Source: Rufibacter radiotolerans
GTDB lineage: Bacteria; Bacteroidota; Bacteroidia; Cytophagales; Hymenobacteraceae
Direction: 5' to 3'
DNA: 64,000 bases
Assembly (NCBI RefSeq): GCF_001078055.1
Contig: NZ_CP010777.1
Coordinates: 518,408 to 582,407, forward strand
Part shown: positions 1-64,000 of the stretch, piece by piece
Position numbering within the stretch: position 1 is the first letter of the stretch
How the letters are laid out: every line of letters starts with the position of its first letter
The notes under the pieces: generated by a model
Database searches by the model: none
Seen by the model: only the letters and a program-made list of their open reading frames with translations
What the model was told of the DNA's origin: nothing
Made by a program: the position numbers and the translations under genes

Positions 1-46
1 GCCCAACCACGTGCGCAGTGGCACCCTCTTTGACCAAGCCGAATAA
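1..46 (+). CDS. C-terminal tail of an upstream gene, possibly ruvB
   Basis: Only the last 14 codons and a TAA stop (44-46) are in the window, reading ...HVRSGTLFDQAE. The ending resembles the short tail of some Bacteroidota RuvB proteins, and ruvB often precedes queG in this phylum. Both points are recollection, and the fragment is too short to prove identity. That it is coding is supported by the stop being followed at once by a palindrome and then a rho-independent terminator. Confidence 0.4.
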   Translation, partial: PNHVRSGTLFDQAE

Positions 47-49
47 GCT

Positions 50-85
50 GTTTTGAGCCCATTTGGCCAAAACAGGATCAAAACG
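50..85. repeat. Palindromic repeat family A, copy 1
   Basis: Imperfect copy starting GTTTTGAGCCC and ending GATCAAAACG, four bases after the stop of the upstream gene. The centre is TTTGGCCAAA instead of the usual TTTTCCGGAAAA. Confidence 0.65.
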
Positions 86-97
86 TAAAAGTGTTTC

Positions 98-132
98 ACC
101 CTCACCAGTTGTAAAGCTGGTGAGGGTTTTTT
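98..132 (+). terminator. Rho-independent terminator
   Basis: Hairpin ACCCTCACCAG / CTGGTGAGGGT with a short loop, followed by a T run. It sits after the truncated upstream gene and ends its transcript. Confidence 0.85.
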
Positions 133-208
133 ATGGGTTTGGGATTCCCTTGTGGTTTTATGGGTGGCTTTAAGTCTTTTTTTGGCAAAGAGAGCTGGAA
201 GCAAAATT

Positions 209-372
209 GTAGCGGCGTTACACTGTAACGCCGTGGCTCCATGAAACAAAGGCATCTCCATCATTACAGACCTGTCTTTATAACAGAAAACAGTGTTGCA
301 AAAGCAGTGTTTGGGAGCTTGAAAAGATATTACTGCGAAGCACCACGGCGTTACAGTGTAACACCGCTACAG
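209..372. repeat. Inverted pair of 30-bp palindromes
   Basis: The left unit (209-240) contains GGCGTTACACTGTAACGCC, itself a perfect palindrome. The right unit (341-372) is its near-exact reverse complement including the flanks (TGTAGCGG ... CCGTGG). The two units face each other across about 100 bases. Either unit could form a hairpin, or the pair could form a cruciform. No transposase is present. Confidence 0.75.
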
Positions 373-457
373 ACCAAATAACTTCGTTGTTCGGCATTCC
401 AAATCTGGAAATCCTTGATTTCGTTTTGACATATTATCTAGAAAACAACTCGCGCTA

Positions 458-596
458 TTCGGGATTTGTAATCCCGAATTCCAGAAAAGCGGATTTATAA
501 TCCGCCTGCCGGTCTTGCATCTGGACCCGTTTAGCAATGCGTGGGGAGGGGATTGCAAATCCCCCTTTCGGAACTTCCGGATTGCAAATCCGGAAG
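458..596. repeat. Family B palindrome cluster (four units)
   Basis: Four short palindromes follow each other: TTCGGGATTTGTAATCCCGAA (458-478), GCGGATTTATAATCCGC (489-505), GGGGATTGCAAATCCCC (about 548-564) and CTTCCGGATTGCAAATCCGG (from 574). The last two and their spacer recur almost base for base, inverted, at 58297-58345. Confidence 0.8.
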
Positions 597-675
597 AGCT
601 TTGGAGCTAAGAAATTGGAAGACCTAGTAGTGCGTGCAGCTCCTACGAGTGTCTCTGCCAATGTTTCCATGATTT

Positions 676-715
676 CTGTTTTAGGCCTGTTCTCTGAAAA
701 ACAGCCCAAAAACAG
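676..715. repeat. Palindromic repeat family A, copy 2
   Basis: CTGTTTTAGGCCTG on the left and CAGCCCAAAAACAG on the right around a TTCTCTGAAAA centre; a slightly decayed copy upstream of queG. Confidence 0.75.
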
Positions 716-783
716 AATTTTTACGGCAACTGAAATTCTTTTCCGCCAATTTTGTTGAAAGAAAGGCAATTACCTTTACACCC

Positions 784-1755
784 ATGCTGAACCTCGCGCC
801 CAAACATACCCAATTCATCAAGCAGAAAGCCCTGGAGCTCGGGTTTATGTATTGCGGGGTGTCCAAGGCCGATTTTCTGGAGGAGGAGGCGCCTAGGTTG
901 GAGAATTGGCTCAACCAGAACAAACATGGCCAGATGCACTACATGGCCAACCACTTTGACAAACGCCTGGACCCGCGCCTGCTGGTAGAGGGGGCCAAAT
1001 CGGTGGTGAGTCTGTTGCTGAACTATTACCCGGAGGAAACCCAACCCGAGGACACGTTTCAGATCTCTAAGTACGCGTACGGCCAGGACTACCACTTTCT
1101 CATCAAAGACAAGCTTAAGACCCTGTACCAGTTTATTCAGGAAGAGATAGGCGAAGTAGGTGGACGCGTGTTCGTGGATTCGGCGCCGGTCATGGACAAG
1201 GTATGGGCGAAGAAAAGCGGGTTGGGCTGGGTAGGCAAGAACAGCAACCTTATCAGGCCCGGGGTGGGCAGTTTCTTTTTCATCGCGGAGCTGATCCTGG
1301 ACCTGGACCTGGAGCCGGACGGGCCTATCAAAGACTACTGCGGTACCTGCACCAAGTGCATGGATGCCTGCCCCACCGATGCCATTTCTACCCCCTACGT
1401 GGTAGACGGCAGCAAATGCATCTCTTATTTCACTATTGAGTTGAAGGACCAGATTCCGCAGGAGGTAGAGGGAAAATTTGGGAACTGGGTATTTGGCTGC
1501 GACATCTGCCAGGACGTGTGCCCCTGGAACCGGTTCAGTAAACCGCATCAGGAGCCCCTGTTAAAGCCACATCCTGAGTTGCTCCACCTTTCCGCAGGGG
1601 ATTGGAGGGAGCTGACTCAGGATGTGTTTGGAGAAATTTTTAGAAAATCGGCTGTAAAACGCACGGGCTACGCCGGGCTTACCCGTAATCTGAAATTTGT
1701 AGCCAATGAACCGGCCCCGTTAAGCGGCCATCACGTTCCCGAAGACTTTGTCTAA
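784..1755 (+). CDS. queG: tRNA epoxyqueuosine(34) reductase QueG
   Basis: QueG performs the last step of queuosine synthesis, reducing epoxyqueuosine to queuosine in tRNA anticodons with a cobalamin and two 4Fe-4S clusters. The 323-residue product has the N-terminal DUF1730-type domain and then a ferredoxin-like pair of cysteine motifs: C186-x2-C189-x2-C192-x3-C196-P and C239-x2-C242-x3-C246-P. It is shorter than the E. coli enzyme because the C-terminal HEAT-like repeats are missing, which is usual for Bacteroidota. The ATG at 784 gives the family's normal N-terminus. A TTG/TACCTTTA promoter-like pair lies just upstream, implying a very short leader. The last 36 bases overlap a convergent small gene. 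Confidence 0.95.
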
Positions 1756-1914
1756 GATAGGGCTGTAAGAAGAAGAGAACCGCTTGTAGCACCAGTCGCG
1801 CAGCGTCTCTAACTCTGAGCGCACCAGCATCCGCATGCTTTTTCTCAATTCCTTCTCAAACAACTTAGAGTCAAAGCTTACTTTGTCTAAAATTAATTTT
1901 ACGTACTCCAACAT
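1720..1914 (-). CDS. Small conserved hypothetical protein (64 aa)
   Basis: A soluble, charged 64-residue protein beginning [25 protein letters not shown] in style (helix-rich, no signal peptide) with a WCY motif near residue 42. I recall close relatives in other Cytophagales genomes, always small and of unknown function. It converges on queG and overlaps that gene's 3' end by 36 bases. No function is assigned. Confidence 0.75.
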
Positions 1915-2040
1915 GACTTTTATATAAATAGGTATAGGTGAGTGTATTGTGTTAGGATTCCTTCTTCTGGATTAAGATATACGCAAAACAGGCGCTTTTG
2001 TCTAAAGGATTTATACTGAAATTTTAAAATAATACCATAA

Positions 2041-2070
2041 AAAAAGGCAATCTGTTAAAGATTGCCTTTT
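2041..2070 (-). terminator. Terminator of the ferritin-like operon
   Basis: AAAAGGCAATCT / AGATTGCCTTTT hairpin with a short loop, flanked by an A run that becomes the U run on the minus strand. It lies about 20 bases past the stop of the second ferritin-like gene. Confidence 0.88.
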
Positions 2071-2091
2071 AAGTTTTTGGGTAGTAACTGG

Positions 2092-2940
2092 TTACCGGAT
2101 GAACGGAGTCACAATAGCTAATACCTGGTCTTTGGTCAAGGGCTCATCAAACGCTTCAGAGGCTGCCTCAGCGGTAATATTGATGCCGTTGGCGTTCATA
2201 ATGATGTTCACCGTAGCTTGTGTGGTTAGTTCCTCCCCGTCATAGATAGGTTGGGTAGCTGCGGGCAGACCGCCTCTGTCTTTCAAAGTAATCCATGGTT
2301 TTACAGGAGCGGCAATGGTAGGTACATCACGGCGCATTCTCCGGATGTGGGCCGCATGGCGGGCTTCTACCGAGTGAATCTGCAGGGCTGCCTGTAGTAC
2401 AGCATTGCTTGCTACCAGATTACCGGCCTGGCCTTTGTAGGCACGTACCCCGGTGTCTTCAAATGCCTGGGCAACGGCTAGCATGGTACCGTAGTTAGTG
2501 AACACATCTGCAAAAGCGCCTCTGGCGGTGTAGTCAAAGTTGGCAGCGGTAAAGGTTACCGGGGTGCCTTGCAAGCTGGTGATGGTGGTACGCAGGAAAG
2601 CCACGTGCTGGGCTTCATGGTCTCTGATCAAGGTAAGGGCTCCCTGGGCGGCGGCATTGGCACCTACTGCAGGCGCGGCAATCACTGCTTGCTTATAGAA
2701 CTCAGACTCCAGATACTCTAAGGTCAAGGCGAAGTTCAACACTTCCACAATGGCGGTGTTGCTACCGGTCTGGGCGTAGGCTTTGTTCAGCATAGACCCA
2801 AAGGCCAACGGAACGGCGGTGGCGGCCAGTTTCTTGCCGAAGCCGGCAAAGTGCTTGAAAACGTTCCGGCGAGGGTCTAAGCGCTCAAATACTTCCGGAT
2901 CTACTTTTTCAATTTCTTTTATTACGTTGAATATATTCAT
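2092..2940 (-). CDS. Exported ferritin-like domain protein
   Basis: 282 residues of the Ferritin_2 type (related to plant desiccation protein PCC13-62 and common in pairs in Bacteroidota). The N-terminus has PRRNVFKHF at about residues 23-31, then a hydrophobic stretch ending KAYAQ, which looks like a Tat-type signal. The four-helix part carries the Glu and His residues expected of a diiron bundle: LEYLESEF, RDHEAQH and SVEARHAAH. The protein is probably periplasmic. It is second in a two-gene operon, 19 bases after the paralogous gene at 2960-3718. Metal storage, oxidase activity or envelope protection are all possible; the sequence does not decide. Confidence 0.85.
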   Translation of the reverse strand: MNIFNVIKEIEKVDPEVFERLDPRRNVFKHFAGFGKKLAATAVPLAFGSMLNKAYAQTGSNTAIVEVLNFALTLEYLESEFYKQAVIAAPAVGANAAAQGALTLIRDHEAQHVAFLRTTITSLQGTPVTFTAANFDYTARGAFADVFTNYGTMLAVAQAFEDTGVRAYKGQAGNLVASNAVLQAALQIHSVEARHAAHIRRMRRDVPTIAAPVKPWITLKDRGGLPAATQPIYDGEELTTQATVNIIMNANGINITAEAASEAFDEPLTKDQVLAIVTPFIR

Positions 2941-2959
2941 GGCTTTGTTTCTCCTTTAA

Positions 2960-3718
2960 TTATTGTGTTGGTAAACCGGTAGCTACAATGGTTTCTTTGA
3001 TGAACGGCTGTGCGCGCTGCAATACCTCAGAAGGCATTAAGGCTACATCCAGTCCGTTAGAATCCACGATCATTCTGCCAGCAATAATGCCGGAGTCACC
3101 TTTGGCGAAATCTCCGTTGCTGATCAGGTCTCTGATCTCGGCGGCGTGGCGGGCTTCCACAGACACAATCTTACCGGCCAGGGTCAGGTAGGTCAATCCG
3201 TTACCGGTATCGGTGAAAAGTTTCCCGGCTCCGTTGTAGGCGGCTACGCCCAGGTCTTCAAACGTTTTGGCGGTAGCCAGTACAGAGGCGCGGTCTGAGA
3301 AATTAACGGCAGAGAAGTTAGGGGTAAGGTCCTGAATTCTGGAAGCAGCCGGAATGGCGGCCTTGAAGAACTCGCGGTGCGCTACCTCATGGTTACGGAT
3401 GTCTGTCAGGATAGAGCGCTCCAGGGCGCTAGGGAACGTGGTAGAGAAAGCGGTATGGGCCACCACCTGGGTGTAGAAGGCGGCTTCCAGTTGCTCCAGA
3501 GCGTAAGCGTAGTTCAGGATTCCCACGTCGCCGGTACCCAGGTTTACGCTGCCAGAAGTGTTAGGCATGCTGTCATCGTCGTCATCGCAACCTGCCAGCA
3601 GCAAAGCAGAAACAGCTACGCCGGCACCGGTATAGCGCAGAAAGGAACGTCGGTTCAAAGGATTGTTCAATTCCTGGAGGGTATCTTTCTCAGGAACTGG
3701 GGTGGTGTTTTTTGCCAT
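2960..3718 (-). CDS. Tat lipoprotein with ferritin-like domain
   Basis: 252 residues from the ATG at 3718, preferred over an in-frame start nine codons upstream because it gives a proper Tat signal: R23-R24-S-F-L followed by a hydrophobic run and the lipobox LLLAGC with Cys44, then a run of aspartates. The remainder is a Ferritin_2 domain with LEQLEAAFY, RNHEVAHREF and SVEARHAAEI as likely diiron ligands. It is therefore an exported, lipid-anchored paralogue of its downstream neighbour at 2092-2940. The two are 19 bases apart and share one terminator. Confidence 0.87.
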   Translation of the reverse strand: MAKNTTPVPEKDTLQELNNPLNRRSFLRYTGAGVAVSALLLAGCDDDDDSMPNTSGSVNLGTGDVGILNYAYALEQLEAAFYTQVVAHTAFSTTFPSALERSILTDIRNHEVAHREFFKAAIPAASRIQDLTPNFSAVNFSDRASVLATAKTFEDLGVAAYNGAGKLFTDTGNGLTYLTLAGKIVSVEARHAAEIRDLISNGDFAKGDSGIIAGRMIVDSNGLDVALMPSEVLQRAQPFIKETIVATGLPTQ

Positions 3719-3941
3719 AGTTTTAACTTGTTGAAGGTGAAACAAATGCTGCTACCGGAATCTAACCAAGGCCCGGAGTCTGCCTTCCGCCTTTTACATG
3801 ATTGGGCGGAAGTAGCGAGACCTACGACAAGAGTTATAGACCTGGATTTCAAGGGAGGAAAAAAAATCAAAAAAAGCAGGATTATTTTTTGTTCGCGTCC
3901 GTGGTGAGCGGATAAGGGTGGGAGCCTTGGCTGGTAATTCG

Positions 3942-3949
3942 TACTTTTG
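3942..3949 (+). promoter_or_regulatory. Candidate -7 element for batD-aroC
   Basis: TACTTTTG matches the Bacteroidota -7 consensus TAnnTTTG about 45 bases before the batD start. A TTG at 3927-3929 is closer than the ideal spacing, so the assignment is tentative. Confidence 0.45.
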
Positions 3950-3965
3950 AAAGAATTGGAACGGC

Positions 3966-4003
3966 CGTTTTAAGGCCGTTTTCCTGAAAACAGATGAAAA
4001 ACG
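3966..4003. repeat. Palindromic repeat family A, copy 3
   Basis: CGTTTTAAGGCCGTTTTC on the left is intact; the right arm GAAAACAGATGAAAAACG is altered and contains the batD ATG (3994-3996). The repeat therefore covers the translation start. Confidence 0.7.
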
Positions 4004-5424
4004 CGCTCTTCCTTCTTTTATGGCTTTTCTGTTGGGCCCCCCTCTGCGCCGCCCAGGAACTGACCGTGGAGTATGGCGCGGCCAGCGTTCCCATTGACCA
4101 ATATTTTACTATTTCCTTAAAAGCCCCGGCTACCAAGCCCACCAAGGTAGACGGGTTCCCCGAGATTGAAGGGATGCAGAAGAGCACCCAGAAGTCCTCT
4201 ACCACCACCTACACCCGGGGCAAGGTGGTATCTGTGGTGTACACGCTTACCCAGCAGTACGCCCCTTTAAAGGAAGGCGACTTTGCCATAAAGCCCTTTA
4301 CCCTTACCGTAGACGGGAAAGCCGTGGCTGTGCCGGGCTTCAAAGGGAAGGTAGGACCAGTAGTCCCGGCCACGGCTACCCCCGTAGATAGTTTACTGGC
4401 CGCTGCTGCCCCCATTGGCGCCCCCGAGTTTATGGAGGTAAAGGAAAATGCCTTCCTCACGCTGCATGTGCCCAAGCAGACCGCGTATGTAGGGGAGGCC
4501 GTGCCGGTGTCACTCTGGTTTTATGTGGCAGACACAGACCTGGGCCTGCTGGATTTTTACCAGTTTGAGACCCAGATTGTAAGCATCATCCGCAGTCTCA
4601 AGCAGCGTAGCGCCCTGGAAGAGACTGTACCCCAGGAGGAAATCCTGCCCGAGAAAGTGAAAGTGGGCGACAAAGACTTCACCCGCTACAAACTCTATGA
4701 AGCCATCCTGTTCCCCATCACGCCCCAGGACCTGAGCTTCCCGGCGGTGAACCTGCGCATGATCAAGTACAAGATCGCTAAGAACCCTTCCTTGCTCATT
4801 CAGAACCGCCAGCCGGAATTCAAGACCTATGCCACCCAGATTAAAGCCGTGAACGTGAAGGCCCTGCCGCCGCACCCCCTGCGGGACCAGGTACCGGTGG
4901 GGGTGTTCCGGTTAGAGGAGCAGGTCTCCCGCAACACCATCTCTTTAAACCAGAACCTGGTGTACCACCTACGCATTGGGGGCGAAGGCAACATCAAAAC
5001 CTTACCGCTGCCCCAGAACATTGCCGTCTCTAGCAAGCTGGAGATTTACCCACCTGAGATCAGGCTGCAGGAAAACATCAGGCAGGGGAGGATCCTGGGC
5101 GACAAGACCTTCCGCTACTTTATAGTGGGCCGACAGGCCGGCGAGTTTCCGTTGCGCGAGTTGTTCCAGTGGGTGTATTTTAACCCGGTTACCGCCCGCT
5201 ATGACACCTTAAGGCCCAGCATTACGGTGCGGGTAAGGGGCCAGGAAGATCAAAATAGTTTTATAAGGGCCCAAGATGTGGGTGATTTTTACAATATTGC
5301 TGACACAGAGAGCAATCAGTTGATTAGTCTGACCCAATTGAAGGAGGTGCGCCTGTACACGAATATCGTGTTGGCCGTGATGTTGGGGGTTAGTTTGTTT
5401 ATCTTCATACTAAAGAGGAAATGA
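3994..5424 (+). CDS. batD: BatD-family membrane-anchored protein
   Basis: 476 residues. A signal peptide (about 1-20, ending CAAQ) is followed by a long beta-rich periplasmic region with the BatD hallmark order: [14 protein letters not shown] near the start, then [29 protein letters not shown] single membrane helix and KRK end the protein. BatD belongs to the Bat (Bacteroides aerotolerance) group of envelope proteins of uncertain biochemical role; here batA, batB, batC and batE are absent. The stop overlaps the aroC start as ATGA, implying translational coupling. Its ATG lies inside a palindromic repeat. Confidence 0.85.
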
Positions 5425-6503
5425 GTAACACGTACGGGTCCATTTTCCGGATCACAACTTTTGGGGAGTCACATGGTACGGCCGTTGGCGTCATTGTAGA
5501 CGGTTGCCCCGCGGGCCTGCCTATCACCATAGAAGAACTGCAGGCCGGCCTGGACCGCCGCCGGCCGGGCCAGTCAAAGATCACCACGCCCCGTGACGAG
5601 AAAGACCAGGTGCAGATTCTGTCGGGAATTTTCCAGGGTTATACCCAGGGCACGCCCATCGCGCTGGCCGTCTATAACAAAGATCAGGCAAGCCATGACT
5701 ACTCCCACATTGAGAACGCTTTCCGGCCTTCGCACGCAGACTACACCTACACCGCCAAGTACGGCACCCGTGACCACCGCGGCGGCGGCCGAAGCTCGGC
5801 CCGTGAAACCCTGGCGCGCGTGGCGGCCGGAGTGCTGGCCCAGAAGTTCCTGGCCCAGAAAGGCATCCAGATCACCTCTTATGTCTCACAGGTAGGCTCC
5901 ATTCATGCCCCCGCAGACTACTCGCAGCTGGACCTGAGCCAGGTAGACAGCAACATTGTGCGGTGCCCTCACCCAGAGACGGCCCAGGCCATGATCAAAC
6001 TTATAGAAGAAACCCGCGATAAACTAGACACTATTGGCGGCGTGGTTTCCTGCGTGATCAAAGGCGTACCCGCCGGGCTGGGCGAACCGGTGTTTGACAA
6101 ACTGCACGCCGAGTTGGGCAAAGCCATGCTGAGCATTAACGCTGTGAAAGGCTTTGAGTACGGCAGCGGTTTTGAAGGCGTAAGCATGTACGGCTCTGAG
6201 CACAATGACGTCTTTTACACCGATGAGGAAGGCCACGTGAAAACCCGCACCAACCACTCCGGGGGTATCCAGGGCGGCATCTCCAATGGCCAGGACATCT
6301 ACTTTAAAGTGGCGTTCAAACCAGTGGCCACTATCTTGCAGGCCCAGACCACCATTGACAAGACTGGCGAGGAGATTGTGCTGCAAGGCAAAGGCCGTCA
6401 TGACCCTTGCGTCCTGCCCCGCGCCGTGCCTATTGTAGACGCCATGGCCGCCCTGGTACTGGCAGATTTCGTGCTGCGCCAACGCGCCAATAAGATTGAT
6501 TGA
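5421..6503 (+). CDS. aroC: Chorismate synthase
   Basis: Catalyses the last step of the shikimate pathway, converting EPSP to chorismate with reduced FMN. The 360-residue protein has the family signatures in order: TTFGESHG near the N-terminus, [13 protein letters not shown] around residues 115-130 (FMN and phosphate contacts) and [13 protein letters not shown] near residue 285. Length is normal. The start is fixed by the ATGA overlap with batD. Confidence 0.97.
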
Positions 6504-6507
6504 TTCT

Positions 6508-6543
6508 GTTTTGGGCCTGTTTTCCAGAAAACAGGCCCAAAAC
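6508..6543. repeat. Palindromic repeat family A, copy 4 (near-perfect)
   Basis: GTTTTGGGCCTGTTTTC and its exact reverse complement around a CA centre, directly after the aroC stop. It is a good representative of the consensus. Confidence 0.9.
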
Positions 6544-6593
6544 GCAAGATCTTTTAAAGCAGCTTTCCTTTTCCAGGGATGGCTTATAATAAA

Positions 6594-6643
6594 AAAAGGT
6601 GTTTTGGGGCTGTTTTCATGAAAACAGCCCCAAAACACCTTTT
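6594..6643. repeat. Family A copy 5, probable bidirectional terminator
   Basis: The core GTTTTGGGGCTGTTTTC with its complement is extended by private arms AAAAGGT / ACCTTTT, giving a hairpin with T runs on both strands between the convergent aroC and antiporter genes. Confidence 0.88.
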
Positions 6644-6660
6644 ACGTTCCCGCCTTACCT

Positions 6661-8037
6661 TTACAGAATCTCTATGATCCAGATCAAGGCCAAAACCGGC
6701 AACAGGTAAATAAGCGAATATTTGAAGACGTACTGGAAGAAGGGAGGCATCTTCACGCCCGCCTGCTCGGCAATAGACTTGACCATGAAGTTAGGGCCAT
6801 TGCCAATGTAGGTCATGGCGCCAAACAGCACCGCGCCGGTAGAGATAGCCTCTAAGATTAGACGCGTTTCCGGAGACTGGGCCAGACCCACGGCGAAATC
6901 ATGCACCTGGGCAGGGTTGGCGTAGTTGAGGTGGTACTTGGCCATGCCCAATGACAGGAAGTTGGCATAAGTAGGGGCATTGTCCAGCACCCCAGAGAGA
7001 GAACCCGTTACCCAATAGAAAACCGAAGGCGTCAGTTGGGCGGCAAAAGCTGGGGAAGAAGCCAGTTCCGCGGACAGCTGGAGCGCCGGCATCATGGTAA
7101 AGAAAATCCCGAAGAACAGGAACACCACCTCCAGGATGGGGTCAAACGAGAAATGGTTACCGTTTAAAGCGGTTCGGCTGGCAAACCTGAAGCACATAAA
7201 AGCGGCTGTGAGCTGGATGATCTCCCGCACAAAAGAAATCTTGACGCCGCCTTCCAGCGGAATATAGGGGAGCCACTCATAAGAAGCCGGGTTCAGGAAC
7301 GTCGCGCCAATGATCACCGCCAGCCAAACCAGGTTACGCTTGCCTTTGAGGTAGAACTCAGTGGTGGCCTCGTTTCTGGCTTTTACGCTGGGGCTGGGGG
7401 TAAAGCTGGGTTTGTTGCGCCGATCCAGCACAAAGAAGATGACGCAAAGGGCTCCTACGGCAATCGCCCAGGGGGTGAACAGGTGCTGGAGAGTCCAGAA
7501 AAACGGTACACCCTTCAGGAAACCAATGAACAGCGGTGGGTCGCCCAGGGGCGTGAGCATACCGCCGGCGTTACTTACAATAAAGATGAAGAACACGATC
7601 TGGTAAGGCTTTATGCGGTGGTTGTTCAACCGGATGAACGGCCTGATGAGCAGGAGCGAGGCTCCGGTGGTCCCTATCACGTTGGCAATGACGGCGCCAA
7701 AAAGCAGAATGGCCACATTCATGATCGGGGTAGCATTGGCGTTGGCGTTCACATAAATACCGCCGGCGGCAATGTACAGGGAGCTGAGCAGAATAGCGAA
7801 GGAGGCATACTCGGCTAAGGTCTCAATGGGCATGTGGGTGTCATGCAGCACCAGCAGGTAATAGGCCAGCACCAGCAAGCCTAAGCCTACCGCAATGGTT
7901 TTATAATATTTATGCCAGAAATGCGGGAAAAAAATGGGGCCCGTGGCAATAAGACCAATCAAAAGAACAAAGGGGGCAATGAGAAAACCAGGCACGTTGG
8001 GTAAAGAGGCAGCCAGTAAAACAGTGGCGTTGAGCAT
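6661..8037 (-). CDS. Putative sodium:proton antiporter / CitMHS-type transporter
   Basis: 458 residues, almost entirely hydrophobic, with about eleven to thirteen membrane helices. The segment GTTGASLLLIRPFIR followed by SNAGGMLTPLGDPPLF is the signature of the ArsB/NhaD/CitMHS transporter superfamily. A second half-motif, GSLSGVLDNAPTYANF, also fits NhaD-like antiporters. The product is predicted to exchange sodium for protons at the inner membrane; a dicarboxylate or citrate substrate cannot be excluded. It is a single-gene unit ending at the palindromic terminator shared with aroC. Confidence 0.8.
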   Translation of the reverse strand: MLNATVLLAASLPNVPGFLIAPFVLLIGLIATGPIFFPHFWHKYYKTIAVGLGLLVLAYYLLVLHDTHMPIETLAEYASFAILLSSLYIAAGGIYVNANANATPIMNVAILLFGAVIANVIGTTGASLLLIRPFIRLNNHRIKPYQIVFFIFIVSNAGGMLTPLGDPPLFIGFLKGVPFFWTLQHLFTPWAIAVGALCVIFFVLDRRNKPSFTPSPSVKARNEATTEFYLKGKRNLVWLAVIIGATFLNPASYEWLPYIPLEGGVKISFVREIIQLTAAFMCFRFASRTALNGNHFSFDPILEVVFLFFGIFFTMMPALQLSAELASSPAFAAQLTPSVFYWVTGSLSGVLDNAPTYANFLSLGMAKYHLNYANPAQVHDFAVGLAQSPETRLILEAISTGAVLFGAMTYIGNGPNFMVKSIAEQAGVKMPPFFQYVFKYSLIYLLPVLALIWIIEIL

Positions 8038-8186
8038 AAGGGCACGGTTAATGGAAAATCTGGAGGGGCAAAGGTACGCTTTCTCCTGAAAACGGAAGAC
8101 GTTTTTAGCCCCCTTTCCGGCAAACGTGCCTAAACCAGGCAGGGGTGGTACCCAAGAAGTAAGCGTCAGGTATCGGAAATTCTAAC

Positions 8187-8194
8187 TATTTTTG
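8187..8194 (+). promoter_or_regulatory. Candidate -7 element for the nifU-like gene
   Basis: TATTTTTG matches TAnnTTTG about 50 bases upstream of the start. No clear TTG is found at the expected -33 distance. Confidence 0.4.
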
Positions 8195-8244
8195 GAAACT
8201 TAATTAAAGACCCATAAGTTTTTACTATATAACTAGATACAGCC

Positions 8245-8862
8245 ATGACTGATAATACCACCAAACCGGTTTCTGTGTATGCAGAGGCCAACCCTAACCC
8301 GGAGTCAATGAAGTTTGTCCTGAATTCCACTTTATTAGGGGAAGGCGGCAGCGTTGATTACCCTAGCGTAGAGGACGCGGCAGAATCACCGTTCGCGCAG
8401 GAGCTTTTCAACTTTGACTACGTGTCACGGGTGTTCATTGCGAGCAACTTTGTTACGGTCACCAAAAATTCGCCTATCCAGTGGGCGCAGCTTATCCCAG
8501 AGCTAAGAACCTTCATTAAGTCTTACGTAGAGGCAGGCGGACCTATTTTCCTGGGTACCCCAACCACTACCACTGCGGCCACGGCCTCAGCTGAAGTGTC
8601 TGCTGACCTGTCTGCCGAAGACGCCGATATCTCCCAGAAAGTGATTGACCTGTTAGAGAACTACGTGCGCCCGGCCGTGGAGCAGGACGGTGGAAACATC
8701 ACCTTCCGTTCTTACAAAGACGGCGTGGTGACCGTAAACCTGCAAGGTTCTTGCAGCGGTTGCCCCTCTGCCACTGTTACTCTCAAAGCCGGTATTGAGA
8801 ACCTGCTCAAGCGTATGGTACCTGAGGTACAGGAAGTAGTAGCCGAAGGCGTAACGCTCTAA
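8245..8862 (+). CDS. NifU-family Fe-S cluster carrier (Nfu)
   Basis: 205 residues with two parts: an Nfu N-terminal domain (about 8-95, beginning YAEANPNPESMKFV) and a C-terminal NifU domain (about 128-205) with the cluster-binding Cys170-x2-Cys173 in GSCSGCPSA. A short Ala/Thr/Ser linker joins them. The protein receives a 4Fe-4S cluster from the assembly machinery and hands it to target enzymes. The window also encodes an Fe-S enzyme, QueG, but there is no operon link to it. Confidence 0.93.
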   Translation: MTDNTTKPVSVYAEANPNPESMKFVLNSTLLGEGGSVDYPSVEDAAESPFAQELFNFDYVSRVFIASNFVTVTKNSPIQWAQLIPELRTFIKSYVEAGGPIFLGTPTTTTAATASAEVSADLSAEDADISQKVIDLLENYVRPAVEQDGGNITFRSYKDGVVTVNLQGSCSGCPSATVTLKAGIENLLKRMVPEVQEVVAEGVTL

Positions 8863-8880
8863 GCTCCCCCGTTATCCATA

Positions 8881-8915
8881 ACAAAAAAGGCCCTGGTTTT
8901 CCAGGGCCTTTTTTG
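8881..8915. terminator. Bidirectional terminator
   Basis: AAAAAAGGCCCTGG / CCAGGGCCTTTTTT hairpin between the convergent nifU-like and yitT genes; U runs form on either strand. Confidence 0.9.
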
Positions 8916-8949
8916 TTGAATTTGTATTTCGGCCGGTAGGCCGATGATG

Positions 8950-9876
8950 CTAATGCAGGGGTCTTCTTTTGACCATGCCGCCATCTGTGTCATCAATGCT
9001 CTGCTGAATTAAGAAGGCTTTGGGGTCAATGGCTTTTATCTCTTTCCGGAGGGCAGGTATCTCCAGACGGGTGACCACGGTGAAGATAATGTCAATGGCC
9101 AGGTTGTTATCGCCGCGTTTGCCAAAGCCTCTTTTGCCCTGGTAAATGGTCACGCCGCGGCCCAGTTTCTCAGTAATGGCTAGGCGTATCTCCTCGCTTT
9201 GGGCAGAGACAATGGTCACGCCGGTGTACTGCTCAATACCGTGCAACAGAAAGTCAATCATTTTAGAGGCCGCAAAGTACGTGAGGATAGAGTAAAGGGC
9301 TACCTCTACGCCCAGGAACACGGTGGCCAGGCAGAAGATGAAGATGTTAAGGATAAGGATCACGTCACTTACTTTGAGCAGGGGATAGTTCTTACTCACG
9401 AGTACGGCGGCAATCTCGGTGCCATCCAGCACGGCCCCGCCCCGCATGGCCAGCCCTATGCCCAGGCCAATGAACACCCCGCCAAAAATGGCCGTGAGCA
9501 TTTTGTCTGGGGTGACGTCTGGGAAGGAGACAAAGAGCAACACCAGGGAAAGACCTATAATGGCCAGCGAGCTTTTAATGGCGAACACGTGGCCCACGTA
9601 CCGGTACCCCATGAAAATGAACGGCAGGTTCAGGATCACGATCAACAGGGAAAGCGGTATCCCGAAGATATGGGTCAGCAACATGGAAATACCCGTTACG
9701 CCGCCGTCAATGAAGTGGCTGGAAAGCAGGAATCCCTTCAGGCCCATCCCCGCCGACAGTATCCCAAGCAAGATGAGGCTAATGTTCTTTGCCTCTGACC
9801 TCAGGTTTATTTTATTAGAAGAATGGGCTTTTGACCCAAGGCTTTTTGGGTAGTGGGGGGTAGATACGGGAATCAC
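8950..9876 (-). CDS. YitT family membrane protein
   Basis: 308 residues: a soluble lead of about 30 residues, five or so membrane helices (DUF161/YitT_membrane type), then a C-terminal DUF2179 domain of the GlnK-like fold containing ITEKLGRGVTIYQGKRG. Function is unknown for the family; a transporter role is often assumed. The start at 9876 is GTG; no in-frame ATG precedes the first membrane helix. Confidence 0.87.
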   Translation of the reverse strand: MIPVSTPHYPKSLGSKAHSSNKINLRSEAKNISLILLGILSAGMGLKGFLLSSHFIDGGVTGISMLLTHIFGIPLSLLIVILNLPFIFMGYRYVGHVFAIKSSLAIIGLSLVLLFVSFPDVTPDKMLTAIFGGVFIGLGIGLAMRGGAVLDGTEIAAVLVSKNYPLLKVSDVILILNIFIFCLATVFLGVEVALYSILTYFAASKMIDFLLHGIEQYTGVTIVSAQSEEIRLAITEKLGRGVTIYQGKRGFGKRGDNNLAIDIIFTVVTRLEIPALRKEIKAIDPKAFLIQQSIDDTDGGMVKRRPLH

Positions 9877-9997
9877 AAAGAAGGTTCAATTAGAAAAAGG
9901 CGTGCCCCAAGGGGGGTACAGACTTCATAAATTACTTAAAAACCAGAAAACGCGAAAGCTTTAATGCGCAAGGAAGCTGCTGCGGCTTTCATGAATG

Positions 9998-10046
9998 GAA
10001 AAAAGCCCTGTTCTGGTTCTGAGGCAGGAACTGAACAGGGCTTTCT
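9998..10046 (-). terminator. Rho-independent terminator
   Basis: AAAAAGCCCTGTTC / GAACAGGGCTTT hairpin with a long loop, just downstream of the lipocalin-like gene on the minus strand. Confidence 0.85.
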
Positions 10047-10059
10047 AAAGACATAAGGG

Positions 10060-10467
10060 TTATTGCAATTTCAACAGGCCAAAGGTCTGCTCTACTTTTT
10101 TGCCCTCTACCACCTTAGTGGTTTTCCAGTCTATATAGTTCTGGGTATTGCTGCTGGTGATCACCTTAATGCTCTGTGCCTGGTCAGACACGGCTACCTT
10201 TTGGGTTTTGGCGTCTACGGTATAACCCGTAGAGGTTCCGTCCTGGAACTTCAGCTTGTTTTTGGAGAAGGTCCAGTGGATGCTGCTGGTGGGGTACTCA
10301 ATGTCCTCTTTTTCCAGTTTGCCGGTTTGGTCCCACTGGCGGGTGGTAATCTCCCGCACTTCCCAGGTGCCTACCAGAATAGAGGCCAAAGAGCCCGGGG
10401 CAGACACCAAGCAGGTGAAGGAGGACAGCGCCAGTACAGTGACGAAAGCTAAAAGATATTTTTGCAT
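10060..10467 (-). CDS. Secreted lipocalin-like small protein
   Basis: 135 residues from the ATG at 10467, preferred over an upstream in-frame ATG because it puts the signal peptide MQKYLLAFVTVLALSSF at the N-terminus. The mature part has LVGTWEVREITTRQWD followed by alternating strands, the pattern of the lipocalin-like domains common in Bacteroidota. It is probably periplasmic or outer-membrane associated, with unknown ligand. Single-gene unit. Confidence 0.7.
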   Translation of the reverse strand: MQKYLLAFVTVLALSSFTCLVSAPGSLASILVGTWEVREITTRQWDQTGKLEKEDIEYPTSSIHWTFSKNKLKFQDGTSTGYTVDAKTQKVAVSDQAQSIKVITSSNTQNYIDWKTTKVVEGKKVEQTFGLLKLQ

Positions 10468-10858
10468 GGGTCTTATGAAATTATTTGGTAAATCAAGATC
10501 TAAAGAGCTGCGAACAACTGAGAAAACACGCCCCTTAGGTACGGGGAAACGTGTTGCCAAAATTAAGCATTATCAATGGTCTTTTTTCGCTCTGCTTTTC
10601 TTAAAAGGGTACGTTTTAGCAAAAGTCTTCTCAGAAACGCTGACATGTAAACAGCTAGTGCGCCGCAAATCAATCCCTTAAGGCTTAGTGCCACTATGTC
10701 ATTTATGCACACCGGTTATTACTGGCCAGTGTTACCTTTCTTAAAGACAATAAAGCTGAAATTAGTAAACCCCATATATGGCAAAGGAAATAATCAGGAA
10801 GATTTTAGGGTGAAGGTTTCTAATTTAATTGTTTCTTTAGGAAGATTAACGAACCCAA
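10468..10858. other. Intergenic region between divergent genes
   Basis: About 390 bases separating the lipocalin-like gene and the permease. A 68-codon frame on the plus strand (10478-10681) is basic but lacks other coding evidence. No convincing hairpin or promoter was identified. Confidence 0.5.
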
Positions 10859-12265
10859 ATGAGTACAACAAAAGAATTGAATAGGTCACTGGGCCTACGG
10901 CTGGTAGTGGTGGTGGTGATTGGTAACATCATAGGCTCTGGGGTATATAAGAAGGTGGCCCCCATGGCTGCCGAGCTGCACTCCCCCGGTTGGGTCTTGA
11001 TCTGCTGGGCCCTGGGCGGTCTCATTACCTTGTTTGGGGCCTTGAGCAATGCAGAGGTAGCCGGCCTGCTGGCAGACACCGGAGGTGAGTATGCCTATTA
11101 CAAACGCATCTACAACCGCTTCTTCGCCTTTATTTATGGATGGTCTTTGTTTACCGTCATCCAGACGGCAGGCATCTCGTCCTTGGCCTACGTGTTTGCG
11201 CAGTCACTGCACAGCATTGGGCCCATTCCAGAGGTGTTGCCCTCTTTGGCGCAGGTGAGCCTGGGCGGCGTGTTCTTTCCCTTCGCTGACCTCAATGTGA
11301 AACTCACTGCCATTTTGCTTATTGTGATCTTGACCTGGATCAACACCAGAGGCTTGATAGCCGGCACGGGCCTGAGCACGGGTATTCTGGTACTGGTGTT
11401 TGCCGGTATCTTCCTGATCATTTTCCTGGGCCTAAGCAGCCCGGAAGCAGATTGGAGCAGAAGCTTTGACCTGAAGACCACTTCCAATACCGCCGTCACT
11501 TTCAGTGGCGTCTTTGCCGCCATGCTGTCAGCGTTCTGGGCCTACCAGGGCTGGGCGGCCATTGGGTTTGTGGGCGGTGAGATCAAAGACCCGCACCGTA
11601 ACATCCCGCGCGGCATCACCATTGGGGTATTGACCGTGATCCTAATTTACCTGCTGGTGAACGCCACCTATCTGGCGGTGCTTCCTATTCCGGCCTTAGA
11701 AGAGGTGTACACGGCCGGCAATAAGATAGCCGCCATTGAAGCCGTGAAAAGTTTCTGGCAAACCGGAGGATTGTTTATTTCCGTCCTCATCCTGGTGACC
11801 ACCCTGGGGTGTACCAACGCCACTATTCTGGCAAGCTGCCGCACGTATTTCGCCATGGCGCGCGAAGGGCTGTTCTTCCGGAAGGCTTCCAGCCTGAATG
11901 AGGCGCAGGTGCCGGCAAACTCCTTGGTCTTCCAGTGTGTGTGGGCCTGTATTCTGGTGCTGTCCGGTACCTTTGACCAACTCACAGACATGATCATCTT
12001 CGCGGTCTTTATTTATTATGGGGCTACTACGCTAGGGGTGTTCATCCTGAGAAGGAAAATGCCAGACGCACCTCGTCCGTACAAAGTATGGGGCTATCCG
12101 GTGGTACCGGCCATTATGGTACTGTTCTGCATTGCCTTGTTCTTCAATACCATTATTGTACGGCCCCGTGAAGCCGGCATAGGCATGATCCTGATGCTGA
12201 CCGGAATTCCTATGTACTGGTGGTTCATGCGGAACGCTACCAAACAGAACCCTTCAGCCGAGTAA
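10859..12265 (+). CDS. APC-family amino acid permease
   Basis: 468 residues with about twelve membrane helices. The first helix contains the substrate-binding break of APC transporters, GNIIGSGVYKK (about residues 21-31). The order of helices and the ISSLAYVFAQ and GWAAIGFVGGEIKDPHRNIPRG motifs match the amino acid/polyamine/organocation superfamily. It probably imports or exchanges an amino acid across the inner membrane; the substrate cannot be read from the sequence. Single-gene unit. Confidence 0.88.
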   Translation: MSTTKELNRSLGLRLVVVVVIGNIIGSGVYKKVAPMAAELHSPGWVLICWALGGLITLFGALSNAEVAGLLADTGGEYAYYKRIYNRFFAFIYGWSLFTVIQTAGISSLAYVFAQSLHSIGPIPEVLPSLAQVSLGGVFFPFADLNVKLTAILLIVILTWINTRGLIAGTGLSTGILVLVFAGIFLIIFLGLSSPEADWSRSFDLKTTSNTAVTFSGVFAAMLSAFWAYQGWAAIGFVGGEIKDPHRNIPRGITIGVLTVILIYLLVNATYLAVLPIPALEEVYTAGNKIAAIEAVKSFWQTGGLFISVLILVTTLGCTNATILASCRTYFAMAREGLFFRKASSLNEAQVPANSLVFQCVWACILVLSGTFDQLTDMIIFAVFIYYGATTLGVFILRRKMPDAPRPYKVWGYPVVPAIMVLFCIALFFNTIIVRPREAGIGMILMLTGIPMYWWFMRNATKQNPSAE

Positions 12266-12299
12266 TAACCTGCCTTAGCCGGTTTTATGAATTAGCCGA

Positions 12300-12345
12300 G
12301 TCCTGTTTCAGGGCTGTTTTGCTCCAAACAGCCCTGAAACAGGAC
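12300..12345. repeat. Palindromic repeat family A, copy 6
   Basis: CCTGTTTCAGGGCTGTTTTG pairs with CAAACAGCCCTGAAACAGG, extended by GT/AC. It sits after the permease stop and could terminate it. The core differs from the consensus on both arms in a matched way (GTTTCAGGG / CCCTGAAAC). Confidence 0.85.
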
Positions 12346-12430
12346 CCGGCTTTTGCTACCTGAGCAACTGAATTCAAGTAAAAATGGAAGAAGGAAATCG
12401 GCTGGCCATTGTTTGAGAGACACCTTTCCC

Positions 12431-12465
12431 TTTTGGGCCTGTTTTCAGAATAACAGGCCCAAAAC
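12431..12465. repeat. Palindromic repeat family A, copy 7
   Basis: TTTTGGGCCTGTTTTC / AACAGGCCCAAAA with a small asymmetry at the centre. It is the second copy in the permease-secDF gap. Confidence 0.85.
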
Positions 12466-12520
12466 GCAGAGAAGATGAAATGCCGGGAAATTCCTTCAGG
12501 GTTTCAACAAAAATAAAGGG

Positions 12521-12558
12521 CATAAAAAAAGCCAGACCTAGGTCTGGCTTTTTTTATG
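12521..12558 (-). terminator. secDF terminator
   Basis: CATAAAAAAAGCCAGACC / GGTCTGGCTTTTTTTATG hairpin, near-symmetric, 15 bases past the secDF stop. The two family A copies share this 307-base gap. Confidence 0.9.
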
Positions 12559-12572
12559 AAATGGGGTTCTAC

Positions 12573-15557
12573 TTATTTAGAAGCCACTACCGGTTTTACC
12601 GCCACCAGTTTCTCTCTGTCAATTTTAGTGGTGTCCACTACAATTGGCGAGGCAATAAACAGGGTAGAGTAGGTACCGGTCAAAGAACCAATCAACATCG
12701 CGAAGGAGAAGCCTCTAAGGGTCTCACCACCAAAGATGAAGAGCACAATCACTACCAGTAATACCGTTAAGTTGGTGATGATGGTACGCCCGAAGGTGCT
12801 GTTCAACGCAGGGTTCACAATGTCACGGAACTTAGCGCGTGGGTTCTCATTGGTGTATTCCCTGATACGGTCAAATACTACCACGGTGTCATTGATAGAG
12901 TAACCAATAATGGTAAGAATAGAAGCGATGAATACCTGGTCCATCTCAAAAGAAAGCCCGAACAGGTTAGCAATAGTGAAGGCCGAGAACACGATCAAAA
13001 CGTCGTGGATCAAGGCTATTACCCCGCCCAAGCTGTACTGCCAGCGGCTGAAACGGAATGCCAGGTAGATGAAGATACCGGCAAAGGCCAGTAATACCGC
13101 CACAACAGCTGTCTTCTGAATGTCATCTGCCATGGTAGCACCCACCTTAGCGGAGCTAATAATGGTAGGGTTCTCTCCCTGGTATTGCTGCAAGCCCTGT
13201 ACCAACGCGTTTTTCACGTTTTCATCGGCTTCGGCAGACTCTTCCTGGGCCAGGTAACTGGTGGTTACCTTCAGGCGGTTAGAAGCACCGTAGGTTTTCA
13301 CCTCTGTACCAGCGCCTTTGAACTCATCATCCAGGGCAGAACGTACATCAGAAGCAGGAACGGCGTTTTTGAAGTCAACCACATAAGAACGGCCACCTCT
13401 AAAGTCTACGCCCAACGGCAATTCGCCTTTAATGAACACCGCCGCAATACCTACCAGAATAAAGATAGAGGAGAAGATGTAGGCTTTCTTACGGTTGCCC
13501 AGAATGTCAAACTTGATGTTCTTAAACCAGTTTTTAGATACGCTAGTTTCCAGAGACAGATTGTTGGCATTTTTACCGGAAGTCATCCACTCAATCAGTA
13601 AACGGGAGATATAAACCGCTGTAAAGAAAGAGGTAGCAATACCAATCATCAAGGTAATGGCAAACCCTTTCACCGGACCAGACCCGAAGAAGTACAGGAT
13701 GATACCCGCCAATAAGGTAGTCACGTTGGAGTCAAAAATGGAGCTGAACGCTTTGTCATATCCTTTCTTAATGGCTTCCTTCACGTTTAAGCCAAGGGCC
13801 ATTTCCTCTTTGATACGCTCAAAGATCAGTACGTTCGCATCCACAGACATACCCATGGTTAAAATCATACCGGCAATACCTGGTAAGGTAAGGGCCGTTC
13901 CAAATTGGGCTAATACCCCAATGATGAAGAAGATGTTGAAGAACAGGGCAATGTTAGCAATAAGGCCACCTTTGCTGTAATAGGCAAACATGAACAATAC
14001 TACCAGCACCATACCGGCAAGAGAAGAAAGCAAGCCTTGGTTGATGGCTTCCTGACCCAAAGACGGACCTACAATGGCCTCTTCCACAATACGGGTAGGG
14101 GCAGGCATTTTACCGGCCTTCAAGATGTTTGCCAAATCCTGGGCTTCTTCAATAGAGAAAGAACCAGAGATAGAAGAGTTTCCTCCGCTGATTTCGCTCT
14201 GTACCGTAGGGGCAGAGTATACATAGTTATCCAGAACGATAGCCACTTGGCGACCAATGTTGTCACCGGTCAGGCGCTGCCATTTCTTAGAACCGGCGGC
14301 GTTCATGCCCATGGTGATCTCAGGACGGCCAGACTGGTCATAATCCTGGCGGGCATCAGAGATGTACTCACCGGTCAAAGGCGCTTTGCCGTCACGGCCT
14401 CTTTTGATAGCATACAGTTCCAGGAACTCAGAACCGTCATTAGAGACAATTGGCTTCACGCCCCAAAGGAACTTAAGGTTCTGCGGGAAGATGGCTTTGA
14501 TCTCAGGAGTGTTGAACAGGGCGTTCACTCTGGCCGTGTCACGTACGTTGGTGCCTAAACCACCCGGAAGGGTAGTGAACAGACGGGCCAGCAGTGAGCT
14601 TTGGTTAGGGTTGATGGAGTCTTTCTTGGCAGCGGCGCTATCGGCGGGCTTGCTTAACTGGGCGGCCAGGGCCGAAGTGTCTTTGCCGGCGGCAGAAGTT
14701 AAGGAACTGGCAGAAGTGTCAGCGGCAGAGGCCAGGGAGGCAGAAGAAGTGCCTTTCAGTTTGTTGGCGGCTTCCTGTTTTACCAGGTAGTCATTCATCT
14801 GCGTGAAATAAGGACCATATTCTTCAATGTTCCATACTTCCCAGAACTCCAGGTTGGCAGTTCCCTGCAATAATTTACGAACCCGCTCTGGGTTGTCTAC
14901 ACCTGGCAACTCTATCTGGATGCGGTTAGTGCCTTTCAGATGCTGGATGTTGGGCTGGTTCACCCCGAATTTATCAATACGGGTACGCAGGATGTTGAAG
15001 GAACGAGCCACGGCGTCATTCACCTCACGGTTGATCTCTGCCAGAACCTCTTTGTCTGAGGAGTTGTAGCTCAGGCTACGGGTGGTGCTGTTGGCGAAGA
15101 TGGTAGCCAGTTTAGTGTTAGGCTGCAACTCCCGGAAAGAGCGATAGAACAGGTCTACAAAGTTCTCCTGGCTGTTAACCTGCAGTTTCTGCGCTCTGGC
15201 AATAGCCTGCTCAAACGCCGGGTCTTTGCGGTTGCCCGCCATGGCTCTGATGATCTCTACCGGAGAAATCTCCAGCGTTACGTGCATACCGCCTTTTAAG
15301 TCAAGGCCAAGGCCCAGTTCGCTTTCCTTTACCTGCTGGTAGGTGTACTCAGCACCAAGGAAGTTGAACACAGGGGCTTTCCAGACAGAGTCCAGGTAGC
15401 TTTGTTTTTTGTAGTGGTCTACATTGCCATTAGCATCAGTGGCAAACTGGGCAGCGTCTTTTTCAACGCCTCTGGAGACCAGGGAGAACGAGAGATAGTA
15501 CAGGCATAGCGCCGATACGATCACCGTCAGGAACAGAATAAATCCTTTGTTACGCAT
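12573..15557 (-). CDS. secDF: Fused protein translocase subunit SecDF
   Basis: 994 residues from the ATG at 15557, which places the first membrane helix (MRNKGFILFLTVIVSALCL-type) at the N-terminus; a start 16 codons earlier only adds a polar lead. SecD half: first helix, a large periplasmic domain with LGLDLKGGMHVTLE, an Ala/Ser-rich insert around 270-330, then five helices. SecF half, from about residue 690: a helix, LGVDFRGGRSYVVDF, and five more helices. SecDF uses the proton gradient to pull exported proteins through SecYEG. Fusion of the two subunits is normal in Bacteroidota. Confidence 0.96.
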   Translation of the reverse strand: MRNKGFILFLTVIVSALCLYYLSFSLVSRGVEKDAAQFATDANGNVDHYKKQSYLDSVWKAPVFNFLGAEYTYQQVKESELGLGLDLKGGMHVTLEISPVEIIRAMAGNRKDPAFEQAIARAQKLQVNSQENFVDLFYRSFRELQPNTKLATIFANSTTRSLSYNSSDKEVLAEINREVNDAVARSFNILRTRIDKFGVNQPNIQHLKGTNRIQIELPGVDNPERVRKLLQGTANLEFWEVWNIEEYGPYFTQMNDYLVKQEAANKLKGTSSASLASAADTSASSLTSAAGKDTSALAAQLSKPADSAAAKKDSINPNQSSLLARLFTTLPGGLGTNVRDTARVNALFNTPEIKAIFPQNLKFLWGVKPIVSNDGSEFLELYAIKRGRDGKAPLTGEYISDARQDYDQSGRPEITMGMNAAGSKKWQRLTGDNIGRQVAIVLDNYVYSAPTVQSEISGGNSSISGSFSIEEAQDLANILKAGKMPAPTRIVEEAIVGPSLGQEAINQGLLSSLAGMVLVVLFMFAYYSKGGLIANIALFFNIFFIIGVLAQFGTALTLPGIAGMILTMGMSVDANVLIFERIKEEMALGLNVKEAIKKGYDKAFSSIFDSNVTTLLAGIILYFFGSGPVKGFAITLMIGIATSFFTAVYISRLLIEWMTSGKNANNLSLETSVSKNWFKNIKFDILGNRKKAYIFSSIFILVGIAAVFIKGELPLGVDFRGGRSYVVDFKNAVPASDVRSALDDEFKGAGTEVKTYGASNRLKVTTSYLAQEESAEADENVKNALVQGLQQYQGENPTIISSAKVGATMADDIQKTAVVAVLLAFAGIFIYLAFRFSRWQYSLGGVIALIHDVLIVFSAFTIANLFGLSFEMDQVFIASILTIIGYSINDTVVVFDRIREYTNENPRAKFRDIVNPALNSTFGRTIITNLTVLLVVIVLFIFGGETLRGFSFAMLIGSLTGTYSTLFIASPIVVDTTKIDREKLVAVKPVVASK

Positions 15558-15733
15558 TGGTGAATAAGAAATAGATAAAGTTTGAAATGAATGGTTTGAA
15601 AGCAAGCAAAAGACTGGGTGCAGCTACGGCAGACCAATAACAGTCTGGTAGATAAGAAGATAAACCCAGAAAATTCAAGAGAGGAATCCCGGCAAAAGGC
15701 CTGAAATGAGCCTGTGGCTACCTGGAAAAGGCG

Positions 15734-16093
15734 CTAGGGAGCGTTGGGGGAAATAGGTTGCGTAGCCTGAAGCTGAAGGAAAAAGGTCCAGTACGGTACG
15801 CCTAAAGGCAATTTAACTACCTGGGGCGCAGGGGCCACAAAGGTGAGGGGCAAAAACGCCGCCGGTTCCGCCAACTGAATATCAGCCGCAGAGTTGGTGG
15901 CCTCAAAAGAGACTTTCTGCTTTAAGACAGAGGTATCTGCGTCACGGCCCAAGTGTTTTACCTCGGTTTGCTTGGCAGGGGCAACATGGGCATAGGCAGG
16001 AAGGGCCCGGTGGTTCACCGTAAGCACCAACAGCAAAGCAATGCTAGTGCAAAGCAGCCGCCAATTACGTTGTATGTAGTGCCCTTGTTTCAT
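15734..16093 (-). CDS. Secreted hypothetical protein (119 aa)
   Basis: Starts at ATG 16093, giving a basic lead and the hydrophobic stretch LLCTSIALLLVLTV, a likely signal peptide or anchor. The rest is low in structure, rich in Ala, Pro and Val, and ends TQPISPNAP. No domain is recognised. It follows udk on the same strand, separated by the udk terminator. Confidence 0.55.
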   Translation of the reverse strand: MKQGHYIQRNWRLLCTSIALLLVLTVNHRALPAYAHVAPAKQTEVKHLGRDADTSVLKQKVSFEATNSAADIQLAEPAAFLPLTFVAPAPQVVKLPLGVPYWTFFLQLQATQPISPNAP

Positions 16094-16130
16094 GTCTGTA
16101 AGCAAAGGTAGAAGATTCTTGAAATAAAAC

Positions 16131-16167
16131 AAAAGCCTCTGCTGGGGGTGAAACAGCAGAGGCTTTT
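16131..16167 (-). terminator. udk terminator
   Basis: AAAAGCCTCTGCTG / CAGCAGAGGCTTTT hairpin 25 bases after the udk stop on the minus strand. Confidence 0.9.
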
Positions 16168-16191
16168 AAGAAGTGCCCGTAAAGGGATAGA

Positions 16192-16815
16192 TTATTTTCC
16201 GGTTTTGGAATTGAGATACGTAACCAGCACCTCTAACCCGGTGTCAAAGTTATTGTTATTAGGGATAATCACATCAGCATCATACTTAAACGGTTTGATG
16301 TACTTTTCATAGGTAGGGGCCACGTGGTTAATGTAGCGGTACAGCACGTCATCCAGGTCATAGCCGCGTTCTACCTTGTCTCTGATGATTCGGCGCTGCA
16401 GCTTAATGTACTCCTTGGCATCAATGTACACTTTCAGGTCCAGGAGCTTGGCCACGGCCTCAAAGTAGAACACGAAGATTCCTTCCACCACCACAATAGG
16501 CGCCGGTTTGAACTCCAGCTGGCGCGGCACCACGTTGGGGTTGTTGAAGGTGTATTCTTTGCGGTGAACGGTTTCGCCCTGGCTTAGGCGCAGAATGTCC
16601 TGGGCGTAGGCCTCACTGTCAAAAGAGGTGGGCAGGTCAAAGTTGTGAATGCCTTTGTCGTCACGGTGCTGCTTGTCGCGGTCCAGGTAATAGTTGTCTT
16701 GAGATACGAGGCAGATGTCCTCGGGTGCATACGAAGCCAGTAGTCTGCTTAGGAATGTGGTTTTCCCTGAAGCGCTCCCTCCCGTAATTCCTACAATAAA
16801 TGGCTTTTGATGCAT
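16192..16815 (-). CDS. udk: Uridine kinase
   Basis: Phosphorylates uridine and cytidine to the monophosphates in pyrimidine salvage. 207 residues with the P-loop GGSASGKT at residues 12-19, the SQDNYYLD substrate loop, the Walker B-like VVVEGIF, and the lid segment RRIIRDKVERGYDLDDV. Length and order match the uridine kinase/phosphoribulokinase family. It has its own terminator and lies 76 bases downstream of rdgB. Confidence 0.95.
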   Translation of the reverse strand: MHQKPFIVGITGGSASGKTTFLSRLLASYAPEDICLVSQDNYYLDRDKQHRDDKGIHNFDLPTSFDSEAYAQDILRLSQGETVHRKEYTFNNPNVVPRQLEFKPAPIVVVEGIFVFYFEAVAKLLDLKVYIDAKEYIKLQRRIIRDKVERGYDLDDVLYRYINHVAPTYEKYIKPFKYDADVIIPNNNNFDTGLEVLVTYLNSKTGK

Positions 16816-16891
16816 AAATACGTATGGTTTACGGGATGCAAAATTAGCCTTTTGTGCGCACGCTGCCTAATGCCTTAGAAAAGAATTTTCA

Positions 16892-17488
16892 TCAGGTGCC
16901 GGTTTGCACGTACCGGTGGTGCAGAAAAGAGACCAGTTGCTGCACGGCCCGGCCCCGGTGGCTGATTTCGTTTTTCTCCTGGCTGCTCATCTGGGCAAAG
17001 GTGCGGTCATGGCCCTCCGGTACAAAAATAGGGTCGTAACTGAAGCCTTTGTCGCCGCGTGGTTCTTCTATGATGTGCCCTTCCACCACGCCGTTGAACA
17101 GGTGCTGCTCGCCCTCCTCCAGAATAAGCGCAATACAGGTCCTGAACCGGGCCTTGCGGCTGGCCTGGCCTTTCAGTTTGTCTAAAACTTTTTGCATATT
17201 GGCCTGGTTGTCACGGGCCGGGCCGGCGTAGCGCGCTGAATACACACCTGGCTCATTGTCAAGGGCCTCTACCTCCAGCCCGGTGTCATCTGCAAAGCAA
17301 AGCACCTGGTACTTTTCCCAGACATAGGAGGCCTTCTGGAGCGCGTTGCCTTCCAGGGTGTCCTGTTCTTCTTTCAGTTCCTCGTGGCACCCAATGTCCT
17401 CCAGGCTGATGAGTTCAAACGGGTCTCCCAGCAATTGCTGGATCTCCTGTATTTTATGGGCGTTGTTAGAGGCGAAGCAGATTTTCAT
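16892..17488 (-). CDS. rdgB: Non-canonical purine NTP pyrophosphatase (RdgB/HAM1)
   Basis: Hydrolyses dITP, ITP and XTP to monophosphates, keeping deaminated purines out of DNA and RNA. 198 residues from the ATG at 17488, which gives the family N-terminus MKICFASNNAHKIQEI; a longer upstream extension lacks similarity. Further motifs are CFADDTGLEVEAL, GVYSARYAG, GDKGFSYDPIFVP and SHRGRA. Same strand as udk. Confidence 0.95.
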   Translation of the reverse strand: MKICFASNNAHKIQEIQQLLGDPFELISLEDIGCHEELKEEQDTLEGNALQKASYVWEKYQVLCFADDTGLEVEALDNEPGVYSARYAGPARDNQANMQKVLDKLKGQASRKARFRTCIALILEEGEQHLFNGVVEGHIIEEPRGDKGFSYDPIFVPEGHDRTFAQMSSQEKNEISHRGRAVQQLVSFLHHRYVQTGT

Positions 17489-17709
17489 GGAGTATAGGCT
17501 AGGTAAGTAAGCAACGGCAATGATACTACCTGGCGCCGGTAGTTCAAACGCCGTAATTTGTCTTGTTTTACGGAGCAGGGCCAGAAAATATGCGAAACCA
17601 GAAAAAGATTCCGTTTTAGCCCAGGAGCACAGAGGCAGAAATGTTTGGCATTTCCTCATGCTAATCTTAACTCTGCGGGGTTTTTAATAGGTGGTCAGGC
17701 TTTTTGATG

Positions 17710-17717
17710 TAATTTTG
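17710..17717 (+). promoter_or_regulatory. Candidate -7 element for the mla operon
   Basis: TAATTTTG matches TAnnTTTG; no TTG at the ideal distance upstream. It lies about 210 bases before mlaE. Confidence 0.35.
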
Positions 17718-17775
17718 CCGCAGCATTTTCTGGGCGCGGTGGCCGGCGGGTCAAAAACCTTGCGGGCCGGGTCCC

Positions 17776-17811
17776 GTTTCAGAGCTGTTTTCCGGAAAAC
17801 AGGCTTAAAAC
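17776..17811. repeat. Palindromic repeat family A, copy 8
   Basis: GTTTCAGAGCTGTTTTCC / GGAAAACAGGCTTAAAAC, with mismatches in the outer arms. It lies in the putative leader of the mla operon. Confidence 0.8.
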
Positions 17812-17925
17812 AGAAAAGACCGGTAAACCCGGGAAAGCAGGCATTCCGGGCCTTTTTGGCAGGATCTCACCCCTGCGTTTCATCCTGAAAGGGGAGAGGC
17901 CGCAGGTGATTTATAAAGAGGATAG

Positions 17926-18738
17926 ATGAAGTTTATTAATGATGACGAAAGGCCGGTAAGAAGGAGCCGCGGACAGGCTATCTCCAATAAAGTGAGCCGG
18001 TTTTTCGTGCAGCTGTACGATATCGCCTCGTTTATCGGTCGGTTTTTCAGGGAGGTGTTCATGCCCCCGTATGAGTTCAAGGAGATCATACGGCAGTGTT
18101 TTGAGATAGGCGTGAAGTCTTTGCCGCTCATTTCCTTGACGGGCTTTATCATTGGTATTGTGTTCATGAACCAGTCCCGGCCCTCGCTGGCCGAGTTTGG
18201 GGCCACCTCCTGGCTGCCGTCTTTGGTGTCACTAGCCATTGTGCGCGCTCTGGCCCCCTTGGTGACGGCCTTGATTGGCGCCGGCCGCATTGGCTCCATG
18301 ATTGGCGCTGAGCTGGGGTCTATGAAGGTAACGGAGCAGATTGAGGCCATGGAAGTATCTGCCACCAACCCGTTCAAGTTTCTGGTAGTAAGCCGGGTGC
18401 TGGCCACTACGCTGATGATCCCTTCGCTCATGATGTACACCATGCTGGTGGCGTTGCTGGGCGCGTTTTTGAACGTGAACGCCAATGAGGGCACCAGCTT
18501 TGTGACCTATTTCACGCAGGTGTTTGACGCCATTACCTTCCTTGATATTTTCTCTTCGGTCATTAAATCTGCTTTTTTTGGGTTTACCATTGGGGTAGTG
18601 GGCTGTTATAAAGGCTACCACTCCTCTAAAGGCACCGAAGGGGTGGGCAAGGCCGCCAACTCTTCGGTGGTAACCGCTATGTTCCTGGTGTTTATTGAAG
18701 AGCTGCTGTCATTGCAGATCATCACGGCATTGCGTTAA
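17926..18738 (+). CDS. mlaE: MlaE-type ABC transporter permease
   Basis: 270 residues with five or six membrane helices and the MlaE-family segments LISLTGFIIGIVFMNQ and LVTALIGAGRIGSMIGAELGSMKVTEQIEAMEV. The permease forms the inner-membrane part of an MCE-type lipid transporter thought to maintain outer-membrane lipid asymmetry. First gene of the three-gene unit mlaE-mlaF-mlaD; the MlaB and MlaC partners of Proteobacteria are not encoded nearby, as is usual in Bacteroidota. Confidence 0.93.
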   Translation: MKFINDDERPVRRSRGQAISNKVSRFFVQLYDIASFIGRFFREVFMPPYEFKEIIRQCFEIGVKSLPLISLTGFIIGIVFMNQSRPSLAEFGATSWLPSLVSLAIVRALAPLVTALIGAGRIGSMIGAELGSMKVTEQIEAMEVSATNPFKFLVVSRVLATTLMIPSLMMYTMLVALLGAFLNVNANEGTSFVTYFTQVFDAITFLDIFSSVIKSAFFGFTIGVVGCYKGYHSSKGTEGVGKAANSSVVTAMFLVFIEELLSLQIITALR

Positions 18739-18744
18739 CGGTAT

Positions 18745-18750
18745 AGGAGG
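18745..18750 (+). promoter_or_regulatory. Shine-Dalgarno sequence of mlaF
   Basis: AGGAGG lies just two bases before the mlaF ATG. Strong Shine-Dalgarno sites are rare in this genome and this one is closer than the normal 5-9 bases, so its effect is uncertain. Confidence 0.5.
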
Positions 18751-18752
18751 CT

Positions 18753-19526
18753 ATGAAGAAAGAAGCGGCAGTAATAGACAGAAATACCAAGGTCATCTCC
18801 ATCAGGGGACTGGTGAAATCGTTTGGTGACCTGCACGTGCTTAGGGGCGTGGACCTGGACCTGTACAAAGGCGAGAACCTGGTGGTGCTGGGCAAATCCG
18901 GTACCGGGAAATCGGTGTTGATCAAGATTATCTCAGGGCTGCTCACCCAGGATGCCGGTATGGTGAACGTGCTGGGAAAAGAAGTAAGCCAGCTGAAAGG
19001 GCGCGAGCTGGACCAGTTGCGGCTCAAGATTGGGTTCTCCTTCCAGAACAGCGCCCTATATGACAGCATGACCATCAGGCAGAACCTGGAGTTCCCGCTG
19101 GTGCGCAACCGCCGCGACATGACCAAGGGAGAGGTAAACAAAATGGTGGAGATTGTGTTGGATGCCGTAGGGCTGTCGCAGACCATTAACCAGATGCCGT
19201 CTGAGCTTTCTGGGGGGCAGCGCAAGCGGATTGGTATTGCCCGCACGCTCATCCTTCAGCCCGAGATCATGCTATATGATGAGCCCACCGCCGGTCTTGA
19301 CCCTATTACCTGTATTGATATTAACAACCTGATCAATGAGGTGCAGGCCCGTTTCCATACCTCGTCTATTATCATTACCCATGACCTTACCTGCGCCAAA
19401 ATGGTGGGAGACCGCGTGGTCATGCTTTTAGACGGGCAGTTTCAGCGCCAAGGCACGTTTGAAGAGGTGTTCGCCACCGATGAGGAACGGGTGAGATTAT
19501 TCCATGATTACAATTTTATAGACTAA
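18753..19526 (+). CDS. mlaF: MlaF-type ABC transporter ATPase
   Basis: 257 residues with a complete ATPase cassette: Walker A GKSGTGKS (about residue 46), the Q-loop FSFQNSALYD, signature LSGGQRKRIGIA, Walker B IMLYDEPTAGLDP and switch histidine IITHD. It powers the MlaE permease. It begins 14 bases after mlaE and its TAA is followed immediately by the mlaD ATG, so the three are almost certainly co-transcribed. Confidence 0.95.
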   Translation: MKKEAAVIDRNTKVISIRGLVKSFGDLHVLRGVDLDLYKGENLVVLGKSGTGKSVLIKIISGLLTQDAGMVNVLGKEVSQLKGRELDQLRLKIGFSFQNSALYDSMTIRQNLEFPLVRNRRDMTKGEVNKMVEIVLDAVGLSQTINQMPSELSGGQRKRIGIARTLILQPEIMLYDEPTAGLDPITCIDINNLINEVQARFHTSSIIITHDLTCAKMVGDRVVMLLDGQFQRQGTFEEVFATDEERVRLFHDYNFID

Positions 19527-20636
19527 ATGAGTGCAACAGATAATAAGCGTGCCGTTATAGTAGGAGTCTTTGTGCTGCTGGCGCTGGTGATCCTGATAGC
19601 CGGTATTTTTGTGCTAGGTGGCCAGCAAAAGCGCTTCACAGATACCATTCAGGTGTCGGCGGTGTTTGATGACGTGACCGGCCTCAAAACTGGAAATCAC
19701 GTGATCTTCTCCGGCGTGCGGGTAGGGGTAGTGAAGAAGATTGCCTTCAACGGCCCTTCTAACGTGTCCATCACCATGGACATTACAGAGGAGTCACAGA
19801 AGTACATCCATAATGACGTGAAAGCCAAGATTGGCTCAGAGAGTTTGATAGGCAATAAGACCATTGTGCTGTACGGCGGTACCCCTGAGGCGCCGGTGGT
19901 GCAGAACGGAGACCTCATTGCCACTGAGACCCAACTCAGCACCGAGGACATGATGCAGACCCTGCAGGAAAATAACAAGAACCTGCTGGCCATCACCACC
20001 AGTTTCAAAGGCCTGAGCGCGAACCTTGCCAAAGGCGAGGGCCTGGCCGGCAAATTGCTCACCGATGAGACCCTGGCCCAGAACTTCAACGCCATCCTGG
20101 AAAACCTGCAGCGCACCTCAGCCACCACCATGCGGGTTTCCCAATCGCTGGCCCAGTTTTCTAACAAACTGAACACCAATGGCGGGTTGGTAGACGAGAT
20201 GCTCACAGACACCGCCACCTTTAAAAAGATACAGGCCACGGCAACGCAGCTGGAGGCGGTCATGGCCGCTACCGCAGACCTCACCCAAAAACTCAACAGC
20301 ACCTCAGACAAGCTCAACAGTAACAATAACGCGTTGGGGGTACTGTTGAATGATGAGAAATTTGCCCTGGATATGCAGTTGACCATGCAGAACCTGGAGG
20401 CCAGCACCGACAAGCTGGACGCCAACATGGAAAGCCTGCAGCACAGCATCCTGTTGAACGGCTTCTTCCGGAGAAGGGCCAAGCGGGAGGCCAAGCAGAA
20501 AGAGCGGGAACAGCAGCGCTTAGACAGACTGAATAAGCTGGAGCTTAACCAGGACAAGAAAAGCAAGTCTACCGTACCGGTGACCGTGCCTAAAGACACC
20601 ACGCGGGTAAGAGACACTTTGCAGAACAAGCAATAA
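19527..20636 (+). CDS. mlaD: MCE-domain protein MlaD
   Basis: 369 residues: a single N-terminal membrane helix (about 11-30), an MCE domain (about 38-115, with FDDVTGLKTGNHVIFSGVRVG), then a long helical region rich in Leu, Asn and Gln and a charged C-terminus. MCE proteins form hexameric rings that carry lipids between the membranes. The long helical tail is typical of Bacteroidota versions. Ends the operon before a strong terminator. Confidence 0.92.
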   Translation: MSATDNKRAVIVGVFVLLALVILIAGIFVLGGQQKRFTDTIQVSAVFDDVTGLKTGNHVIFSGVRVGVVKKIAFNGPSNVSITMDITEESQKYIHNDVKAKIGSESLIGNKTIVLYGGTPEAPVVQNGDLIATETQLSTEDMMQTLQENNKNLLAITTSFKGLSANLAKGEGLAGKLLTDETLAQNFNAILENLQRTSATTMRVSQSLAQFSNKLNTNGGLVDEMLTDTATFKKIQATATQLEAVMAATADLTQKLNSTSDKLNSNNNALGVLLNDEKFALDMQLTMQNLEASTDKLDANMESLQHSILLNGFFRRRAKREAKQKEREQQRLDRLNKLELNQDKKSKSTVPVTVPKDTTRVRDTLQNKQ

Positions 20637-20654
20637 ACCAGTTGCTCCCATAAT

Positions 20655-20690
20655 GAAAGAGGCCCGGCAGATAATTGCCGGGCCTCTTTC
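20655..20690. terminator. Terminator between mlaD and the phosphoribosyltransferase gene
   Basis: GAAAGAGGCCCGGCA / TGCCGGGCCTCTTTC hairpin, symmetric enough to serve both convergent genes. Confidence 0.88.
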
Positions 20691-20717
20691 TATGTAAAGT
20701 TTTTTGCGCTGCTACGC

Positions 20718-21227
20718 TTACAGCAGATGGGCCTGCCAGATGCTGTCTGTCTTTACCACCCGTATGTGCTCGCGCAGGGTAGTGGCCAGAGAGTACCCGG
20801 TGTAGGTGGCGGCAATGGGATAAGCGGTATGGTGGCGGTTAATGAGCGTGGCAATCTCCAGCTTCTTGCAGTCTTTCTCCAGGAACGCCCTGAGCGTGTA
20901 GGCCAGGGTCTTACCGGTGTTCAGTACATCATCTACCAGCACCACCGCCGTATTGGAGAGCGGCGGCAGGGCGGGTTCAATCTCAATGGGGTGGGTGAGG
21001 GGCTGGGTTTTGTGCAGCCGCACAGACGTTAACTGAATGTCAATGGGCGAGATCTCCCGTAGTTCCTGCGCCAGGGCCTGGGCCAGAAAGTAGCCATTCT
21101 CCTGAATGCCGGCCAGCACCAGTTGGGTTTCCTCAAAGTTCTGCTCATAGATTTCAAACGCCATGCGCTTGATTTTCTGCAGGATCTGCTGGTGCGTAAG
21201 GATAAGGTTCTCTTTTGTTAGGACCAT
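20718..21227 (-). CDS. Phosphoribosyltransferase family protein (PyrR/Hpt-like)
   Basis: 169 residues from the ATG at 21227. The PRPP-binding loop VVLVDDVLNTGKT marks a type I phosphoribosyltransferase. The N-terminal AGIQENGYFLAQALAQEL and the general layout are closest to PyrR and hypoxanthine phosphoribosyltransferases. The base substrate cannot be decided: it could be uracil-related, with PyrR-like regulation, or purine salvage. Confidence 0.8.
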   Translation of the reverse strand: MVLTKENLILTHQQILQKIKRMAFEIYEQNFEETQLVLAGIQENGYFLAQALAQELREISPIDIQLTSVRLHKTQPLTHPIEIEPALPPLSNTAVVLVDDVLNTGKTLAYTLRAFLEKDCKKLEIATLINRHHTAYPIAATYTGYSLATTLREHIRVVKTDSIWQAHLL

Positions 21228-21350
21228 GAGTGCGTGCTGTTTCGGGGCCAAATTAGGTAAAATATCGCCAAACCAACTGCGTGAATGGCGCTATACTAGG
21301 TTTTTTGAAAATATTTAGAGGCAGGGGTTTTAATTCTGAAGGAGATGTGC

Positions 21351-21358
21351 TAATTTTG
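21351..21358 (+). promoter_or_regulatory. Candidate -7 element for rpmE2
   Basis: TAATTTTG matches TAnnTTTG about 40 bases upstream of the L31 start; no convincing -33 TTG. Confidence 0.5.
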
Positions 21359-21398
21359 CAGTCCTATTCCAGAAATCCGAAGTTAAAAATATAGAATA

Positions 21399-21641
21399 AT
21401 GAAAAAGGACATCCATCCTGAATACAGAGAAGTAGTTTTCCAAGACACTTCCAGCGATTTTAAATTCGTGACCCGCTCTACCATGAACTCTAACGAGACC
21501 ATCACCATGGAAGACGGCAAAACCTACCCTGTTGTGAAGGTAGAGGTTTCTTCTGCTTCACACCCTTTCTACACAGGTAAAAACCTGTTTGTGGATACTG
21601 CCGGACGTATTGACAAGTTCAAACAGCGTTACAAGAAATAA
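21399..21641 (+). CDS. rpmE2: 50S ribosomal protein L31, type B
   Basis: 80 residues with the L31 signature [15 protein letters not shown] and [10 protein letters not shown], and without the CxxC zinc ligands of type A L31, so it is the zinc-free form. In other bacteria the zinc-free form replaces type A under zinc starvation; Bacteroidota often carry only type B. Single-gene unit with its own promoter and terminator. Confidence 0.96.
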
Positions 21642-21665
21642 GCCTAATTTACGGCTAGCCGTATA

Positions 21666-21698
21666 AGAGTCTTCCTGATTTTTCAGGGAGACTTTTTT
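21666..21698 (+). terminator. rpmE2 terminator
   Basis: AGTCTTCCTGA / TCAGGGAGACT hairpin followed by six or more T, 25 bases after the stop. Confidence 0.88.
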
Positions 21699-21709
21699 AT
21701 TTTTGACCT

Positions 21710-22921
21710 ATGAACATTGTCCTGTTTGACGATCCTGCCCTGCGGGCCAACCTCTTGCCGCTTACTTATACCCGCCCGGTGGCGGAGATCAGGATTGGCA
21801 TCATGACCATTGCTGAAAAATGGCGTTTCCTTTCCAGGGATCTGGTTTCTTACCTTACAGAGGGATACCTGCAAGCCAAGTTTGGGCAACTGGTGAGCCA
21901 GGAAAACAACCTTTACATAAACGGGGCGGTCTGCCCTACGGCCGAGTTGCTGGAGCAGATACGCCAGTTGCCGGTAGGCGCCACCCTGTACATGGATGAC
22001 ATGCTGGTAGCCCTCAACGCCGATTCCCTGGAGTTCAGGACCGTGACGGAACTGTACCATCACACCGCCTCTAACGGCAACCAGGTCAGTGCCTCGCAGG
22101 TAACGGTGGTGCGCCATCTCTGGGACATCTTCCGGCAGAACGGTCCTCAGATAAGGGCAGACTTCAAACTGATCACCCATGGCCGGGTAAGCCAGCCTAT
22201 CTCTGACCCGCATACGGTAGCCTATCACGCAGAGGATATCTTCATTGAGGAAGGGGCCATTTTCAAAGCCGCTATTCTCAACGCCGAGAATGGACCTATC
22301 TACATTGGCCGCAATACCCAGGTGCAGGAAGGGACCGTGATCAGGGGCCCGTTCGCCATCTGTGAGGAAAGCGTTATTAACATGGGCGGCAAGATGCGCG
22401 GCGATGTGACCATCGGTCCGTATTGCAAAGTGGGCGGGGAGATCAGTAACTGCGTGTTCTTTGGCTACGCCAATAAGGCGCATGACGGGTTCATGGGTAA
22501 CTCAGTGGTAGGGGAGTGGTGTAACCTGGGGGCAGACTCCAACACTTCTAACCTCAAAAACAACTACAGTAACGTAAAGCTCTGGAGCATTGCCCAGGAG
22601 AAGTTTGAAGACACCGGCCTGCAGTTCTGCGGCCTTATCATGGCAGACCATGCCAAATGCGGCATTAACACCATGTTCAACACCGGTACTGTGGCTGGGG
22701 TAGGGGCCAACGTGTTTGGGGCCGGGTACCCCAAAAACTATATTCCGTCCTTTACCTGGGGTGGGGTGACGGAGTCAGACACGTTCCAGATGCCTAAGTT
22801 CTTTGAGGTAGCGGAGAAAGTGCTGGGCCGCCGTAACCAGCAAGTGACCGCCGAAGACCGCAAGATCTACCATCATATTTTTGACATTACCCGCGCTTCC
22901 CGCACCTGGGAAAACGAGTAG
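21710..22921 (+). CDS. GlmU-family putative sugar nucleotidyltransferase
   Basis: 403 residues. N-terminal part: MNIVLFDDPALRANLLPLTYTRPVAEIRIGI-type opening of a Bacteroidota GlmU-like family with a degenerate nucleotidyltransferase fold. C-terminal part from about residue 170: hexapeptide repeats forming a left-handed beta helix (IYIGRNTQVQEGTVI, GDVTIGPYCKVGG). Often annotated as a GlcNAc-1-phosphate uridyltransferase/acetyltransferase, but the canonical N-terminal nucleotide loop of GlmU is missing, so the activity is not certain. It begins right after the L31 terminator. Confidence 0.82.
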   Translation: MNIVLFDDPALRANLLPLTYTRPVAEIRIGIMTIAEKWRFLSRDLVSYLTEGYLQAKFGQLVSQENNLYINGAVCPTAELLEQIRQLPVGATLYMDDMLVALNADSLEFRTVTELYHHTASNGNQVSASQVTVVRHLWDIFRQNGPQIRADFKLITHGRVSQPISDPHTVAYHAEDIFIEEGAIFKAAILNAENGPIYIGRNTQVQEGTVIRGPFAICEESVINMGGKMRGDVTIGPYCKVGGEISNCVFFGYANKAHDGFMGNSVVGEWCNLGADSNTSNLKNNYSNVKLWSIAQEKFEDTGLQFCGLIMADHAKCGINTMFNTGTVAGVGANVFGAGYPKNYIPSFTWGGVTESDTFQMPKFFEVAEKVLGRRNQQVTAEDRKIYHHIFDITRASRTWENE

Positions 22922-22951
22922 CCGGGGCGTCATTGTCCGTAAGCTTTTTTT

Positions 22952-23005
22952 GGGTCAGGCGTTTTTGCTCTATTTTTCAGAAAACAGGGCAAAAACGCCT
23001 GACCC
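22952..23005. repeat. Family A copy 9 with private 10-bp arms
   Basis: The core GTTTTTGCTC ... GGGCAAAAAC is lengthened by GGGTCAGGC / GCCTGACCC, arms seen in no other copy here, giving a 54-base palindrome between the GlmU-like gene and holB. Confidence 0.9.
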
Positions 23006-23076
23006 ATGTTATCTTTACAGAAGCATAGCGGCCGGGCTTTCCTGCCGTCTTGAATCTTTAAATTTTACCTCCGTCA

Positions 23077-24201
23077 GTGTTCTTTTCTCAGATTTACGGC
23101 CACCAGGAAACCAAGCAGCTGCTGTTGAACTCGGTTGCCTCGCAGCACGTGGCCCACGCGCAATTATTCCTTGGGAACGAGGGTGGGGCCAACCTGGCGC
23201 TGGCGCTGGCCTATGCGCAGTACCTGAACTGCGAGGACCCCAAACCCGATGATTCCTGCGGCGTGTGTTCCAGCTGCACCAAGATCAGCAAGCGCATCCA
23301 CCCGGACTTAAACTTTGTGATGCCGGTCACTAAAACCAAGGACCAGAGCGAGGCCCTGAGCAAGCATTTTGTAAAGCAATGGCGTTCGTTCCTAGACGAA
23401 AGCCCCTTCCAGACGCTCAACGGCTGGATGCAGTACATTGGCGCTGATAACAAGCAGGGCAACATAGCCAAAGAGGAAAGCCGCGAACTCATCCGGCTCA
23501 CCTCACTCAAAGCCTTTGAGGCCAAATACAAGGTCATCATCATCTGGTTACCCGAGCTGTTGCACGCCACGGCGGCCAATGCGCTTTTAAAGCTGCTGGA
23601 AGAACCGCCGGCGGCTACGGTGTTCCTGCTGGTGAGCAACGCCTCAGACAAGATTCTGCCTACTATTCTTTCCCGTACCCAGCTGGTGAAAGTGCGGTCC
23701 TTCACGGATGAGGAGGTGATCCAGTACCTCACCGAGCAGCAGGGCATAGAAAAGGAGCGGGCCTACCAGGTGACGCAATTAGCGGAAGGCAACCTGCAGG
23801 CCGCCCGCGTGCTGAGCCAGGAAATGACCTCTGACTATTTCACCTTCTTCCTGTCCTGGATGCGCCTGTGCTATAACCACAAGTTTGACGGCGTGCTGGA
23901 ACAGAGCGAAGACTTCCAGAAGCTGGGCCGCGAGAACCAGAAAAACTTTTTGCAGTTTGCGCTGGGGCTGCTTCGCAAGGTGTTGCTGTACGGCGTGGAC
24001 CAGCAGCTCATTACGTTTCTCCCTGCCCCGGAGCTGGACTTTGTGCAGAAGTTCGCCAAGCTCATTCACCAGGGCAACGGCGCGCAGCTCACCCATGAAT
24101 TAAATGAGGCGCATTACCACATTGAGCGGAATGCCCACCCCAAAATCACGTTTTTAAATACCTCTATCCAGATAGCCCAACTCATTCGGCCGGTTTCTTA
24201 A
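23077..24201 (+). CDS. holB: DNA polymerase III subunit delta'
   Basis: 374 residues from a GTG start at 23077 (FFSQIYGHQETKQLLL follows). The AAA+ clamp-loader fold is present, with a zinc knuckle of Cys52, Cys61, Cys64 and Cys67. The P-loop position reads GNEGGANL, lacking the usual Lys-Ser/Thr, so like other delta' subunits it probably does not hydrolyse ATP. LLKLLEEPPAATVFLLVSN and ILSRTQ are typical. It loads the sliding clamp together with gamma/tau and delta. Confidence 0.93.
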   Translation: MFFSQIYGHQETKQLLLNSVASQHVAHAQLFLGNEGGANLALALAYAQYLNCEDPKPDDSCGVCSSCTKISKRIHPDLNFVMPVTKTKDQSEALSKHFVKQWRSFLDESPFQTLNGWMQYIGADNKQGNIAKEESRELIRLTSLKAFEAKYKVIIIWLPELLHATAANALLKLLEEPPAATVFLLVSNASDKILPTILSRTQLVKVRSFTDEEVIQYLTEQQGIEKERAYQVTQLAEGNLQAARVLSQEMTSDYFTFFLSWMRLCYNHKFDGVLEQSEDFQKLGRENQKNFLQFALGLLRKVLLYGVDQQLITFLPAPELDFVQKFAKLIHQGNGAQLTHELNEAHYHIERNAHPKITFLNTSIQIAQLIRPVS

Positions 24202-24206
24202 CTTTG
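24199..24206 (+). promoter_or_regulatory. Candidate -7 element for hemC, overlapping holB
   Basis: TAACTTTG matches TAnnTTTG across the holB stop codon. A start seven bases downstream would fall at or near the hemC ATG (24213), implying a leaderless or almost leaderless message. No -33 TTG is evident. Confidence 0.35.
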
Positions 24207-24212
24207 TCCTCT

Positions 24213-25154
24213 ATGGAAGCAGCAACTACAACTCCCGTTCGCATTGGTACCCGCGGAAGCCGCCTGGCCCTGTGGCAAGCCCACCACGTGGCCGACACCC
24301 TGCGCGCCGCGGGCATGGAGGTAGAGATCATCACCATCACAACCAAAGGCGACCTGGTCCTGGACAAGTCATTGGATAAGATTGGCGCTAAAGGCGTGTT
24401 CACAGAGGAGCTGGAGGAAAGCCTGCGCGACGGAAGCATTGACATTGCCGTGCACAGCGCCAAAGACGTGCAGTCCACCATCCCCGAGGACCTGGAGCTG
24501 CTGGCCTTTATGGAACGCGAGAAAGTGCACGACGTGGTTATCTCCTTTAACCCACTGTTCAAGCTGGGCGAGGGAAAGCAGGTGATTGGCACCTCCTCCA
24601 CCCGCCGCAGGTCCATGCTCAAGCGCTTTTACCCCAACGTGATCACCGCTGAGTGCCGCGGAAACTTGCAGACCCGCATCCAGAAACTCAAAGACGGCCA
24701 GTATGACGCCATTCTGCTGGCCTATGCCGGCGTGGCCCGCATGCAGTATGACCACATGATTGCCCAACACCTGCCACTGGATACCTTTATTCCGGCCGCC
24801 GGGCAGGGCAGCGTGGCCATTGAGTGCGCCAAAAACCTTCCCTTAGAACGCAAGCTGGACCTGAAACTGGCCCTGGACCACAAGCCTACCCATATCTGCC
24901 TGGCCGCCGAGCGCGCATACCTGCGCACCATGGAAGGCGGCTGCAGCATCCCTACCTTCGCGCTGGCCACCCTGGCCGGTGAGCAGGTGAACCTGCAGGC
25001 CGGCATCATCAGCTTGAATGGCGAAGAGCTCATCTTAGAGACTCTCTCGGCCCATATCAGCCAGGCAGAAGTACTGGGTGAGCAGTTGGCCCACGCGGTG
25101 CTGAGCCGCGGCGGCGACCGTATTCTGGAATCCATCAGAAAGGAGAAAGCATAA
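24213..25154 (+). CDS. hemC: Hydroxymethylbilane synthase (porphobilinogen deaminase)
   Basis: Joins four porphobilinogen units into hydroxymethylbilane in haem biosynthesis. 313 residues from the ATG; an in-frame TTG at 24204 adds only three codons. Signatures: IGTRGSRLALWQ, VHSAKDV, GTSSTRRRSML, ECRGNLQTRI and the dipyrromethane-cofactor Cys244 in GGCSIP. It starts 11 bases after the holB stop. No other hem gene is adjacent. Confidence 0.96.
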   Translation: MEAATTTPVRIGTRGSRLALWQAHHVADTLRAAGMEVEIITITTKGDLVLDKSLDKIGAKGVFTEELEESLRDGSIDIAVHSAKDVQSTIPEDLELLAFMEREKVHDVVISFNPLFKLGEGKQVIGTSSTRRRSMLKRFYPNVITAECRGNLQTRIQKLKDGQYDAILLAYAGVARMQYDHMIAQHLPLDTFIPAAGQGSVAIECAKNLPLERKLDLKLALDHKPTHICLAAERAYLRTMEGGCSIPTFALATLAGEQVNLQAGIISLNGEELILETLSAHISQAEVLGEQLAHAVLSRGGDRILESIRKEKA

Positions 25155-25192
25155 TCAGCGCCCTGCGCTTGAATAAATAGAATTGATAAAAC

Positions 25193-25229
25193 CGTTTTCA
25201 GCCCGTTTTCCTGAAAACAGCCCCAAACT
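25193..25229. repeat. Palindromic repeat family A, copy 10
   Basis: CGTTTTCAGCCCGTTTTCC / GGAAAACAGCCCCAAAC-type arms, ending five bases before the start codon of the isomerase gene. An upstream in-frame start would translate through the repeat. Confidence 0.8.
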
Positions 25230-25233
25230 GAAT

Positions 25234-25854
25234 ATGAAAAGACAATTGTTGCTAGTCATGCTGCTGGCTTTGTGCAGTACCGTGGGCTTCGGCCAGAAGA
25301 AAAGCAAGAAAGATTACCTGGTCACCATCTCCACGCCCCAGGGCGATATGCGCCTGGTCTTGTTTGAAGACACGCCTAAACACCGCGAGAACTTCCTGAA
25401 GCTCACCAAGCAGAAGTACTATGACGGCACCACTTTCCACCGGATAATTGACGGGTTCATGATCCAGGGCGGCGACCCCAATACCAAAGATTCTGACCCT
25501 GCCAACGACGGCACCGGCAGCCCGGACTATACCATTCCAGCCGAGATCCTGCCTAACCACCAACACACCTATGGGGCTGTAGCGGCTGCCCGCATGGGCG
25601 ATAACATGAACCCCCAGAAGGCGTCCAGCGGGTCCCAGTTCTACCTGGTGGAAAACCAGGAAGGCGTGCCGTTCCTGGATAAGAACTACACGGTCTATGG
25701 GCAGGTGATTGATGGTTTGGCGGTGATTAATAAAATTGCCGAGCAACCCAAAGACTACCGCGACCGCCCTACCACTGACATTAAAATGAAGGTGACCGCC
25801 AAGAAGATGAGCAAAAAGAAGATCACCAAACTTTACGGCTACCGCTACGAATAA
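25234..25854 (+). CDS. Secreted cyclophilin-type peptidyl-prolyl isomerase
   Basis: 206 residues from ATG 25234: a signal peptide (about 1-20, LLLVMLLALCSTVGFGQ), then a cyclophilin domain with GTTFHRIIDGFMIQGGDP, GSQFYLVENQ and VYGQVIDGLAVI. It should assist folding in the periplasm. A longer start at 25183 was rejected because the added residues are encoded by a palindromic repeat and would bury the signal peptide. Seven bases separate it from the next gene, so co-transcription is likely. Confidence 0.92.
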   Translation: MKRQLLLVMLLALCSTVGFGQKKSKKDYLVTISTPQGDMRLVLFEDTPKHRENFLKLTKQKYYDGTTFHRIIDGFMIQGGDPNTKDSDPANDGTGSPDYTIPAEILPNHQHTYGAVAAARMGDNMNPQKASSGSQFYLVENQEGVPFLDKNYTVYGQVIDGLAVINKIAEQPKDYRDRPTTDIKMKVTAKKMSKKKITKLYGYRYE

Positions 25855-25861
25855 CCTGCCC

Positions 25862-26761
25862 ATGAAAACCATCCTTATCACCGGTTCCAATGGCCTGCTG
25901 GGTCAGAAATTGGTAGACCTGCTCCACACCGAGCCTAACATTAAACTGATTGCCTCTTCTCGGGGCACCAACAAACTAGCTGATATCTACCCGAATGTGG
26001 CCTTCGTGGCCATGGACGTAACCAATGCCGAGCAGGTAGAAGATGTAGTAGCCAACACGCAGCCCACGCACATCATCCATACGGCGGCCATGACCAACGT
26101 AGATGACTGCGAAAGCCAACGCGAGGAGTGCTGGAAACAGAACGTAGACGCGGTAGCCAACCTGGTAAAGGCTTGTGAGCACCACGGCGTGCACCTGATC
26201 CACGTGTCTACAGACTTTATCTTTGACGGCGAGAACGGACCTTACACCGAGGAGGCCGAAGGCCATCCGGTCAACTTCTACGGGGAGAGCAAACTGGCCG
26301 CCGAGGAACTGGTGGAGCAGGCCGCCTGCAAGTGGGCCATTCTGCGCACGGTGCTGGTGTTTGGTATTGTGCATGACTACGGCCGCTCCAACATTGTGCT
26401 GTGGGTGAAAGGCAGCCTGGAACAGGGCAAGCAGATTAAAGTGGTGAATGATCAACTGCGCACGCCAACCCTCGCCGAGGACCTGGCCCAGGGCTGCTGG
26501 CTGGCCGCCAAGCATGACGCCCAAGGCATCTTCAACATCTCCGGCGAAGAACTGCTTACCCCGCACCAGATGGCCCTGCAGGTTGCTGATTATTTCCACC
26601 TGGACAAAAGCCTGATTGAGGAAGTAGACGGTTCCATCTTCTCGCAGCCCGCCAAACGCCCGCCGCGCACCGGTTTTGATATCACCAAAGCCAAAACCAA
26701 GCTGGGCTACCAACCACATACTTTCAAAGAGAGTATTGCTATTGTAGCTAGCCAGATCTAG
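25862..26761 (+). CDS. RmlD-like NAD(P)-dependent sugar reductase
   Basis: 299 residues with a Rossmann start ILITGSNGLLGQKLV, STDFIFDGENGPYTE, and the catalytic YGESKLAAE (Tyr-x3-Lys). This is the pattern of dTDP-4-dehydrorhamnose reductase and related extended SDRs. No other rml gene is nearby, so the actual substrate is open. Confidence 0.82.
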   Translation: MKTILITGSNGLLGQKLVDLLHTEPNIKLIASSRGTNKLADIYPNVAFVAMDVTNAEQVEDVVANTQPTHIIHTAAMTNVDDCESQREECWKQNVDAVANLVKACEHHGVHLIHVSTDFIFDGENGPYTEEAEGHPVNFYGESKLAAEELVEQAACKWAILRTVLVFGIVHDYGRSNIVLWVKGSLEQGKQIKVVNDQLRTPTLAEDLAQGCWLAAKHDAQGIFNISGEELLTPHQMALQVADYFHLDKSLIEEVDGSIFSQPAKRPPRTGFDITKAKTKLGYQPHTFKESIAIVASQI

Positions 26762-26782
26762 CAGTAAGATTCATGAAGAGTT

Positions 26783-26834
26783 AAGAATCCGTTTTGGGCC
26801 CGTTTTTATTAAAACGGCCCCAAAACGGATTCTT
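26783..26834. repeat. Family A copy 11 with private arms
   Basis: Core CGTTTTGGGCCCGTTTT / AAAACGGCCCCAAAACG with extra AAGAATCC / GGATTCTT arms. A following CTTTTA makes it a possible terminator for the reductase gene. Confidence 0.9.
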
Positions 26835-26901
26835 CTTTTAAGGACCTGCGGGGACGGAGCCTACTTGACACCAAATGCCTGATAATCCGTAGAGTACGTC
26901 T

Positions 26902-27855
26902 ATGCTGAACCGCTTCCTCCATGCCATTAAGACGTATTTCTCGTTCTCGCAGCGGGAGCTAAACCAGTTCCTGGTCTTGATCTTTCTAATGCTGGCATTA
27001 CTGGTGGCACCCTTTTTCCTGTTCCAGGAAGACGAGCCCTATGACCCCAAAACCGATCAGCAGATATTAGATAGCTTGGTGGTGCAACTGGATACCAAAG
27101 CGGAGGAGGCAGCGGCGGTCAGAACCGAAAAATACCGGGCCAGGGAAATCAAACTTTACCGGTTCAACCCCAACCAATTAACGATGGAGCAATGGCAGGA
27201 ACTGGGCCTGAACAAGTACATCGCGCAGCGAATCTTGAATTACCGCGCCAAGGCCGGCGATTTCAAGAGCAAGGCGCAACTGCAGAAGATTTACGGCCTG
27301 CCAGACTCCCTCTTCCAGCGGTGGTACCCTTATATTGACTTACCTGATGAAGGCGCAGGTTACGCCCGGACCAATTCAGGCGGTGCGTCGTTTTCGGGGT
27401 CTTTTCCGGAAAACAGGCCCAAAACAGGATATGCCCGCAAACGATGGGAACTGCAGCCCTTTGACCTGAACACCGCAGATACCTCGGCCCTTAAGCAGAT
27501 CAGGGGCATTGGCAGCAAGCTGTCGGCGCGTATTATCAGTTTCCGGGATAAGATGGGTGGCTTCCACACAGAGGAGCAAGTCAATGAGGTCTACGGGCTT
27601 ACGCCGGAGGTGGCAGACAGCGTGAAAAAGTATGGGTTCATTGGCAAGGCTTTCCAGCCCCGCAAGCTCAACCTGAATGTGGCCACCTTTGAGGAGCTTC
27701 GGCAGCACCCCTATATTGGCTATGCGCTGGCCCGCGCCATTGTGAGTTACCGCACCCAGCACGGCCCTTACGGTACGGTGGAGGATCTCAGGAAAATCAA
27801 GGTACTTCAGGAGCCCGCCTTCCAGCGAATGCAGCCTTACCTAAGTGTGCAATAA
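26902..27855 (+). CDS. Helix-hairpin-helix protein, ComEA-like
   Basis: 317 residues: one N-terminal membrane helix (about residues 20-40), an acidic linker, then three or four helix-hairpin-helix units (YIAQRILNYRAKAGDF, GIGSKLSARIISFRDKMGGF, YIGYALARAIVSYRTQHGPY), the fold of the DNA-binding domain of ComEA. It may bind DNA at the cell surface or periplasm. Residues 163-175 (SFSGSFPENRPKT) are encoded by a family A palindrome inserted in frame between two HhH units, in what looks like a linker. Confidence 0.8.
   Translation: MLNRFLHAIKTYFSFSQRELNQFLVLIFLMLALLVAPFFLFQEDEPYDPKTDQQILDSLVVQLDTKAEEAAAVRTEKYRAREIKLYRFNPNQLTMEQWQELGLNKYIAQRILNYRAKAGDFKSKAQLQKIYGLPDSLFQRWYPYIDLPDEGAGYARTNSGGASFSGSFPENRPKTGYARKRWELQPFDLNTADTSALKQIRGIGSKLSARIISFRDKMGGFHTEEQVNEVYGLTPEVADSVKKYGFIGKAFQPRKLNLNVATFEELRQHPYIGYALARAIVSYRTQHGPYGTVEDLRKIKVLQEPAFQRMQPYLSVQ
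27389..27426. repeat. Family A copy 12, inside a coding sequence
   Basis: CGTTTTCGGGGTCTTTTCC / GGAAAACAGGCCCAAAACAG. The right arm is consensus and the left arm has drifted. The open frame of the HhH gene passes through without a stop. Confidence 0.88.
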
Positions 27856-28215
27856 CCTATCCTGCTCAAATCATCCCACTATTGCCTCTAAGAACTAGTG
27901 TTTTAAGGAAAGAGATGCTGGTTTCGCCATTGCTCCCCACTTTGTTGTATAGCACTCTTGCCTAACTATTTGTGGGATAGAGGTTTATTCCTGAAACACA
28001 GGCAAGGAATCAACACTGGAAACCGTAACTAGTATTGAGTAATTTTCATCTAATTTATGGATTTAATGTACTTAGTATATAATATATATAACTTAGCAAA
28101 TAACAAATGTGTTAAACCTGCTCCAGGATCGTATACTTATCTGCTCCCCACATAGATTGCTCTACTCCCCAAGAGATCGAAATAAGAAAACTTTTTCACT
28201 CTTAATGCTTTCGCC
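27856..28215. other. AT-rich intergenic region before the PAS kinase
   Basis: About 360 bases, clearly more AT-rich than the genes around it, especially 28020-28120 with long A/T runs. It is likely to hold the kinase promoter, but no exact TTG-N17-TAnnTTTG match was found. No gene. Confidence 0.5.
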
Positions 28216-31200
28216 ATGGCTTTGAAAACCGTTGGTCCTGGAGTTGTTTCCCACAAAAGATCTGAGTCAAACCTGAAAGCGCTGCAAAAAGAGATGCAAC
28301 GCCTGAAACTGAACCAGGCGCAGATCACAGAGCCTGAATCTGAAGTGCTGTCAGTCATTTTAGAGGACTGCCCAGACTTATACCTCCTACTAACTCCAGA
28401 ATTGCAGATTAAATGGGTTTCCAATGCGTACCTGAACACTACCGGGCGTTCTCGGGAAGAGCTTATTGGTAAATTCATTTCAGAAATCTACCCCCCGGAA
28501 GCCTCTTCTGCTAAGGAGGCAGAGTTTACCCAAGAGCTGCAAGATTCCCTTACCCAGGTGCTGACCACCGGTAACCACCATGAAATGGGTCTGCACCGTA
28601 GCGAGCAACCTGCCCCCCCAGGGGAAGACGGGGATTCCATTGAAAAATTCTGGCGCGTGCTCCATAAACCCGTGGTCAATGAAACCGGCGAAATCATCAG
28701 TATTATCCATAAGATGATTGACGTAACGGCTTTGGTGCAGAAACAGCGTCTTATAGAAGGCCTTACCCAGGAGCGGGAAGCCATACAAGCCGCCCTGGGC
28801 CAGGCGCAGACAGTGCAGCAGAAACTAAGGGAAGAGCAGCGCCGCCTGAAACAGGCAGAGGCCTGTGGCCATTTGGGTAGCTTTGAGGTGGTGTTCCCTG
28901 AGCGCGTGGTGTTTTGCTCAGATGAGTTGTTCCGCATTTACGGCATGGAACCCCAGAGTGAGCCCATCATCTTTGAAGGCTTCTCTTCCTACATTCACCC
29001 AGATGACCGGGACCGGTACAAGCAGGCGGTCCATAGTTTTTACCAGGAGAACCGGAGCCTGGACCTTATCCATAGAATTATCAGACAAGATGGCCAGACC
29101 CGCATTGTGCATACCCGCAGCGAAACCGTGCTGGATGTGGAAGGACGGGAGGTAAGCATCTTTGGCACCATGCAAGACATTACGGAGCAAAAGCTGGCCC
29201 AGGACCAACTGGAGGCCAGTACCGCCGTGCTGCGGCAGGCCGAAGCCGTGGGGCATACCGGTAGTTATGAGGCAGATGTGGCTACCATGGTCCTCCACTG
29301 CTCAGATGAGATGTACCGTCTGCTGGGGTATGAGCCCCAGTCCCTTGAAATCACCCTTGATTTTGTTGATGCCAATTCACACCCAGATGATGCGGCCCAG
29401 ATCAGGCAACAACTGCAGAACTCCCTGGCCACCAAAGAGCCTTACCAATACGTGCGGCGCATCTACTGGCCAGACGGCCAGATGCGCTACATTGAAGGCA
29501 AAGGCACAGTGGTCTGTAATGAAGAGGGGGAAGCTGTAAAATTGGTAGGCACCATCCATGACATCACAGACCAGGTAAGAACAGACCTTATCCTGGACAC
29601 CATCAATGAGGTCTGCTATGAGCTGGATGAGCAGCTGAGGTTCCGGTACGCCAACAAAACGGCCTACACCACCTGGGGGAAAGTGCCAGACGAAATTCTG
29701 GGCAAAGAGTACCTGGAGGTTTTCCCGGAGGCCAAAGAGTATGCCTGCTTCCAGATGATTCTGCAGGTGCACCAGACAAAGAAACAGGCCTTAAAGGAGG
29801 TTTATGACCCGTTTGAGAAGAAATGGCTGTTCTATAACGTCATGCCGGCCCATTCTGGCCTTATAGTCCTGTATTTTGACATCACTGAAAAGGTAGAGGC
29901 CCTGGAAGAAATATCGCAGAAACAGGAACAGCTCAACTTGCTGGTGGAAAGCGTGCCAGATCTGATCTCGCGCTGGAGCAAAGACGGAACGTGCGTGTAT
30001 TGTAACTCTAACTTTGAGAGTAAATTCAATTTAGAGCCAGGTTCAGCGGAAGGCAAAAAAGCCTTTGAGATTGGGTCACCCTCAGAGACGGTCATTTCCT
30101 TTATGTCCTGCCTGAAAGAGGTGTTTGCCTCGGGCCAGCCCAAAGACAGCGCCTATGAGTTCAGGCTCCAGGGCGAGCCCCTTTCCCTGGTGGCCCATCT
30201 TATCCCGGAAAGGGCGCCAGACGGGTCAGTAGAAACGGTACTGGTAATTGCCTATGACATGACCCAGGTCTGGCAGGCGAAATCTGAGATCAACAAACAC
30301 CTCAACCTCCTTAAGCAATCTGAAGAACTGGCGGGGCTGGGCAGTTGGGAATATGACATCTCCTCTGGCACCATTACCTGGTCAGAAGGCATGTGCCGCC
30401 TGTTCAAGGTAGAGCAGGGCCACCCCGGCTCCCCTGAGGTTTACCTGCAATATGTGCTGGACGAAGATCTGGAGATTGCCCAACGCATTGTGGAGAATTT
30501 ACGGGTGCACCACCAGCCTTTTGAAGAAACCCTGCGCATTAAGTACCCGCACGGCATAAAGATTCTAAGGATGAAAGGCGTAGTGGTAGAAGGCAGTGAC
30601 GGCAAACCGGCCAAGATCCTGGGCGTGGACTGGGACATCACGGAGATGGAACGCCTGGTAAATGAAAATGAAAAGATCAAGCTAAGCCAGCAGAATGAGC
30701 TGCTCCTGGCCATTCTGGACACCCAGGAGACTGAAAGGTTGCGTATAGCAGAGGCGCTGCACAACGGCATTGCCCAACTCATGTACGCCGTAAAGCTGAA
30801 CCTGAACCAGGTGATCCTGGACCGGAAGGCCATGCAAGACCGGCAGGTGAAAGAATGCGTAGGCAAGGCAGACCGTATTCTGGTAAAGGCCATTCAGGAG
30901 GTACGGAGCCTGTCACATGAACTCATGCCTACCCCTTTGTCTGACCTGGGCCTGGAGGCGGCTTTCAAAGACATCTGCGCCACCCTGTCCAGTAAGAACC
31001 TGCAACTAAACTGCTGGGTCTTTAACCTGCATACCCCTCTAGAGAAACATCTGGAGCTGGCGGTGTACCGCATAGCCCAGGAACTGGCCAACAACATGGT
31101 CAAACACGCCCAGGCCACGGAAGCCAGCCTGCTGTTGCGGGAGCAAAGGGGCGTGCTGGTCCTGGAGGCCGAAGACAACGGCAAGGGCTTTAACCCTCTG

Positions 31201-31350
31201 CAACTGACGGGCAAAGGCATGGGCCTTAAGTCTATTCAAGACCGCGTGAAACTGCTGAACGGCACGGTGGAAATAGAAACCGAGCCAGACCAGGGCACCT
31301 CCATCAGTATCTATATTCCTATTCCGGCTACCCAAGGTCCTAAAGGATAA
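28216..31350 (+). CDS. Soluble multi-PAS sensor histidine kinase
   Basis: 1044 residues without membrane segments. After a short coiled coil come about six PAS domains (roughly 46-165, 215-330, 342-455, 457-565, 575-695, 705-820). Then there is a HisKA_3-type dimerisation segment with ERLRIAEALHNGIAQ (His849 the likely phosphorylation site) and a HATPase domain ending with NGKGFNPL and GKGMGLKSIQDRV. It should sense cytosolic signals and phosphorylate a NarL-type regulator, but no response regulator gene is adjacent. Confidence 0.9.
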   Translation: MALKTVGPGVVSHKRSESNLKALQKEMQRLKLNQAQITEPESEVLSVILEDCPDLYLLLTPELQIKWVSNAYLNTTGRSREELIGKFISEIYPPEASSAKEAEFTQELQDSLTQVLTTGNHHEMGLHRSEQPAPPGEDGDSIEKFWRVLHKPVVNETGEIISIIHKMIDVTALVQKQRLIEGLTQEREAIQAALGQAQTVQQKLREEQRRLKQAEACGHLGSFEVVFPERVVFCSDELFRIYGMEPQSEPIIFEGFSSYIHPDDRDRYKQAVHSFYQENRSLDLIHRIIRQDGQTRIVHTRSETVLDVEGREVSIFGTMQDITEQKLAQDQLEASTAVLRQAEAVGHTGSYEADVATMVLHCSDEMYRLLGYEPQSLEITLDFVDANSHPDDAAQIRQQLQNSLATKEPYQYVRRIYWPDGQMRYIEGKGTVVCNEEGEAVKLVGTIHDITDQVRTDLILDTINEVCYELDEQLRFRYANKTAYTTWGKVPDEILGKEYLEVFPEAKEYACFQMILQVHQTKKQALKEVYDPFEKKWLFYNVMPAHSGLIVLYFDITEKVEALEEISQKQEQLNLLVESVPDLISRWSKDGTCVYCNSNFESKFNLEPGSAEGKKAFEIGSPSETVISFMSCLKEVFASGQPKDSAYEFRLQGEPLSLVAHLIPERAPDGSVETVLVIAYDMTQVWQAKSEINKHLNLLKQSEELAGLGSWEYDISSGTITWSEGMCRLFKVEQGHPGSPEVYLQYVLDEDLEIAQRIVENLRVHHQPFEETLRIKYPHGIKILRMKGVVVEGSDGKPAKILGVDWDITEMERLVNENEKIKLSQQNELLLAILDTQETERLRIAEALHNGIAQLMYAVKLNLNQVILDRKAMQDRQVKECVGKADRILVKAIQEVRSLSHELMPTPLSDLGLEAAFKDICATLSSKNLQLNCWVFNLHTPLEKHLELAVYRIAQELANNMVKHAQATEASLLLREQRGVLVLEAEDNGKGFNPLQLTGKGMGLKSIQDRVKLLNGTVEIETEPDQGTSISIYIPIPATQGPKG

Positions 31351-31704
31351 CGTTCATTGGCGGCATTGAGGGCGCCGGCCGGGCTGCGCAGGTAAGTTCC
31401 TGCGCAGCCCGGGCGGCGCTTTTTGGCATAGGATTTTCCGGGCCTCACCTGGCCCAGGAGGCTGGCATATCAACTGGTCCCTTGGCCGCCATTCCCTTCC
31501 CAATTTGCAATCCCGTTCGCATTGCTTAATTTAACCCACCGGGGCGACTTTGCCTCTATACCCTTTAGAAAAGCAGAAAGGTCTGGGGACCGAAGGCCCA
31601 AATGCACCATTCTGGCAGGAAAATCCGTTTATCCTCCAGAACCGGGCATTCGTACCATTCCTGACTTGCCCTGCTACCTGATTTCCTGTTCCTGACCATA
31701 CCTG
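31351..31704. other. Intergenic region, terminator then unassigned
   Basis: About 350 bases. The left part is a strong terminator (31372-31424). The remaining 280 bases before the helicase gene show no hairpin, promoter consensus or gene that I can support. Confidence 0.6.
31372..31424 (+). terminator. Terminator of the PAS kinase gene
   Basis: Long GC-rich hairpin: GGGCTGCGCAGG / CCTGCGCAGCCC with further pairing GCGCC/GGCGC outside, then TTTTT. Confidence 0.9.
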
Positions 31705-34700
31705 ATGACCGCTACGTCCACGTCACTTCCCCATCTGCTCAAGCAATACCAGCGCCGCCTCCTGAACCTGAGCGGCTCTAACCGTTCCCTGGTATTGCTG
31801 AAACCCTCCGCCAGCCTGCACCTGGACCTGCACGTCCTGGACCACGCCCACAAGGGCCCGTCTTTTAGCTACGTGCAGGACCTGATGGCCGGCAAGCAGA
31901 CCATTACCCTCTGTGAGGTGGCAGATGCCCGTGACGCCGCGCTGGCGCCCTTAACCAAGAGCCTGAAAACCATTCAGCGGCGGGCCAACATGATCTGGGA
32001 AGAGCGGGGTGCCAAAGAGCTGTTTGTAGGCTGGCCCTTTGTGGAAGGCGCCTTCCCGGACGGTACCCTGGTGCGCTGCCCGCTGGTGTTTTTCCCCGTG
32101 GAGCTCAAGGTCAGTGACAAGCGGCAGTGGCAACTGGTCCGGCGTGAAGATTCCCCCGCCTTTTTCAACAAGAGCTTTCTGCTGGCCTACGCCCACTACC
32201 TTAACGTGGCCCCGGACGAGAACCTGATGGAGGAGGACTTTGAGGATTTCCCTACGGATGCCCTGGAGTTCAGGACCAGGCTGTATGAGACGCTCAAAGC
32301 CAGTAACCTGGAAATAAACTTCAACCAGGAACTGCTCCAGGATGTGCTGCTGCCATTCAAGGCCTACAAGCGCGAAGACCTGGAAAAGACCTGGAAACCA
32401 GGCCAACTCAAGCTCCAGCCCGAGGCCGTATTAGGGATCTTTGCCCAGGCCGGTTCCTACCAGCTCTCAGACTATGATGACCTGCTGGAGAACCCGCCCA
32501 CAGACTCCTTAGAAGAACTGCTCTTGCCCCAGACCGAGGTCAACCAGGCCCATGCCCAACTAGAGCAGCAACTCTTCACCGCCTTTGACGCAGACGCCTC
32601 GCAGGAGGCGGCGCTCCGGCAGGTAAAGTCGGGGCAGAGCGTGGTGGTGCAGGGGCCTCCGGGCACCGGTAAATCACAGCTCATCTGCAACCTGGTCTCA
32701 GATTACCTGGCCCGCGGCAAAACGGTGCTGGTGGTCTGCCAGAAACGCGCCGCCCTGGACGTGGTGTACCAGCGGTTGTCTACCACCGGCCTGGAGCAGT
32801 TCTCGGCGCTGGTGCATGACCTCAACCTGGACCGCCCCGCGGTATTTGCCAAAATACGCCGCCAGATTGAGCAGGTAGAAGAATACCAGAAACAGAATGC
32901 AGGCCTGAGTAACATTCAGGCGGAGCGCCAGTTCCTGGAGACCAGCCGGCGCATCAACCAGATCTCAGAACGCCTGCATGAATTGAAGGAAGCCCTCTTT
33001 GACACCAGCCTCAGTGGGTGGTCAGCGAAAGAACTGTACCTGCGCAGCAACCCCCGGGCCCCGCACCTGCCCGCCGAGGGAATTTTCCGCGGCCTCTCGG
33101 CCAGCACCTGGCACGAATGGCGCCCGCGGGTGCTGCATTACCTGCAAGACGCCGTGGCGCTGCAGCACCCAGATTTCCCGTGGAACGACCGACGTTCTTT
33201 TCACCTGCACACCTTTGCGGAGCGCCAGAAACTGAACCAGCTGCTAAAAGACATTCCCGCCACGGTCCAGACCGCCGCTGAGCAGGTAAGCCCCCTGCTG
33301 CCCGCGCAGGCTGAGCCCTGGGACGGACTGCAGGCGCTTTTGCAGGAACTGCACACGCTGCAGGCGGTACAGACGGATTTGCAGGACAAAGCCGTTTTGA
33401 GGCTGTTTTTCGGAAACCTGAACCAAACCAAAGAATACAAGCAGCGCGAGACCCAGCTTCAGCAATTACAGCGAGCCACGGCTGCCGCGCAGCTACCTCT
33501 TACGCACGCAGAAGCACAGCAACTCACGCAACTGCTGGCCGCCTATGACCAGGCCCACAGCGGTTTTATTGGCAAGATTGGTTGGAGCTTCTCCTCAGAT
33601 AAAAAGAAACTGGCGGCTTTCGCCGAAGGCAAAAAACTCACGAACCCAGAGACCGCTGTAGAGCACCTGCGCACTGGCCTCAAAGAATGGGAAGCGCTGC
33701 AAACCCAATGGAAAAGCCTTCAGGAACTGGAACCTACCCTGGAGATTCCGGCGCATGATTTCTTTGCCCCTGAAGCAAAACAGGAACTAGAGGCGCTGCT
33801 ACAGGCCTGGGAGCAACGCAAGGCCCTGCACAAACTCACGGCCTATGAGGTGCTGCCCCATGAACTACTACAGCTGGCCCCCGAGCGTTTTAAAGCCGTT
33901 TTTTCTGAAACACTGCCAAAACTCCAGGAGCTGAAAGAGCAGGTACGGGAGTGGGAACGCTGGCTTACCGGGTCACAGATAGAACTGTTGGCCACTGACC
34001 CCGCCGCCCCGCAGAAGTTCATGCTCAGCCTGCAAGAGAACTTTGACCGGCTGGTGTCTTTTGACGCGCTGCTGCAGACCTTTCCCCCGGAACTGAAAAC
34101 CTGGCTGGAGGAGGTTCGCACCGCCGTGCCCGAAGGCGTGGAAACCCAACTGCAGACCCTGGAGAACAGCGTGCTGCTGGCCTGGCTCCAGCACATGGAG
34201 GCCCACCATTCGGTTTTGACTATTGTGAGCACGGGTGAACTGGACCGCCTAGAAACCGAGCTGCAAGAACTCATCAAGCGCAAATCTGAACTCAGCCGCC
34301 AGATTATTCTTTTGAACCTGCGCGAGCAGACCTACCAGAACATGGAGTACAACCGCCTGGGCAACCCGGTCACCTACCGTAGGCTGCTCACCCAGGTAAG
34401 CAAGAAGCGGCTGCTCTACCCACTGCGCAAACTCAACGCTCAGTTCGGCGATGAAATACGGCAATTGCTGCCGTGCTGGCTGGCCTCACCTGAGACGGTG
34501 TCGGCGCTCTTCCCGTTGGAACGGGTCTTTGACCTGGTGATCTTTGATGAAGCCTCGCAGTGCTTTGCTGAGGTGGGCATTCCGGCGCTGGTGCGCGGTA
34601 AGCAGGCCGTGGTGGCCGGTGATGAGCAGCAGCTGGGGCCTTCTGATCTGTACCGCGTGCGGTTCGAGAATGAGGAGGAGGAGACTGAGGAGCTGTTGGT

Positions 34701-35703
34701 GGAATCACTGCTGCAACTCAGCGCGCTGCACCTGCCGCAGGCGCTTTTGTCTGAACACTACCGCAGCCAGTACCCAGAGCTCATCCAGTTCTCCAACCAG
34801 AATTTCTACCAGCACAAGCTGCAGTTGATTCCAAGGTTTGAGGCCATGAACGCTGCTGAGCCTGCCATCCAGTACCTGAAAGTAGAGGGCGTCTGGGAAA
34901 ACCAAACCAATAGGGTAGAGGCTGAGCGCGTACGCGACCTGGTGTTTGAGCTCATCGCCAAGGGCGAAACCAATATTGGCGTGATCACCTTCAACTTTCC
35001 GCAGCAACAGCTGGTGCAGGACCTGCTGGAAGAACAGGCCTTTGCGCAGAACACCACGCTGCCCGAGGAGCTCATCATCAAGAACATTGAGAACATACAA
35101 GGTGACGAGCGGCAGTACATCATCTTCTCCATTGGTTACGCGCCAGATGCGCAGGGCGTGGTGCGCGCCATGTTTGGCAGCCTGAACGCGGCCAAGGGCG
35201 AGAACCGGCTGAACGTGGCCATTACCCGGGCCATCAAGCGCGTGTACGTGGTCACCAGCTTGTGGCCAGAACAGTTCCCCGTAGAGAATGCCAAGCACAT
35301 TGGCCCAAGGCTGCTGCGTGATTACCTGGCCTTCGCCCGCGAGGTGAGCGAGAAAGGCTTCACGCCCCAGCCCGCCCCGCCGGCCAACATCCCGTCGGCG
35401 TTGCTGTTGTACCCGCTGCTTTTGGCCAGTTTTGGCCAAAACGCCTCCGAAACAGAAATATCTGCAGAACTTCCTTTCGCCGACCTTACTTTCCGCAACG
35501 GAGAACGCTACCAGGCCGTAGTGTTAACCGACGACGACCTGTACTACCGTCGGCCCTCCGCCAAGGCCTCTCACGCCGATGTTCCGCTACGCCTTCGGGC
35601 CCGGGGCTGGAAATTCGGGGCCGTGTACAGTCGTCAGTTCTGGAGCCAGCCCGATCAGGTCTGGCAGAGACTGCAAGAATTGTACAAACACCATGAAAGA
35701 TAA
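31705..35703 (+). CDS. Large superfamily 1 helicase (UPF1/DUF4011-like)
   Basis: 1332 residues. N-terminal part: YQRRLLNLSGSNRSLVLL, a module found at the start of DUF4011-like helicases. Motor: Walker A VVVQGPPGTGKSQLI (about 312-327), Walker B DLVIFDEASQCF (about 947), then NVAITRAIKRVYVV near residue 1170. A long coiled-coil-rich insertion (about 400-890) separates Walker A from Walker B. The C-terminus looks like a small added domain. Such proteins act on DNA or RNA; some relatives belong to phage-defence loci, but no defence partner is seen here. The gene overlaps the next by 11 bases. Confidence 0.85.
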   Translation: MTATSTSLPHLLKQYQRRLLNLSGSNRSLVLLKPSASLHLDLHVLDHAHKGPSFSYVQDLMAGKQTITLCEVADARDAALAPLTKSLKTIQRRANMIWEERGAKELFVGWPFVEGAFPDGTLVRCPLVFFPVELKVSDKRQWQLVRREDSPAFFNKSFLLAYAHYLNVAPDENLMEEDFEDFPTDALEFRTRLYETLKASNLEINFNQELLQDVLLPFKAYKREDLEKTWKPGQLKLQPEAVLGIFAQAGSYQLSDYDDLLENPPTDSLEELLLPQTEVNQAHAQLEQQLFTAFDADASQEAALRQVKSGQSVVVQGPPGTGKSQLICNLVSDYLARGKTVLVVCQKRAALDVVYQRLSTTGLEQFSALVHDLNLDRPAVFAKIRRQIEQVEEYQKQNAGLSNIQAERQFLETSRRINQISERLHELKEALFDTSLSGWSAKELYLRSNPRAPHLPAEGIFRGLSASTWHEWRPRVLHYLQDAVALQHPDFPWNDRRSFHLHTFAERQKLNQLLKDIPATVQTAAEQVSPLLPAQAEPWDGLQALLQELHTLQAVQTDLQDKAVLRLFFGNLNQTKEYKQRETQLQQLQRATAAAQLPLTHAEAQQLTQLLAAYDQAHSGFIGKIGWSFSSDKKKLAAFAEGKKLTNPETAVEHLRTGLKEWEALQTQWKSLQELEPTLEIPAHDFFAPEAKQELEALLQAWEQRKALHKLTAYEVLPHELLQLAPERFKAVFSETLPKLQELKEQVREWERWLTGSQIELLATDPAAPQKFMLSLQENFDRLVSFDALLQTFPPELKTWLEEVRTAVPEGVETQLQTLENSVLLAWLQHMEAHHSVLTIVSTGELDRLETELQELIKRKSELSRQIILLNLREQTYQNMEYNRLGNPVTYRRLLTQVSKKRLLYPLRKLNAQFGDEIRQLLPCWLASPETVSALFPLERVFDLVIFDEASQCFAEVGIPALVRGKQAVVAGDEQQLGPSDLYRVRFENEEEETEELLVESLLQLSALHLPQALLSEHYRSQYPELIQFSNQNFYQHKLQLIPRFEAMNAAEPAIQYLKVEGVWENQTNRVEAERVRDLVFELIAKGETNIGVITFNFPQQQLVQDLLEEQAFAQNTTLPEELIIKNIENIQGDERQYIIFSIGYAPDAQGVVRAMFGSLNAAKGENRLNVAITRAIKRVYVVTSLWPEQFPVENAKHIGPRLLRDYLAFAREVSEKGFTPQPAPPANIPSALLLYPLLLASFGQNASETEISAELPFADLTFRNGERYQAVVLTDDDLYYRRPSAKASHADVPLRLRARGWKFGAVYSRQFWSQPDQVWQRLQELYKHHER
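33393..33428. repeat. Decayed family A copy 13 in the helicase gene
   Basis: CGTTTTGAGGCTGTTTTTCGG, the left arm and centre, is recognisable; the right arm has drifted to AACCTGAACCAAAC. It lies in the coiled-coil insertion of the helicase. Confidence 0.5.
33886..33922. repeat. Decayed family A copy 14 in the helicase gene
   Basis: CGTTTTAAAGCCGTTTTTTC with a decayed right arm GAAACACTGCCAAAAC; encodes FKAVFSETLPK in the helicase insertion region. Confidence 0.5.
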
Positions 35704-36619
35704 ATTACTTGAGATTTCCGTTGGGCTTTGCCTGTTGATTATGGTAGCCTGTGACACCGGCTCCGCTACCAAAGAAGAAGCCACCGCAGATACCACCGCC
35801 AATAAAGTGAGTAAGAAAAAGAAAGACAAGAATGCCTCTACCCAGGGCTTCGCCGTGAACAATACCTATGACCTGCTGGAGGTGAGCAAGATGGGCAAGA
35901 AGACCGTGCCCGAGAGCTCTGGCCTGGAAACCTCTGCCGACGGGAATTACTGGACGCACCCAGACGCCGGCAATGAGGCGGTACTCTACAAAGTGAACCC
36001 CTCTGGGGAACTGTTGGAAACCATGGTGGTGCAGGGCGCCAAGAACCATGACTGGGAAGACATTGCCCGCGGCGAAGACGGCTTCCTGTACCTGGGGGAC
36101 ATGGGCAACAACGAGAATGATCGCCAGAACCTGCAGATTGTGAAGGTAGACGAGAAAGCCAAAAAAGTAGTAGGCACCATCGCCTTCAAGTACGCAGACC
36201 AAATGGAGTTTCCGCCCAGAAAGAAGCAGATGAATTTTGACGTAGAGGCCTTTCTCATGCACGGCAACAATTTCTACCTCTTTACCAAGAACCGCGGCAA
36301 AGGCGACTGGGTGAAACTCTACAAAGTAGCCAACCAAACCAGCGGCACCCAGATTGTGACCGTCCTAGACAGTCTCCAGATCAACACCCAGATTACCGCC
36401 GCCGACATCTCGCCCAACGGGCGCCACATTGCATTGCTGGGCGAAGGCTGGGTGTACCTGTTTGACACCGACAGCCCAGAGCAGGTATTTAAAGGCAAGA
36501 AAGAGCAGATTCCTTTAGGTAAAGTTGGTCAGGCCGAAGGGTTGGTGTTTGTGAATGACACAGACATGATGATCTCTAATGAGGCTGGCCGTCTGTTCAT
36601 GCTCACCTTGAAAAAGTAG
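35693..36619 (+). CDS. Lipoprotein with probable beta-propeller
   Basis: 308 residues from the ATG at 35693, inside the end of the helicase gene (11-base overlap). The lipobox VAC at Cys20 follows a hydrophobic stretch; then a Lys/Thr/Ala-rich linker and a beta-rich domain with KNHDWEDIARGEDGFLYLGD, a motif I associate with propeller-like secreted Bacteroidota proteins of unknown role. The overlap suggests translational coupling with the helicase, although one protein is cytosolic and the other exported. It ends before a clear terminator. Confidence 0.78.
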   Translation: MKDKLLEISVGLCLLIMVACDTGSATKEEATADTTANKVSKKKKDKNASTQGFAVNNTYDLLEVSKMGKKTVPESSGLETSADGNYWTHPDAGNEAVLYKVNPSGELLETMVVQGAKNHDWEDIARGEDGFLYLGDMGNNENDRQNLQIVKVDEKAKKVVGTIAFKYADQMEFPPRKKQMNFDVEAFLMHGNNFYLFTKNRGKGDWVKLYKVANQTSGTQIVTVLDSLQINTQITAADISPNGRHIALLGEGWVYLFDTDSPEQVFKGKKEQIPLGKVGQAEGLVFVNDTDMMISNEAGRLFMLTLKK

Positions 36620-36642
36620 GCCTTGGGCACATAAGTAAACGT

Positions 36643-36676
36643 AAACCTGTGAGTTATTTAAACCCTCACAGGTTTT
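36643..36676 (+). terminator. Rho-independent terminator
   Basis: AAACCTGTGAG / CTCACAGGTTT hairpin with following T residues, about 25 bases after the lipoprotein stop. Confidence 0.88.
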
Positions 36677-36679
36677 CTG

Positions 36680-36717
36680 GTTCTAGGGCCATTTTCTGGA
36701 AAACTGCCGCAAAACGC
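36680..36717. repeat. Palindromic repeat family A, copy 15
   Basis: Imperfect arms around ATTTTCTGGAAAAC; right arm TGCCGCAAAACGC. It sits between the terminator above and the next start. Confidence 0.65.
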
Positions 36718-36792
36718 TGGGGTTGATTTTCCGTTCTAAAGAAGCAAAGGGAGTTTACCTATTCCTTTGCCTTGCATCAAACTAAAATTGCT

Positions 36793-37662
36793 ATGTCTGA
36801 AATCATCTTAGTAACGGGTGCCACCGGCACCATAGGGTCTGCCACCGTAAAGGCGCTGGACAGTTTAGGGGCCGATGTGCGGGCTGGGGTGAGGTCCCTT
36901 ATCAAAGGGGAGAACCTGCGCCGCCTGCCGGGGGTAGAACTGGTGGAACTCAACTTCTCCCACCCGGAAAGTCTGCGCGTGGCCTTTACCGGCGTATCTA
37001 CGGCGTTTCTGATCACCCCTTTCACAGAAGACCAGGTACAGATGGCCAAGCAGTTGGTAGATGCGGCGCAGGAAGCAGGCGTGCGGCACGTGGTGCGGCT
37101 TTCGGCGAGCGGGGCAGAGGCAGAACCCGGCATCCAGTTGGGCCGTTGGCACCGTGAGGCTGAAGACTACCTCAAAGGCAAAGAACTCAATTATACCCTG
37201 CTGCGGCCGGGGGCTTTTATGCAGAACTTCGTGCACCAGCACGCGGCTTCTATTAAGTCTGAAAACGCTTTTTACATGCCTATGGGGCAGGGCCGTGTCT
37301 CTTACATTGATGCCCGTGACATAGGTGAGGTGGCCGCGGAAATCCTGCTTCGGCCGGAAGGCCATGACGGCAAAGCCTACACCTTAACCGGTCCTGAGGC
37401 CCTGTCTGGAGAGGAGATAGCGGAAATTTTCTCATCGGTGCTGGGCCGGGAGATCAAGTACGTAGACGTGCCAGAAGAGGGCGCCCGCAACGCCATGCAA
37501 CAAATGCAATTACCCAATTGGATGATTGACAGCCTTCTGGAACTGTACAGCATTTCGCGCGCCGGTTACGCCTCTGGGGTGACCAGTGATGTGCAGGAAG
37601 TGATAGGCCGCCGGCCCTATACCTTTAGAGAGTTTGTGGAAACCTACCACGACTGTTTTTAG
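36793..37662 (+). CDS. NmrA-like SDR family NAD(P)-binding protein
   Basis: 289 residues from the ATG at 36793 (an in-frame TTG upstream gives seven extra residues). Rossmann start MSEIILVTGATGTIGSATV, then VRHVVRLSASGAE and LRPGAFMQNFV, which place it in the NmrA/atypical SDR group (such as quinone oxidoreductase-like or regulatory NAD(P)H sensors). No Tyr-x3-Lys pair is evident at the usual position. Single-gene unit. Confidence 0.85.
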   Translation: MSEIILVTGATGTIGSATVKALDSLGADVRAGVRSLIKGENLRRLPGVELVELNFSHPESLRVAFTGVSTAFLITPFTEDQVQMAKQLVDAAQEAGVRHVVRLSASGAEAEPGIQLGRWHREAEDYLKGKELNYTLLRPGAFMQNFVHQHAASIKSENAFYMPMGQGRVSYIDARDIGEVAAEILLRPEGHDGKAYTLTGPEALSGEEIAEIFSSVLGREIKYVDVPEEGARNAMQQMQLPNWMIDSLLELYSISRAGYASGVTSDVQEVIGRRPYTFREFVETYHDCF

Positions 37663-37675
37663 GATAACATAAAAG

Positions 37676-37744
37676 GAAAAAGGAGGGATCTGTTTTGGGC
37701 CTGTTTTACAGAAAACAGGCCCAAAACAGATCCCTCCTTTTTTT
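37676..37744. repeat. Family A copy 16 acting as a terminator
   Basis: Perfect core GTTTTGGGCCTGTTTT / AAAACAGGCCCAAAAC with private arms AAAAAGGAGGGATCT / AGATCCCTCCTTTTT and a T run. It terminates the reductase gene. Confidence 0.93.
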
Positions 37745-37913
37745 AGGGGAAATTCTAATCTTACCCATAAGGCTTCCCCCGTTTTTAGGCCCTGGGCAAA
37801 GAAAAACCGACACTTAATAAACGCCAGCTGATTCCCCTTTCCATTTGGCCAGGATGATGGTGAACATGTAAGAAAGGATCCTTGCTTTGGAAGAAAGACC
37901 TTACACGTTTACC

Positions 37914-37948
37914 AAAAAAAAAGCCCCGCTGAAAACAGCAGGGCTTTT
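37914..37948 (-). terminator. Terminator of the low-complexity gene
   Basis: AAAAAGCCCCGCTG / CAGCAGGGCTTTTC hairpin, U run on the minus strand, 25 bases after the stop. Confidence 0.88.
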
Positions 37949-37972
37949 CTATTAGTTGCTAGTGACTAGCGC

Positions 37973-39835
37973 TTAGTCACGGTCTTCTCTAGAAGAAGAA
38001 CCGCCACGAGAGGAGCGTCCGCTGCCGCCTCTGCTGCTGCCAGATGATCTATCATCATGCTGCGAAGAACGGCCGTAGTCAGAACGGTTCTCATAACCAG
38101 ATCCGCCGCCGCCGTATTGTGACTGGCCGCCTTGTCCCTGGCTGCCGTAGCCGCCGCGGGAACCCATGTCTGAAGAGGAAGAACCGTAGCCGCTAGAGCC
38201 GCCGTAGTTGCTTCCGCCCTGGCCATAGCCACCCATGCCGAAGTCGCGGTTCTGGCTACCATAACCGCCGCCGCTCATAGAGCCGCCCTGGCCTCTGTCT
38301 GACCCGGAAGAACCGTACCCACCGCGTGAGCCCATGTCTTGGCCCATGTTGCCGTAGTTAGATCCGCCGTAGCTTCCGCCTTGTGAGCCATGGCCTGAGC
38401 CGTAAGATGATTGGCCGTACTGGCCACCGCCTTGTGAAGAACGTGAACCGAAGTCCCCGCCTTGTGAGTTAAAGGTGCCGTAGCCACCCTGGCCACTCTG
38501 ACGACCACCACTCATTGAGCCGTAGCCGCTGCTGTCGCCGCCCTGGTGGCCGCGCTGACCGCCTTGCCACTCTTGGTTACCGCCTTGTGAAGAACCGTAG
38601 CCACCGCGTGAGCCCATGCTACCGCTGTCCATAGACCCGCCGTAGCCGCCACGTGATCCCATAGAGCCGGAGCCGTGCTGGCCGCCGCCCATGGAGCCTG
38701 AGCCGCCGTAGCCGCCTTGTCCGTAGCTGGAACCGCCCTGGTGCTGACCGCCGCGGCTGCTGCCTTGGCTAAAGTCTGAATTACCGTCATAGCCGCCGCC
38801 TTGTGAGCCGCCGCGTGAACCGTATTCCTCACCATAAGAGCCGCCTCTGGAACCCATAGAGCCATACTGGCCGCTACCCTGGTTGCTGAAGCCCTGGCTG
38901 TAACCGCCCTGGCCACGGCTTTGGTCGCCGTGTGAGCCGTAGCCGCTTTCACTGCCGTAGCCCATCTGGTTGCCGTAATAACCGGAGCCACCGTAGTTAG
39001 AGTAACCGCCGCGGTCAGACTCTGAGCGGCTGGAGTTTCCGGCGTAGCCGCCTTGTGAACTCATGCCATACGGGTTGGAGCCCATGCCTGAGCCGCCACC
39101 GCCCCAGTTACCTTGTGAGCCGTAGCCGCCTTGGCCGCCACCCATAGAACCATAGCGGTTGCTTTGGTCATCTTGGTTGCTCCAGGAGCCACCGCCTTGT
39201 GAGCCATAGCCGCCCTGGCCACCGCCGTATTGGCCGCCGCCTTGGCTGCCGTAGCCGCCTTGGCTGCCGTAGCCGCCTTGGCCCTCATTGAAGTTTCCTC
39301 CGCCAGACTGGCCGCTCATAGAAGAGCTTCCTTGTTGGCCGTAGTCACCTCCCTGTGATCCGCCGTAGCCCATGCCGCTGCCCATAGAGGCAGACGAGCC
39401 TTGCATAGAGTTGTCTGAGCTGGAAGAAGATTTGCCGGTAGATTTTCCTGTGGAAGATTTGCTGCCGCCAGATTTGGAAGTAGTGGAAGAAGAGGTGCCT
39501 GATTTTGAAGTGGCCTTAGGGGTAGTAGAAGATTTGCTGCTACCTGAAGTGGAAGAGGAGGTTGCTTTTTTAGAAGAACCAGAAGAGCTGCCAGTGGTAG
39601 GGGACATGGAAGTGCCTGAGCTACCTAACCCTGATCCTGATCCGCTTTCACCCATGTTGCTGGTAGTAGAACCAGTGATGCGTTGTGAACTCATAGACCC
39701 AAGGTTGGCATCTGAGTTTGAGCTTTTACCCATGCTTCCAGATGATGAAGAAGAAGCGTTTGAACCTGTGTTGCTGCTTGAGCCAGAGGTTGATCCTAGA
39801 CTGCTGTTTTGCTGCTCTTTTTGATTGTCTTTCAT
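37973..39835 (-). CDS. Gly/Ser/Tyr/Gln-rich low-complexity protein
   Basis: 620 residues from the ATG at 39835, preceded by a clear AAGGAGAT Shine-Dalgarno; an ATG 19 codons upstream lacks one. Residues 1-180 are Ser/Thr/Gly/Lys-rich. About 180-580 is a run of Tyr residues flanked by Gly or Ser (GYGS, GGYGSQGG, SNYGG), with Gln and few hydrophobics. The end is Arg-Gly/Ser-rich with RGG-like pieces and SSREDRD. There is no signal peptide, membrane helix or Cys. The composition mirrors the prion-like and RGG segments of eukaryotic condensate proteins such as FUS. It has its own promoter region and terminator. The continuous open frame, ribosome site and terminator argue it is real. Confidence 0.85.
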   Translation of the reverse strand: MKDNQKEQQNSSLGSTSGSSSNTGSNASSSSSGSMGKSSNSDANLGSMSSQRITGSTTSNMGESGSGSGLGSSGTSMSPTTGSSSGSSKKATSSSTSGSSKSSTTPKATSKSGTSSSTTSKSGGSKSSTGKSTGKSSSSSDNSMQGSSASMGSGMGYGGSQGGDYGQQGSSSMSGQSGGGNFNEGQGGYGSQGGYGSQGGGQYGGGQGGYGSQGGGSWSNQDDQSNRYGSMGGGQGGYGSQGNWGGGGSGMGSNPYGMSSQGGYAGNSSRSESDRGGYSNYGGSGYYGNQMGYGSESGYGSHGDQSRGQGGYSQGFSNQGSGQYGSMGSRGGSYGEEYGSRGGSQGGGYDGNSDFSQGSSRGGQHQGGSSYGQGGYGGSGSMGGGQHGSGSMGSRGGYGGSMDSGSMGSRGGYGSSQGGNQEWQGGQRGHQGGDSSGYGSMSGGRQSGQGGYGTFNSQGGDFGSRSSQGGGQYGQSSYGSGHGSQGGSYGGSNYGNMGQDMGSRGGYGSSGSDRGQGGSMSGGGYGSQNRDFGMGGYGQGGSNYGGSSGYGSSSSDMGSRGGYGSQGQGGQSQYGGGGSGYENRSDYGRSSQHDDRSSGSSRGGSGRSSRGGSSSREDRD

Positions 39836-39971
39836 GGTTAAATCTCCTTTTTTAATGGTTGTTGAATTGTTAGTTAGATAAGAGGTTTCCATGCCAGAGA
39901 AAATGAAATTTCATTTCTATCTTCTTCAGCAAGTGCTTAATCTATACGGGCAGGTGTGGGCATGGTTAACT

Positions 39972-40000
39972 CTTCTCATTATGAATTTTTAAATGAGAAG
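39972..40000. promoter_or_regulatory. Inverted repeat, possible operator
   Basis: CTTCTCATT and AATGAGAAG separated by 11 A/T-rich bases. It is symmetric enough for a dimeric regulator, but could equally be a small hairpin in a leader. Confidence 0.35.
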
Positions 40001-40111
40001 GTTTTAATAGGAAATAAACCGGAACCAGAGAGGCGTTTTAGCAGGCAGTTTTATGAAAATGATTTTTAAAGCAAGGCTGGGTGTAAAATGGAGTGGGGCG
40101 GGTAATGAAAA

Positions 40112-40165
40112 ACGCCCTCTGTTTTGGGGCCGTTTTTAGAAAAACGGCCCCAAAACAGAGGGCGT
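40112..40165. repeat. Family A copy 17 with private arms
   Basis: Perfect core GTTTTGGGGCCGTTTTT / AAAACGGCCCCAAAAC extended by ACGCCCTCT / AGAGGGCGT; one of the longest uninterrupted palindromes in the window. Confidence 0.92.
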
Positions 40166-40495
40166 ACTATCTTTCTTTTTAAGTACCAAGTCTGCCTGTT
40201 AAGCAGCTCTGTTTTTTGCTGGAAAAACCCTTCTGAGACACTTGGCAATACGTATTGCTTTACCCAACAGATAAGCCCTGGGTGCCCCACAAATGGACGT
40301 CCCGCACCGCGTGCTACTAGGTGAAAACACAGGAGTCACCACTTCTCCTGCGGGTCTGTCCGGTAGCCGCAAAAGCGAGGGGAAAAGGTTAAAAGGAATG
40401 CTGGATTCTGGTCTGCCCTCCTAAGGAAAACAGGGATAAAGCAGAGGTGATTCTGTTGGCCATGCAGCCACTGCAAAGCCTATGAATTTCTTTGC

Positions 40496-41596
40496 CTAAG
40501 ATTTGCTATTGACAGACGCCGAGGTGGAGTTTTCTACCTGGGGTGGCTTCTCTACTACCGGGTTATGCAGCAGTTCATGGGCGTCTTCTTTTTCTTCCTG
40601 GTTAGGTTCTGGCACATCATGCTCTTCGGCTTCCTGCGGCTCATAGTTTAACCTGATGAAAATAGGGAAGTGGTCTGAGCCAAAGAACCGGAGGGTCTTG
40701 ATCCTGATTAGGCGGAACGCCGGGTCATAGAACACGTGGTCAAGGGAGTACCGGAAAAAAGGAATGTGGGCATTGTAGGTGTTAAAGAACCCACGGCCAA
40801 TACGGGGGTCCAGCAGGCCGCTTATTTTTCTGAACAGGTTGGTGGTATAAGACCAGGCCACATCATTCAGGTCACCGGCCACAATAGAAGGGTGCGGCGA
40901 GTTCTTGGCCATCTTGGCTACCATGAGCAGTTCGGCCTCACGGGTGTCTGTGTCTTTGTTGAGGTGCGGCGGCTGCGGGTGTACGGTGAACAGGTCAAAT
41001 ATCTTTCCGGTAGGCAACACCACCTGCATGTAAAAAGACGGAATGCCTTCTTCCACCAGGTAGCGCACCTCAGTGTTAATGAGTTTGAACTTGCTGAAGA
41101 ACATCATGCCGTAGGTGTTCTCCAGGGGCTCTTTGATGCAGTACGGATAGCGCTTGTCCAGTTCAGAGATAGCGTTTGCCCAGCCGTGGTCTGGTTCATT
41201 GATGAGCAGCATGTCTGGGTCTGTCTCTCTTACCACCTCCAGAAACTTGGGGTATTTCTTGTTAGACATGCGAACGTTGGAGATCATGAACCCGAAGGAG
41301 TTCTTGGGGGCTTTTATTCTGGACCGCAGGGCCTGTACCTTGGCCAGGGGAGTAAACTGGTACACGTGCACCAGCTCGTTCATGATGGCCAGCCCGATAA
41401 GACCCGCGAAGAGCTTTTGTGAAAGGCTATCAAACCCCACCAACCACTCATACAGGCCCAGTGTGAGAAAGCCAAGCACAGCCACCTGCACCCGGGGGAA
41501 GTCCAGTGCCCTGATCCACCAATAGGTGCTTTTCACTAGGGTGAGCAAGGAGGCTATAATGACAAGGCTGCCAAGTACCTCAAGGGCCGTTTTCAT
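40496..41596 (-). CDS. Endonuclease/exonuclease/phosphatase family protein, membrane-anchored
   Basis: 366 residues from the ATG at 41596. Three membrane helices occupy about 1-85; then an EEP domain with LLINEPDHGW, VAGDLNDVAWS and FGSDHFPIFI, the expected acidic and His residues for metal-dependent phosphodiester cleavage. The C-terminus is a Glu/Pro-rich tail. Relatives include membrane-bound EEP proteins of unknown substrate (lipid, nucleic acid or inositol phosphates). Confidence 0.85.
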   Translation of the reverse strand: MKTALEVLGSLVIIASLLTLVKSTYWWIRALDFPRVQVAVLGFLTLGLYEWLVGFDSLSQKLFAGLIGLAIMNELVHVYQFTPLAKVQALRSRIKAPKNSFGFMISNVRMSNKKYPKFLEVVRETDPDMLLINEPDHGWANAISELDKRYPYCIKEPLENTYGMMFFSKFKLINTEVRYLVEEGIPSFYMQVVLPTGKIFDLFTVHPQPPHLNKDTDTREAELLMVAKMAKNSPHPSIVAGDLNDVAWSYTTNLFRKISGLLDPRIGRGFFNTYNAHIPFFRYSLDHVFYDPAFRLIRIKTLRFFGSDHFPIFIRLNYEPQEAEEHDVPEPNQEEKEDAHELLHNPVVEKPPQVENSTSASVNSKS

Positions 41597-41680
41597 AAAT
41601 ATTTGGTTTGGTTCGTTCACATACTCATTTCTGAGTATAGGGTTGCCCCGGGAGAGATGTTCTGGCAGGGGTAAAAAAAA

Positions 41681-41730
41681 TAGCACTGGTTTTGGGCTTA
41701 ATTTAAGAAATCAGGCCTAAAACAGTGCTA
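41681..41730. repeat. Family A copy 18 between gldH and the EEP gene
   Basis: TAGCACTG / CAGTGCTA private arms around GGTTTTGGGCTT and AGGCCTAAAAC. The adjacent A run makes it a likely terminator of the ricT-gldH operon on the minus strand. Confidence 0.85.
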
Positions 41731-41752
41731 CTTCCTATTTACCCGAAAATGT

Positions 41753-42235
41753 TTATTCTGCGGCTTTCTCTACCCGCACCCCCACCGCCATGATACCGGG
41801 CAGCGGGTCCTGGCGCATGTATTGGTTGAGCTTGAGCCGGTATTTGCCTGCCTGCGGGAAGCGCACGTTTTTAAGGGCCTTGAACTGGTGGTCAAAGATA
41901 TCACCGGCCCCTTTGCCCCGGGGCTCACCGGTCTTGGGGTCCATGAGGTACATCTCATGCAGCCTGGAGCTTACCTGCTTTCCGTCTGGTCCATACAGGT
42001 AATGGCGCAGGTACAGGTTGTAAAACGGGTAATGCAATGCGTTACGCACGTTAAAGTACACGTTGTATTGCTGCGTGGTGTCTGTAATCTCAAACTCAAA
42101 GGCCGGGGCCAGTTTCACGGGCCACTGGTTATTGGCAATGTCCTGGTTTTCTTCAAAGACCCGGTTGGTGTCACAGCTGGTAGCCAGCAGTGCCAACAGA
42201 CCCAGGCACAGGAAAAGATGGAGGCGCTTTCTCAT
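41753..42235 (-). CDS. gldH: Gliding motility lipoprotein GldH
   Basis: 160 residues: signal peptide and lipobox (LLATSC, Cys21), then the GldH domain with NVYFNVRNALHYPFYNLYLRHYL, a strongly conserved segment of the family. GldH is a lipoprotein required for gliding in Flavobacterium, where it supports type IX secretion. The gene begins directly after the ricT stop with no gap, as in other Bacteroidota. Confidence 0.93.
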   Translation of the reverse strand: MRKRLHLFLCLGLLALLATSCDTNRVFEENQDIANNQWPVKLAPAFEFEITDTTQQYNVYFNVRNALHYPFYNLYLRHYLYGPDGKQVSSRLHEMYLMDPKTGEPRGKGAGDIFDHQFKALKNVRFPQAGKYRLKLNQYMRQDPLPGIMAVGVRVEKAAE

Positions 42236-43960
42236 TTATCCTTCTGGGGTTGGGGTGGGTGCCGCGCCCTCGCCGCCACCCGGCTTGCGGTTGCGGTGAT
42301 TGCGGTTGCGGCTTCTTCTGGCCCGTTGCTCGCCTTCCGGACGTGGGCCACGCTCTGCCTGTTCTGGTCCGGCGGCTCCGTCTACGGTGGGTTGCGGGCG
42401 GTTTTGCTGGGGCGGACGCGGTCCTTGAAGGCGCTCTGGGCGGGGCGGACGGTTCTCCCGGTTCTCGCCTCTGTTCTCCCTTGGCGCACGATTACGGTCA
42501 CCACCACGCTCACCTCTGGGTTTGCCCTGGCCTTGCGGCTGCTGGCCTCTGTTCTGGTCGCGTTCTGGCTGCGGAGTTCCTTCGGGGGTTTCTGGTCTGG
42601 AGGCTGCGCGCTCCGGGCGGTTGCGTTGCTCCTGGCCTTCGGAGCGGCGGTTGCCACGGTCACCGCGTTCGCCACGGTCACGTTCCGGGCGGGGTCTGCC
42701 CTCAGAACCTGCTAGTCTTGAGGTGCCAGTAGGTCGGTCCCTTCTTACCTCCGGGGTAGCGGCCGTAGCCACCGCTTGGGCAGGGTTTTCAGAAGACGGG
42801 GCGCCACCTTTGTTCTTTTTCTTGTTGCGTTTCTTTTTGCTTTTGCCGTATTGGTCGTCCAGACGGTCCAGGTTGCCTTCCAGGGCTTCCACAAAGTCTA
42901 CTACCTCTACTTCCTCTTTCTTCACTTCATGGGCCAGGTTCTCGGGCATTTCGCCGGCGGCATTCATCTTGATCACTTCATGCACGCGCTCTACCGTCAC
43001 CGGAAACCAGTTGCTGTCGCCGCGGTACCCGAACCACATAATGCGCCGGAAAATATCTGTCTTCTGCAGGAAGGCATCGCCAGCCTTGGTCTGCAGTGGG
43101 CGGTTCAGGTTAGGGATGTCTTTGAGGGCATCCATGTACGTTTCCAGCTCATAGTTGAGGCAGCACTTGAGGCGCCCGCACTGACCGGAAAGTTTGCTGG
43201 GGTTCAAAGACAGGTTCTGGTAGCGCGCCGCCGTAGTAGACACACTCCTGAAATCGGTGAGCCAGGTAGAGCAGCACAGCTCACGGCCGCAGGACCCAAT
43301 GCCGCCTAAGCGGCCGGCCTCATGGCGCAAACTAATCTGGCGCATCTCAATCCTGACCTTGAATTCCTCGGCCAGCTTTTTGATGAGCTCCCGGAAATCC
43401 ACGCGGTCATCTGCCGAGTAGAAGAAGGTAGCCTTGGTTTTGTCTGCCTGGTACTCTACATCTGAGAGTTTCATGCGCAGCTTGAGTTCCTGCACAATGG
43501 CCCGGGCACGGTACATGGTGGCGGGTTCCTGCTCGCGCGCGGCGTTGAACTTCTCCATATCCTTCTCGGTGGCCACGCGGTAGATGGTTCGCAGCTCGTC
43601 ATTGTTCTGCACCTTCTTCTTGTTCATCTGCAGGCGCACTAATTCGCCTTTGAGAGACACGTGGCCAATGTGGTGGCCGTTAGGTACGTCTACCACCACG
43701 GCATCGCCGGTGATGAGCGGCAGGCGGTTTACGTTCCGGAAAAACTCTTTACGCCCGCCCTTAAAGCGGATCTCAACTATATCAAACTCTTTAAAAGACA
43801 CGGGTATTTCCATGTCTGAGAGCCAGTCAAATACATTTAACCGATTGCAGCCTCCCGTGCTACAACCGCCGTTGCTTTTACAGCCCGCAACTACCTCGGT
43901 GCCATCGGCAGAGGTCGTCTTGGTGCCGCAGCCGCCACTAGAACATGAACTACATCCCAC
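42236..43960 (-). CDS. ricT: RicT/PSP1-domain protein with long disordered tail
   Basis: 574 residues from a GTG start with a possible AAGGAAT ribosome site. N-terminal 40 residues are Cys-rich (CSSCSSGGCGTK, CKSNGGCSTGGC). The PSP1 domain follows, with Fe-S-type cysteines GSCGRELCC (about residue 225) and QCGRLKCC (about 262). From about residue 370 to the end the chain is a charged Arg/Pro/Glu/Gly/Asn tail with a Lys-rich start (KSKKKRNKKKNKGG). In Bacillus, RicT with RicA and RicF tunes RNase Y; here it is coupled to gldH. Confidence 0.9.
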   Translation of the reverse strand: MGCSSCSSGGCGTKTTSADGTEVVAGCKSNGGCSTGGCNRLNVFDWLSDMEIPVSFKEFDIVEIRFKGGRKEFFRNVNRLPLITGDAVVVDVPNGHHIGHVSLKGELVRLQMNKKKVQNNDELRTIYRVATEKDMEKFNAAREQEPATMYRARAIVQELKLRMKLSDVEYQADKTKATFFYSADDRVDFRELIKKLAEEFKVRIEMRQISLRHEAGRLGGIGSCGRELCCSTWLTDFRSVSTTAARYQNLSLNPSKLSGQCGRLKCCLNYELETYMDALKDIPNLNRPLQTKAGDAFLQKTDIFRRIMWFGYRGDSNWFPVTVERVHEVIKMNAAGEMPENLAHEVKKEEVEVVDFVEALEGNLDRLDDQYGKSKKKRNKKKNKGGAPSSENPAQAVATAATPEVRRDRPTGTSRLAGSEGRPRPERDRGERGDRGNRRSEGQEQRNRPERAASRPETPEGTPQPERDQNRGQQPQGQGKPRGERGGDRNRAPRENRGENRENRPPRPERLQGPRPPQQNRPQPTVDGAAGPEQAERGPRPEGEQRARRSRNRNHRNRKPGGGEGAAPTPTPEG

Positions 43961-44402
43961 AGGTTAATTCCTTTATATAGATAATTCTTGTTTTCAAAAA
44001 AGTAAGGGGCTCAGGCCAGGGCTTGTTCTTGACTGTCAAGAGGTTGTGCCAGGCGCCAGGCGCTGGAAGGAAGGGATTGAAAGCAGTGACAGGGGTCCTT
44101 TTTTCTTTACTCACCCGCCTTCCGGTCTTTTATCTGAGACCCTAATTAACAAATATATAAACTAAATCCGAATTAGGCGGCACGTTTGGCCAAGTTATCA
44201 ACAGCGCGTTTTGAGCCCGTTTTCCGGAAAACGGCCACAAAACGCCTGAGACACAGGAGAGGAGGGCACCCAGTGGAGCCAGCAGGGAAAGAGAATTTTG
44301 GCGAAGGGGCGAAGGGTAAAAGACCGGAGCCAGGCAAAGGCCGGTTTGCGGACGGGCAGCTAAATTCCTTACTTGGGTAGTGAAACCCTGGCCTCTTTTC
44401 TC
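43961..44402. other. Intergenic region between divergent ricT and GNAT genes
   Basis: About 440 bases with a family A copy (44206-44245). The AT-rich stretch around 44140-44175 could be a promoter. No gene was found. Confidence 0.55.
44206..44245. repeat. Palindromic repeat family A, copy 19
   Basis: GCGTTTTGAGCCCGTTTTCC / GGAAAACGGCCACAAAACGC; one mismatch pair in the arms. Confidence 0.85.
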
Positions 44403-45257
44403 ATGACCTTTACCTTCGCTGACACGCTTTCTACAGGCGCCCTTTGTACGCTCTTCAATTCCGCCTTCTCAGATTATGTGCTGCCCATGGTGCTCACAGA
44501 GCCCGTCATGACCCTGAAACTCACCCGCGACGGCACCAACCTGTATCTGTCGCCGCTGGCCCTGGAGCAAGGCAAACCGGTAGGTTTTATCCTGAATGCG
44601 CTTGGGACCTGGCAAGGAAAAAGAACAGCGTACAACGGGGGAACGGGCGTGGTGCCCGAGGCACGGGGGCAGGCGCTCACGGCGCAGCTGTATGCCTATG
44701 TCCTGCCCTTTTTGAAAGCCCAAGGCGTGGAGCAGTGCCTGCTGGAGGTGATACAGCAAAATACCAGGGCGCTGGGGGTGTACAGCCGCCTGGGTTTTAA
44801 AGTGACCCGTTCGCTTAAGTGTTTCCGGGGAGTTAAAGCAAATTTACGCTGGCATACCCATACGCCGCAGCGAGTGAACTTTTTGAAGGTAGCTTTCCCT
44901 AACTGGCCCCTCTACCAACGCTTCTGGGACGTAGCGCCCAGCTGGCAGCACCAAACCGCCTCCATAGACCGCAGCCAGGGGCACGTGCAGATAGTAGAGG
45001 CGCAGGTAGATGGCCGGTGCGTGGGCTACGGCATTGTCTATCCTTTGACCGGAGCCGTGGCGCAGCTGGCAGTAGACAAAGCCTGGCGAGGGCAAGGCAT
45101 AGGACAGGCCCTGCTGCAGGAATTTTTGCCATTCACTACCCAGCCCGCGGTGAGTATGGTGAATGTAGAGGACGGGGCAGACAGCCTGCTGCAGTTTTTG
45201 CAAAACAGAAATATGACTGAGACCCTGAGCCAATATGAAATGGTGTGGGCGGTGTGA
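44403..45257 (+). CDS. Two-domain GNAT acetyltransferase
   Basis: 284 residues from the ATG at 44403. First GNAT half: GTGVVPEARGQALTAQLY (acetyl-CoA loop) and LEVIQQNTRALGVYSRLGF. Second half ends with LAVDKAWRGQGIGQALLQEF and a similar closing strand. Tandem GNATs often modify small molecules or antibiotics; the substrate is unknown. Single-gene unit. Confidence 0.85.
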   Translation: MTFTFADTLSTGALCTLFNSAFSDYVLPMVLTEPVMTLKLTRDGTNLYLSPLALEQGKPVGFILNALGTWQGKRTAYNGGTGVVPEARGQALTAQLYAYVLPFLKAQGVEQCLLEVIQQNTRALGVYSRLGFKVTRSLKCFRGVKANLRWHTHTPQRVNFLKVAFPNWPLYQRFWDVAPSWQHQTASIDRSQGHVQIVEAQVDGRCVGYGIVYPLTGAVAQLAVDKAWRGQGIGQALLQEFLPFTTQPAVSMVNVEDGADSLLQFLQNRNMTETLSQYEMVWAV

Positions 45258-45262
45258 AGTAC

Positions 45263-45299
45263 GTTTTAAGCCTGTTTTCGGGAAAACAGGCTTAAAACA
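45263..45299. repeat. Palindromic repeat family A, copy 20
   Basis: GTTTTAAGCCTGTTTTC / GAAAACAGGCTTAAAAC with near-perfect arms, immediately after the GNAT stop; short private extension GTAC on each side. Confidence 0.9.
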
Positions 45300-45469
45300 G
45301 ATGTACCAGCACGATTGGTCATCCCGGGCCTTCAAAGGGGGACGAAATGCAGGTTGTAAGGCGGGCGCCTCAGGGAAGTTGAAAACCTCCGGCGGGGTGG
45401 GTGTAAGTTGGAAACTTAAATCAGGGAATAGGGAGCCGCTCTGTTGTGGAAGTAGCTATACCTATACCC

Positions 45470-45844
45470 TTATACACTTTTCACAATCTTGCCTTTTTCA
45501 TTACCGGTTTTACGGCCCCAGCTGGCAATCTCATTTAAGAGAGGAATAAGGGAGGTCCCGAAATCGGTTAAAGAGTATTCTACCTTTAGGGGTGGTTTAG
45601 AGGTGTAGACTTTCCGCTTGATCAGGCCGTCTGCTTCCAGCTGCTTTAACTGGATGCTCAGCATCTTTTCAGTGATCTGGGGCATAAGCGCTTTTAGCTC
45701 ACTGAACCGTTTCTTGTCATTCCTCAGGTACCATAACACCACCGTTTTCCATTTGCCCCCAATAAAGTGCATGGTCACATCCATGGCGCAATGGAATTGC
45801 TGCTGGTCAATTTCAATGACTACTTCGGTATTATCAACAATCAT
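45470..45844 (-). CDS. HxlR-family transcriptional regulator
   Basis: 124 residues with the winged-helix layout of HxlR: CAMDVTMHFIGGKWKTVVLWYL, FSELKALMPQITEKMLSIQLKQLEADGLIKRKVY, and VEYSLTDFG. The conserved Cys19 near the start is the usual redox-sensitive position. It is divergent from the reductase gene, with inverted repeats in the shared gap, so it probably controls both genes. Confidence 0.92.
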   Translation of the reverse strand: MIVDNTEVVIEIDQQQFHCAMDVTMHFIGGKWKTVVLWYLRNDKKRFSELKALMPQITEKMLSIQLKQLEADGLIKRKVYTSKPPLKVEYSLTDFGTSLIPLLNEIASWGRKTGNEKGKIVKSV

Positions 45845-45859
45845 GGTTTTCAGATTATT

Positions 45860-45937
45860 TTAAACTATCTAATTTGACAGTTATTGCAAAGTTAAGAAGC
45901 TGTCATTAGGTTTGCAACTGTAAAAATGATAGTTTAA
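45860..45937. promoter_or_regulatory. Nested inverted repeats between hxlR-type and reductase genes
   Basis: Outer pair TTAAACTATC (45860-45869) / GATAGTTTAA (45928-45937) and an inner pair around CTAATTTGACAG (45869-45880) / CTGTCATTAG (45899-45908). Placed symmetrically in a 109-base divergent gap, they are the natural operators for an HxlR dimer. Confidence 0.6.
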
Positions 45938-45953
45938 CTAAAGAGCAAATACA

Positions 45954-46652
45954 ATGAATATTTCAGTTTTAGGAACAGGTTCGGTGGGCCAGGCGCTGTC
46001 CGTACGTTTAGCTGGCTTAGGCCACCAGGTGTTTATGGGTACCCGCAACGTAGCCGATAGCCTGCAAAAGACCCAACCCGATAACTGGGGCAACCCCGCT
46101 ATTGGTACCTGGGCGAAAGAGCATACCGAGGTAGAATTACTTTCCTTTAAAGAAGCAGTTGAAAAAGGCAATGACCTGATTGTTTTTGCCCTGAACGGCA
46201 AGGCGGTTTTTGAGTGCCTGGATGCCGTGGGCGAGGCAGCCCTGAACGGAAAGGTACTGCTTGACATTTCCAATCCGCTGGATTTTGGCCAAGGATTTCC
46301 GCCCTCGCTTTTCGTTTCCAACACGGACAGCCTGGGAGAGCAGATCCAGAACAAATATCCTGGTTTAAAAGTGGTGAAGACCCTTAACACCATGAGTAAC
46401 CCGGTCATGGTGAACCCACACATCTTGCAAGGAGACCACAGTGTCTTTGTCAGCGGAAATGACGCGGAGGCCAAGGCAACCGCTACCCGTCTGTTGAACA
46501 GCTTCGGGTGGGAAGACAGAAACATTATTGACCTGGGTGATATTACCACCGCCCGCGGTACGGAAATGGTCCTGCCTTTGTGGGTTCGCTTATACGGGAA
46601 ACTGCAGACGCCTTTCTTTAACTTTCATGTAAATACCGCTAAGGCTCAGTAG
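45954..46652 (+). CDS. F420-dependent/NADPH reductase-like protein (NAD-binding)
   Basis: 232 residues with the dinucleotide loop GTGSVGQALSVRLAGLGHQV and a following TRN for NADP, then LKVVKTLNTM. It matches the family of NADPH:F420 reductase-like proteins (also called NADP oxidoreductase, coenzyme F420-dependent), which in non-F420 bacteria have unknown substrates. Divergent from the HxlR gene that probably controls it. A terminator follows. Confidence 0.85.
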   Translation: MNISVLGTGSVGQALSVRLAGLGHQVFMGTRNVADSLQKTQPDNWGNPAIGTWAKEHTEVELLSFKEAVEKGNDLIVFALNGKAVFECLDAVGEAALNGKVLLDISNPLDFGQGFPPSLFVSNTDSLGEQIQNKYPGLKVVKTLNTMSNPVMVNPHILQGDHSVFVSGNDAEAKATATRLLNSFGWEDRNIIDLGDITTARGTEMVLPLWVRLYGKLQTPFFNFHVNTAKAQ

Positions 46653-46737
46653 GTGGTAAAGCTTTAGGTAAGTAACCAGACCTTAGAGAACCTTCATTTA
46701 GTTTTGGTTGCTCTAGAGATGAAAATTAGCGATAACA

Positions 46738-46770
46738 CAAAAGGCCACTGGTAAAGCACCGGTGGCCTTT
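46738..46770 (+). terminator. Rho-independent terminator
   Basis: AAAGGCCACTGGT / ACCGGTGGCCTTT hairpin about 85 bases after the reductase stop. Confidence 0.85.
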
Positions 46771-46868
46771 GCATTGGGCCGCTGCCCTTAATTATGATCA
46801 AACCAATGGTTTCTGTAAGGCAGTAAGGCATTAAGTCTTACTGGAAAAGAACGATAATTCGTCTGTGC

Positions 46869-46904
46869 GTTTTAGGGCTGTTTTTAGGAAAACGGGCTAA
46901 AACG
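46869..46904. repeat. Palindromic repeat family A, copy 21
   Basis: CGTTTTAGGGCTGTTTTT / AAAACGGGCTAAAACG; two arm mismatches. Confidence 0.8.
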
Positions 46905-46968
46905 AGCCTTACCTAATTTGCCGCGTTTTATCAGGTAGAACCACCGGTAGAGGGTAGGACAATAAACC

Positions 46969-48213
46969 CTACAGCGGCTCCAGCACCGGCGAGAAGTAAT
47001 TGACCAGGGGCCGTTGGTGAAGCAGGTCGGCCGCGACCAGAAATTGCAGGTAGCTTTGGTAAATATCCCGTTTCTGCTGCACTTTCAGGCTCTGTAACTT
47101 AAGGAGTTGGGCATTCATTTTAAGGCTGATGATCGGGTTTTTGCGGTTCAGTTCACTAAGGGCCGAAAACATGGATTTTAGGTCATAGGTAGATTCCTTT
47201 TCCTCCAGGGTTTGGTAGCGCAGCAAGTTGCCCTTCAGCGATTTCTGGAGATGCTCTATTTCTTCACGGGCTTTCTGTTCCTCCAGTTCCAGTTCGTTTC
47301 TTACCTCTATCATTTCCAGTTTTTTTTCGGTCATGTCCCCTTTGTTGGGGTTGAAGAGCGGAATCCGGATACCCGCCGAAAGACCGTATGGATGCTTTCC
47401 GTTGGAGGGCTGATAGTCTGTTTGTATAAAGCCGGGGTTTACCTTGGTACGTTGCAGGTCATACTCAGAACCTGCCAGCTTAAGCCGCTCCTGGTAATAC
47501 CCCAGGCGTGCGGTGTAAAGCGGAAGTGTGAGCAGGCTGTCCAGGAGTTGGTGGAGGCGCTGAGGGGGCACCATGTTACTGAAGGTCCAGTTATTTTCCT
47601 GTAAGCCGGTGGAAGGGTAAAGTTGATGCACCACATTTTTTTGCTTTTCCAACTCATACTGCAGCCCCTCCAGGGATGTCTGCTCCTCCAAAAGCTCAAG
47701 CCTAAGCTTGACATAGTCGCTCTCATCAAAGAAGCTGGAGGAACGCTGGTTTTCAAGAATTTTGACCTGGTTTTGCAGGTTGGCTAACAGCTTTTGCTTT
47801 ACAGTGATCTGCTCTGAGACAAAAGCTAATTCCAGTACCAGTGTATAGCGGGCCTCCAGCACCTCTTTCATGGCCAGGCCTTGTTCCGCGGTTAGAACAG
47901 ATTGGTAGGCTTTGAAATACCGGCTGTTGCTTTTTAAATGCCAGGGGTTGGCAAGGCTCAGGCGCAGCCCATAGTCATGCTCGCCTTTGTAAAGTTCATT
48001 GTTCTTGAACCTGAACTCCAGGTCCCTGAGCGGGGCCAATCTGTAGGGCTTATGGTGGAGGTGCTCCAGCTTTTTTGAATAGACCTCAAGAGTAGGGTCC
48101 TGCGCGGCGGCGCCCAGAAACTCTGCCATTCTCACCTGAGCCTGGGCAGACAGGGCAAATGACAGCGGCAGAAGCGCCAGCAGCAAGGCCTTTACCAAAA
48201 CGCTTGCCTTCAT
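46969..48213 (-). CDS. TolC-family outer-membrane channel
   Basis: 414 residues. Signal peptide 1-26 (LLLALLPLSFALSAQAQ), then long helical hairpins with coiled-coil character (VLEARYTLVLELAFVSEQITVKQKLLANLQNQVKILENQ) separated by beta segments, the TolC layout. GIRIPLFNPNKG precedes the second helical half. It starts in an ATGA overlap with the HlyD-type gene, so the three genes 49888-46969 form one transcript. It should supply the outer-membrane exit of an export path. Confidence 0.85.
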   Translation of the reverse strand: MKASVLVKALLLALLPLSFALSAQAQVRMAEFLGAAAQDPTLEVYSKKLEHLHHKPYRLAPLRDLEFRFKNNELYKGEHDYGLRLSLANPWHLKSNSRYFKAYQSVLTAEQGLAMKEVLEARYTLVLELAFVSEQITVKQKLLANLQNQVKILENQRSSSFFDESDYVKLRLELLEEQTSLEGLQYELEKQKNVVHQLYPSTGLQENNWTFSNMVPPQRLHQLLDSLLTLPLYTARLGYYQERLKLAGSEYDLQRTKVNPGFIQTDYQPSNGKHPYGLSAGIRIPLFNPNKGDMTEKKLEMIEVRNELELEEQKAREEIEHLQKSLKGNLLRYQTLEEKESTYDLKSMFSALSELNRKNPIISLKMNAQLLKLQSLKVQQKRDIYQSYLQFLVAADLLHQRPLVNYFSPVLEPL

Positions 48214-49208
48214 TTAATCAATACTTTCTCCCCGGTGGCAAAGCTGTTTTTCTCGTCTACCTTTATGAAGACCTCTTTCCCAAATGCCTTGACCGCGGTA
48301 GACTTCTGCAGGATGAGGGGCAGTTCCACAATGGCGCCAAAGCCAATCACCTCTCCCTGTACGGCATTGCGTTTATCGTCAAAGGAACTCACGGTTACCC
48401 GCTGCCCCAGCACGGCATGATGGCTTGCCGTCCCCACGGAGTACCCCACTACAGAGCTGGGGTGCTTAGGATTGATGGTAATAATGGGCGCGAAGGCGTC
48501 CACTTCCTCTCCGTTTAAGACAGAGACACTTTTGATCACCCCGGGCTCCGTAGCGTATTTGTTGAGCTTTTTCTTCTCATCCACCAGCAGGGCGAGTTCC
48601 CTGTTGAGCAGGTCCATCTGGTTATCCAGCACCATCAGGCTGGTCTGGTGGTCTTTTCGGAAGTCTTTCATCCTGATGCCGGCGGCCTGCTGGTGGAGCT
48701 TTCTCTTTTCCACCAGGGAGTTGACCCGTAAGTCTTCGGGCCCAAGCCCAGCTTGCAGGGGAGTGGAGGGCCCGGCAGCCAGGCCGTAGCGGTCGGTGAG
48801 CCTTCTGTTTAGCGCCTGTTCTGAGGCGATCATCTGAATCTCCGCATCCAGTTCCTCCAACTTGATACCGTTTTCCGCCGCCATGTATTCCATCTTAGAG
48901 ACTAGTAGTTGCTTTTTTTCTTCCTTCTCTTTTTTGAGTGACTTTATCTGGGTTGAGAGTTTCATGATCTGGATGTCAAGCTCCGCGTTTTCCATTTCAA
49001 GCAGCAGGTCGCCGGTTTCCACTTCCTGCCCGGGTACCACGTGCACGCGTTTGATTCTACCAGACCGGTCAGAGCTGATCTTATATTCCTTGGCATAGGT
49101 AACCCCTATATTGGAGAACGTACTGCCCCTGAAATACCTCGCGTTAATGAACAGCATTCCGGCGAAGAGCGCGATGATAAACAAGTAAAATCCGCTTATT
49201 CCTCTCAT
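48210..49208 (-). CDS. HlyD-family periplasmic adaptor
   Basis: 332 residues from the ATG at 49208 (an in-frame TTG lies three codons earlier). One N-terminal membrane helix (FYLFIIALFAGMLFI), a biotinyl-lipoyl-like strand pair (GRIKRVHVVPGQEVETGDLLLEM), a long coiled-coil hairpin (about 75-200), then the C-terminal barrel (SVLNGEEVDAFAPIITI). This is the adaptor class that joins an inner-membrane exporter to a TolC channel. It starts five bases after the DUF4956 stop and overlaps the TolC gene. Confidence 0.88.
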   Translation of the reverse strand: MRGISGFYLFIIALFAGMLFINARYFRGSTFSNIGVTYAKEYKISSDRSGRIKRVHVVPGQEVETGDLLLEMENAELDIQIMKLSTQIKSLKKEKEEKKQLLVSKMEYMAAENGIKLEELDAEIQMIASEQALNRRLTDRYGLAAGPSTPLQAGLGPEDLRVNSLVEKRKLHQQAAGIRMKDFRKDHQTSLMVLDNQMDLLNRELALLVDEKKKLNKYATEPGVIKSVSVLNGEEVDAFAPIITINPKHPSSVVGYSVGTASHHAVLGQRVTVSSFDDKRNAVQGEVIGFGAIVELPLILQKSTAVKAFGKEVFIKVDEKNSFATGEKVLIK

Positions 49209-49213
49209 AACCT

Positions 49214-49888
49214 TCAAGAATTACCTATACCCGTATGATTAATCTTCAGCTGCGTCACGCCGTTCACACGGCTCATGTCCAACAGGAACTTGTCTTGTTC
49301 TGCGGCCTTCTGCATCACTACAAAATACTCATACCTGATCTCGTTCTTGCTGCGGTCCAGGCACACGGTTTTTAGGCCGCTTTCTACGCAGTACTGCTCC
49401 ATCAGGCGCTGGAGGGGGGCTAATCCCTCGGGGCTATCTAAGGCAAAGAGGAGAAGGGTCTTTTGGTTCTGGGCCTTGAATTTGGTGACATGCAGGATGA
49501 CCGCGGCCACGCAAAACACCAGCGTACCTGCAAAGGAAATAGAGTAGCCATACACGCCTATGGCCAGGCCGGTACTTAGCGCGGCGAACAGGAACAGTAC
49601 ATCACGGGAATCATCTATGCGGGTTCTGAACCGGATAATGGCCATGGCGCCAAACACCCCCAAGCCCCTTGCCAGGCTATCGCCAATGGCCATCATGAGC
49701 ATGGCCGTGATAATGCCCCCTAGCACCATAGACTGAAAGAAGTTCTTGGAGTAGCTGTCGCCGCGGTAAGTGAGTTTGTGGGTAATGGCGACAATGGAAG
49801 ACAGCAGGAAGGACCACACCAGAGCATATAGGACATTGACCAGGGCGGGGTACTCAAAGCTTGGCTGATCAGGGAAAATATCTAGCAT
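49214..49888 (-). CDS. DUF4956 membrane protein
   Basis: 224 residues. Three or four membrane helices: about residues 16-42, 50-75 and a pair at 95-130. The conserved DUF4956 block GLGVFGAMAIIRFRTRIDDSRDVLFLFAALSTGLAIG lies between the second and third, followed by a cytosolic domain of about 80 residues with a ferredoxin/ACT-like strand pattern. The function of this family is unknown; elsewhere it travels with VTC-type polyphosphate polymerases. Here it is the first gene of an operon with HlyD and TolC proteins and takes the place of a pump. Confidence 0.88.
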   Translation of the reverse strand: MLDIFPDQPSFEYPALVNVLYALVWSFLLSSIVAITHKLTYRGDSYSKNFFQSMVLGGIITAMLMMAIGDSLARGLGVFGAMAIIRFRTRIDDSRDVLFLFAALSTGLAIGVYGYSISFAGTLVFCVAAVILHVTKFKAQNQKTLLLFALDSPEGLAPLQRLMEQYCVESGLKTVCLDRSKNEIRYEYFVVMQKAAEQDKFLLDMSRVNGVTQLKINHTGIGNS

Positions 49889-50115
49889 AGTGGGAAGCTA
49901 TCTTAAATTTTTCTTGGCATAAAGCAGATGGAATGGTTTGGCAGCATCCTCTAAAAGGGAAATGCTGTCCGGCGAGGGTTTAATCAGCAATGCACCTGTC
50001 CAGAAAGTCTGGGAGTTGCATAGAAGGAACCAGTGCGTTCCTGGGGGTACTCTTCAAAGCAAAATTGCCTTGCCGCGCCACCAAGGGTAACTGGTTATGG
50101 TAGGAAGACGGTAAT

Positions 50116-50170
50116 GCCTGCCTTGCCGGTTGAGCTGTCTAAAGCAGCAGCTGAAACCGGCAAGGCAGGT
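50116..50170. other. Strong hairpin, possible non-coding RNA or attenuator
   Basis: GCCTGCCTTGCCGGTT and AACCGGCAAGGCAGGT pair over 16 bases around a 23-base loop that itself contains GAGCTG/CAGCTG. No T run follows, so it is not a simple terminator. It differs from repeat families A and B. Confidence 0.5.
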
Positions 50171-50360
50171 ACTATCCTATAACACACCAAGCGCCGCGAT
50201 GGAGTAACCTGGTTGTAAGTCTGCAACAGGTACGCGCAGGATTCTAAAGACGACAGATAGCTATGCCTTTGGCTTGAAAAGCGAGCAGCGTGTATCTATG
50301 CCTTCCATCAGAGCGGTTTCACCCTCCATGCCCAGCCGAAAAAAGGAAAAGGAGGAGTGC

Positions 50361-50397
50361 CCTAGGTAAGGCTATTTTGAAAGAACCTTACCTGGGG
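50361..50397. other. Second hairpin in the same gap
   Basis: CCCTAGGTAAGG / CCTTACCTGGGG with one bulge and a 14-base A/T loop. Role unknown. Confidence 0.4.
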
Positions 50398-50740
50398 TAA
50401 AACAGAATAGGTACTAAATTAAATAAATATTGCAATAAAATATTAAAATAACAAAATTATAAGGAGGGAATTTATACTGAATTTACACTTCAAGCCGATA
50501 CTCTACTTTCAAGCAAAATGAGTGTTCTTGGGTAAGTTGTTTAAGGTGTTCTGTTCCTAGAGTACCCGTAAGAGTACTAGGTCTTTCTACTGTCACGCAG
50601 AGTTAATGAAAGTATATTAATTGCCAACTGATTCCGAATTAAAGGCGGCAGGGATTGTATTTTCAACTTCAGATAATGACCTTTAGGTGGAGCGAATTTG
50701 GGGACGTTGCCCTTGCTCAGTGACTTGTCTAGGACACGAA

Positions 50741-51319
50741 ATGGAATTTACTACCCAGCCAACCTTAGAGAATGAGAAAGTAATCCTGTTCCCCTTACAG
50801 GAAGATGATTTTGAGGCGTTGTATGCCGTGGCGGCAGACCCGAAGATATGGGAACAACACCCCAATAAAGACCGCTGGAAAAGGGAAGTGTTCCAGACGT
50901 TTTTTGAGGGAGCCATTCAAAGCAAGGGCGCCTTTAAAATAGTAGATAAGTCTACCGGTCAAATAGCGGGCAGTACCCGCATCTATGATTACAACCAACA
51001 GGACAACAGTATTTTGATTGGGTATACCTTCTTTGGCACGGCCTATTGGGGCAAAGGGGTTAATCATTCGGTAAAAGCCTTACTGCTGGACTACCTTTTC
51101 CAGTTTGTGTCCAGGGTAGACTTCCATATTGGGGCCGTGAACAGGAGGTCTCAGGTAGCCATTGAGCGTGTAGGTGCTACTAAAGTGGGAGAGCAGGAGG
51201 TGGCGTACTTTGGCGAACTGCCCAAGCTGAATTATATCTACCGCCTTGAAAAAGAGGAATGGCTTGCTAACCGGGTAACCACTCCTGAGCCAGGCCTTAA
51301 TCTCAAAGCCGACGAATAG
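50741..51319 (+). CDS. RimJ/RimL-like GNAT acetyltransferase
   Basis: 192 residues from the ATG at 50741 (a GTG 18 codons upstream is less likely). The family layout is visible: LENEKVILFPLQEDDFEALYAV at the start, IAGSTRIYDYNQQDNSILIGYTF and the acetyl-CoA segment YWGKGVNHSVKALLLDYLF. RimJ-like enzymes acetylate N-termini or small amines; substrate unknown. Confidence 0.85.
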   Translation: MEFTTQPTLENEKVILFPLQEDDFEALYAVAADPKIWEQHPNKDRWKREVFQTFFEGAIQSKGAFKIVDKSTGQIAGSTRIYDYNQQDNSILIGYTFFGTAYWGKGVNHSVKALLLDYLFQFVSRVDFHIGAVNRRSQVAIERVGATKVGEQEVAYFGELPKLNYIYRLEKEEWLANRVTTPEPGLNLKADE

Positions 51320-51386
51320 AAATGACGTACCGAACTTGAACCTACCTTTTTAAAGGGAGACAGAATTGAATAAACGGTTAGTATCC

Positions 51387-51427
51387 ATGTAAAAGGCCAC
51401 CGGTAGTATGCCGGTGGCCTTTTACAT
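51387..51427. terminator. Bidirectional terminator
   Basis: ATGTAAAAGGCCACCGG / CCGGTGGCCTTTTACAT, a 41-base near-perfect palindrome between convergent genes, with A and T runs on both sides. Confidence 0.9.
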
Positions 51428-51446
51428 AGGTAATGGGTTCAGGTGG

Positions 51447-53585
51447 TTATTGCCTGAGGAGAAGCAGCGTCTGCGCGCCATGTTTGGTGAAGAGGCGTAC
51501 CATGTAAAAGCCGTTTTCGGCTTGGGTGGGGGCCCAGGTTAGCAGCACCTGTTCATTGGCCTTGGCTTTGGCGGAAGGCCACCTTTTCATAAGCGTACCA
51601 GTGGAAGAATAGATCTCCAGGGTATATTCCTGGGCCTGCGGGAACGTGAAGGCCAGGGTGACACTGGTGGTGAAGGGATTGGGGTAGGCATGCAGTGAGG
51701 CTAAGAAAGGTCGTTGGGTAGGTAACCCGTCGGGAGCCTCGCAGTCACCTAGTTTATCCTCGGGGTGATGTTCCAGGTGGGCCTTTACGGCCAAAGAGGA
51801 TACACACAAAGACTTTCCGTTATGGCAGACCATTACTTTGCTGTCCATGGGCCCGCAGCGCACATCTGTGACCGTAATAGTCACCGAGGCCGTAGCGGTG
51901 CAGCTTCCGTTGGCGGCCGTTACCGTGAAGGTGTAGGTGCCAGGCAAGGTAGGGCTGAAGGTAGTTGTGGCGGTGTTGGTGCTGTTCAGGCCCATGGCGG
52001 GGCTCCAGGAGTAAGTAGTCCCGCCGCTGGCTGTTAAGGTCACGCTCTGTGGCCCGTAACCCAGGTAAATTTGGGACGGGTCTCCGCCGGTATAGGTGCT
52101 GGAGGTGGGAGTAAGCGCAATAGCCGGGGTAGGGGTGGTGCAGGCCGCTTCAGACATTTTCACTGCCCAATAGTCATAGCCCCCCAGGTTGGGTTGGGTC
52201 TTGTCTCCGCTGACCGGTGAATCTGAGGAGCCGCCTAACAGGTAACCACCATCACCTGAGTTGGCAAGGGAGGTTAGCACGTCATCTTTGCTTCCGCCAA
52301 AGGTTTTGTCCCAGAGCTTGGTACCCATGGCGTTTATCTTCACTACCCAATAATCGCCGGCATTGACATCATTATCTCGCCGTGGCTCTGTTTTATCATC
52401 GCTAACATCAGAATTAGACCTGCCGCCCACCAGGAAGCCTCCGTCCGTTGTGGCCAAAAGGGCGCCCAAGCGTTCATCTCCATCACCCCCCAAGGTGCGG
52501 TCCCATTGAATGACCCCAGTCGCGTTTATCTTCACTACCCAGTAATCCCGGCTGTCTGAGTAGCTGCTTTTATTGGGTTCTGTTTTGTCATAGCTGGCCT
52601 GAGAGTCTGAGGAGCCACCCAGAAGGAAGCCGCCGTCTGTAGTAGGCACCATGTCTATGAGACTCTCGCCACTCTCACCGCCTCCTTCACCGCCAATGGT
52701 TCTATCCCATTCCTTACCGCCAGTGGCATTGATTTTCACCAGCCAGAAATCAAACTCGCATTCATCATCACAAAACCGTTTCTGGGGGTCTGTTTTGTCT
52801 CCGCTCACGGGTGAGACAGAGCCGCCGCCCAGTAAATAGCCGCCATCTGTGGTTTGCAGCACCGTATGGAGAATATCCTGGGCATTTCCGCCGAAGGTTT
52901 TGTCCCAGAGTTTAACCCCGGTGGCACTCAGTTTTACTACCCAATAATCTATGCCGCCCCGCGAAGGCTCGGTCTTGTCTTCCCCTACCCCGGAAGAAGA
53001 CCAACCCCCCAGGAAGTACCCACCGTCTGAGGTCTGGATCAAGTCTTCTAGCACATCTGTAGAGGTGCCACCTACAGTTACATCCCATTGTTTCAGGCCG
53101 TCGGCATTTAGTTTTATAACCCAGTAGTCTGTGCCAATGCTTCCTACGCGGGCAGTGGTTTTGTCTCCGCTGATAGGCGATTCTGACAGCCCACCCAGAA
53201 TATAGCCTCCGTCTGAGGTCTGCTGCACGGCGGCCAACTCATCTCTTCCCGAACCTCCAAAGTTGAAGTCCCATTGCTTATTGCCCGCCGCGTCTATTTT
53301 CACAATCCAGTAATCTGCGCCGCCCCGGCTGGCCTGGGTTTTGGTGCCGCTAATGCCTGAATAAGTGGTGCCCCCCAGAATATAGCCCCCATCCTGGGTA
53401 TGCTGGAGGTGCTCTAACTCATCGTTGCCAGCGCCTCCGTAGGTTTTGTCCCACTGCTTCACCTGCCCAAGGGCCAGTGAAGAGAAAAGAAAAAAGCAGG
53501 GCAGAAGGGAGAGGACCCAGAGTACAGTGAAAGGCTTAAGGCTAAAGAAGGAATTGCCTTTAGTAAGAGATAAATTTGTCACCAT
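51447..53585 (-). CDS. Type IX secreted repeat protein
   Basis: 712 residues from the ATG at 53585: a signal peptide (ending SLALGQ, about residues 1-40) and then about eight repeats of 50-65 residues, each with WDxTFGG, DGGYxLGG, DKT and DYWVVKINA, probably propeller blades. Next comes a PKD-like domain (GGTTYSWSPAMGLNST) and a C-terminal sorting domain ending NGFYMVRLFTKHGAQTLLL. The product should be exported by Sec and then the type IX system to the surface. Starts further upstream give an over-long lead. Confidence 0.87.
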   Translation of the reverse strand: MVTNLSLTKGNSFFSLKPFTVLWVLSLLPCFFLFSSLALGQVKQWDKTYGGAGNDELEHLQHTQDGGYILGGTTYSGISGTKTQASRGGADYWIVKIDAAGNKQWDFNFGGSGRDELAAVQQTSDGGYILGGLSESPISGDKTTARVGSIGTDYWVIKLNADGLKQWDVTVGGTSTDVLEDLIQTSDGGYFLGGWSSSGVGEDKTEPSRGGIDYWVVKLSATGVKLWDKTFGGNAQDILHTVLQTTDGGYLLGGGSVSPVSGDKTDPQKRFCDDECEFDFWLVKINATGGKEWDRTIGGEGGGESGESLIDMVPTTDGGFLLGGSSDSQASYDKTEPNKSSYSDSRDYWVVKINATGVIQWDRTLGGDGDERLGALLATTDGGFLVGGRSNSDVSDDKTEPRRDNDVNAGDYWVVKINAMGTKLWDKTFGGSKDDVLTSLANSGDGGYLLGGSSDSPVSGDKTQPNLGGYDYWAVKMSEAACTTPTPAIALTPTSSTYTGGDPSQIYLGYGPQSVTLTASGGTTYSWSPAMGLNSTNTATTTFSPTLPGTYTFTVTAANGSCTATASVTITVTDVRCGPMDSKVMVCHNGKSLCVSSLAVKAHLEHHPEDKLGDCEAPDGLPTQRPFLASLHAYPNPFTTSVTLAFTFPQAQEYTLEIYSSTGTLMKRWPSAKAKANEQVLLTWAPTQAENGFYMVRLFTKHGAQTLLLLRQ

Positions 53586-53910
53586 AACCAAAAGAAAATA
53601 GAGAATTAAAAGGAAGGAAAGGCAGAATAGAGTCAACTTTAAAGGAGCCAAATGGTAGCATAAGTTGAACCGGAGGATAAATGCCAATGATTGTCTGGAA
53701 AGGGAAAGGAACGCCACCACCCACTGGCCGTAAAGCGCACAGAAAAGGTGTACCGAAGAATAGAAAAGACAGTTACTACAGCAGGTAGGATAAAAGTATA
53801 GTACGAAAAGTGAAACTATTTAGATAAAATAAAGAATATATTGTCTAAAAACAAGTTAAAAATACCAGTTTATAGGTAAGAGACTTTGCCAGATATTGAG
53901 CTTTAACCAA
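53586..53910. other. AT-rich intergenic region
   Basis: 325 bases between divergent genes, AT-rich from 53780. Contains ATTGTCTAAAAACA (53840-53853), repeated at 55314-55327. No gene. Confidence 0.5.
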
Positions 53911-54585
53911 ATGGGACACATGATACTTGACCAGGAAACCATAGAACTAAGCCGACGCATCTGGGCTTACCACCAACTACACCATAACTTACACCCGGCA
54001 GATGCCATTCTGGTTCTGGGTAGCCATGACACCCGGGTAGCCGAGCGGGGTGCCGAACTTTGGCTGCAGGGTTACGCGCCGTGGCTGGTTTTCTCGGGTG
54101 GGTTTGGCCGCTTAACCGAGGGAAATTTTGCCGAGGCAGAGGCCGAAATCTTTGCTAAGATTGCCCAAGATAGGGGAGTACCTCTAACCCAGATTCTGAT
54201 TGAAAATCAGTCTTCCAATACCGGCGAGAACATTACCTATTCTTACCAATTGCTGCAGGAGAGAAACGTGCCGCTGCAAAGCCTGATTCTTGTTCAAAAG
54301 CCCTACATGGAGCGGCGTACTTACGCCACCTTTCTAAAGCAGTGGCCTGGCCCAGAGGTAGAGATTATGGTCACCTCTCCACAACTGAGTTTGGTAAACT
54401 ACTGCAATGAAGAGATACCCATGGAGCAGGTCATCCATATCATGCTGGGAGACCTGCAGCGCATAAAGCTCTACCCAGCCCTGGGCTTCCAGGCGTATCA
54501 GGAGATTCCGGCAGATGTGTGGGACGCCTTTGAGCAGTTGAAACAGAAAGGCTTCACCGACCATTTGTTGCCGGAAGAGGGGTAG
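53911..54585 (+). CDS. YdcF-family (DUF218) protein
   Basis: 224 residues from the ATG at 53911. The family motifs are clear: DAILVLGSHDTRVAERGAELW, WLVFSGGFG, and SSNTGENITYSYQLL. Many DUF218 proteins have a membrane helix and relate to envelope or vancomycin sensitivity (SanA); this one lacks a signal and should be cytosolic. YdcF of E. coli binds S-adenosylmethionine. Confidence 0.87.
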   Translation: MGHMILDQETIELSRRIWAYHQLHHNLHPADAILVLGSHDTRVAERGAELWLQGYAPWLVFSGGFGRLTEGNFAEAEAEIFAKIAQDRGVPLTQILIENQSSNTGENITYSYQLLQERNVPLQSLILVQKPYMERRTYATFLKQWPGPEVEIMVTSPQLSLVNYCNEEIPMEQVIHIMLGDLQRIKLYPALGFQAYQEIPADVWDAFEQLKQKGFTDHLLPEEG

Positions 54586-54587
54586 GT

Positions 54588-54622
54588 GTTTTAGGGCTGT
54601 TTTTAAGAAAACATGCTTAAAG
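54588..54622. repeat. Palindromic repeat family A, copy 22 (decayed)
   Basis: GTTTTAGGGCTGTTTTTAAG on the left, AAAACATGCTTAAAG on the right; right arm drifted. Confidence 0.65.
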
Positions 54623-54764
54623 GAGAGGGAATATGATTTTTAGTTACCTTAGGTGTTATGAAAGGAAGATGGTTGTTTTGTAAGTAAGGCTACTCCACAC
54701 ATAGGGCTAACAAGCAGAATAGGTTGGTTTATACTCTAGTTAGGCAATAGTAAAAGATAGGGAA

Positions 54765-55298
54765 ATGAAGTTATTCAATTTTAATATTTCATCTCAAAGA
54801 TCTAGTACTTGCTCTTGCGACAAATATCATCCCCTCGGATTATCGCGGGATGAAATAAGCAAAAGGATCAAAGAAAGTAATGGCATAAAAAAAGGACTAG
54901 AACTAAAATCAGAAACCTCTCAAGGTCAGCAGCTTTACCAATGTCCCTATTGTCAACAAATCTGGCAAAGTAACAGGGCATGGAATTGGGGTAATAAAGA
55001 ATACTTAATTAAAGTCCCTGCCATTGAAATAGAGGACTGGAAAGTTGAGCCCTATATGCAGCCTGACCAGATGTTGATTTATTCTGCATTGATGAGTGAG
55101 TATTTTGAAAAGAATATCCTTGCTGATTCAGAAAAGCTATGTAGCAAAGAAAGTTGCATAAAACCTGCTCTGACAACAAGCGTTCTTTGCAAAGACCACT
55201 TTATCCAGAACCTACAAGAGTTTAATCTCTTACCCAAAAGACCCAGTGGGCGTCCATTTGAACCTTATCATTTTGAAAATTCTGGCCTTAAAATGTAA
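54765..55298 (+). CDS. AT-rich orphan gene, zinc-ribbon-like hypothetical protein
   Basis: 177 residues. Cysteines come in pairs suited to metal binding: CSCDKYH near residue 17, CPYC near residue 60 and CSKESC near residue 126 with CKDH. No signal peptide or membrane helix. Base composition is visibly more AT-rich than in neighbouring genes, and the codon choice differs (many AAA, ATT, TTA), a sign of recent acquisition. I recognise no family. Confidence 0.65.
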   Translation: MKLFNFNISSQRSSTCSCDKYHPLGLSRDEISKRIKESNGIKKGLELKSETSQGQQLYQCPYCQQIWQSNRAWNWGNKEYLIKVPAIEIEDWKVEPYMQPDQMLIYSALMSEYFEKNILADSEKLCSKESCIKPALTTSVLCKDHFIQNLQEFNLLPKRPSGRPFEPYHFENSGLKM

Positions 55299-55405
55299 AT
55301 AATAATAAATACCATTGTCTAAAAACAGCTAACCTCAAACTTCGGCCGATGGCCGCCGGCGCCGTTTATCTAAGTCCGTTACCTTTTTCAAATTTATCCC
55401 TTAAA

Positions 55406-55442
55406 AGAAAATCCCCGCTGGTTAGACCAGCGGGGATTTTCT
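55406..55442. terminator. Bidirectional terminator
   Basis: AGAAAATCCCCGCTGG / CCAGCGGGGATTTTCT near-perfect palindrome between convergent genes. Confidence 0.9.
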
Positions 55443-55469
55443 GCTTTTAAATCAAGCAAAAAGCGAAGG

Positions 55470-55973
55470 CTAATACTTCCTACTGCCGCTCTTCTTGCCG
55501 TATTTCCAGACCACAATGGCCGCAATGGCCAGGGAGACGATGGCCGCTTTTTCGGCCAGGCCTTTGCGGTCATGCTTCATGTCTGACTTCATGCCCTTCT
55601 CTGCGAAGATATTAGGCACCTTGCCGCTTTTAAAGTCTTCAATAATGCCTTCCACCACGTTAATGCGGTCCGCTAAAATGAGAGGCAGCCAGTGCCTGTA
55701 TTGGTTCTCACTGTGCTTAAAGGCCATGCGCCGGATCATGCCGCTCAGTCCCGAGGGTGGGGTAGAGGTTCCGAAAACCGAAGACAGGTTTGGCCTTTCC
55801 GTGGAGTGAAGCACTTCTACCTCTGGCTGTTGTTGGGTAGGCCGTTCCCAGTCGCCGTACCCTTCGTGCGTGTCATTTGAGCGTTTGCGCATGGGGTAAG
55901 TGGGGTCGTTCTTGGGGTCTGCGTCAATGCCCCAGCCTTTTATATGTGAATAGTTACTTGCTAAATTTTCCAT
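55470..55973 (-). CDS. Conserved hypothetical protein, C-terminal membrane helix
   Basis: 167 residues: a polar N-terminal half rich in Pro, Asn and Arg, then a helical region, and a C-terminal membrane helix (AAIVSLAIAAIVVWKYG) with a basic end. Family not named. It starts 12 bases after the alcohol dehydrogenase stop, so the two form an operon. Confidence 0.75.
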   Translation of the reverse strand: MENLASNYSHIKGWGIDADPKNDPTYPMRKRSNDTHEGYGDWERPTQQQPEVEVLHSTERPNLSSVFGTSTPPSGLSGMIRRMAFKHSENQYRHWLPLILADRINVVEGIIEDFKSGKVPNIFAEKGMKSDMKHDRKGLAEKAAIVSLAIAAIVVWKYGKKSGSRKY

Positions 55974-55985
55974 GGTGCTATTGGT

Positions 55986-57143
55986 TTACATTCTGGCAGA
56001 TGGTGGAATAAGGACAGTCTTGATACAGTTGTCCTGCTTTTCAGAGAACATACGGTAGGCATCAGAAACCTCTTCTAGCGGAATGCGGTGCGTGATCAAG
56101 CCCTTAGGGTTCAGAACCCCGTTCTGTACGTGCTCAATCAACCTTGGCAGAAGTCGCTTCACCGAGGCTTGGTTGGCTCTAATGGTAAGGCCTTTATTGA
56201 CCACGTTTCCAATTGGAACCAAGTTATCGGTAGGGCCATAAATACCTACTATGGACACAATGCCACCTTTCTTTACAGAGTTAATAGCCCAGTGAACCGC
56301 AGTAGCAGAACCCGCCTGCAGCAATAACTTTCTACCGGTAATGGTCTGCATGGTGTTACCAGAGGCTTCAGCCCCAACGGCGTCAATGCAGACATCGGCA
56401 CCCATCCAGTCAGTTTTCTTTTTCAGGAACTGTACCACGTCCCCGTCCATTTCTTTGAAGTTATAGGCCTCGCATTGGGAGTAGTTCATGGCGAACTCCA
56501 GGCGATAGTCTATCTCATCTACAATGATCACGCGGCCGGCGCCAAACAACCAGGAGCAACGCGCCGCCATAATGCCAATAGGACCTGCGCCAAACACCAC
56601 CACCGTGTCGCCAGGCTGGATACCCGCCATTTCAGCGGCTTGGTAACCGGTGGGTACCACGTCTGTTAATAGCACGGCATCATCTGGGTCCATCCCTTCG
56701 GGGATGATGGTTGGACCTACGTTGGCGTACGGTACGCGCGCGTATTCGGCCTGGCCGCCATTATAGCCACCAGCCGTGTGCGAGTATCCAAAAATACCTC
56801 CCACCGCTGTAGCCTCTGGGTTAGACTCATGGCAGTTGCCGTATAGTTCCTGCTTACAGAAAGCGCACTGGCCGCAGGCAATATTGAAAGGCACCAATAC
56901 ATGGTCGCCTACTTTTATCTTGGTTACCTCTGATCCTACTTCCTCCACCACGCCGGTGAACTCATGACCAAACGTCATGCCTACACGGGTATCTGGCACG
57001 GCCCCATTGTATAAGTGCAAATCTGATCCGCAAATACAAGACCGCGTTACCCGCACAATGGCATCCTGCGGATGCTCTATTTTTGGCATGGGTTTTTCAT
57101 CTATCCGGACCCTTAAAGGCCCGCGGTAATTCATGGCTAACAT
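55986..57143 (-). CDS. Zinc-dependent alcohol dehydrogenase
   Basis: 385 residues of the medium-chain dehydrogenase family. Catalytic zinc site Cys38 and GHE; structural zinc loop CGQCAFCKQELYGNC; Rossmann loop VVVFGAGPIGIMAA. The layout is that of glutathione-independent formaldehyde dehydrogenases and related short-loop enzymes often induced by stress. An alternative start at Met4 is equally plausible. First gene of an operon with the hypothetical protein. Confidence 0.9.
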   Translation of the reverse strand: MLAMNYRGPLRVRIDEKPMPKIEHPQDAIVRVTRSCICGSDLHLYNGAVPDTRVGMTFGHEFTGVVEEVGSEVTKIKVGDHVLVPFNIACGQCAFCKQELYGNCHESNPEATAVGGIFGYSHTAGGYNGGQAEYARVPYANVGPTIIPEGMDPDDAVLLTDVVPTGYQAAEMAGIQPGDTVVVFGAGPIGIMAARCSWLFGAGRVIIVDEIDYRLEFAMNYSQCEAYNFKEMDGDVVQFLKKKTDWMGADVCIDAVGAEASGNTMQTITGRKLLLQAGSATAVHWAINSVKKGGIVSIVGIYGPTDNLVPIGNVVNKGLTIRANQASVKRLLPRLIEHVQNGVLNPKGLITHRIPLEEVSDAYRMFSEKQDNCIKTVLIPPSARM

Positions 57144-57386
57144 ACGTGTTTCCTGTGGGGTTAAAGTGAGACATCATTTATGTGGCCCGAAGCCGGATAA
57201 AGTGGCGAACCCTGAGAGGCCAACCCCTTAAGACTTTCAGTACCGCTGCTAAAATGATACTTATGCCCCCACTTTAAGTTTCAGGATGGGCGGTAATCCC
57301 CCTGAATTACGTATTTACCCGTATGTTTTAAATGATTTATACCGTATTAATACGTAATAACAGATCTTGTTTGCTGTTTGGACGTG

Positions 57387-57426
57387 CTGTTTTAGGCCCG
57401 TTTTAAGGAAAATAGCCCTAAAACAG
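57387..57426. repeat. Palindromic repeat family A, copy 23
   Basis: CTGTTTTAGGCCCGTTTT / AAAATAGCCCTAAAACAG with limited mismatches. Confidence 0.85.
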
Positions 57427-57475
57427 ACAGTATAATTTTGCTTGACCAAGTTAAAAATCAAAGTCAGGTTTGCCT

Positions 57476-57503
57476 TTGAGAGAAGCAGTATCCTTTAGCT
57501 TTG
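57476..57503 (+). promoter_or_regulatory. Bacteroidota promoter TTG-N17-TAnnTTTG
   Basis: TTG at 57476-57478, 17 bases, then TAGCTTTG at 57496-57503. This is the textbook spacing for the Bacteroidota housekeeping sigma factor. A start near 57509 gives a leader of about 65 bases before the GNAT ATG. Confidence 0.7.
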
Positions 57504-57575
57504 CGTATTTTTGCGGGCCTAAAGACAATCGTCTTACTCAAAATTTTTACAGAACACCAGAGCCAAATTAACCTT

Positions 57576-58079
57576 ATGAGCATCACTATCAGAGCCATTA
57601 CAGAACAGGACAATGCCCCACTGGCCCACCTGATACGAAAGGTGTTCAGAGAATTCAAGATTGACCGCCCGGGTACGGTATACACAGACCCCACCACCGA
57701 TGCCCTCTACCAACTTTTCCAGACCCCGGGCAGTGCGTACTTGGTAGCCGAGAAAGATGGCGTGCTGGTAGGTGGCTGCGGCGTTTACCCTACTAATGGC
57801 CTCCCATCTGGCTGCGCCGAACTGGTGAAGTTCTATTTGTCTGCGGAAAGCCGGGGCCAGGGTATTGGCGCGCAATTGCTACAAAGGAGCCTTCAACTAG
57901 CCCGGGAACTAGGCTACCATCAACTCTACCTGGAATCTTTCCCTGAACTGGCCAAAGCGGTAAGCATGTACGAAAAGGCAGGCTTTACCCCTTTGCCCCA
58001 CGCCCTCGGCAACTCCGGCCACTTCGCGTGTAACATTTGGATGCTGAAAGACTTGCGGGAAGAAGAGGAGGCGAGTTAA
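57576..58079 (+). CDS. GNAT family N-acetyltransferase
   Basis: 167 residues from the ATG at 57576 (upstream frame extension is not conserved-looking). Motifs: ITIRAITEQDNAPLAHLI at the start, CAELVKFYLSAESRGQGIGAQLLQRSL for acetyl-CoA binding, MYEKAGF near the end. Small-molecule or amino acid acetyltransferase, substrate unknown. Confidence 0.88.
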   Translation: MSITIRAITEQDNAPLAHLIRKVFREFKIDRPGTVYTDPTTDALYQLFQTPGSAYLVAEKDGVLVGGCGVYPTNGLPSGCAELVKFYLSAESRGQGIGAQLLQRSLQLARELGYHQLYLESFPELAKAVSMYEKAGFTPLPHALGNSGHFACNIWMLKDLREEEEAS

Positions 58080-58296
58080 AAGAGAGGGGTTTTGGTATAG
58101 GTATCACCGGAGTTTGTCCTGATGTAACCGCAAGTAGAGACGGGTCGCGGTCTGTCCGCTGGGCTCTGGTAGTAGGACCGGCTCTCTTATGATTTACAGG
58201 TGGAGGGGCTATTATAGTTGTTGGTGAGAACACCAACAACGGCGGCCACAACGGCGGGAGTCCTGGGCACAAAGGCAGGAAGAACCAGATAACGCT

Positions 58297-58345
58297 CTTC
58301 CGGATTTGCAATCCGGAAGTTCCGAAAGGGGGATTTGTAATCCCC
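58297..58345. repeat. Family B palindrome pair
   Basis: CTTCCGGATTTGCAATCCGG followed after a short spacer by GGGGATTTGTAATCCCC. The whole 49-base block is the near-exact inverted copy of 547-596. Confidence 0.85.
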
Positions 58346-58380
58346 ATGAGCGACATCTTTGAATGAAGAGTACAGAAGAT

Positions 58381-58466
58381 GACACTTCTGAAAAGCCATA
58401 GATTGCTCTCCTGTGTAAACACCCCCTCACCCCCCTTAAGGGGGAGTCTGCGCTTAGTAGACGGTG
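58381..58466. repeat. Module D, left copy
   Basis: Contains GACACTTCTG, GCTCTCCTGTGTAAACACCC and GGGGGAGTCTGCGCTTAGT in this order; the same pieces occur on the opposite strand at 62340-62477. Confidence 0.65.
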
Positions 58467-58488
58467 CTGTGGTTATTAATTGGTATTG

Positions 58489-58525
58489 CGTTTTGAGCAC
58501 GCTTTCCGGAAAACGTGCTCAAAAC
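58489..58525. repeat. Palindromic repeat family A, copy 24
   Basis: CGTTTTGAGCACGCTTTCC / GGAAAACGTGCTCAAAAC, with a private GAGCACG / CGTGCTC core. Confidence 0.88.
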
Positions 58526-58570
58526 ATAGCATCGCAGCCTTTCACACATTTACCCTTTCCAGCCTTTCGG

Positions 58571-58690
58571 CTGAGCGCCTAGCACTCGACCCGGTGCCGC
58601 GGCAGCGGCAGGCCCTGCGGGGCCAGGCGAGAGGGTACAGCGCGAGGGCGGAAGGCGGGGCCCCGCGGCCGTGAGCGCTCGGAGGCAAGA
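58571..58690. repeat. GC-rich module C, left copy
   Basis: Very GC-rich; ends GGCCGTGAGCGCTCGGAGG. The right 60 bases match, inverted, the start of the module at 62013. The left end has TGAGCGCCTAG, an imperfect terminal inverted repeat with the right end. Confidence 0.7.
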
Positions 58691-58808
58691 AATGAAACAG
58701 TACAGCTTGTAGAGCTTTAGACAAACCGTCAATAAAGGGCGAAAGCAAATTCTTATCCCAATGCTCTCACTGCAAGACAAAAGCCAAAAAAAAGATTAAG
58801 CCACTGCG

Positions 58809-59588
58809 CTACTTCCCTAACCATTCCTTAAAAGCGGCAGCGCGTTCATTACTGATGATGATCTCCTTGTCAGTGGTGGGTTTCACGTACACTTTGAGGC
58901 GACCCTTGAGGTAGGGGTGAATCTCGTCTATGGAATGGATGTGGGCAATGAACTGGCGGTTGAGGCGGCTGAACTGTTCCGGGTCCAGAAGCTCCTGCAG
59001 GGTGTCCAGAGTGAAGTCGGTGATGAAGCGCTGGCCGGAAGTGGTAATGAGAAAGACAATCTTGTCCTCGGCGTAGAAGTAGGCAATCTCCTCGGTGGGG
59101 ATAGACCGGATCTTCTGCCCGCTCTTCACCAGAAAACGGTTCTTGTAGTGGTGCGTTTCCTCAGTGGTTCTGTTGCGGTTGAGCAGGGCCATGATCTGCT
59201 CCATGTCCAGGCCCGAAGTAGCGGGTTTAGTCTGGTACAGCGACTTGAATTTATCCATGGCAGCCGCCAGGTCTTCGTTGCTAATGGGCTTTAGCAGGTA
59301 GTCTATGCTGTTGACCTTGAACGCTTTCACCGCATACTCATCATAAGCCGTGGTGAAGATGATTGGGCATTTTACCTCTACCTTCTGAAAGATCTCAAAG
59401 CTGTTGCCGTCTGAGAGGTGAATGTCCAGGAAAGCCAGGTCTGGGGCGGGGTTGGTCTCAAACCATTTCACCGCGTTCCTGATGGAGTCTATAGTAGCCA
59501 GGATTCTGATACTGGGGTCATAGCGCAACAGTTGGGCTTCCAGTTTCTCAGAGGCCAGGTATTCGTCTTCAATCAGGAGGATGTTCAT
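58809..59588 (-). CDS. LytTR-family response regulator
   Basis: 259 residues: receiver domain (1-120) with Asp55 in LAFLDIHLSD, and a LytTR DNA-binding domain (about 155-258) containing FIAHIHSIDEIHPYLKGRLKV. Its start codon shares one base with the kinase stop (TGATG), so it is translationally coupled to the LytS-type kinase and almost certainly its partner. Confidence 0.95.
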   Translation of the reverse strand: MNILLIEDEYLASEKLEAQLLRYDPSIRILATIDSIRNAVKWFETNPAPDLAFLDIHLSDGNSFEIFQKVEVKCPIIFTTAYDEYAVKAFKVNSIDYLLKPISNEDLAAAMDKFKSLYQTKPATSGLDMEQIMALLNRNRTTEETHHYKNRFLVKSGQKIRSIPTEEIAYFYAEDKIVFLITTSGQRFITDFTLDTLQELLDPEQFSRLNRQFIAHIHSIDEIHPYLKGRLKVYVKPTTDKEIIISNERAAAFKEWLGK

Positions 59589-60649
59589 CAGGCGGCGTTG
59601 TTAAGGAGCGGTAATTTAGCAATGAAAGTTTTTTCGGTCACCTCCACGTCCACTTTTTTATCGGTGATGAACTTGTAGCGGTTGATGATGTTTTTGAGGC
59701 CTACCCCGGTTGACTCCTCGCGGCTCTCGCGCAGCTGCAGGTTGTTTTTGATGATAATGTAGTCGTCCTCAATAAACACATCTATGAACAAGGGCTCATC
59801 ACGGCTCACAATGTTGTGTTTAATAGCGTTTTCCATGAGCAGTTGCATGGTGAGCGGGGCCACCTGGTGGTTAAGCAGATGGTCGGGCACGTTCACATTC
59901 ACGCGCAGGTTCTCTCTAAACCGGATCTTGAGAAGGAACAGGTAGGAGTAAATAAAATCAAGCTCGGTGTGCAGGCTTACCAGTTCCTTGTCTTTGTGCT
60001 CCAGCACGTAGCGGTACACTTTAGAGAGCTGCTCCACAAACTTGGCCGCCATGTCCTGGTCTTTGTAGATAAGCGAAGAAAGCGCGTTGAGGCTGTTGAA
60101 CAGGAAGTGCGGGTTCACCTGCTGTTTCAGGGACTCAAACTGCACCTTAATGGTTTCTTTCTTGAGCTTTTCGGCCTGCATGAGGTAGCGGTGCCACTGG
60201 TTATAGAAGTAGATACCAGACCTGATAAAGTGCACGAACAACAGGATAATGCTGCCAAACACAAACACTTCCTTTATGTTCTGCACTGCCTCTACATCAG
60301 TGAGGTTGTAAAACGTGAGGCCCAGGATCAGGCGGGGCAGTACCTCAAACAGTACCATCACCAGCAGGATGTACATCTGCACGGCAATCCATTCATACAC
60401 AAATCTCCGTAGGCCATACTCACGCCAATCATACTTCTTGCTTAGGCGTTTGGCAATGCGGCGGGTGCCTTCCAGAATCACGTTCACCATGAGGGCCGTG
60501 TTCAGCATCCGGTAAATATCGCGGGCCTCAAAGGCCTGCAGGCCCGTGCGATGGATAAAGAAAAAGGTCCAGAAGATAAGCAAGGCAATACCCGTATTGG
60601 CCAGGTAGCGCACCAACTTCTTATGTTTAAAATGGAAGGGTCTCTTCAT
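59588..60649 (-). CDS. LytS-type sensor histidine kinase
   Basis: 353 residues from the ATG at 60649 (an earlier start adds 17 polar residues). Four N-terminal membrane helices, a helical linker, then the His_kinase domain LKQQVNPHFLFNSLNALSSL with the phospho-accepting His in NPHFLFNS, and an ATPase module with LLMENAIKHN and STGVGLKNIINRY. It phosphorylates the LytTR regulator encoded next. The signal sensed is unknown. Confidence 0.93.
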   Translation of the reverse strand: MKRPFHFKHKKLVRYLANTGIALLIFWTFFFIHRTGLQAFEARDIYRMLNTALMVNVILEGTRRIAKRLSKKYDWREYGLRRFVYEWIAVQMYILLVMVLFEVLPRLILGLTFYNLTDVEAVQNIKEVFVFGSIILLFVHFIRSGIYFYNQWHRYLMQAEKLKKETIKVQFESLKQQVNPHFLFNSLNALSSLIYKDQDMAAKFVEQLSKVYRYVLEHKDKELVSLHTELDFIYSYLFLLKIRFRENLRVNVNVPDHLLNHQVAPLTMQLLMENAIKHNIVSRDEPLFIDVFIEDDYIIIKNNLQLRESREESTGVGLKNIINRYKFITDKKVDVEVTEKTFIAKLPLLNNAA

Positions 60650-60752
60650 ATTTGTTTCAGGCCTTACCAAAGGCATATCTAAAATTTTGTGGCAATCCAT
60701 AAGATTTAAAACCGCAGACCAACGCGCAACTGGATTGATGTCTTATCTTCTA

Positions 60753-60787
60753 TTTTGAAGGCGTTTTTTGGAAATCAGCCTCAAAAC
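60753..60787. repeat. Palindromic repeat family A, copy 25 (decayed)
   Basis: TTTTGAAGGC / GCCTCAAAA arms with an off-centre GTTTTTTGGAAATCA middle. Confidence 0.55.
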
Positions 60788-60797
60788 AGCCATCGGT

Positions 60798-61427
60798 TTA
60801 AAATTTCCCAAACTTCACAATCAGGGAGAAGGAGGGAGCGCTCATATCTTTGTCTGTAGACACGGGCAGGTTCACGCCTTTGGCGAACCGGTAACTGAAC
60901 CCCAGGCCCAGGCGCATAAACCTGGCCAGGTTCAGCTCGGCCTGCAGGCCGGGCTCCAGAATGAAAAACGTATCTGTGTCGTATACCTCATAACTGTAAG
61001 AACCGGTATTGTTGCGGCCCATGGCGTTGTTGGTATAGGCCGCGCCTCCCATGCCAACCACCAAGGGGAAAGAAAAGTGCACTAACCGGTCGGGGTTAGG
61101 GATATATTCCAGGAGCACACCGCCGTAACCCGCCTGCAGAAAGGCGTTGTTGGACTGCTCAATCTCCCCTATGCCATTTCTGGACATCAGCCCGTACCCG
61201 GCCAGACCCAGCCCCACTTTCTGGTTCATCATCCAGGCGGCCTTTCCCCCCATCATAAGCCCAGACCTGTCTTGCCAATGCGTGAGTTGCAGCAAAGGGG
61301 CAAAGTAGTAACTATGGCTCACCTCGCCGGTCAAGAGGGTTTCCTGCTTGGGGGTTTCCGGCAGCTGCGCCCACCCAAAAGTCATACAAGCCAAGAAGAA
61401 CAAAATAGTACTGACTCCTTTTTTCAT
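60798..61427 (-). CDS. Putative outer-membrane beta-barrel protein
   Basis: 209 residues with a signal peptide (about 1-20, ILFFLACMTFGWAQ) and alternating strands with Gly and aromatics: GVLLEYIPNPDRLVHFSFPLV, SYSYEVYDTDTFFILEPGL, GLGFSYRFAKG. The C-terminus ends in Phe (KFGKF), as for many outer-membrane barrels. It probably forms an 8-strand barrel; no function known. It lies directly upstream of the LytS kinase on the same strand and could share its transcript. Confidence 0.75.
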   Translation of the reverse strand: MKKGVSTILFFLACMTFGWAQLPETPKQETLLTGEVSHSYYFAPLLQLTHWQDRSGLMMGGKAAWMMNQKVGLGLAGYGLMSRNGIGEIEQSNNAFLQAGYGGVLLEYIPNPDRLVHFSFPLVVGMGGAAYTNNAMGRNNTGSYSYEVYDTDTFFILEPGLQAELNLARFMRLGLGFSYRFAKGVNLPVSTDKDMSAPSFSLIVKFGKF

Positions 61428-61587
61428 AGATTTGCTGGTAGAAAATTCTGCAGGGACTTCTCTTTTGCGGCAAATAATTGTTTTATCTGTTGGTACACAA
61501 GTGAATACCGATAAAAGCGGATAATACCCTGCTGAAAATGTGTTTCCTTGTCTTGGGGTTTTCCAAGCCCTTTTTAAACTGAAATCT

Positions 61588-61914
61588 ATGAATTCTGCCT
61601 GGATTTATTTGCTACTTGCCGGCCTTTGTGAGATTGTCTGGGCCATTGGCCTTAAATACACCGATGGATTTTCCAAGCTCTGGCCCACCGTAGGGACTGT
61701 AATTGTCATGATCCTGAGCTTTATTCTCCTAGCCCAGGCCATGCGCACCCTTCCCGTGGGCACCGCCTACGCCTCCTGGACAGGCATTGGCGCCGTAGGC
61801 ACGGCTATTCTGGGCATGGTCCTCTTCAACGAACCCAAGGACCTGGTGCGGCTGGCTTGTATTGGGTTGATTATAGTAGGGGTGTTGGGGTTGAAGTTTC
61901 TGGCGAAGGAATAG
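61588..61914 (+). CDS. SMR-family exporter, guanidinium (Gdx/SugE) type
   Basis: 108 residues from the ATG at 61588, four membrane helices. The residues that distinguish guanidinium exporters are present at the expected spacing: Gly12, Glu15, Trp18 and Ser44, and [14 protein letters not shown]. The protein probably works as an antiparallel dimer exchanging guanidinium for protons. No guanidine riboswitch could be recognised in the 160-base leader. Confidence 0.85.
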
Positions 61915-62012
61915 AGGAGAAGGGTGTAGCTGCTTGGCTAATGTGCGTGTAGTTTGCTTTCGCTGGCGTGGTGGCTGCCTATGCCTTAGTCATTATGCTT
62001 CTAAGTTTCATT

Positions 62013-62136
62013 TGTTCCTCCGAGCGCTCACGGCCGCAGGGCCCCGTCTTTCCCCCTCGCACTGCCCTTGCGGCCTATGCTTGTTTATCGCTCTTAGCTA
62101 AAGCTTTTGCAGGGCCACAAGCGAGGCGCTCGGAGT
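62013..62136. repeat. GC-rich module C, right copy, with terminal inverted repeats
   Basis: Starts CTCCGAGCGCTCACGGCC and ends AGGCGCTCGGAG, so the ends form imperfect inverted repeats around about 110 bases; MITE-like. Its first 60 bases match the left copy inverted. Confidence 0.72.
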
Positions 62137-62176
62137 AAAGACTGGAATCGGGGGAATGGACACAAAGAGTCATTAG

Positions 62177-62276
62177 CTCTTCCGGATTTGCAATCCCCGG
62201 CGGTTGCGATTTTGTCCTTGGTTCCCGACGGATTGCAAATCCGCTTATCAGAAGTTCGGGATTACAAATCCCGAAC
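62177..62276. repeat. Family B cluster, right mosaic
   Basis: Units TTCCGGATTTGCAATCCCC, CGGATTGCAAATCCG (62229-62243) and GTTCGGGATTACAAATCCC (from 62254). Confidence 0.8.
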
Positions 62277-62291
62277 AGCATGGGTGGCTTT

Positions 62292-62327
62292 GTTTTAAGC
62301 CCATTTTTTGAAAAACAGGCTCAAAAC
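62292..62327. repeat. Palindromic repeat family A, copy 26
   Basis: GTTTTAAGCCCATTTTTTG / AAAAACAGGCTCAAAAC with several mismatches. Confidence 0.75.
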
Positions 62328-62339
62328 GCTGGAGCGCCC

Positions 62340-62477
62340 ACTAAACGCAGACTCTCCCCTTGAGGATTGCCCAAACGAGAGTTTGAGGCAGCGAGCGGAG
62401 CTCTGAAGAGGGGTGTTTACACCGGAGAGCACGCATTCAGTCCCCCTTTGAAGAAGTTAGGGGATGACACACTTCTG
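62340..62477. repeat. Module D, right copy
   Basis: Inverted relative to the left copy: ACTAAACGCAGACTCTCCCC first, GGGGTGTTTACACCGGAGAG in the middle, then GGGGATGACACACTTCTG. Confidence 0.65.
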
Positions 62478-62489
62478 TCAATCAACCCC

Positions 62490-62525
62490 GTTTCAAGCCT
62501 GTTTTCCGGAAAACGATGCGAAAAC
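62490..62525. repeat. Palindromic repeat family A, copy 27
   Basis: GTTTCAAGCCTGTTTTCC / GGAAAACGATGCGAAAAC, one base before the stop of the gene at 62527. Confidence 0.78.
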
Positions 62526-62526
62526 G

Positions 62527-63384
62527 TTACTGCCAACGGTACGCGTAAAGCGCATCTTGCGTGGTGAGGTAAAGGAATTTGTCTCCGGCCAGCACTTGGC
62601 GGTAAGGGGGTGCTTGATCTGGGAGGGCGACGGTGCGGGTTTTGAAATTGTAGAGGTGTTGGAAGTGCAGCTGGTTGCCTGAGAGGTAATAGAGCTCATC
62701 GCCCAAGAAACCCACGTAGGTGAGGTTGGGGAGGGCAATCTTCTTCTGGTAGTTGCCCATGTTGTCAAACACGAAGATGCCGGAAAGGCGGTCTACCATG
62801 TACAGCTTGTTCTGGTACTCCCGCAGGAAGGTGACATCTTGCTGCTGACGGGCCAGAAGTAACTCAAGTGGGTTCTCGTAGACAATTTGGTTGACCCGGG
62901 TGTCAATTTTCAGGAGCCGAAACGTGGTTTCGTCAAAAAGCCAGAGGCGGTCATCGGCGGCCAAGGTAGCGGCCCGGATGGTGCCTTGAGTATACTCCCG
63001 TAAATCGGCTAGACCGAGAGGCGTGAGGAAGCGGTCCAGCAGCTGCACCCGTTGCCGGTCCTCGTAGAATACCGTGATTTTGGCGGGACTCCAGGCTTCT
63101 GCCATGGCCACGCGGCCCTGTATGGGTGGGGAGAAGGTATTGATGACTTTGCCTAGCGTGTCTAGCTGAATAATATTCTGGCGGGCATCAGAAAGGTAAA
63201 GGCGGTCGAACCGGTCAATGGAAAGCAGGCTGTTCCCTTTGGCGGGTAAAGTATAAGCCAAAGACCAGGCAGGTGACTGCGTCTGGGCCAGCGCCGGCAA
63301 AAGAGGCAGCCAGCCAAGCAGCCACAGGCAAATATTACGCAGGCTCGTTTTCAAAGTAGGTGAGGCTAAGTTCCTGGCCATCAT
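62527..63384 (-). CDS. Secreted beta-propeller-like hypothetical protein
   Basis: 285 residues with a signal peptide (WLLGWLPLLPALAQ) and repeated strands typical of a propeller: LSIDRFDRLYLSDARQN, TLAADDRLWLFDE, KLYMVDRLSGIFVFDN, YYLSGNQLHF. Function unknown. The assigned ATG (63384) overlaps lpxH by 50 bases; a TTG at 63354 would reduce the overlap to 20 and still keep the signal peptide. Translational coupling with lpxH is likely. Confidence 0.75.
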   Translation of the reverse strand: MMARNLASPTLKTSLRNICLWLLGWLPLLPALAQTQSPAWSLAYTLPAKGNSLLSIDRFDRLYLSDARQNIIQLDTLGKVINTFSPPIQGRVAMAEAWSPAKITVFYEDRQRVQLLDRFLTPLGLADLREYTQGTIRAATLAADDRLWLFDETTFRLLKIDTRVNQIVYENPLELLLARQQQDVTFLREYQNKLYMVDRLSGIFVFDNMGNYQKKIALPNLTYVGFLGDELYYLSGNQLHFQHLYNFKTRTVALPDQAPPYRQVLAGDKFLYLTTQDALYAYRWQ

Positions 63385-64000
63385 ATACGGCGTAAGAGCA
63401 AAAATTGACCCATTCTCCCAGGTTCAGGTAGCGGCTGCGGTCACCAATAGGTAAATCTAGCGGTAAGTGCCGGTGCCCGAACACGTAGAAGTCATGGTGT
63501 TTCGCTTTCTCCATGTCCTGGCAGTAATGTACCAGCCATTCATCTTCGCCTAAAAATACTTCGTCCTGCTTGGTATTCTGTATCCGGCTGCGGCGCGACC
63601 AGAAGCTGGCCAATCCAATACCCATGTTAGGGTGAATGCGCGCAAACAGCCATTGGCTTACCGGGTTGGCAAATACGCGCTTGAGCACTTTGTAAGTGTA
63701 GTCCTTGGGGCCTAAGCCATCGCCGTGGCCAATGTAAAAAGTGTGCGGACCAATCTGGGTGGAAATGGGTTTCCGGATGATGGGGATGTTCAGCTCTTTG
63801 GGGAAGTAATCAAACATCCACATGTCATGGTTGCCCGTGAACAGGTACACGGGAATGCCGCTGTCAGCTATCTCGGCCAGCTTGCCCTGTAACCTGATAA
63901 AACCTCTGGGGATGGCATGCTTGTATTCAAACCAGAAGTCAAAGATATCGCCTAAGAGGAAAATGGCGTGGGCATCTTCCTTCACCTGATCTAACCACCG
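63335..64000 (-). CDS. lpxH: UDP-2,3-diacylglucosamine diphosphatase LpxH-like, partial
   Basis: The coding frame is open at the right window edge, so the N-terminus is missing. Visible are the metallophosphatase motifs LLGDIFDFW, GNHDMW, IGHGDG and FGHRHLP, the metal ligands of LpxH, which removes UMP from UDP-diacylglucosamine in lipid A synthesis. 221 residues lie in the window, nearly the full length of the family. A Met near 63985 is internal, since upstream codons keep the same conserved sequence. Confidence 0.88.
   Translation of the reverse strand, partial: RWLDQVKEDAHAIFLLGDIFDFWFEYKHAIPRGFIRLQGKLAEIADSGIPVYLFTGNHDMWMFDYFPKELNIPIIRKPISTQIGPHTFYIGHGDGLGPKDYTYKVLKRVFANPVSQWLFARIHPNMGIGLASFWSRRSRIQNTKQDEVFLGEDEWLVHYCQDMEKAKHHDFYVFGHRHLPLDLPIGDRSRYLNLGEWVNFCSYAVYDGQELSLTYFENEPA

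Follow-up and report, generated by a model that had tools for sequence, protein, structure and literature searches.

A disordered protein with evenly spaced tyrosines in Hymenobacteraceae, a putative member of a stress regulon

The locus and its product

The window, that is, the whole stretch of 64,000 nucleotides analysed here, covers positions 518,408 to 582,407 of contig NZ_CP010777.1 from Rufibacter radiotolerans, a soil bacterium whose genome is one 4.82-Mb contig. An earlier note on this DNA had described a 620-residue Gly/Ser/Tyr/Gln low-complexity chain encoded at 37973-39835, and the coordinates of the frame match exactly; the point left unsaid there is that the gene lies on the minus strand, with the ATG at 39835 and the stop codon, included in the span, at 37973-37975. 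The features of the locus are as follows.

37973-39835, minus strand: coding sequence of the disordered G/S/Y/Q-rich protein, 620 aa, stop included (16/16 genus orthologues full length; pLDDT 39)
39410-39835, minus strand: N-terminal Ser/Thr/Lys-rich segment, aa 1-142 (by composition and alignment)
38936-39079, minus strand: genus-invariant core, aa 253-300, NPYGMSSQGGYxGNxSRSESDRGGYSNYGGSGYYGNQMGYG (dN/dS 0.033)
38822-38845, minus strand: family signature GGSYGEEY, aa 331-338 (by shuffle frequency, 6e-5 per protein, and motif model matches)
37976-38080, minus strand: C-terminal Arg/Asp/Ser/Gly tail, aa 586-620 (by composition)
39842-39853, minus strand: Shine-Dalgarno sequence AAAAAAGGAGAT (AAGGAG kept in 15/16 orthologues)
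39942-39969, minus strand: putative ECF-sigma-type promoter TTAAC-N16-CGTATAG, 107 nt upstream of the start codon (kept in all 16 Rufibacter and all 28 other-genus orthologues)
40119-40158, no strand assigned: intergenic palindrome CTGTTTTGGGGCCGTTTTT..., at the distal end of the 660-bp gap upstream (a repeat, by half-site count)

The product bears out the described composition (G 32.1, S 26.1, Q 8.5, Y 6.5, N 4.2 and R 4.0%), with scarce hydrophobic residues (Ile, Leu, Val and Cys together 0.6%), three Trp and, as the note had also said, dozens of Tyr flanked by Gly/Ser (23 of the 40 Tyr lie within [GS]Y[GS]). The N-terminal segment is rich in S (41%), T (13%) and K (8%), carries a net charge of +8 and lacks Tyr; S103 and T105-P106-K107-A108 are invariant in it. 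Ten RGG were counted in the whole chain. The terminal Arg-Gly/Ser segment that had been likened to an RGG region is indeed rich in Arg (20%), but with 17% D+E its net charge is only +1, and therefore it is not a strongly basic RGG domain. Codon usage departs from that of the window genes chiefly by avoiding rare Arg and Gly codons and by a preference for CAA.

The product has no significant match in Pfam or NCBIfam, and a PDB search gave nothing significant (a single match at E 3.8). AlphaFold2, run with 12 orthologues, predicted neither a helix nor a fold for the window protein (mean pLDDT 39.4; 599 of the 620 residues below 50). By Pfam/NCBIfam together with AlphaFold2, a folded RNA-binding domain (RRM, zinc finger) is absent from the chain; by Pfam/NCBIfam, so is a cold-shock domain in the same polypeptide, and by Pfam a LEA motif. 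The protein has no signal peptide, lipobox or Cys. These results agree with the earlier description of a chain lacking a folded domain, a signal peptide and Cys. Rfam gave no match over 37000-41000, and our literature search found no paper describing the protein family.

Conservation and selection within the Rufibacter group

A full-length orthologue, 620 to 756 aa long, was found in 16 of the 16 genomes of the Rufibacter group (g1, comprising Rufibacter species and Sabulibacter ruber). The gene order in the genus is RicT/PSP1, GldH, EEP nuclease, the disordered-protein gene, NmrA and helicase; the genes from RicT to the disordered-protein gene lie on one strand in an order kept within the genus, and NmrA is missing from view in two of the 11 relatives' loci examined. 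The RicT-like PSP1-domain protein of the window (42236-43813, minus strand) itself carries a long disordered tail rich in Arg/Gly/Pro/Gln, which may be an extension for RNA binding.

The dN/dS of the whole gene was 0.19, with pS of 0.59 (about 0.5-0.6), which is near-saturated. The ratio fell to 0.033 in residues 253-300, a core with a nearly invariant run of more than 40 residues across the genus orthologues, and was highest, 0.30, at the N-terminus, the least constrained region. Over the same set of species, the proteins of neighbouring genes share about 70-80% identity. In the alignment Tyr is the best-retained common residue (0.90, or 0.87 outside the core), followed by Gly (0.86), Ser (0.69) and Gln (0.54); note that the alignment favours Tyr-Tyr matching, so that this ranking is more reliable than the absolute values. 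The earlier note had named presence in a single strain and a repeat artefact as findings that would speak against it, and both are rejected by the occurrence in all 16 genus genomes, by purifying selection and by the gene DNA, which holds only two short tandem arrays (59 and 47 bp). The data show a real, conserved coding gene under strong purifying selection.

Recovery of the gene across Hymenobacteraceae

Sequence searches fail on disordered proteins, which makes these hard to trace, and a direct search indeed calls this gene absent outside the genus: none of the 84 genomes sampled from other genera gave a match at E<=0.001, and a model of the genus core gave only chance-level matches there (E of at least 0.09). 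The reading of the gene as genus-restricted was nevertheless rejected when the syntenic slot was inspected in other genera, here grouped as g2-g6, which we take to be Adhaeribacter-, Pontibacter- and Hymenobacter-like. Beside the EEP gene in g2, g3 and g4, all of the 15 genomes sampled have a G/S/Q/Y/N-rich frame of 533-689 aa in the same orientation. All 31 orthologues from these four genera, Rufibacter included, contain a single copy of the pattern GGSY[NDGS][DE]E[YM], which turns up at 6e-5 per protein in shuffled versions; the pattern had been derived from the very sequences on which it was counted. It was clearer than a motif matrix trained on Rufibacter alone, which performed poorly on some genera (0-22 of 500 shuffles).

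A 42-residue motif model gave one match per listed g1-g4 genome (E 1e-9 to 1e-18), weaker matches in g5 and g6 genomes, and no match outside the family, where about 212 genomes from the rest of the order were covered. In g5 and g6, 12 of the 17 fetched matches, together with three loci linked to a cold-shock protein gene (csp), carry the motif-type protein in the same neighbourhood. A composition filter had suggested Hymenobacter-type genomes without the gene, which the motif model overturned. Synteny and one short motif place the gene family across the family Hymenobacteraceae, at the same chromosomal spot. The 44 orthologues used below (16 from the Rufibacter group and 28 from other genera) are related, and counts over them are not independent trials.

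The upstream region and a putative stress-type promoter

The ribosome site had been called unusually good for this genome, which holds: only five of the 53 window genes have a comparable one. The large upstream control region proposed earlier survives in part, as the 660-bp gap contains a conserved putative promoter, but the palindrome in it is a repeated element of this genome. The palindrome family CTGTTTTGGGCCxGTTTTT is found in the window at 37690-37729, 40119-40158 and 57387-57426, with half-sites elsewhere, and similar palindromes lie upstream of the gene in several relatives. Half-sites match 11 times in the window, where 0.1 matches would be expected, and a role as a private regulator of the gene was therefore rejected; the palindrome looks like a genus-wide REP or terminator-type repeat.

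In the alignment of the 16 Rufibacter upstream regions little is conserved save the block TTAACCATG...CGTATAG. An AAC -35 box, a spacer of about 16 nt and a CGTA -10 box are the shape of ECF sigma promoters. AAC-N16/17-CGTAT was found 56-200 nt 5' of the ATG in 28 of the 28 other-genus orthologues, against a background of 0.7% per 260 bp. The source genome has 14 AAC-N16-CGTATA sites and 22 of a reversed control, so there is no raw-count enrichment and the case for the promoter rests on its position and on the identity of the genes downstream. Nine of the 14 sites precede a same-strand gene, namely the disordered-protein gene, both DUF892 genes, two DUF4142 genes, one DUF305 gene, one YceI gene and two further ORFs, a short unassigned one with a weak, below-cutoff Pfam match and one for a 433-aa G/S/Y/N-rich protein.

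Because the promoter had been spotted by inspecting the gene itself, DUF892 genes served as an independent check: AAC-N15/17-CGTA lies upstream of 19 of the 21 genes, in 11 of the 12 genomes and in six genera. The background of this looser form is 2.9%, and several of the 19 sites do not continue with TA or TAT. DUF892 proteins (YciE/YciF of E. coli) are stress proteins. Since the orthologues share this promoter with DUF892 and the other genes, the disordered-protein gene most likely belongs to a stress regulon, and an ECF-type sigma factor probably switches it on along with the DUF892, DUF4142, DUF305 and YceI genes. The common promoter supports the suggestion of the earlier note that the protein may be expressed under stress.

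Two of these loci deserve description. The 433-aa protein (L217, at about 2,394,091 of the same genome; site 1501-1525, ORF 1589-2890 on the plus strand) is also disordered and ends ...EDEGFFERIGHGIKDAWNSIAGDDED..., a C-terminus which we take to recall the SWFGD-type ending of some stress proteins. Elsewhere in the genome (L221/L222), two tandem genes for DUF4142 lipoprotein-like products each have their own AAC-N16-CGTATA, which suggests a multi-promoter stress locus.

The cold-shock neighbour

A gene for a 63-aa CspA-type protein is divergently adjacent to the disordered-protein gene in 15 of the 15 g2-g4 loci and in 14 of the 15 g5/g6 loci. It is absent from the window and from eleven 12-kb Rufibacter-group loci (L031-L041), 12 of 12 in all, and the source genome has csp genes elsewhere; lineage-specific loss or relocation would account for its absence. 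The adjacency alone does not establish a shared function, and the Rufibacter loci lacking this neighbour weaken an obligate Csp partnership. Near the csp gene of one g5 locus (L128:6678-7676) lies a different protein, of 332 aa and rich in Y/R/D/G, with duplicated SSDYGPAYEREHPGAGMGRGYRSDLYEG blocks, which appears to be another csp-linked type of disordered protein.

Features conserved in the family

All 44 orthologues lie within the hydrophilin thresholds (glycine >6-8%, mean hydrophilicity >1; PMC6730492), having 13-35% Gly and a mean hydrophilicity of 1.09-2.05, and Cys is absent. Their composition drifts. The low-complexity G/S/Y/Q type is seen in g1-g3 and g5, the proteins of g4 are N/Q/D/R-rich, their spacers having shifted from G/S, and most g6 forms are not low-complexity. 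Ten of the 13 g5/g6 proteins are 297-441 aa long and mostly A/P/T/E/D-rich, and these short Hymenobacter-type orthologues have 10-24 Tyr, in which evenness of spacing is slight or absent.

Among the long orthologues, 34 in number, 40-56 aromatics fall within the final 65% of the chain whatever the spacer chemistry, and in every one of these proteins the aromatics are more evenly spaced than in 999-1000 of 1000 shuffles. Spacing was scored on this part of the protein, because over the full length one N-terminal aromatic was enough to create false outliers. The mean z in Rufibacter was -3.5 for aromatics, the means for R, Q, M, D/E, N and S ranged from -1.4 to +0.6, and ordinary proteins of the window gave a mean z of +0.3 for aromatics (lowest -1.6). 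Even Tyr spacing could partly stem from GGYGSQ-like micro-duplications; the other residues of such repeats show no even spacing.

These results show that disorder, hydrophilicity and the motif are conserved, plus aromatic patterning in the long forms. The FUS-like composition emphasized in the earlier note is found in Rufibacter but is lineage-specific and not the conserved feature of the family, because the shorter Hymenobacter-type forms are A/P/E-rich; for the family as a whole, hydrophilin-like is therefore the better label. As the short forms lack clear even spacing, dense stickers either arose later as an elaboration or were thinned out in these forms, and the sparse Tyr of these forms implies that dense stickers were unneeded for whatever the ancestral function was.

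Proposed function and alternatives

With moderate confidence, we propose that the gene encodes a stress-induced disordered sticker-and-spacer protein of Hymenobacteraceae, whose Tyr-driven condensates or gel would protect cell contents. The model that we infer comprises sigma-factor control, stress induction, condensation, a protective role and an involvement of RNA or Csp. Stress would activate an ECF sigma factor, a step suggested by motif conservation, and strong transcription together with the strong ribosome site would raise the protein level. About 50 evenly spaced aromatics, mostly Tyr, would then act as weak stickers, with Gly/Ser/Gln as spacer and Arg as helper, and, to judge from the sequence grammar, Tyr stickers would cross-link chains into cytoplasmic droplets or a gel. 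By analogy, these may protect cell contents, plausibly RNA, in cold, drying or osmotic stress until recovery. In most genera the divergent CspA-type protein would supply the RNA-binding part, possibly holding RNA. A more specific version is offered tentatively, being appreciably less probable than the general proposal: a stand-alone, stress-regulated, prion-like scaffold acting in trans with a divergently encoded CspA-type RNA chaperone. The pair would amount to a glycine-rich RNA-binding protein split in two; the scaffold would keep the number and spacing of its aromatics while its spacers drift between genera, and its ancestor would have been hydrophilin-like.

The main rival is a plain, non-condensing hydrophilin, a soluble LEA-like shield, made under stress, for enzymes or membranes, acting by hydration and volume exclusion with no phase separation, in which the Tyr-rich composition of some genera is neutral spacer drift. 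That all 44 orthologues lie within the hydrophilin thresholds, including the short ones without FUS-like composition, and that all share the stress-type promoter would be expected of such a shield. However, neutral drift of spacers predicts neither the retention of Tyr nor the uniquely even aromatics, which lend indirect support to condensation, and most hydrophilins are without Trp (PMC3691520), of which the 620-aa protein has three. We consider this rival rather doubtful, though it deserves to be kept in mind.

The place near gldH might suggest an exported glycine-rich matrix or surface protein (biofilm, capsule or gliding-related), and the one-strand order from RicT through GldH and the EEP nuclease to the gene is conserved in the genus; glycine-rich proteins, moreover, are often structural outside cells. 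Such a role is improbable for a protein without signal peptide, lipobox or Cys, whose gene has its own promoter and, in other genera, is separated from the gldH side by an oppositely oriented csp. Marginally less probable still is a protein coating the nucleoid or RNA through its S/T/K-rich N-terminus (S-x-TPKA), with the G/S/Y region as a linker: the net charge of +8 over 142 aa and the invariant S103 and T105-P106-K107-A108 speak for it, but the N-terminus is the region under least constraint. The low complexity and the range of lengths within the genus might also betray a relaxed, slippage-driven ORF without function, but this is already contradicted by selection (dN/dS 0.19, 0.03 in the core, with pS of about 0.5-0.6) and by the ribosome site, promoter, synteny and motif conserved across six genus groups, which leave it a very small probability.

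Under the proposed sticker-and-spacer model, the orthologues amount to a ready-made comparison: spacers vary against an unchanging set of aromatic stickers, and some lineages have few stickers. With it one can ask directly which properties of a condensing protein are maintained by selection, and whether bacteria gain protection from drying or cold by condensation.

Comparison with known systems

At 6.5%, Tyr is about half as dense in the present protein as in the FUS low-complexity domain, which counts against the proposed condensation, as does the sparse Tyr of the short forms. The protein resembles the prion-like domains of FUS and the FET family in being a disordered G/S/Y/Q chain with Gly/Ser spacers, even aromatics and Arg as a possible auxiliary sticker, and in such domains aromatic stickers are evenly distributed across homologues (PMC10491635). 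In contrast to them it is bacterial and stand-alone, without an RRM, a zinc finger or a strongly basic RGG region; no sequence homology was detected, and its condensation is only predicted. With hydrophilins and LEA proteins it shares richness in Gly, hydrophilicity >1, disorder, the absence of Cys and a stress-type promoter, but it differs from them in its high content of regularly spaced Tyr, its low charge and the absence of a LEA motif.

Plant proteins of the AtGRP2 type combine a cold-shock domain and a Gly-rich disordered region in a single polypeptide, and AtGRP2 undergoes phase separation in vitro (PMC13261584). The bacterial pair could be the same idea split over two genes, since here also a CspA-like domain goes together with a Gly/Tyr/Arg-rich disordered partner and the setting is one of stress, as in the CSD class of glycine-rich RNA-binding proteins (PMC13261584, PMC11602973); unlike in that class, the two are encoded by divergent genes and would act in trans, and csp is absent at the Rufibacter locus. 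Tardigrade CAHS proteins are likewise disordered and stress-linked, with a proposed gel-type protection, but their gelation needs a helical C-terminal region (PMC9592077), whereas no helix is predicted here.

The promoter recalls the EcfG regulon of Alphaproteobacteria, in which an AAC -35 and a GT-containing -10 precede many small stress or hypothetical genes; the motifs differ, being AAC-N16/17-CGTAT here and GGAAC-N17-20-GTT for EcfG (PMC6599016), and EcfG itself is exclusive to Alphaproteobacteria (PMC3892343). A parallel within Bacteroidota is the Rho factor of Bacteroides thetaiotaomicron (BtRho), in which a disordered region drives stress-controlled condensation with RNA; BtRho, however, is an enzyme with a KE-rich disordered insert (PMC13269538), whereas the present protein has no folded domain and follows a Tyr/Gly grammar.
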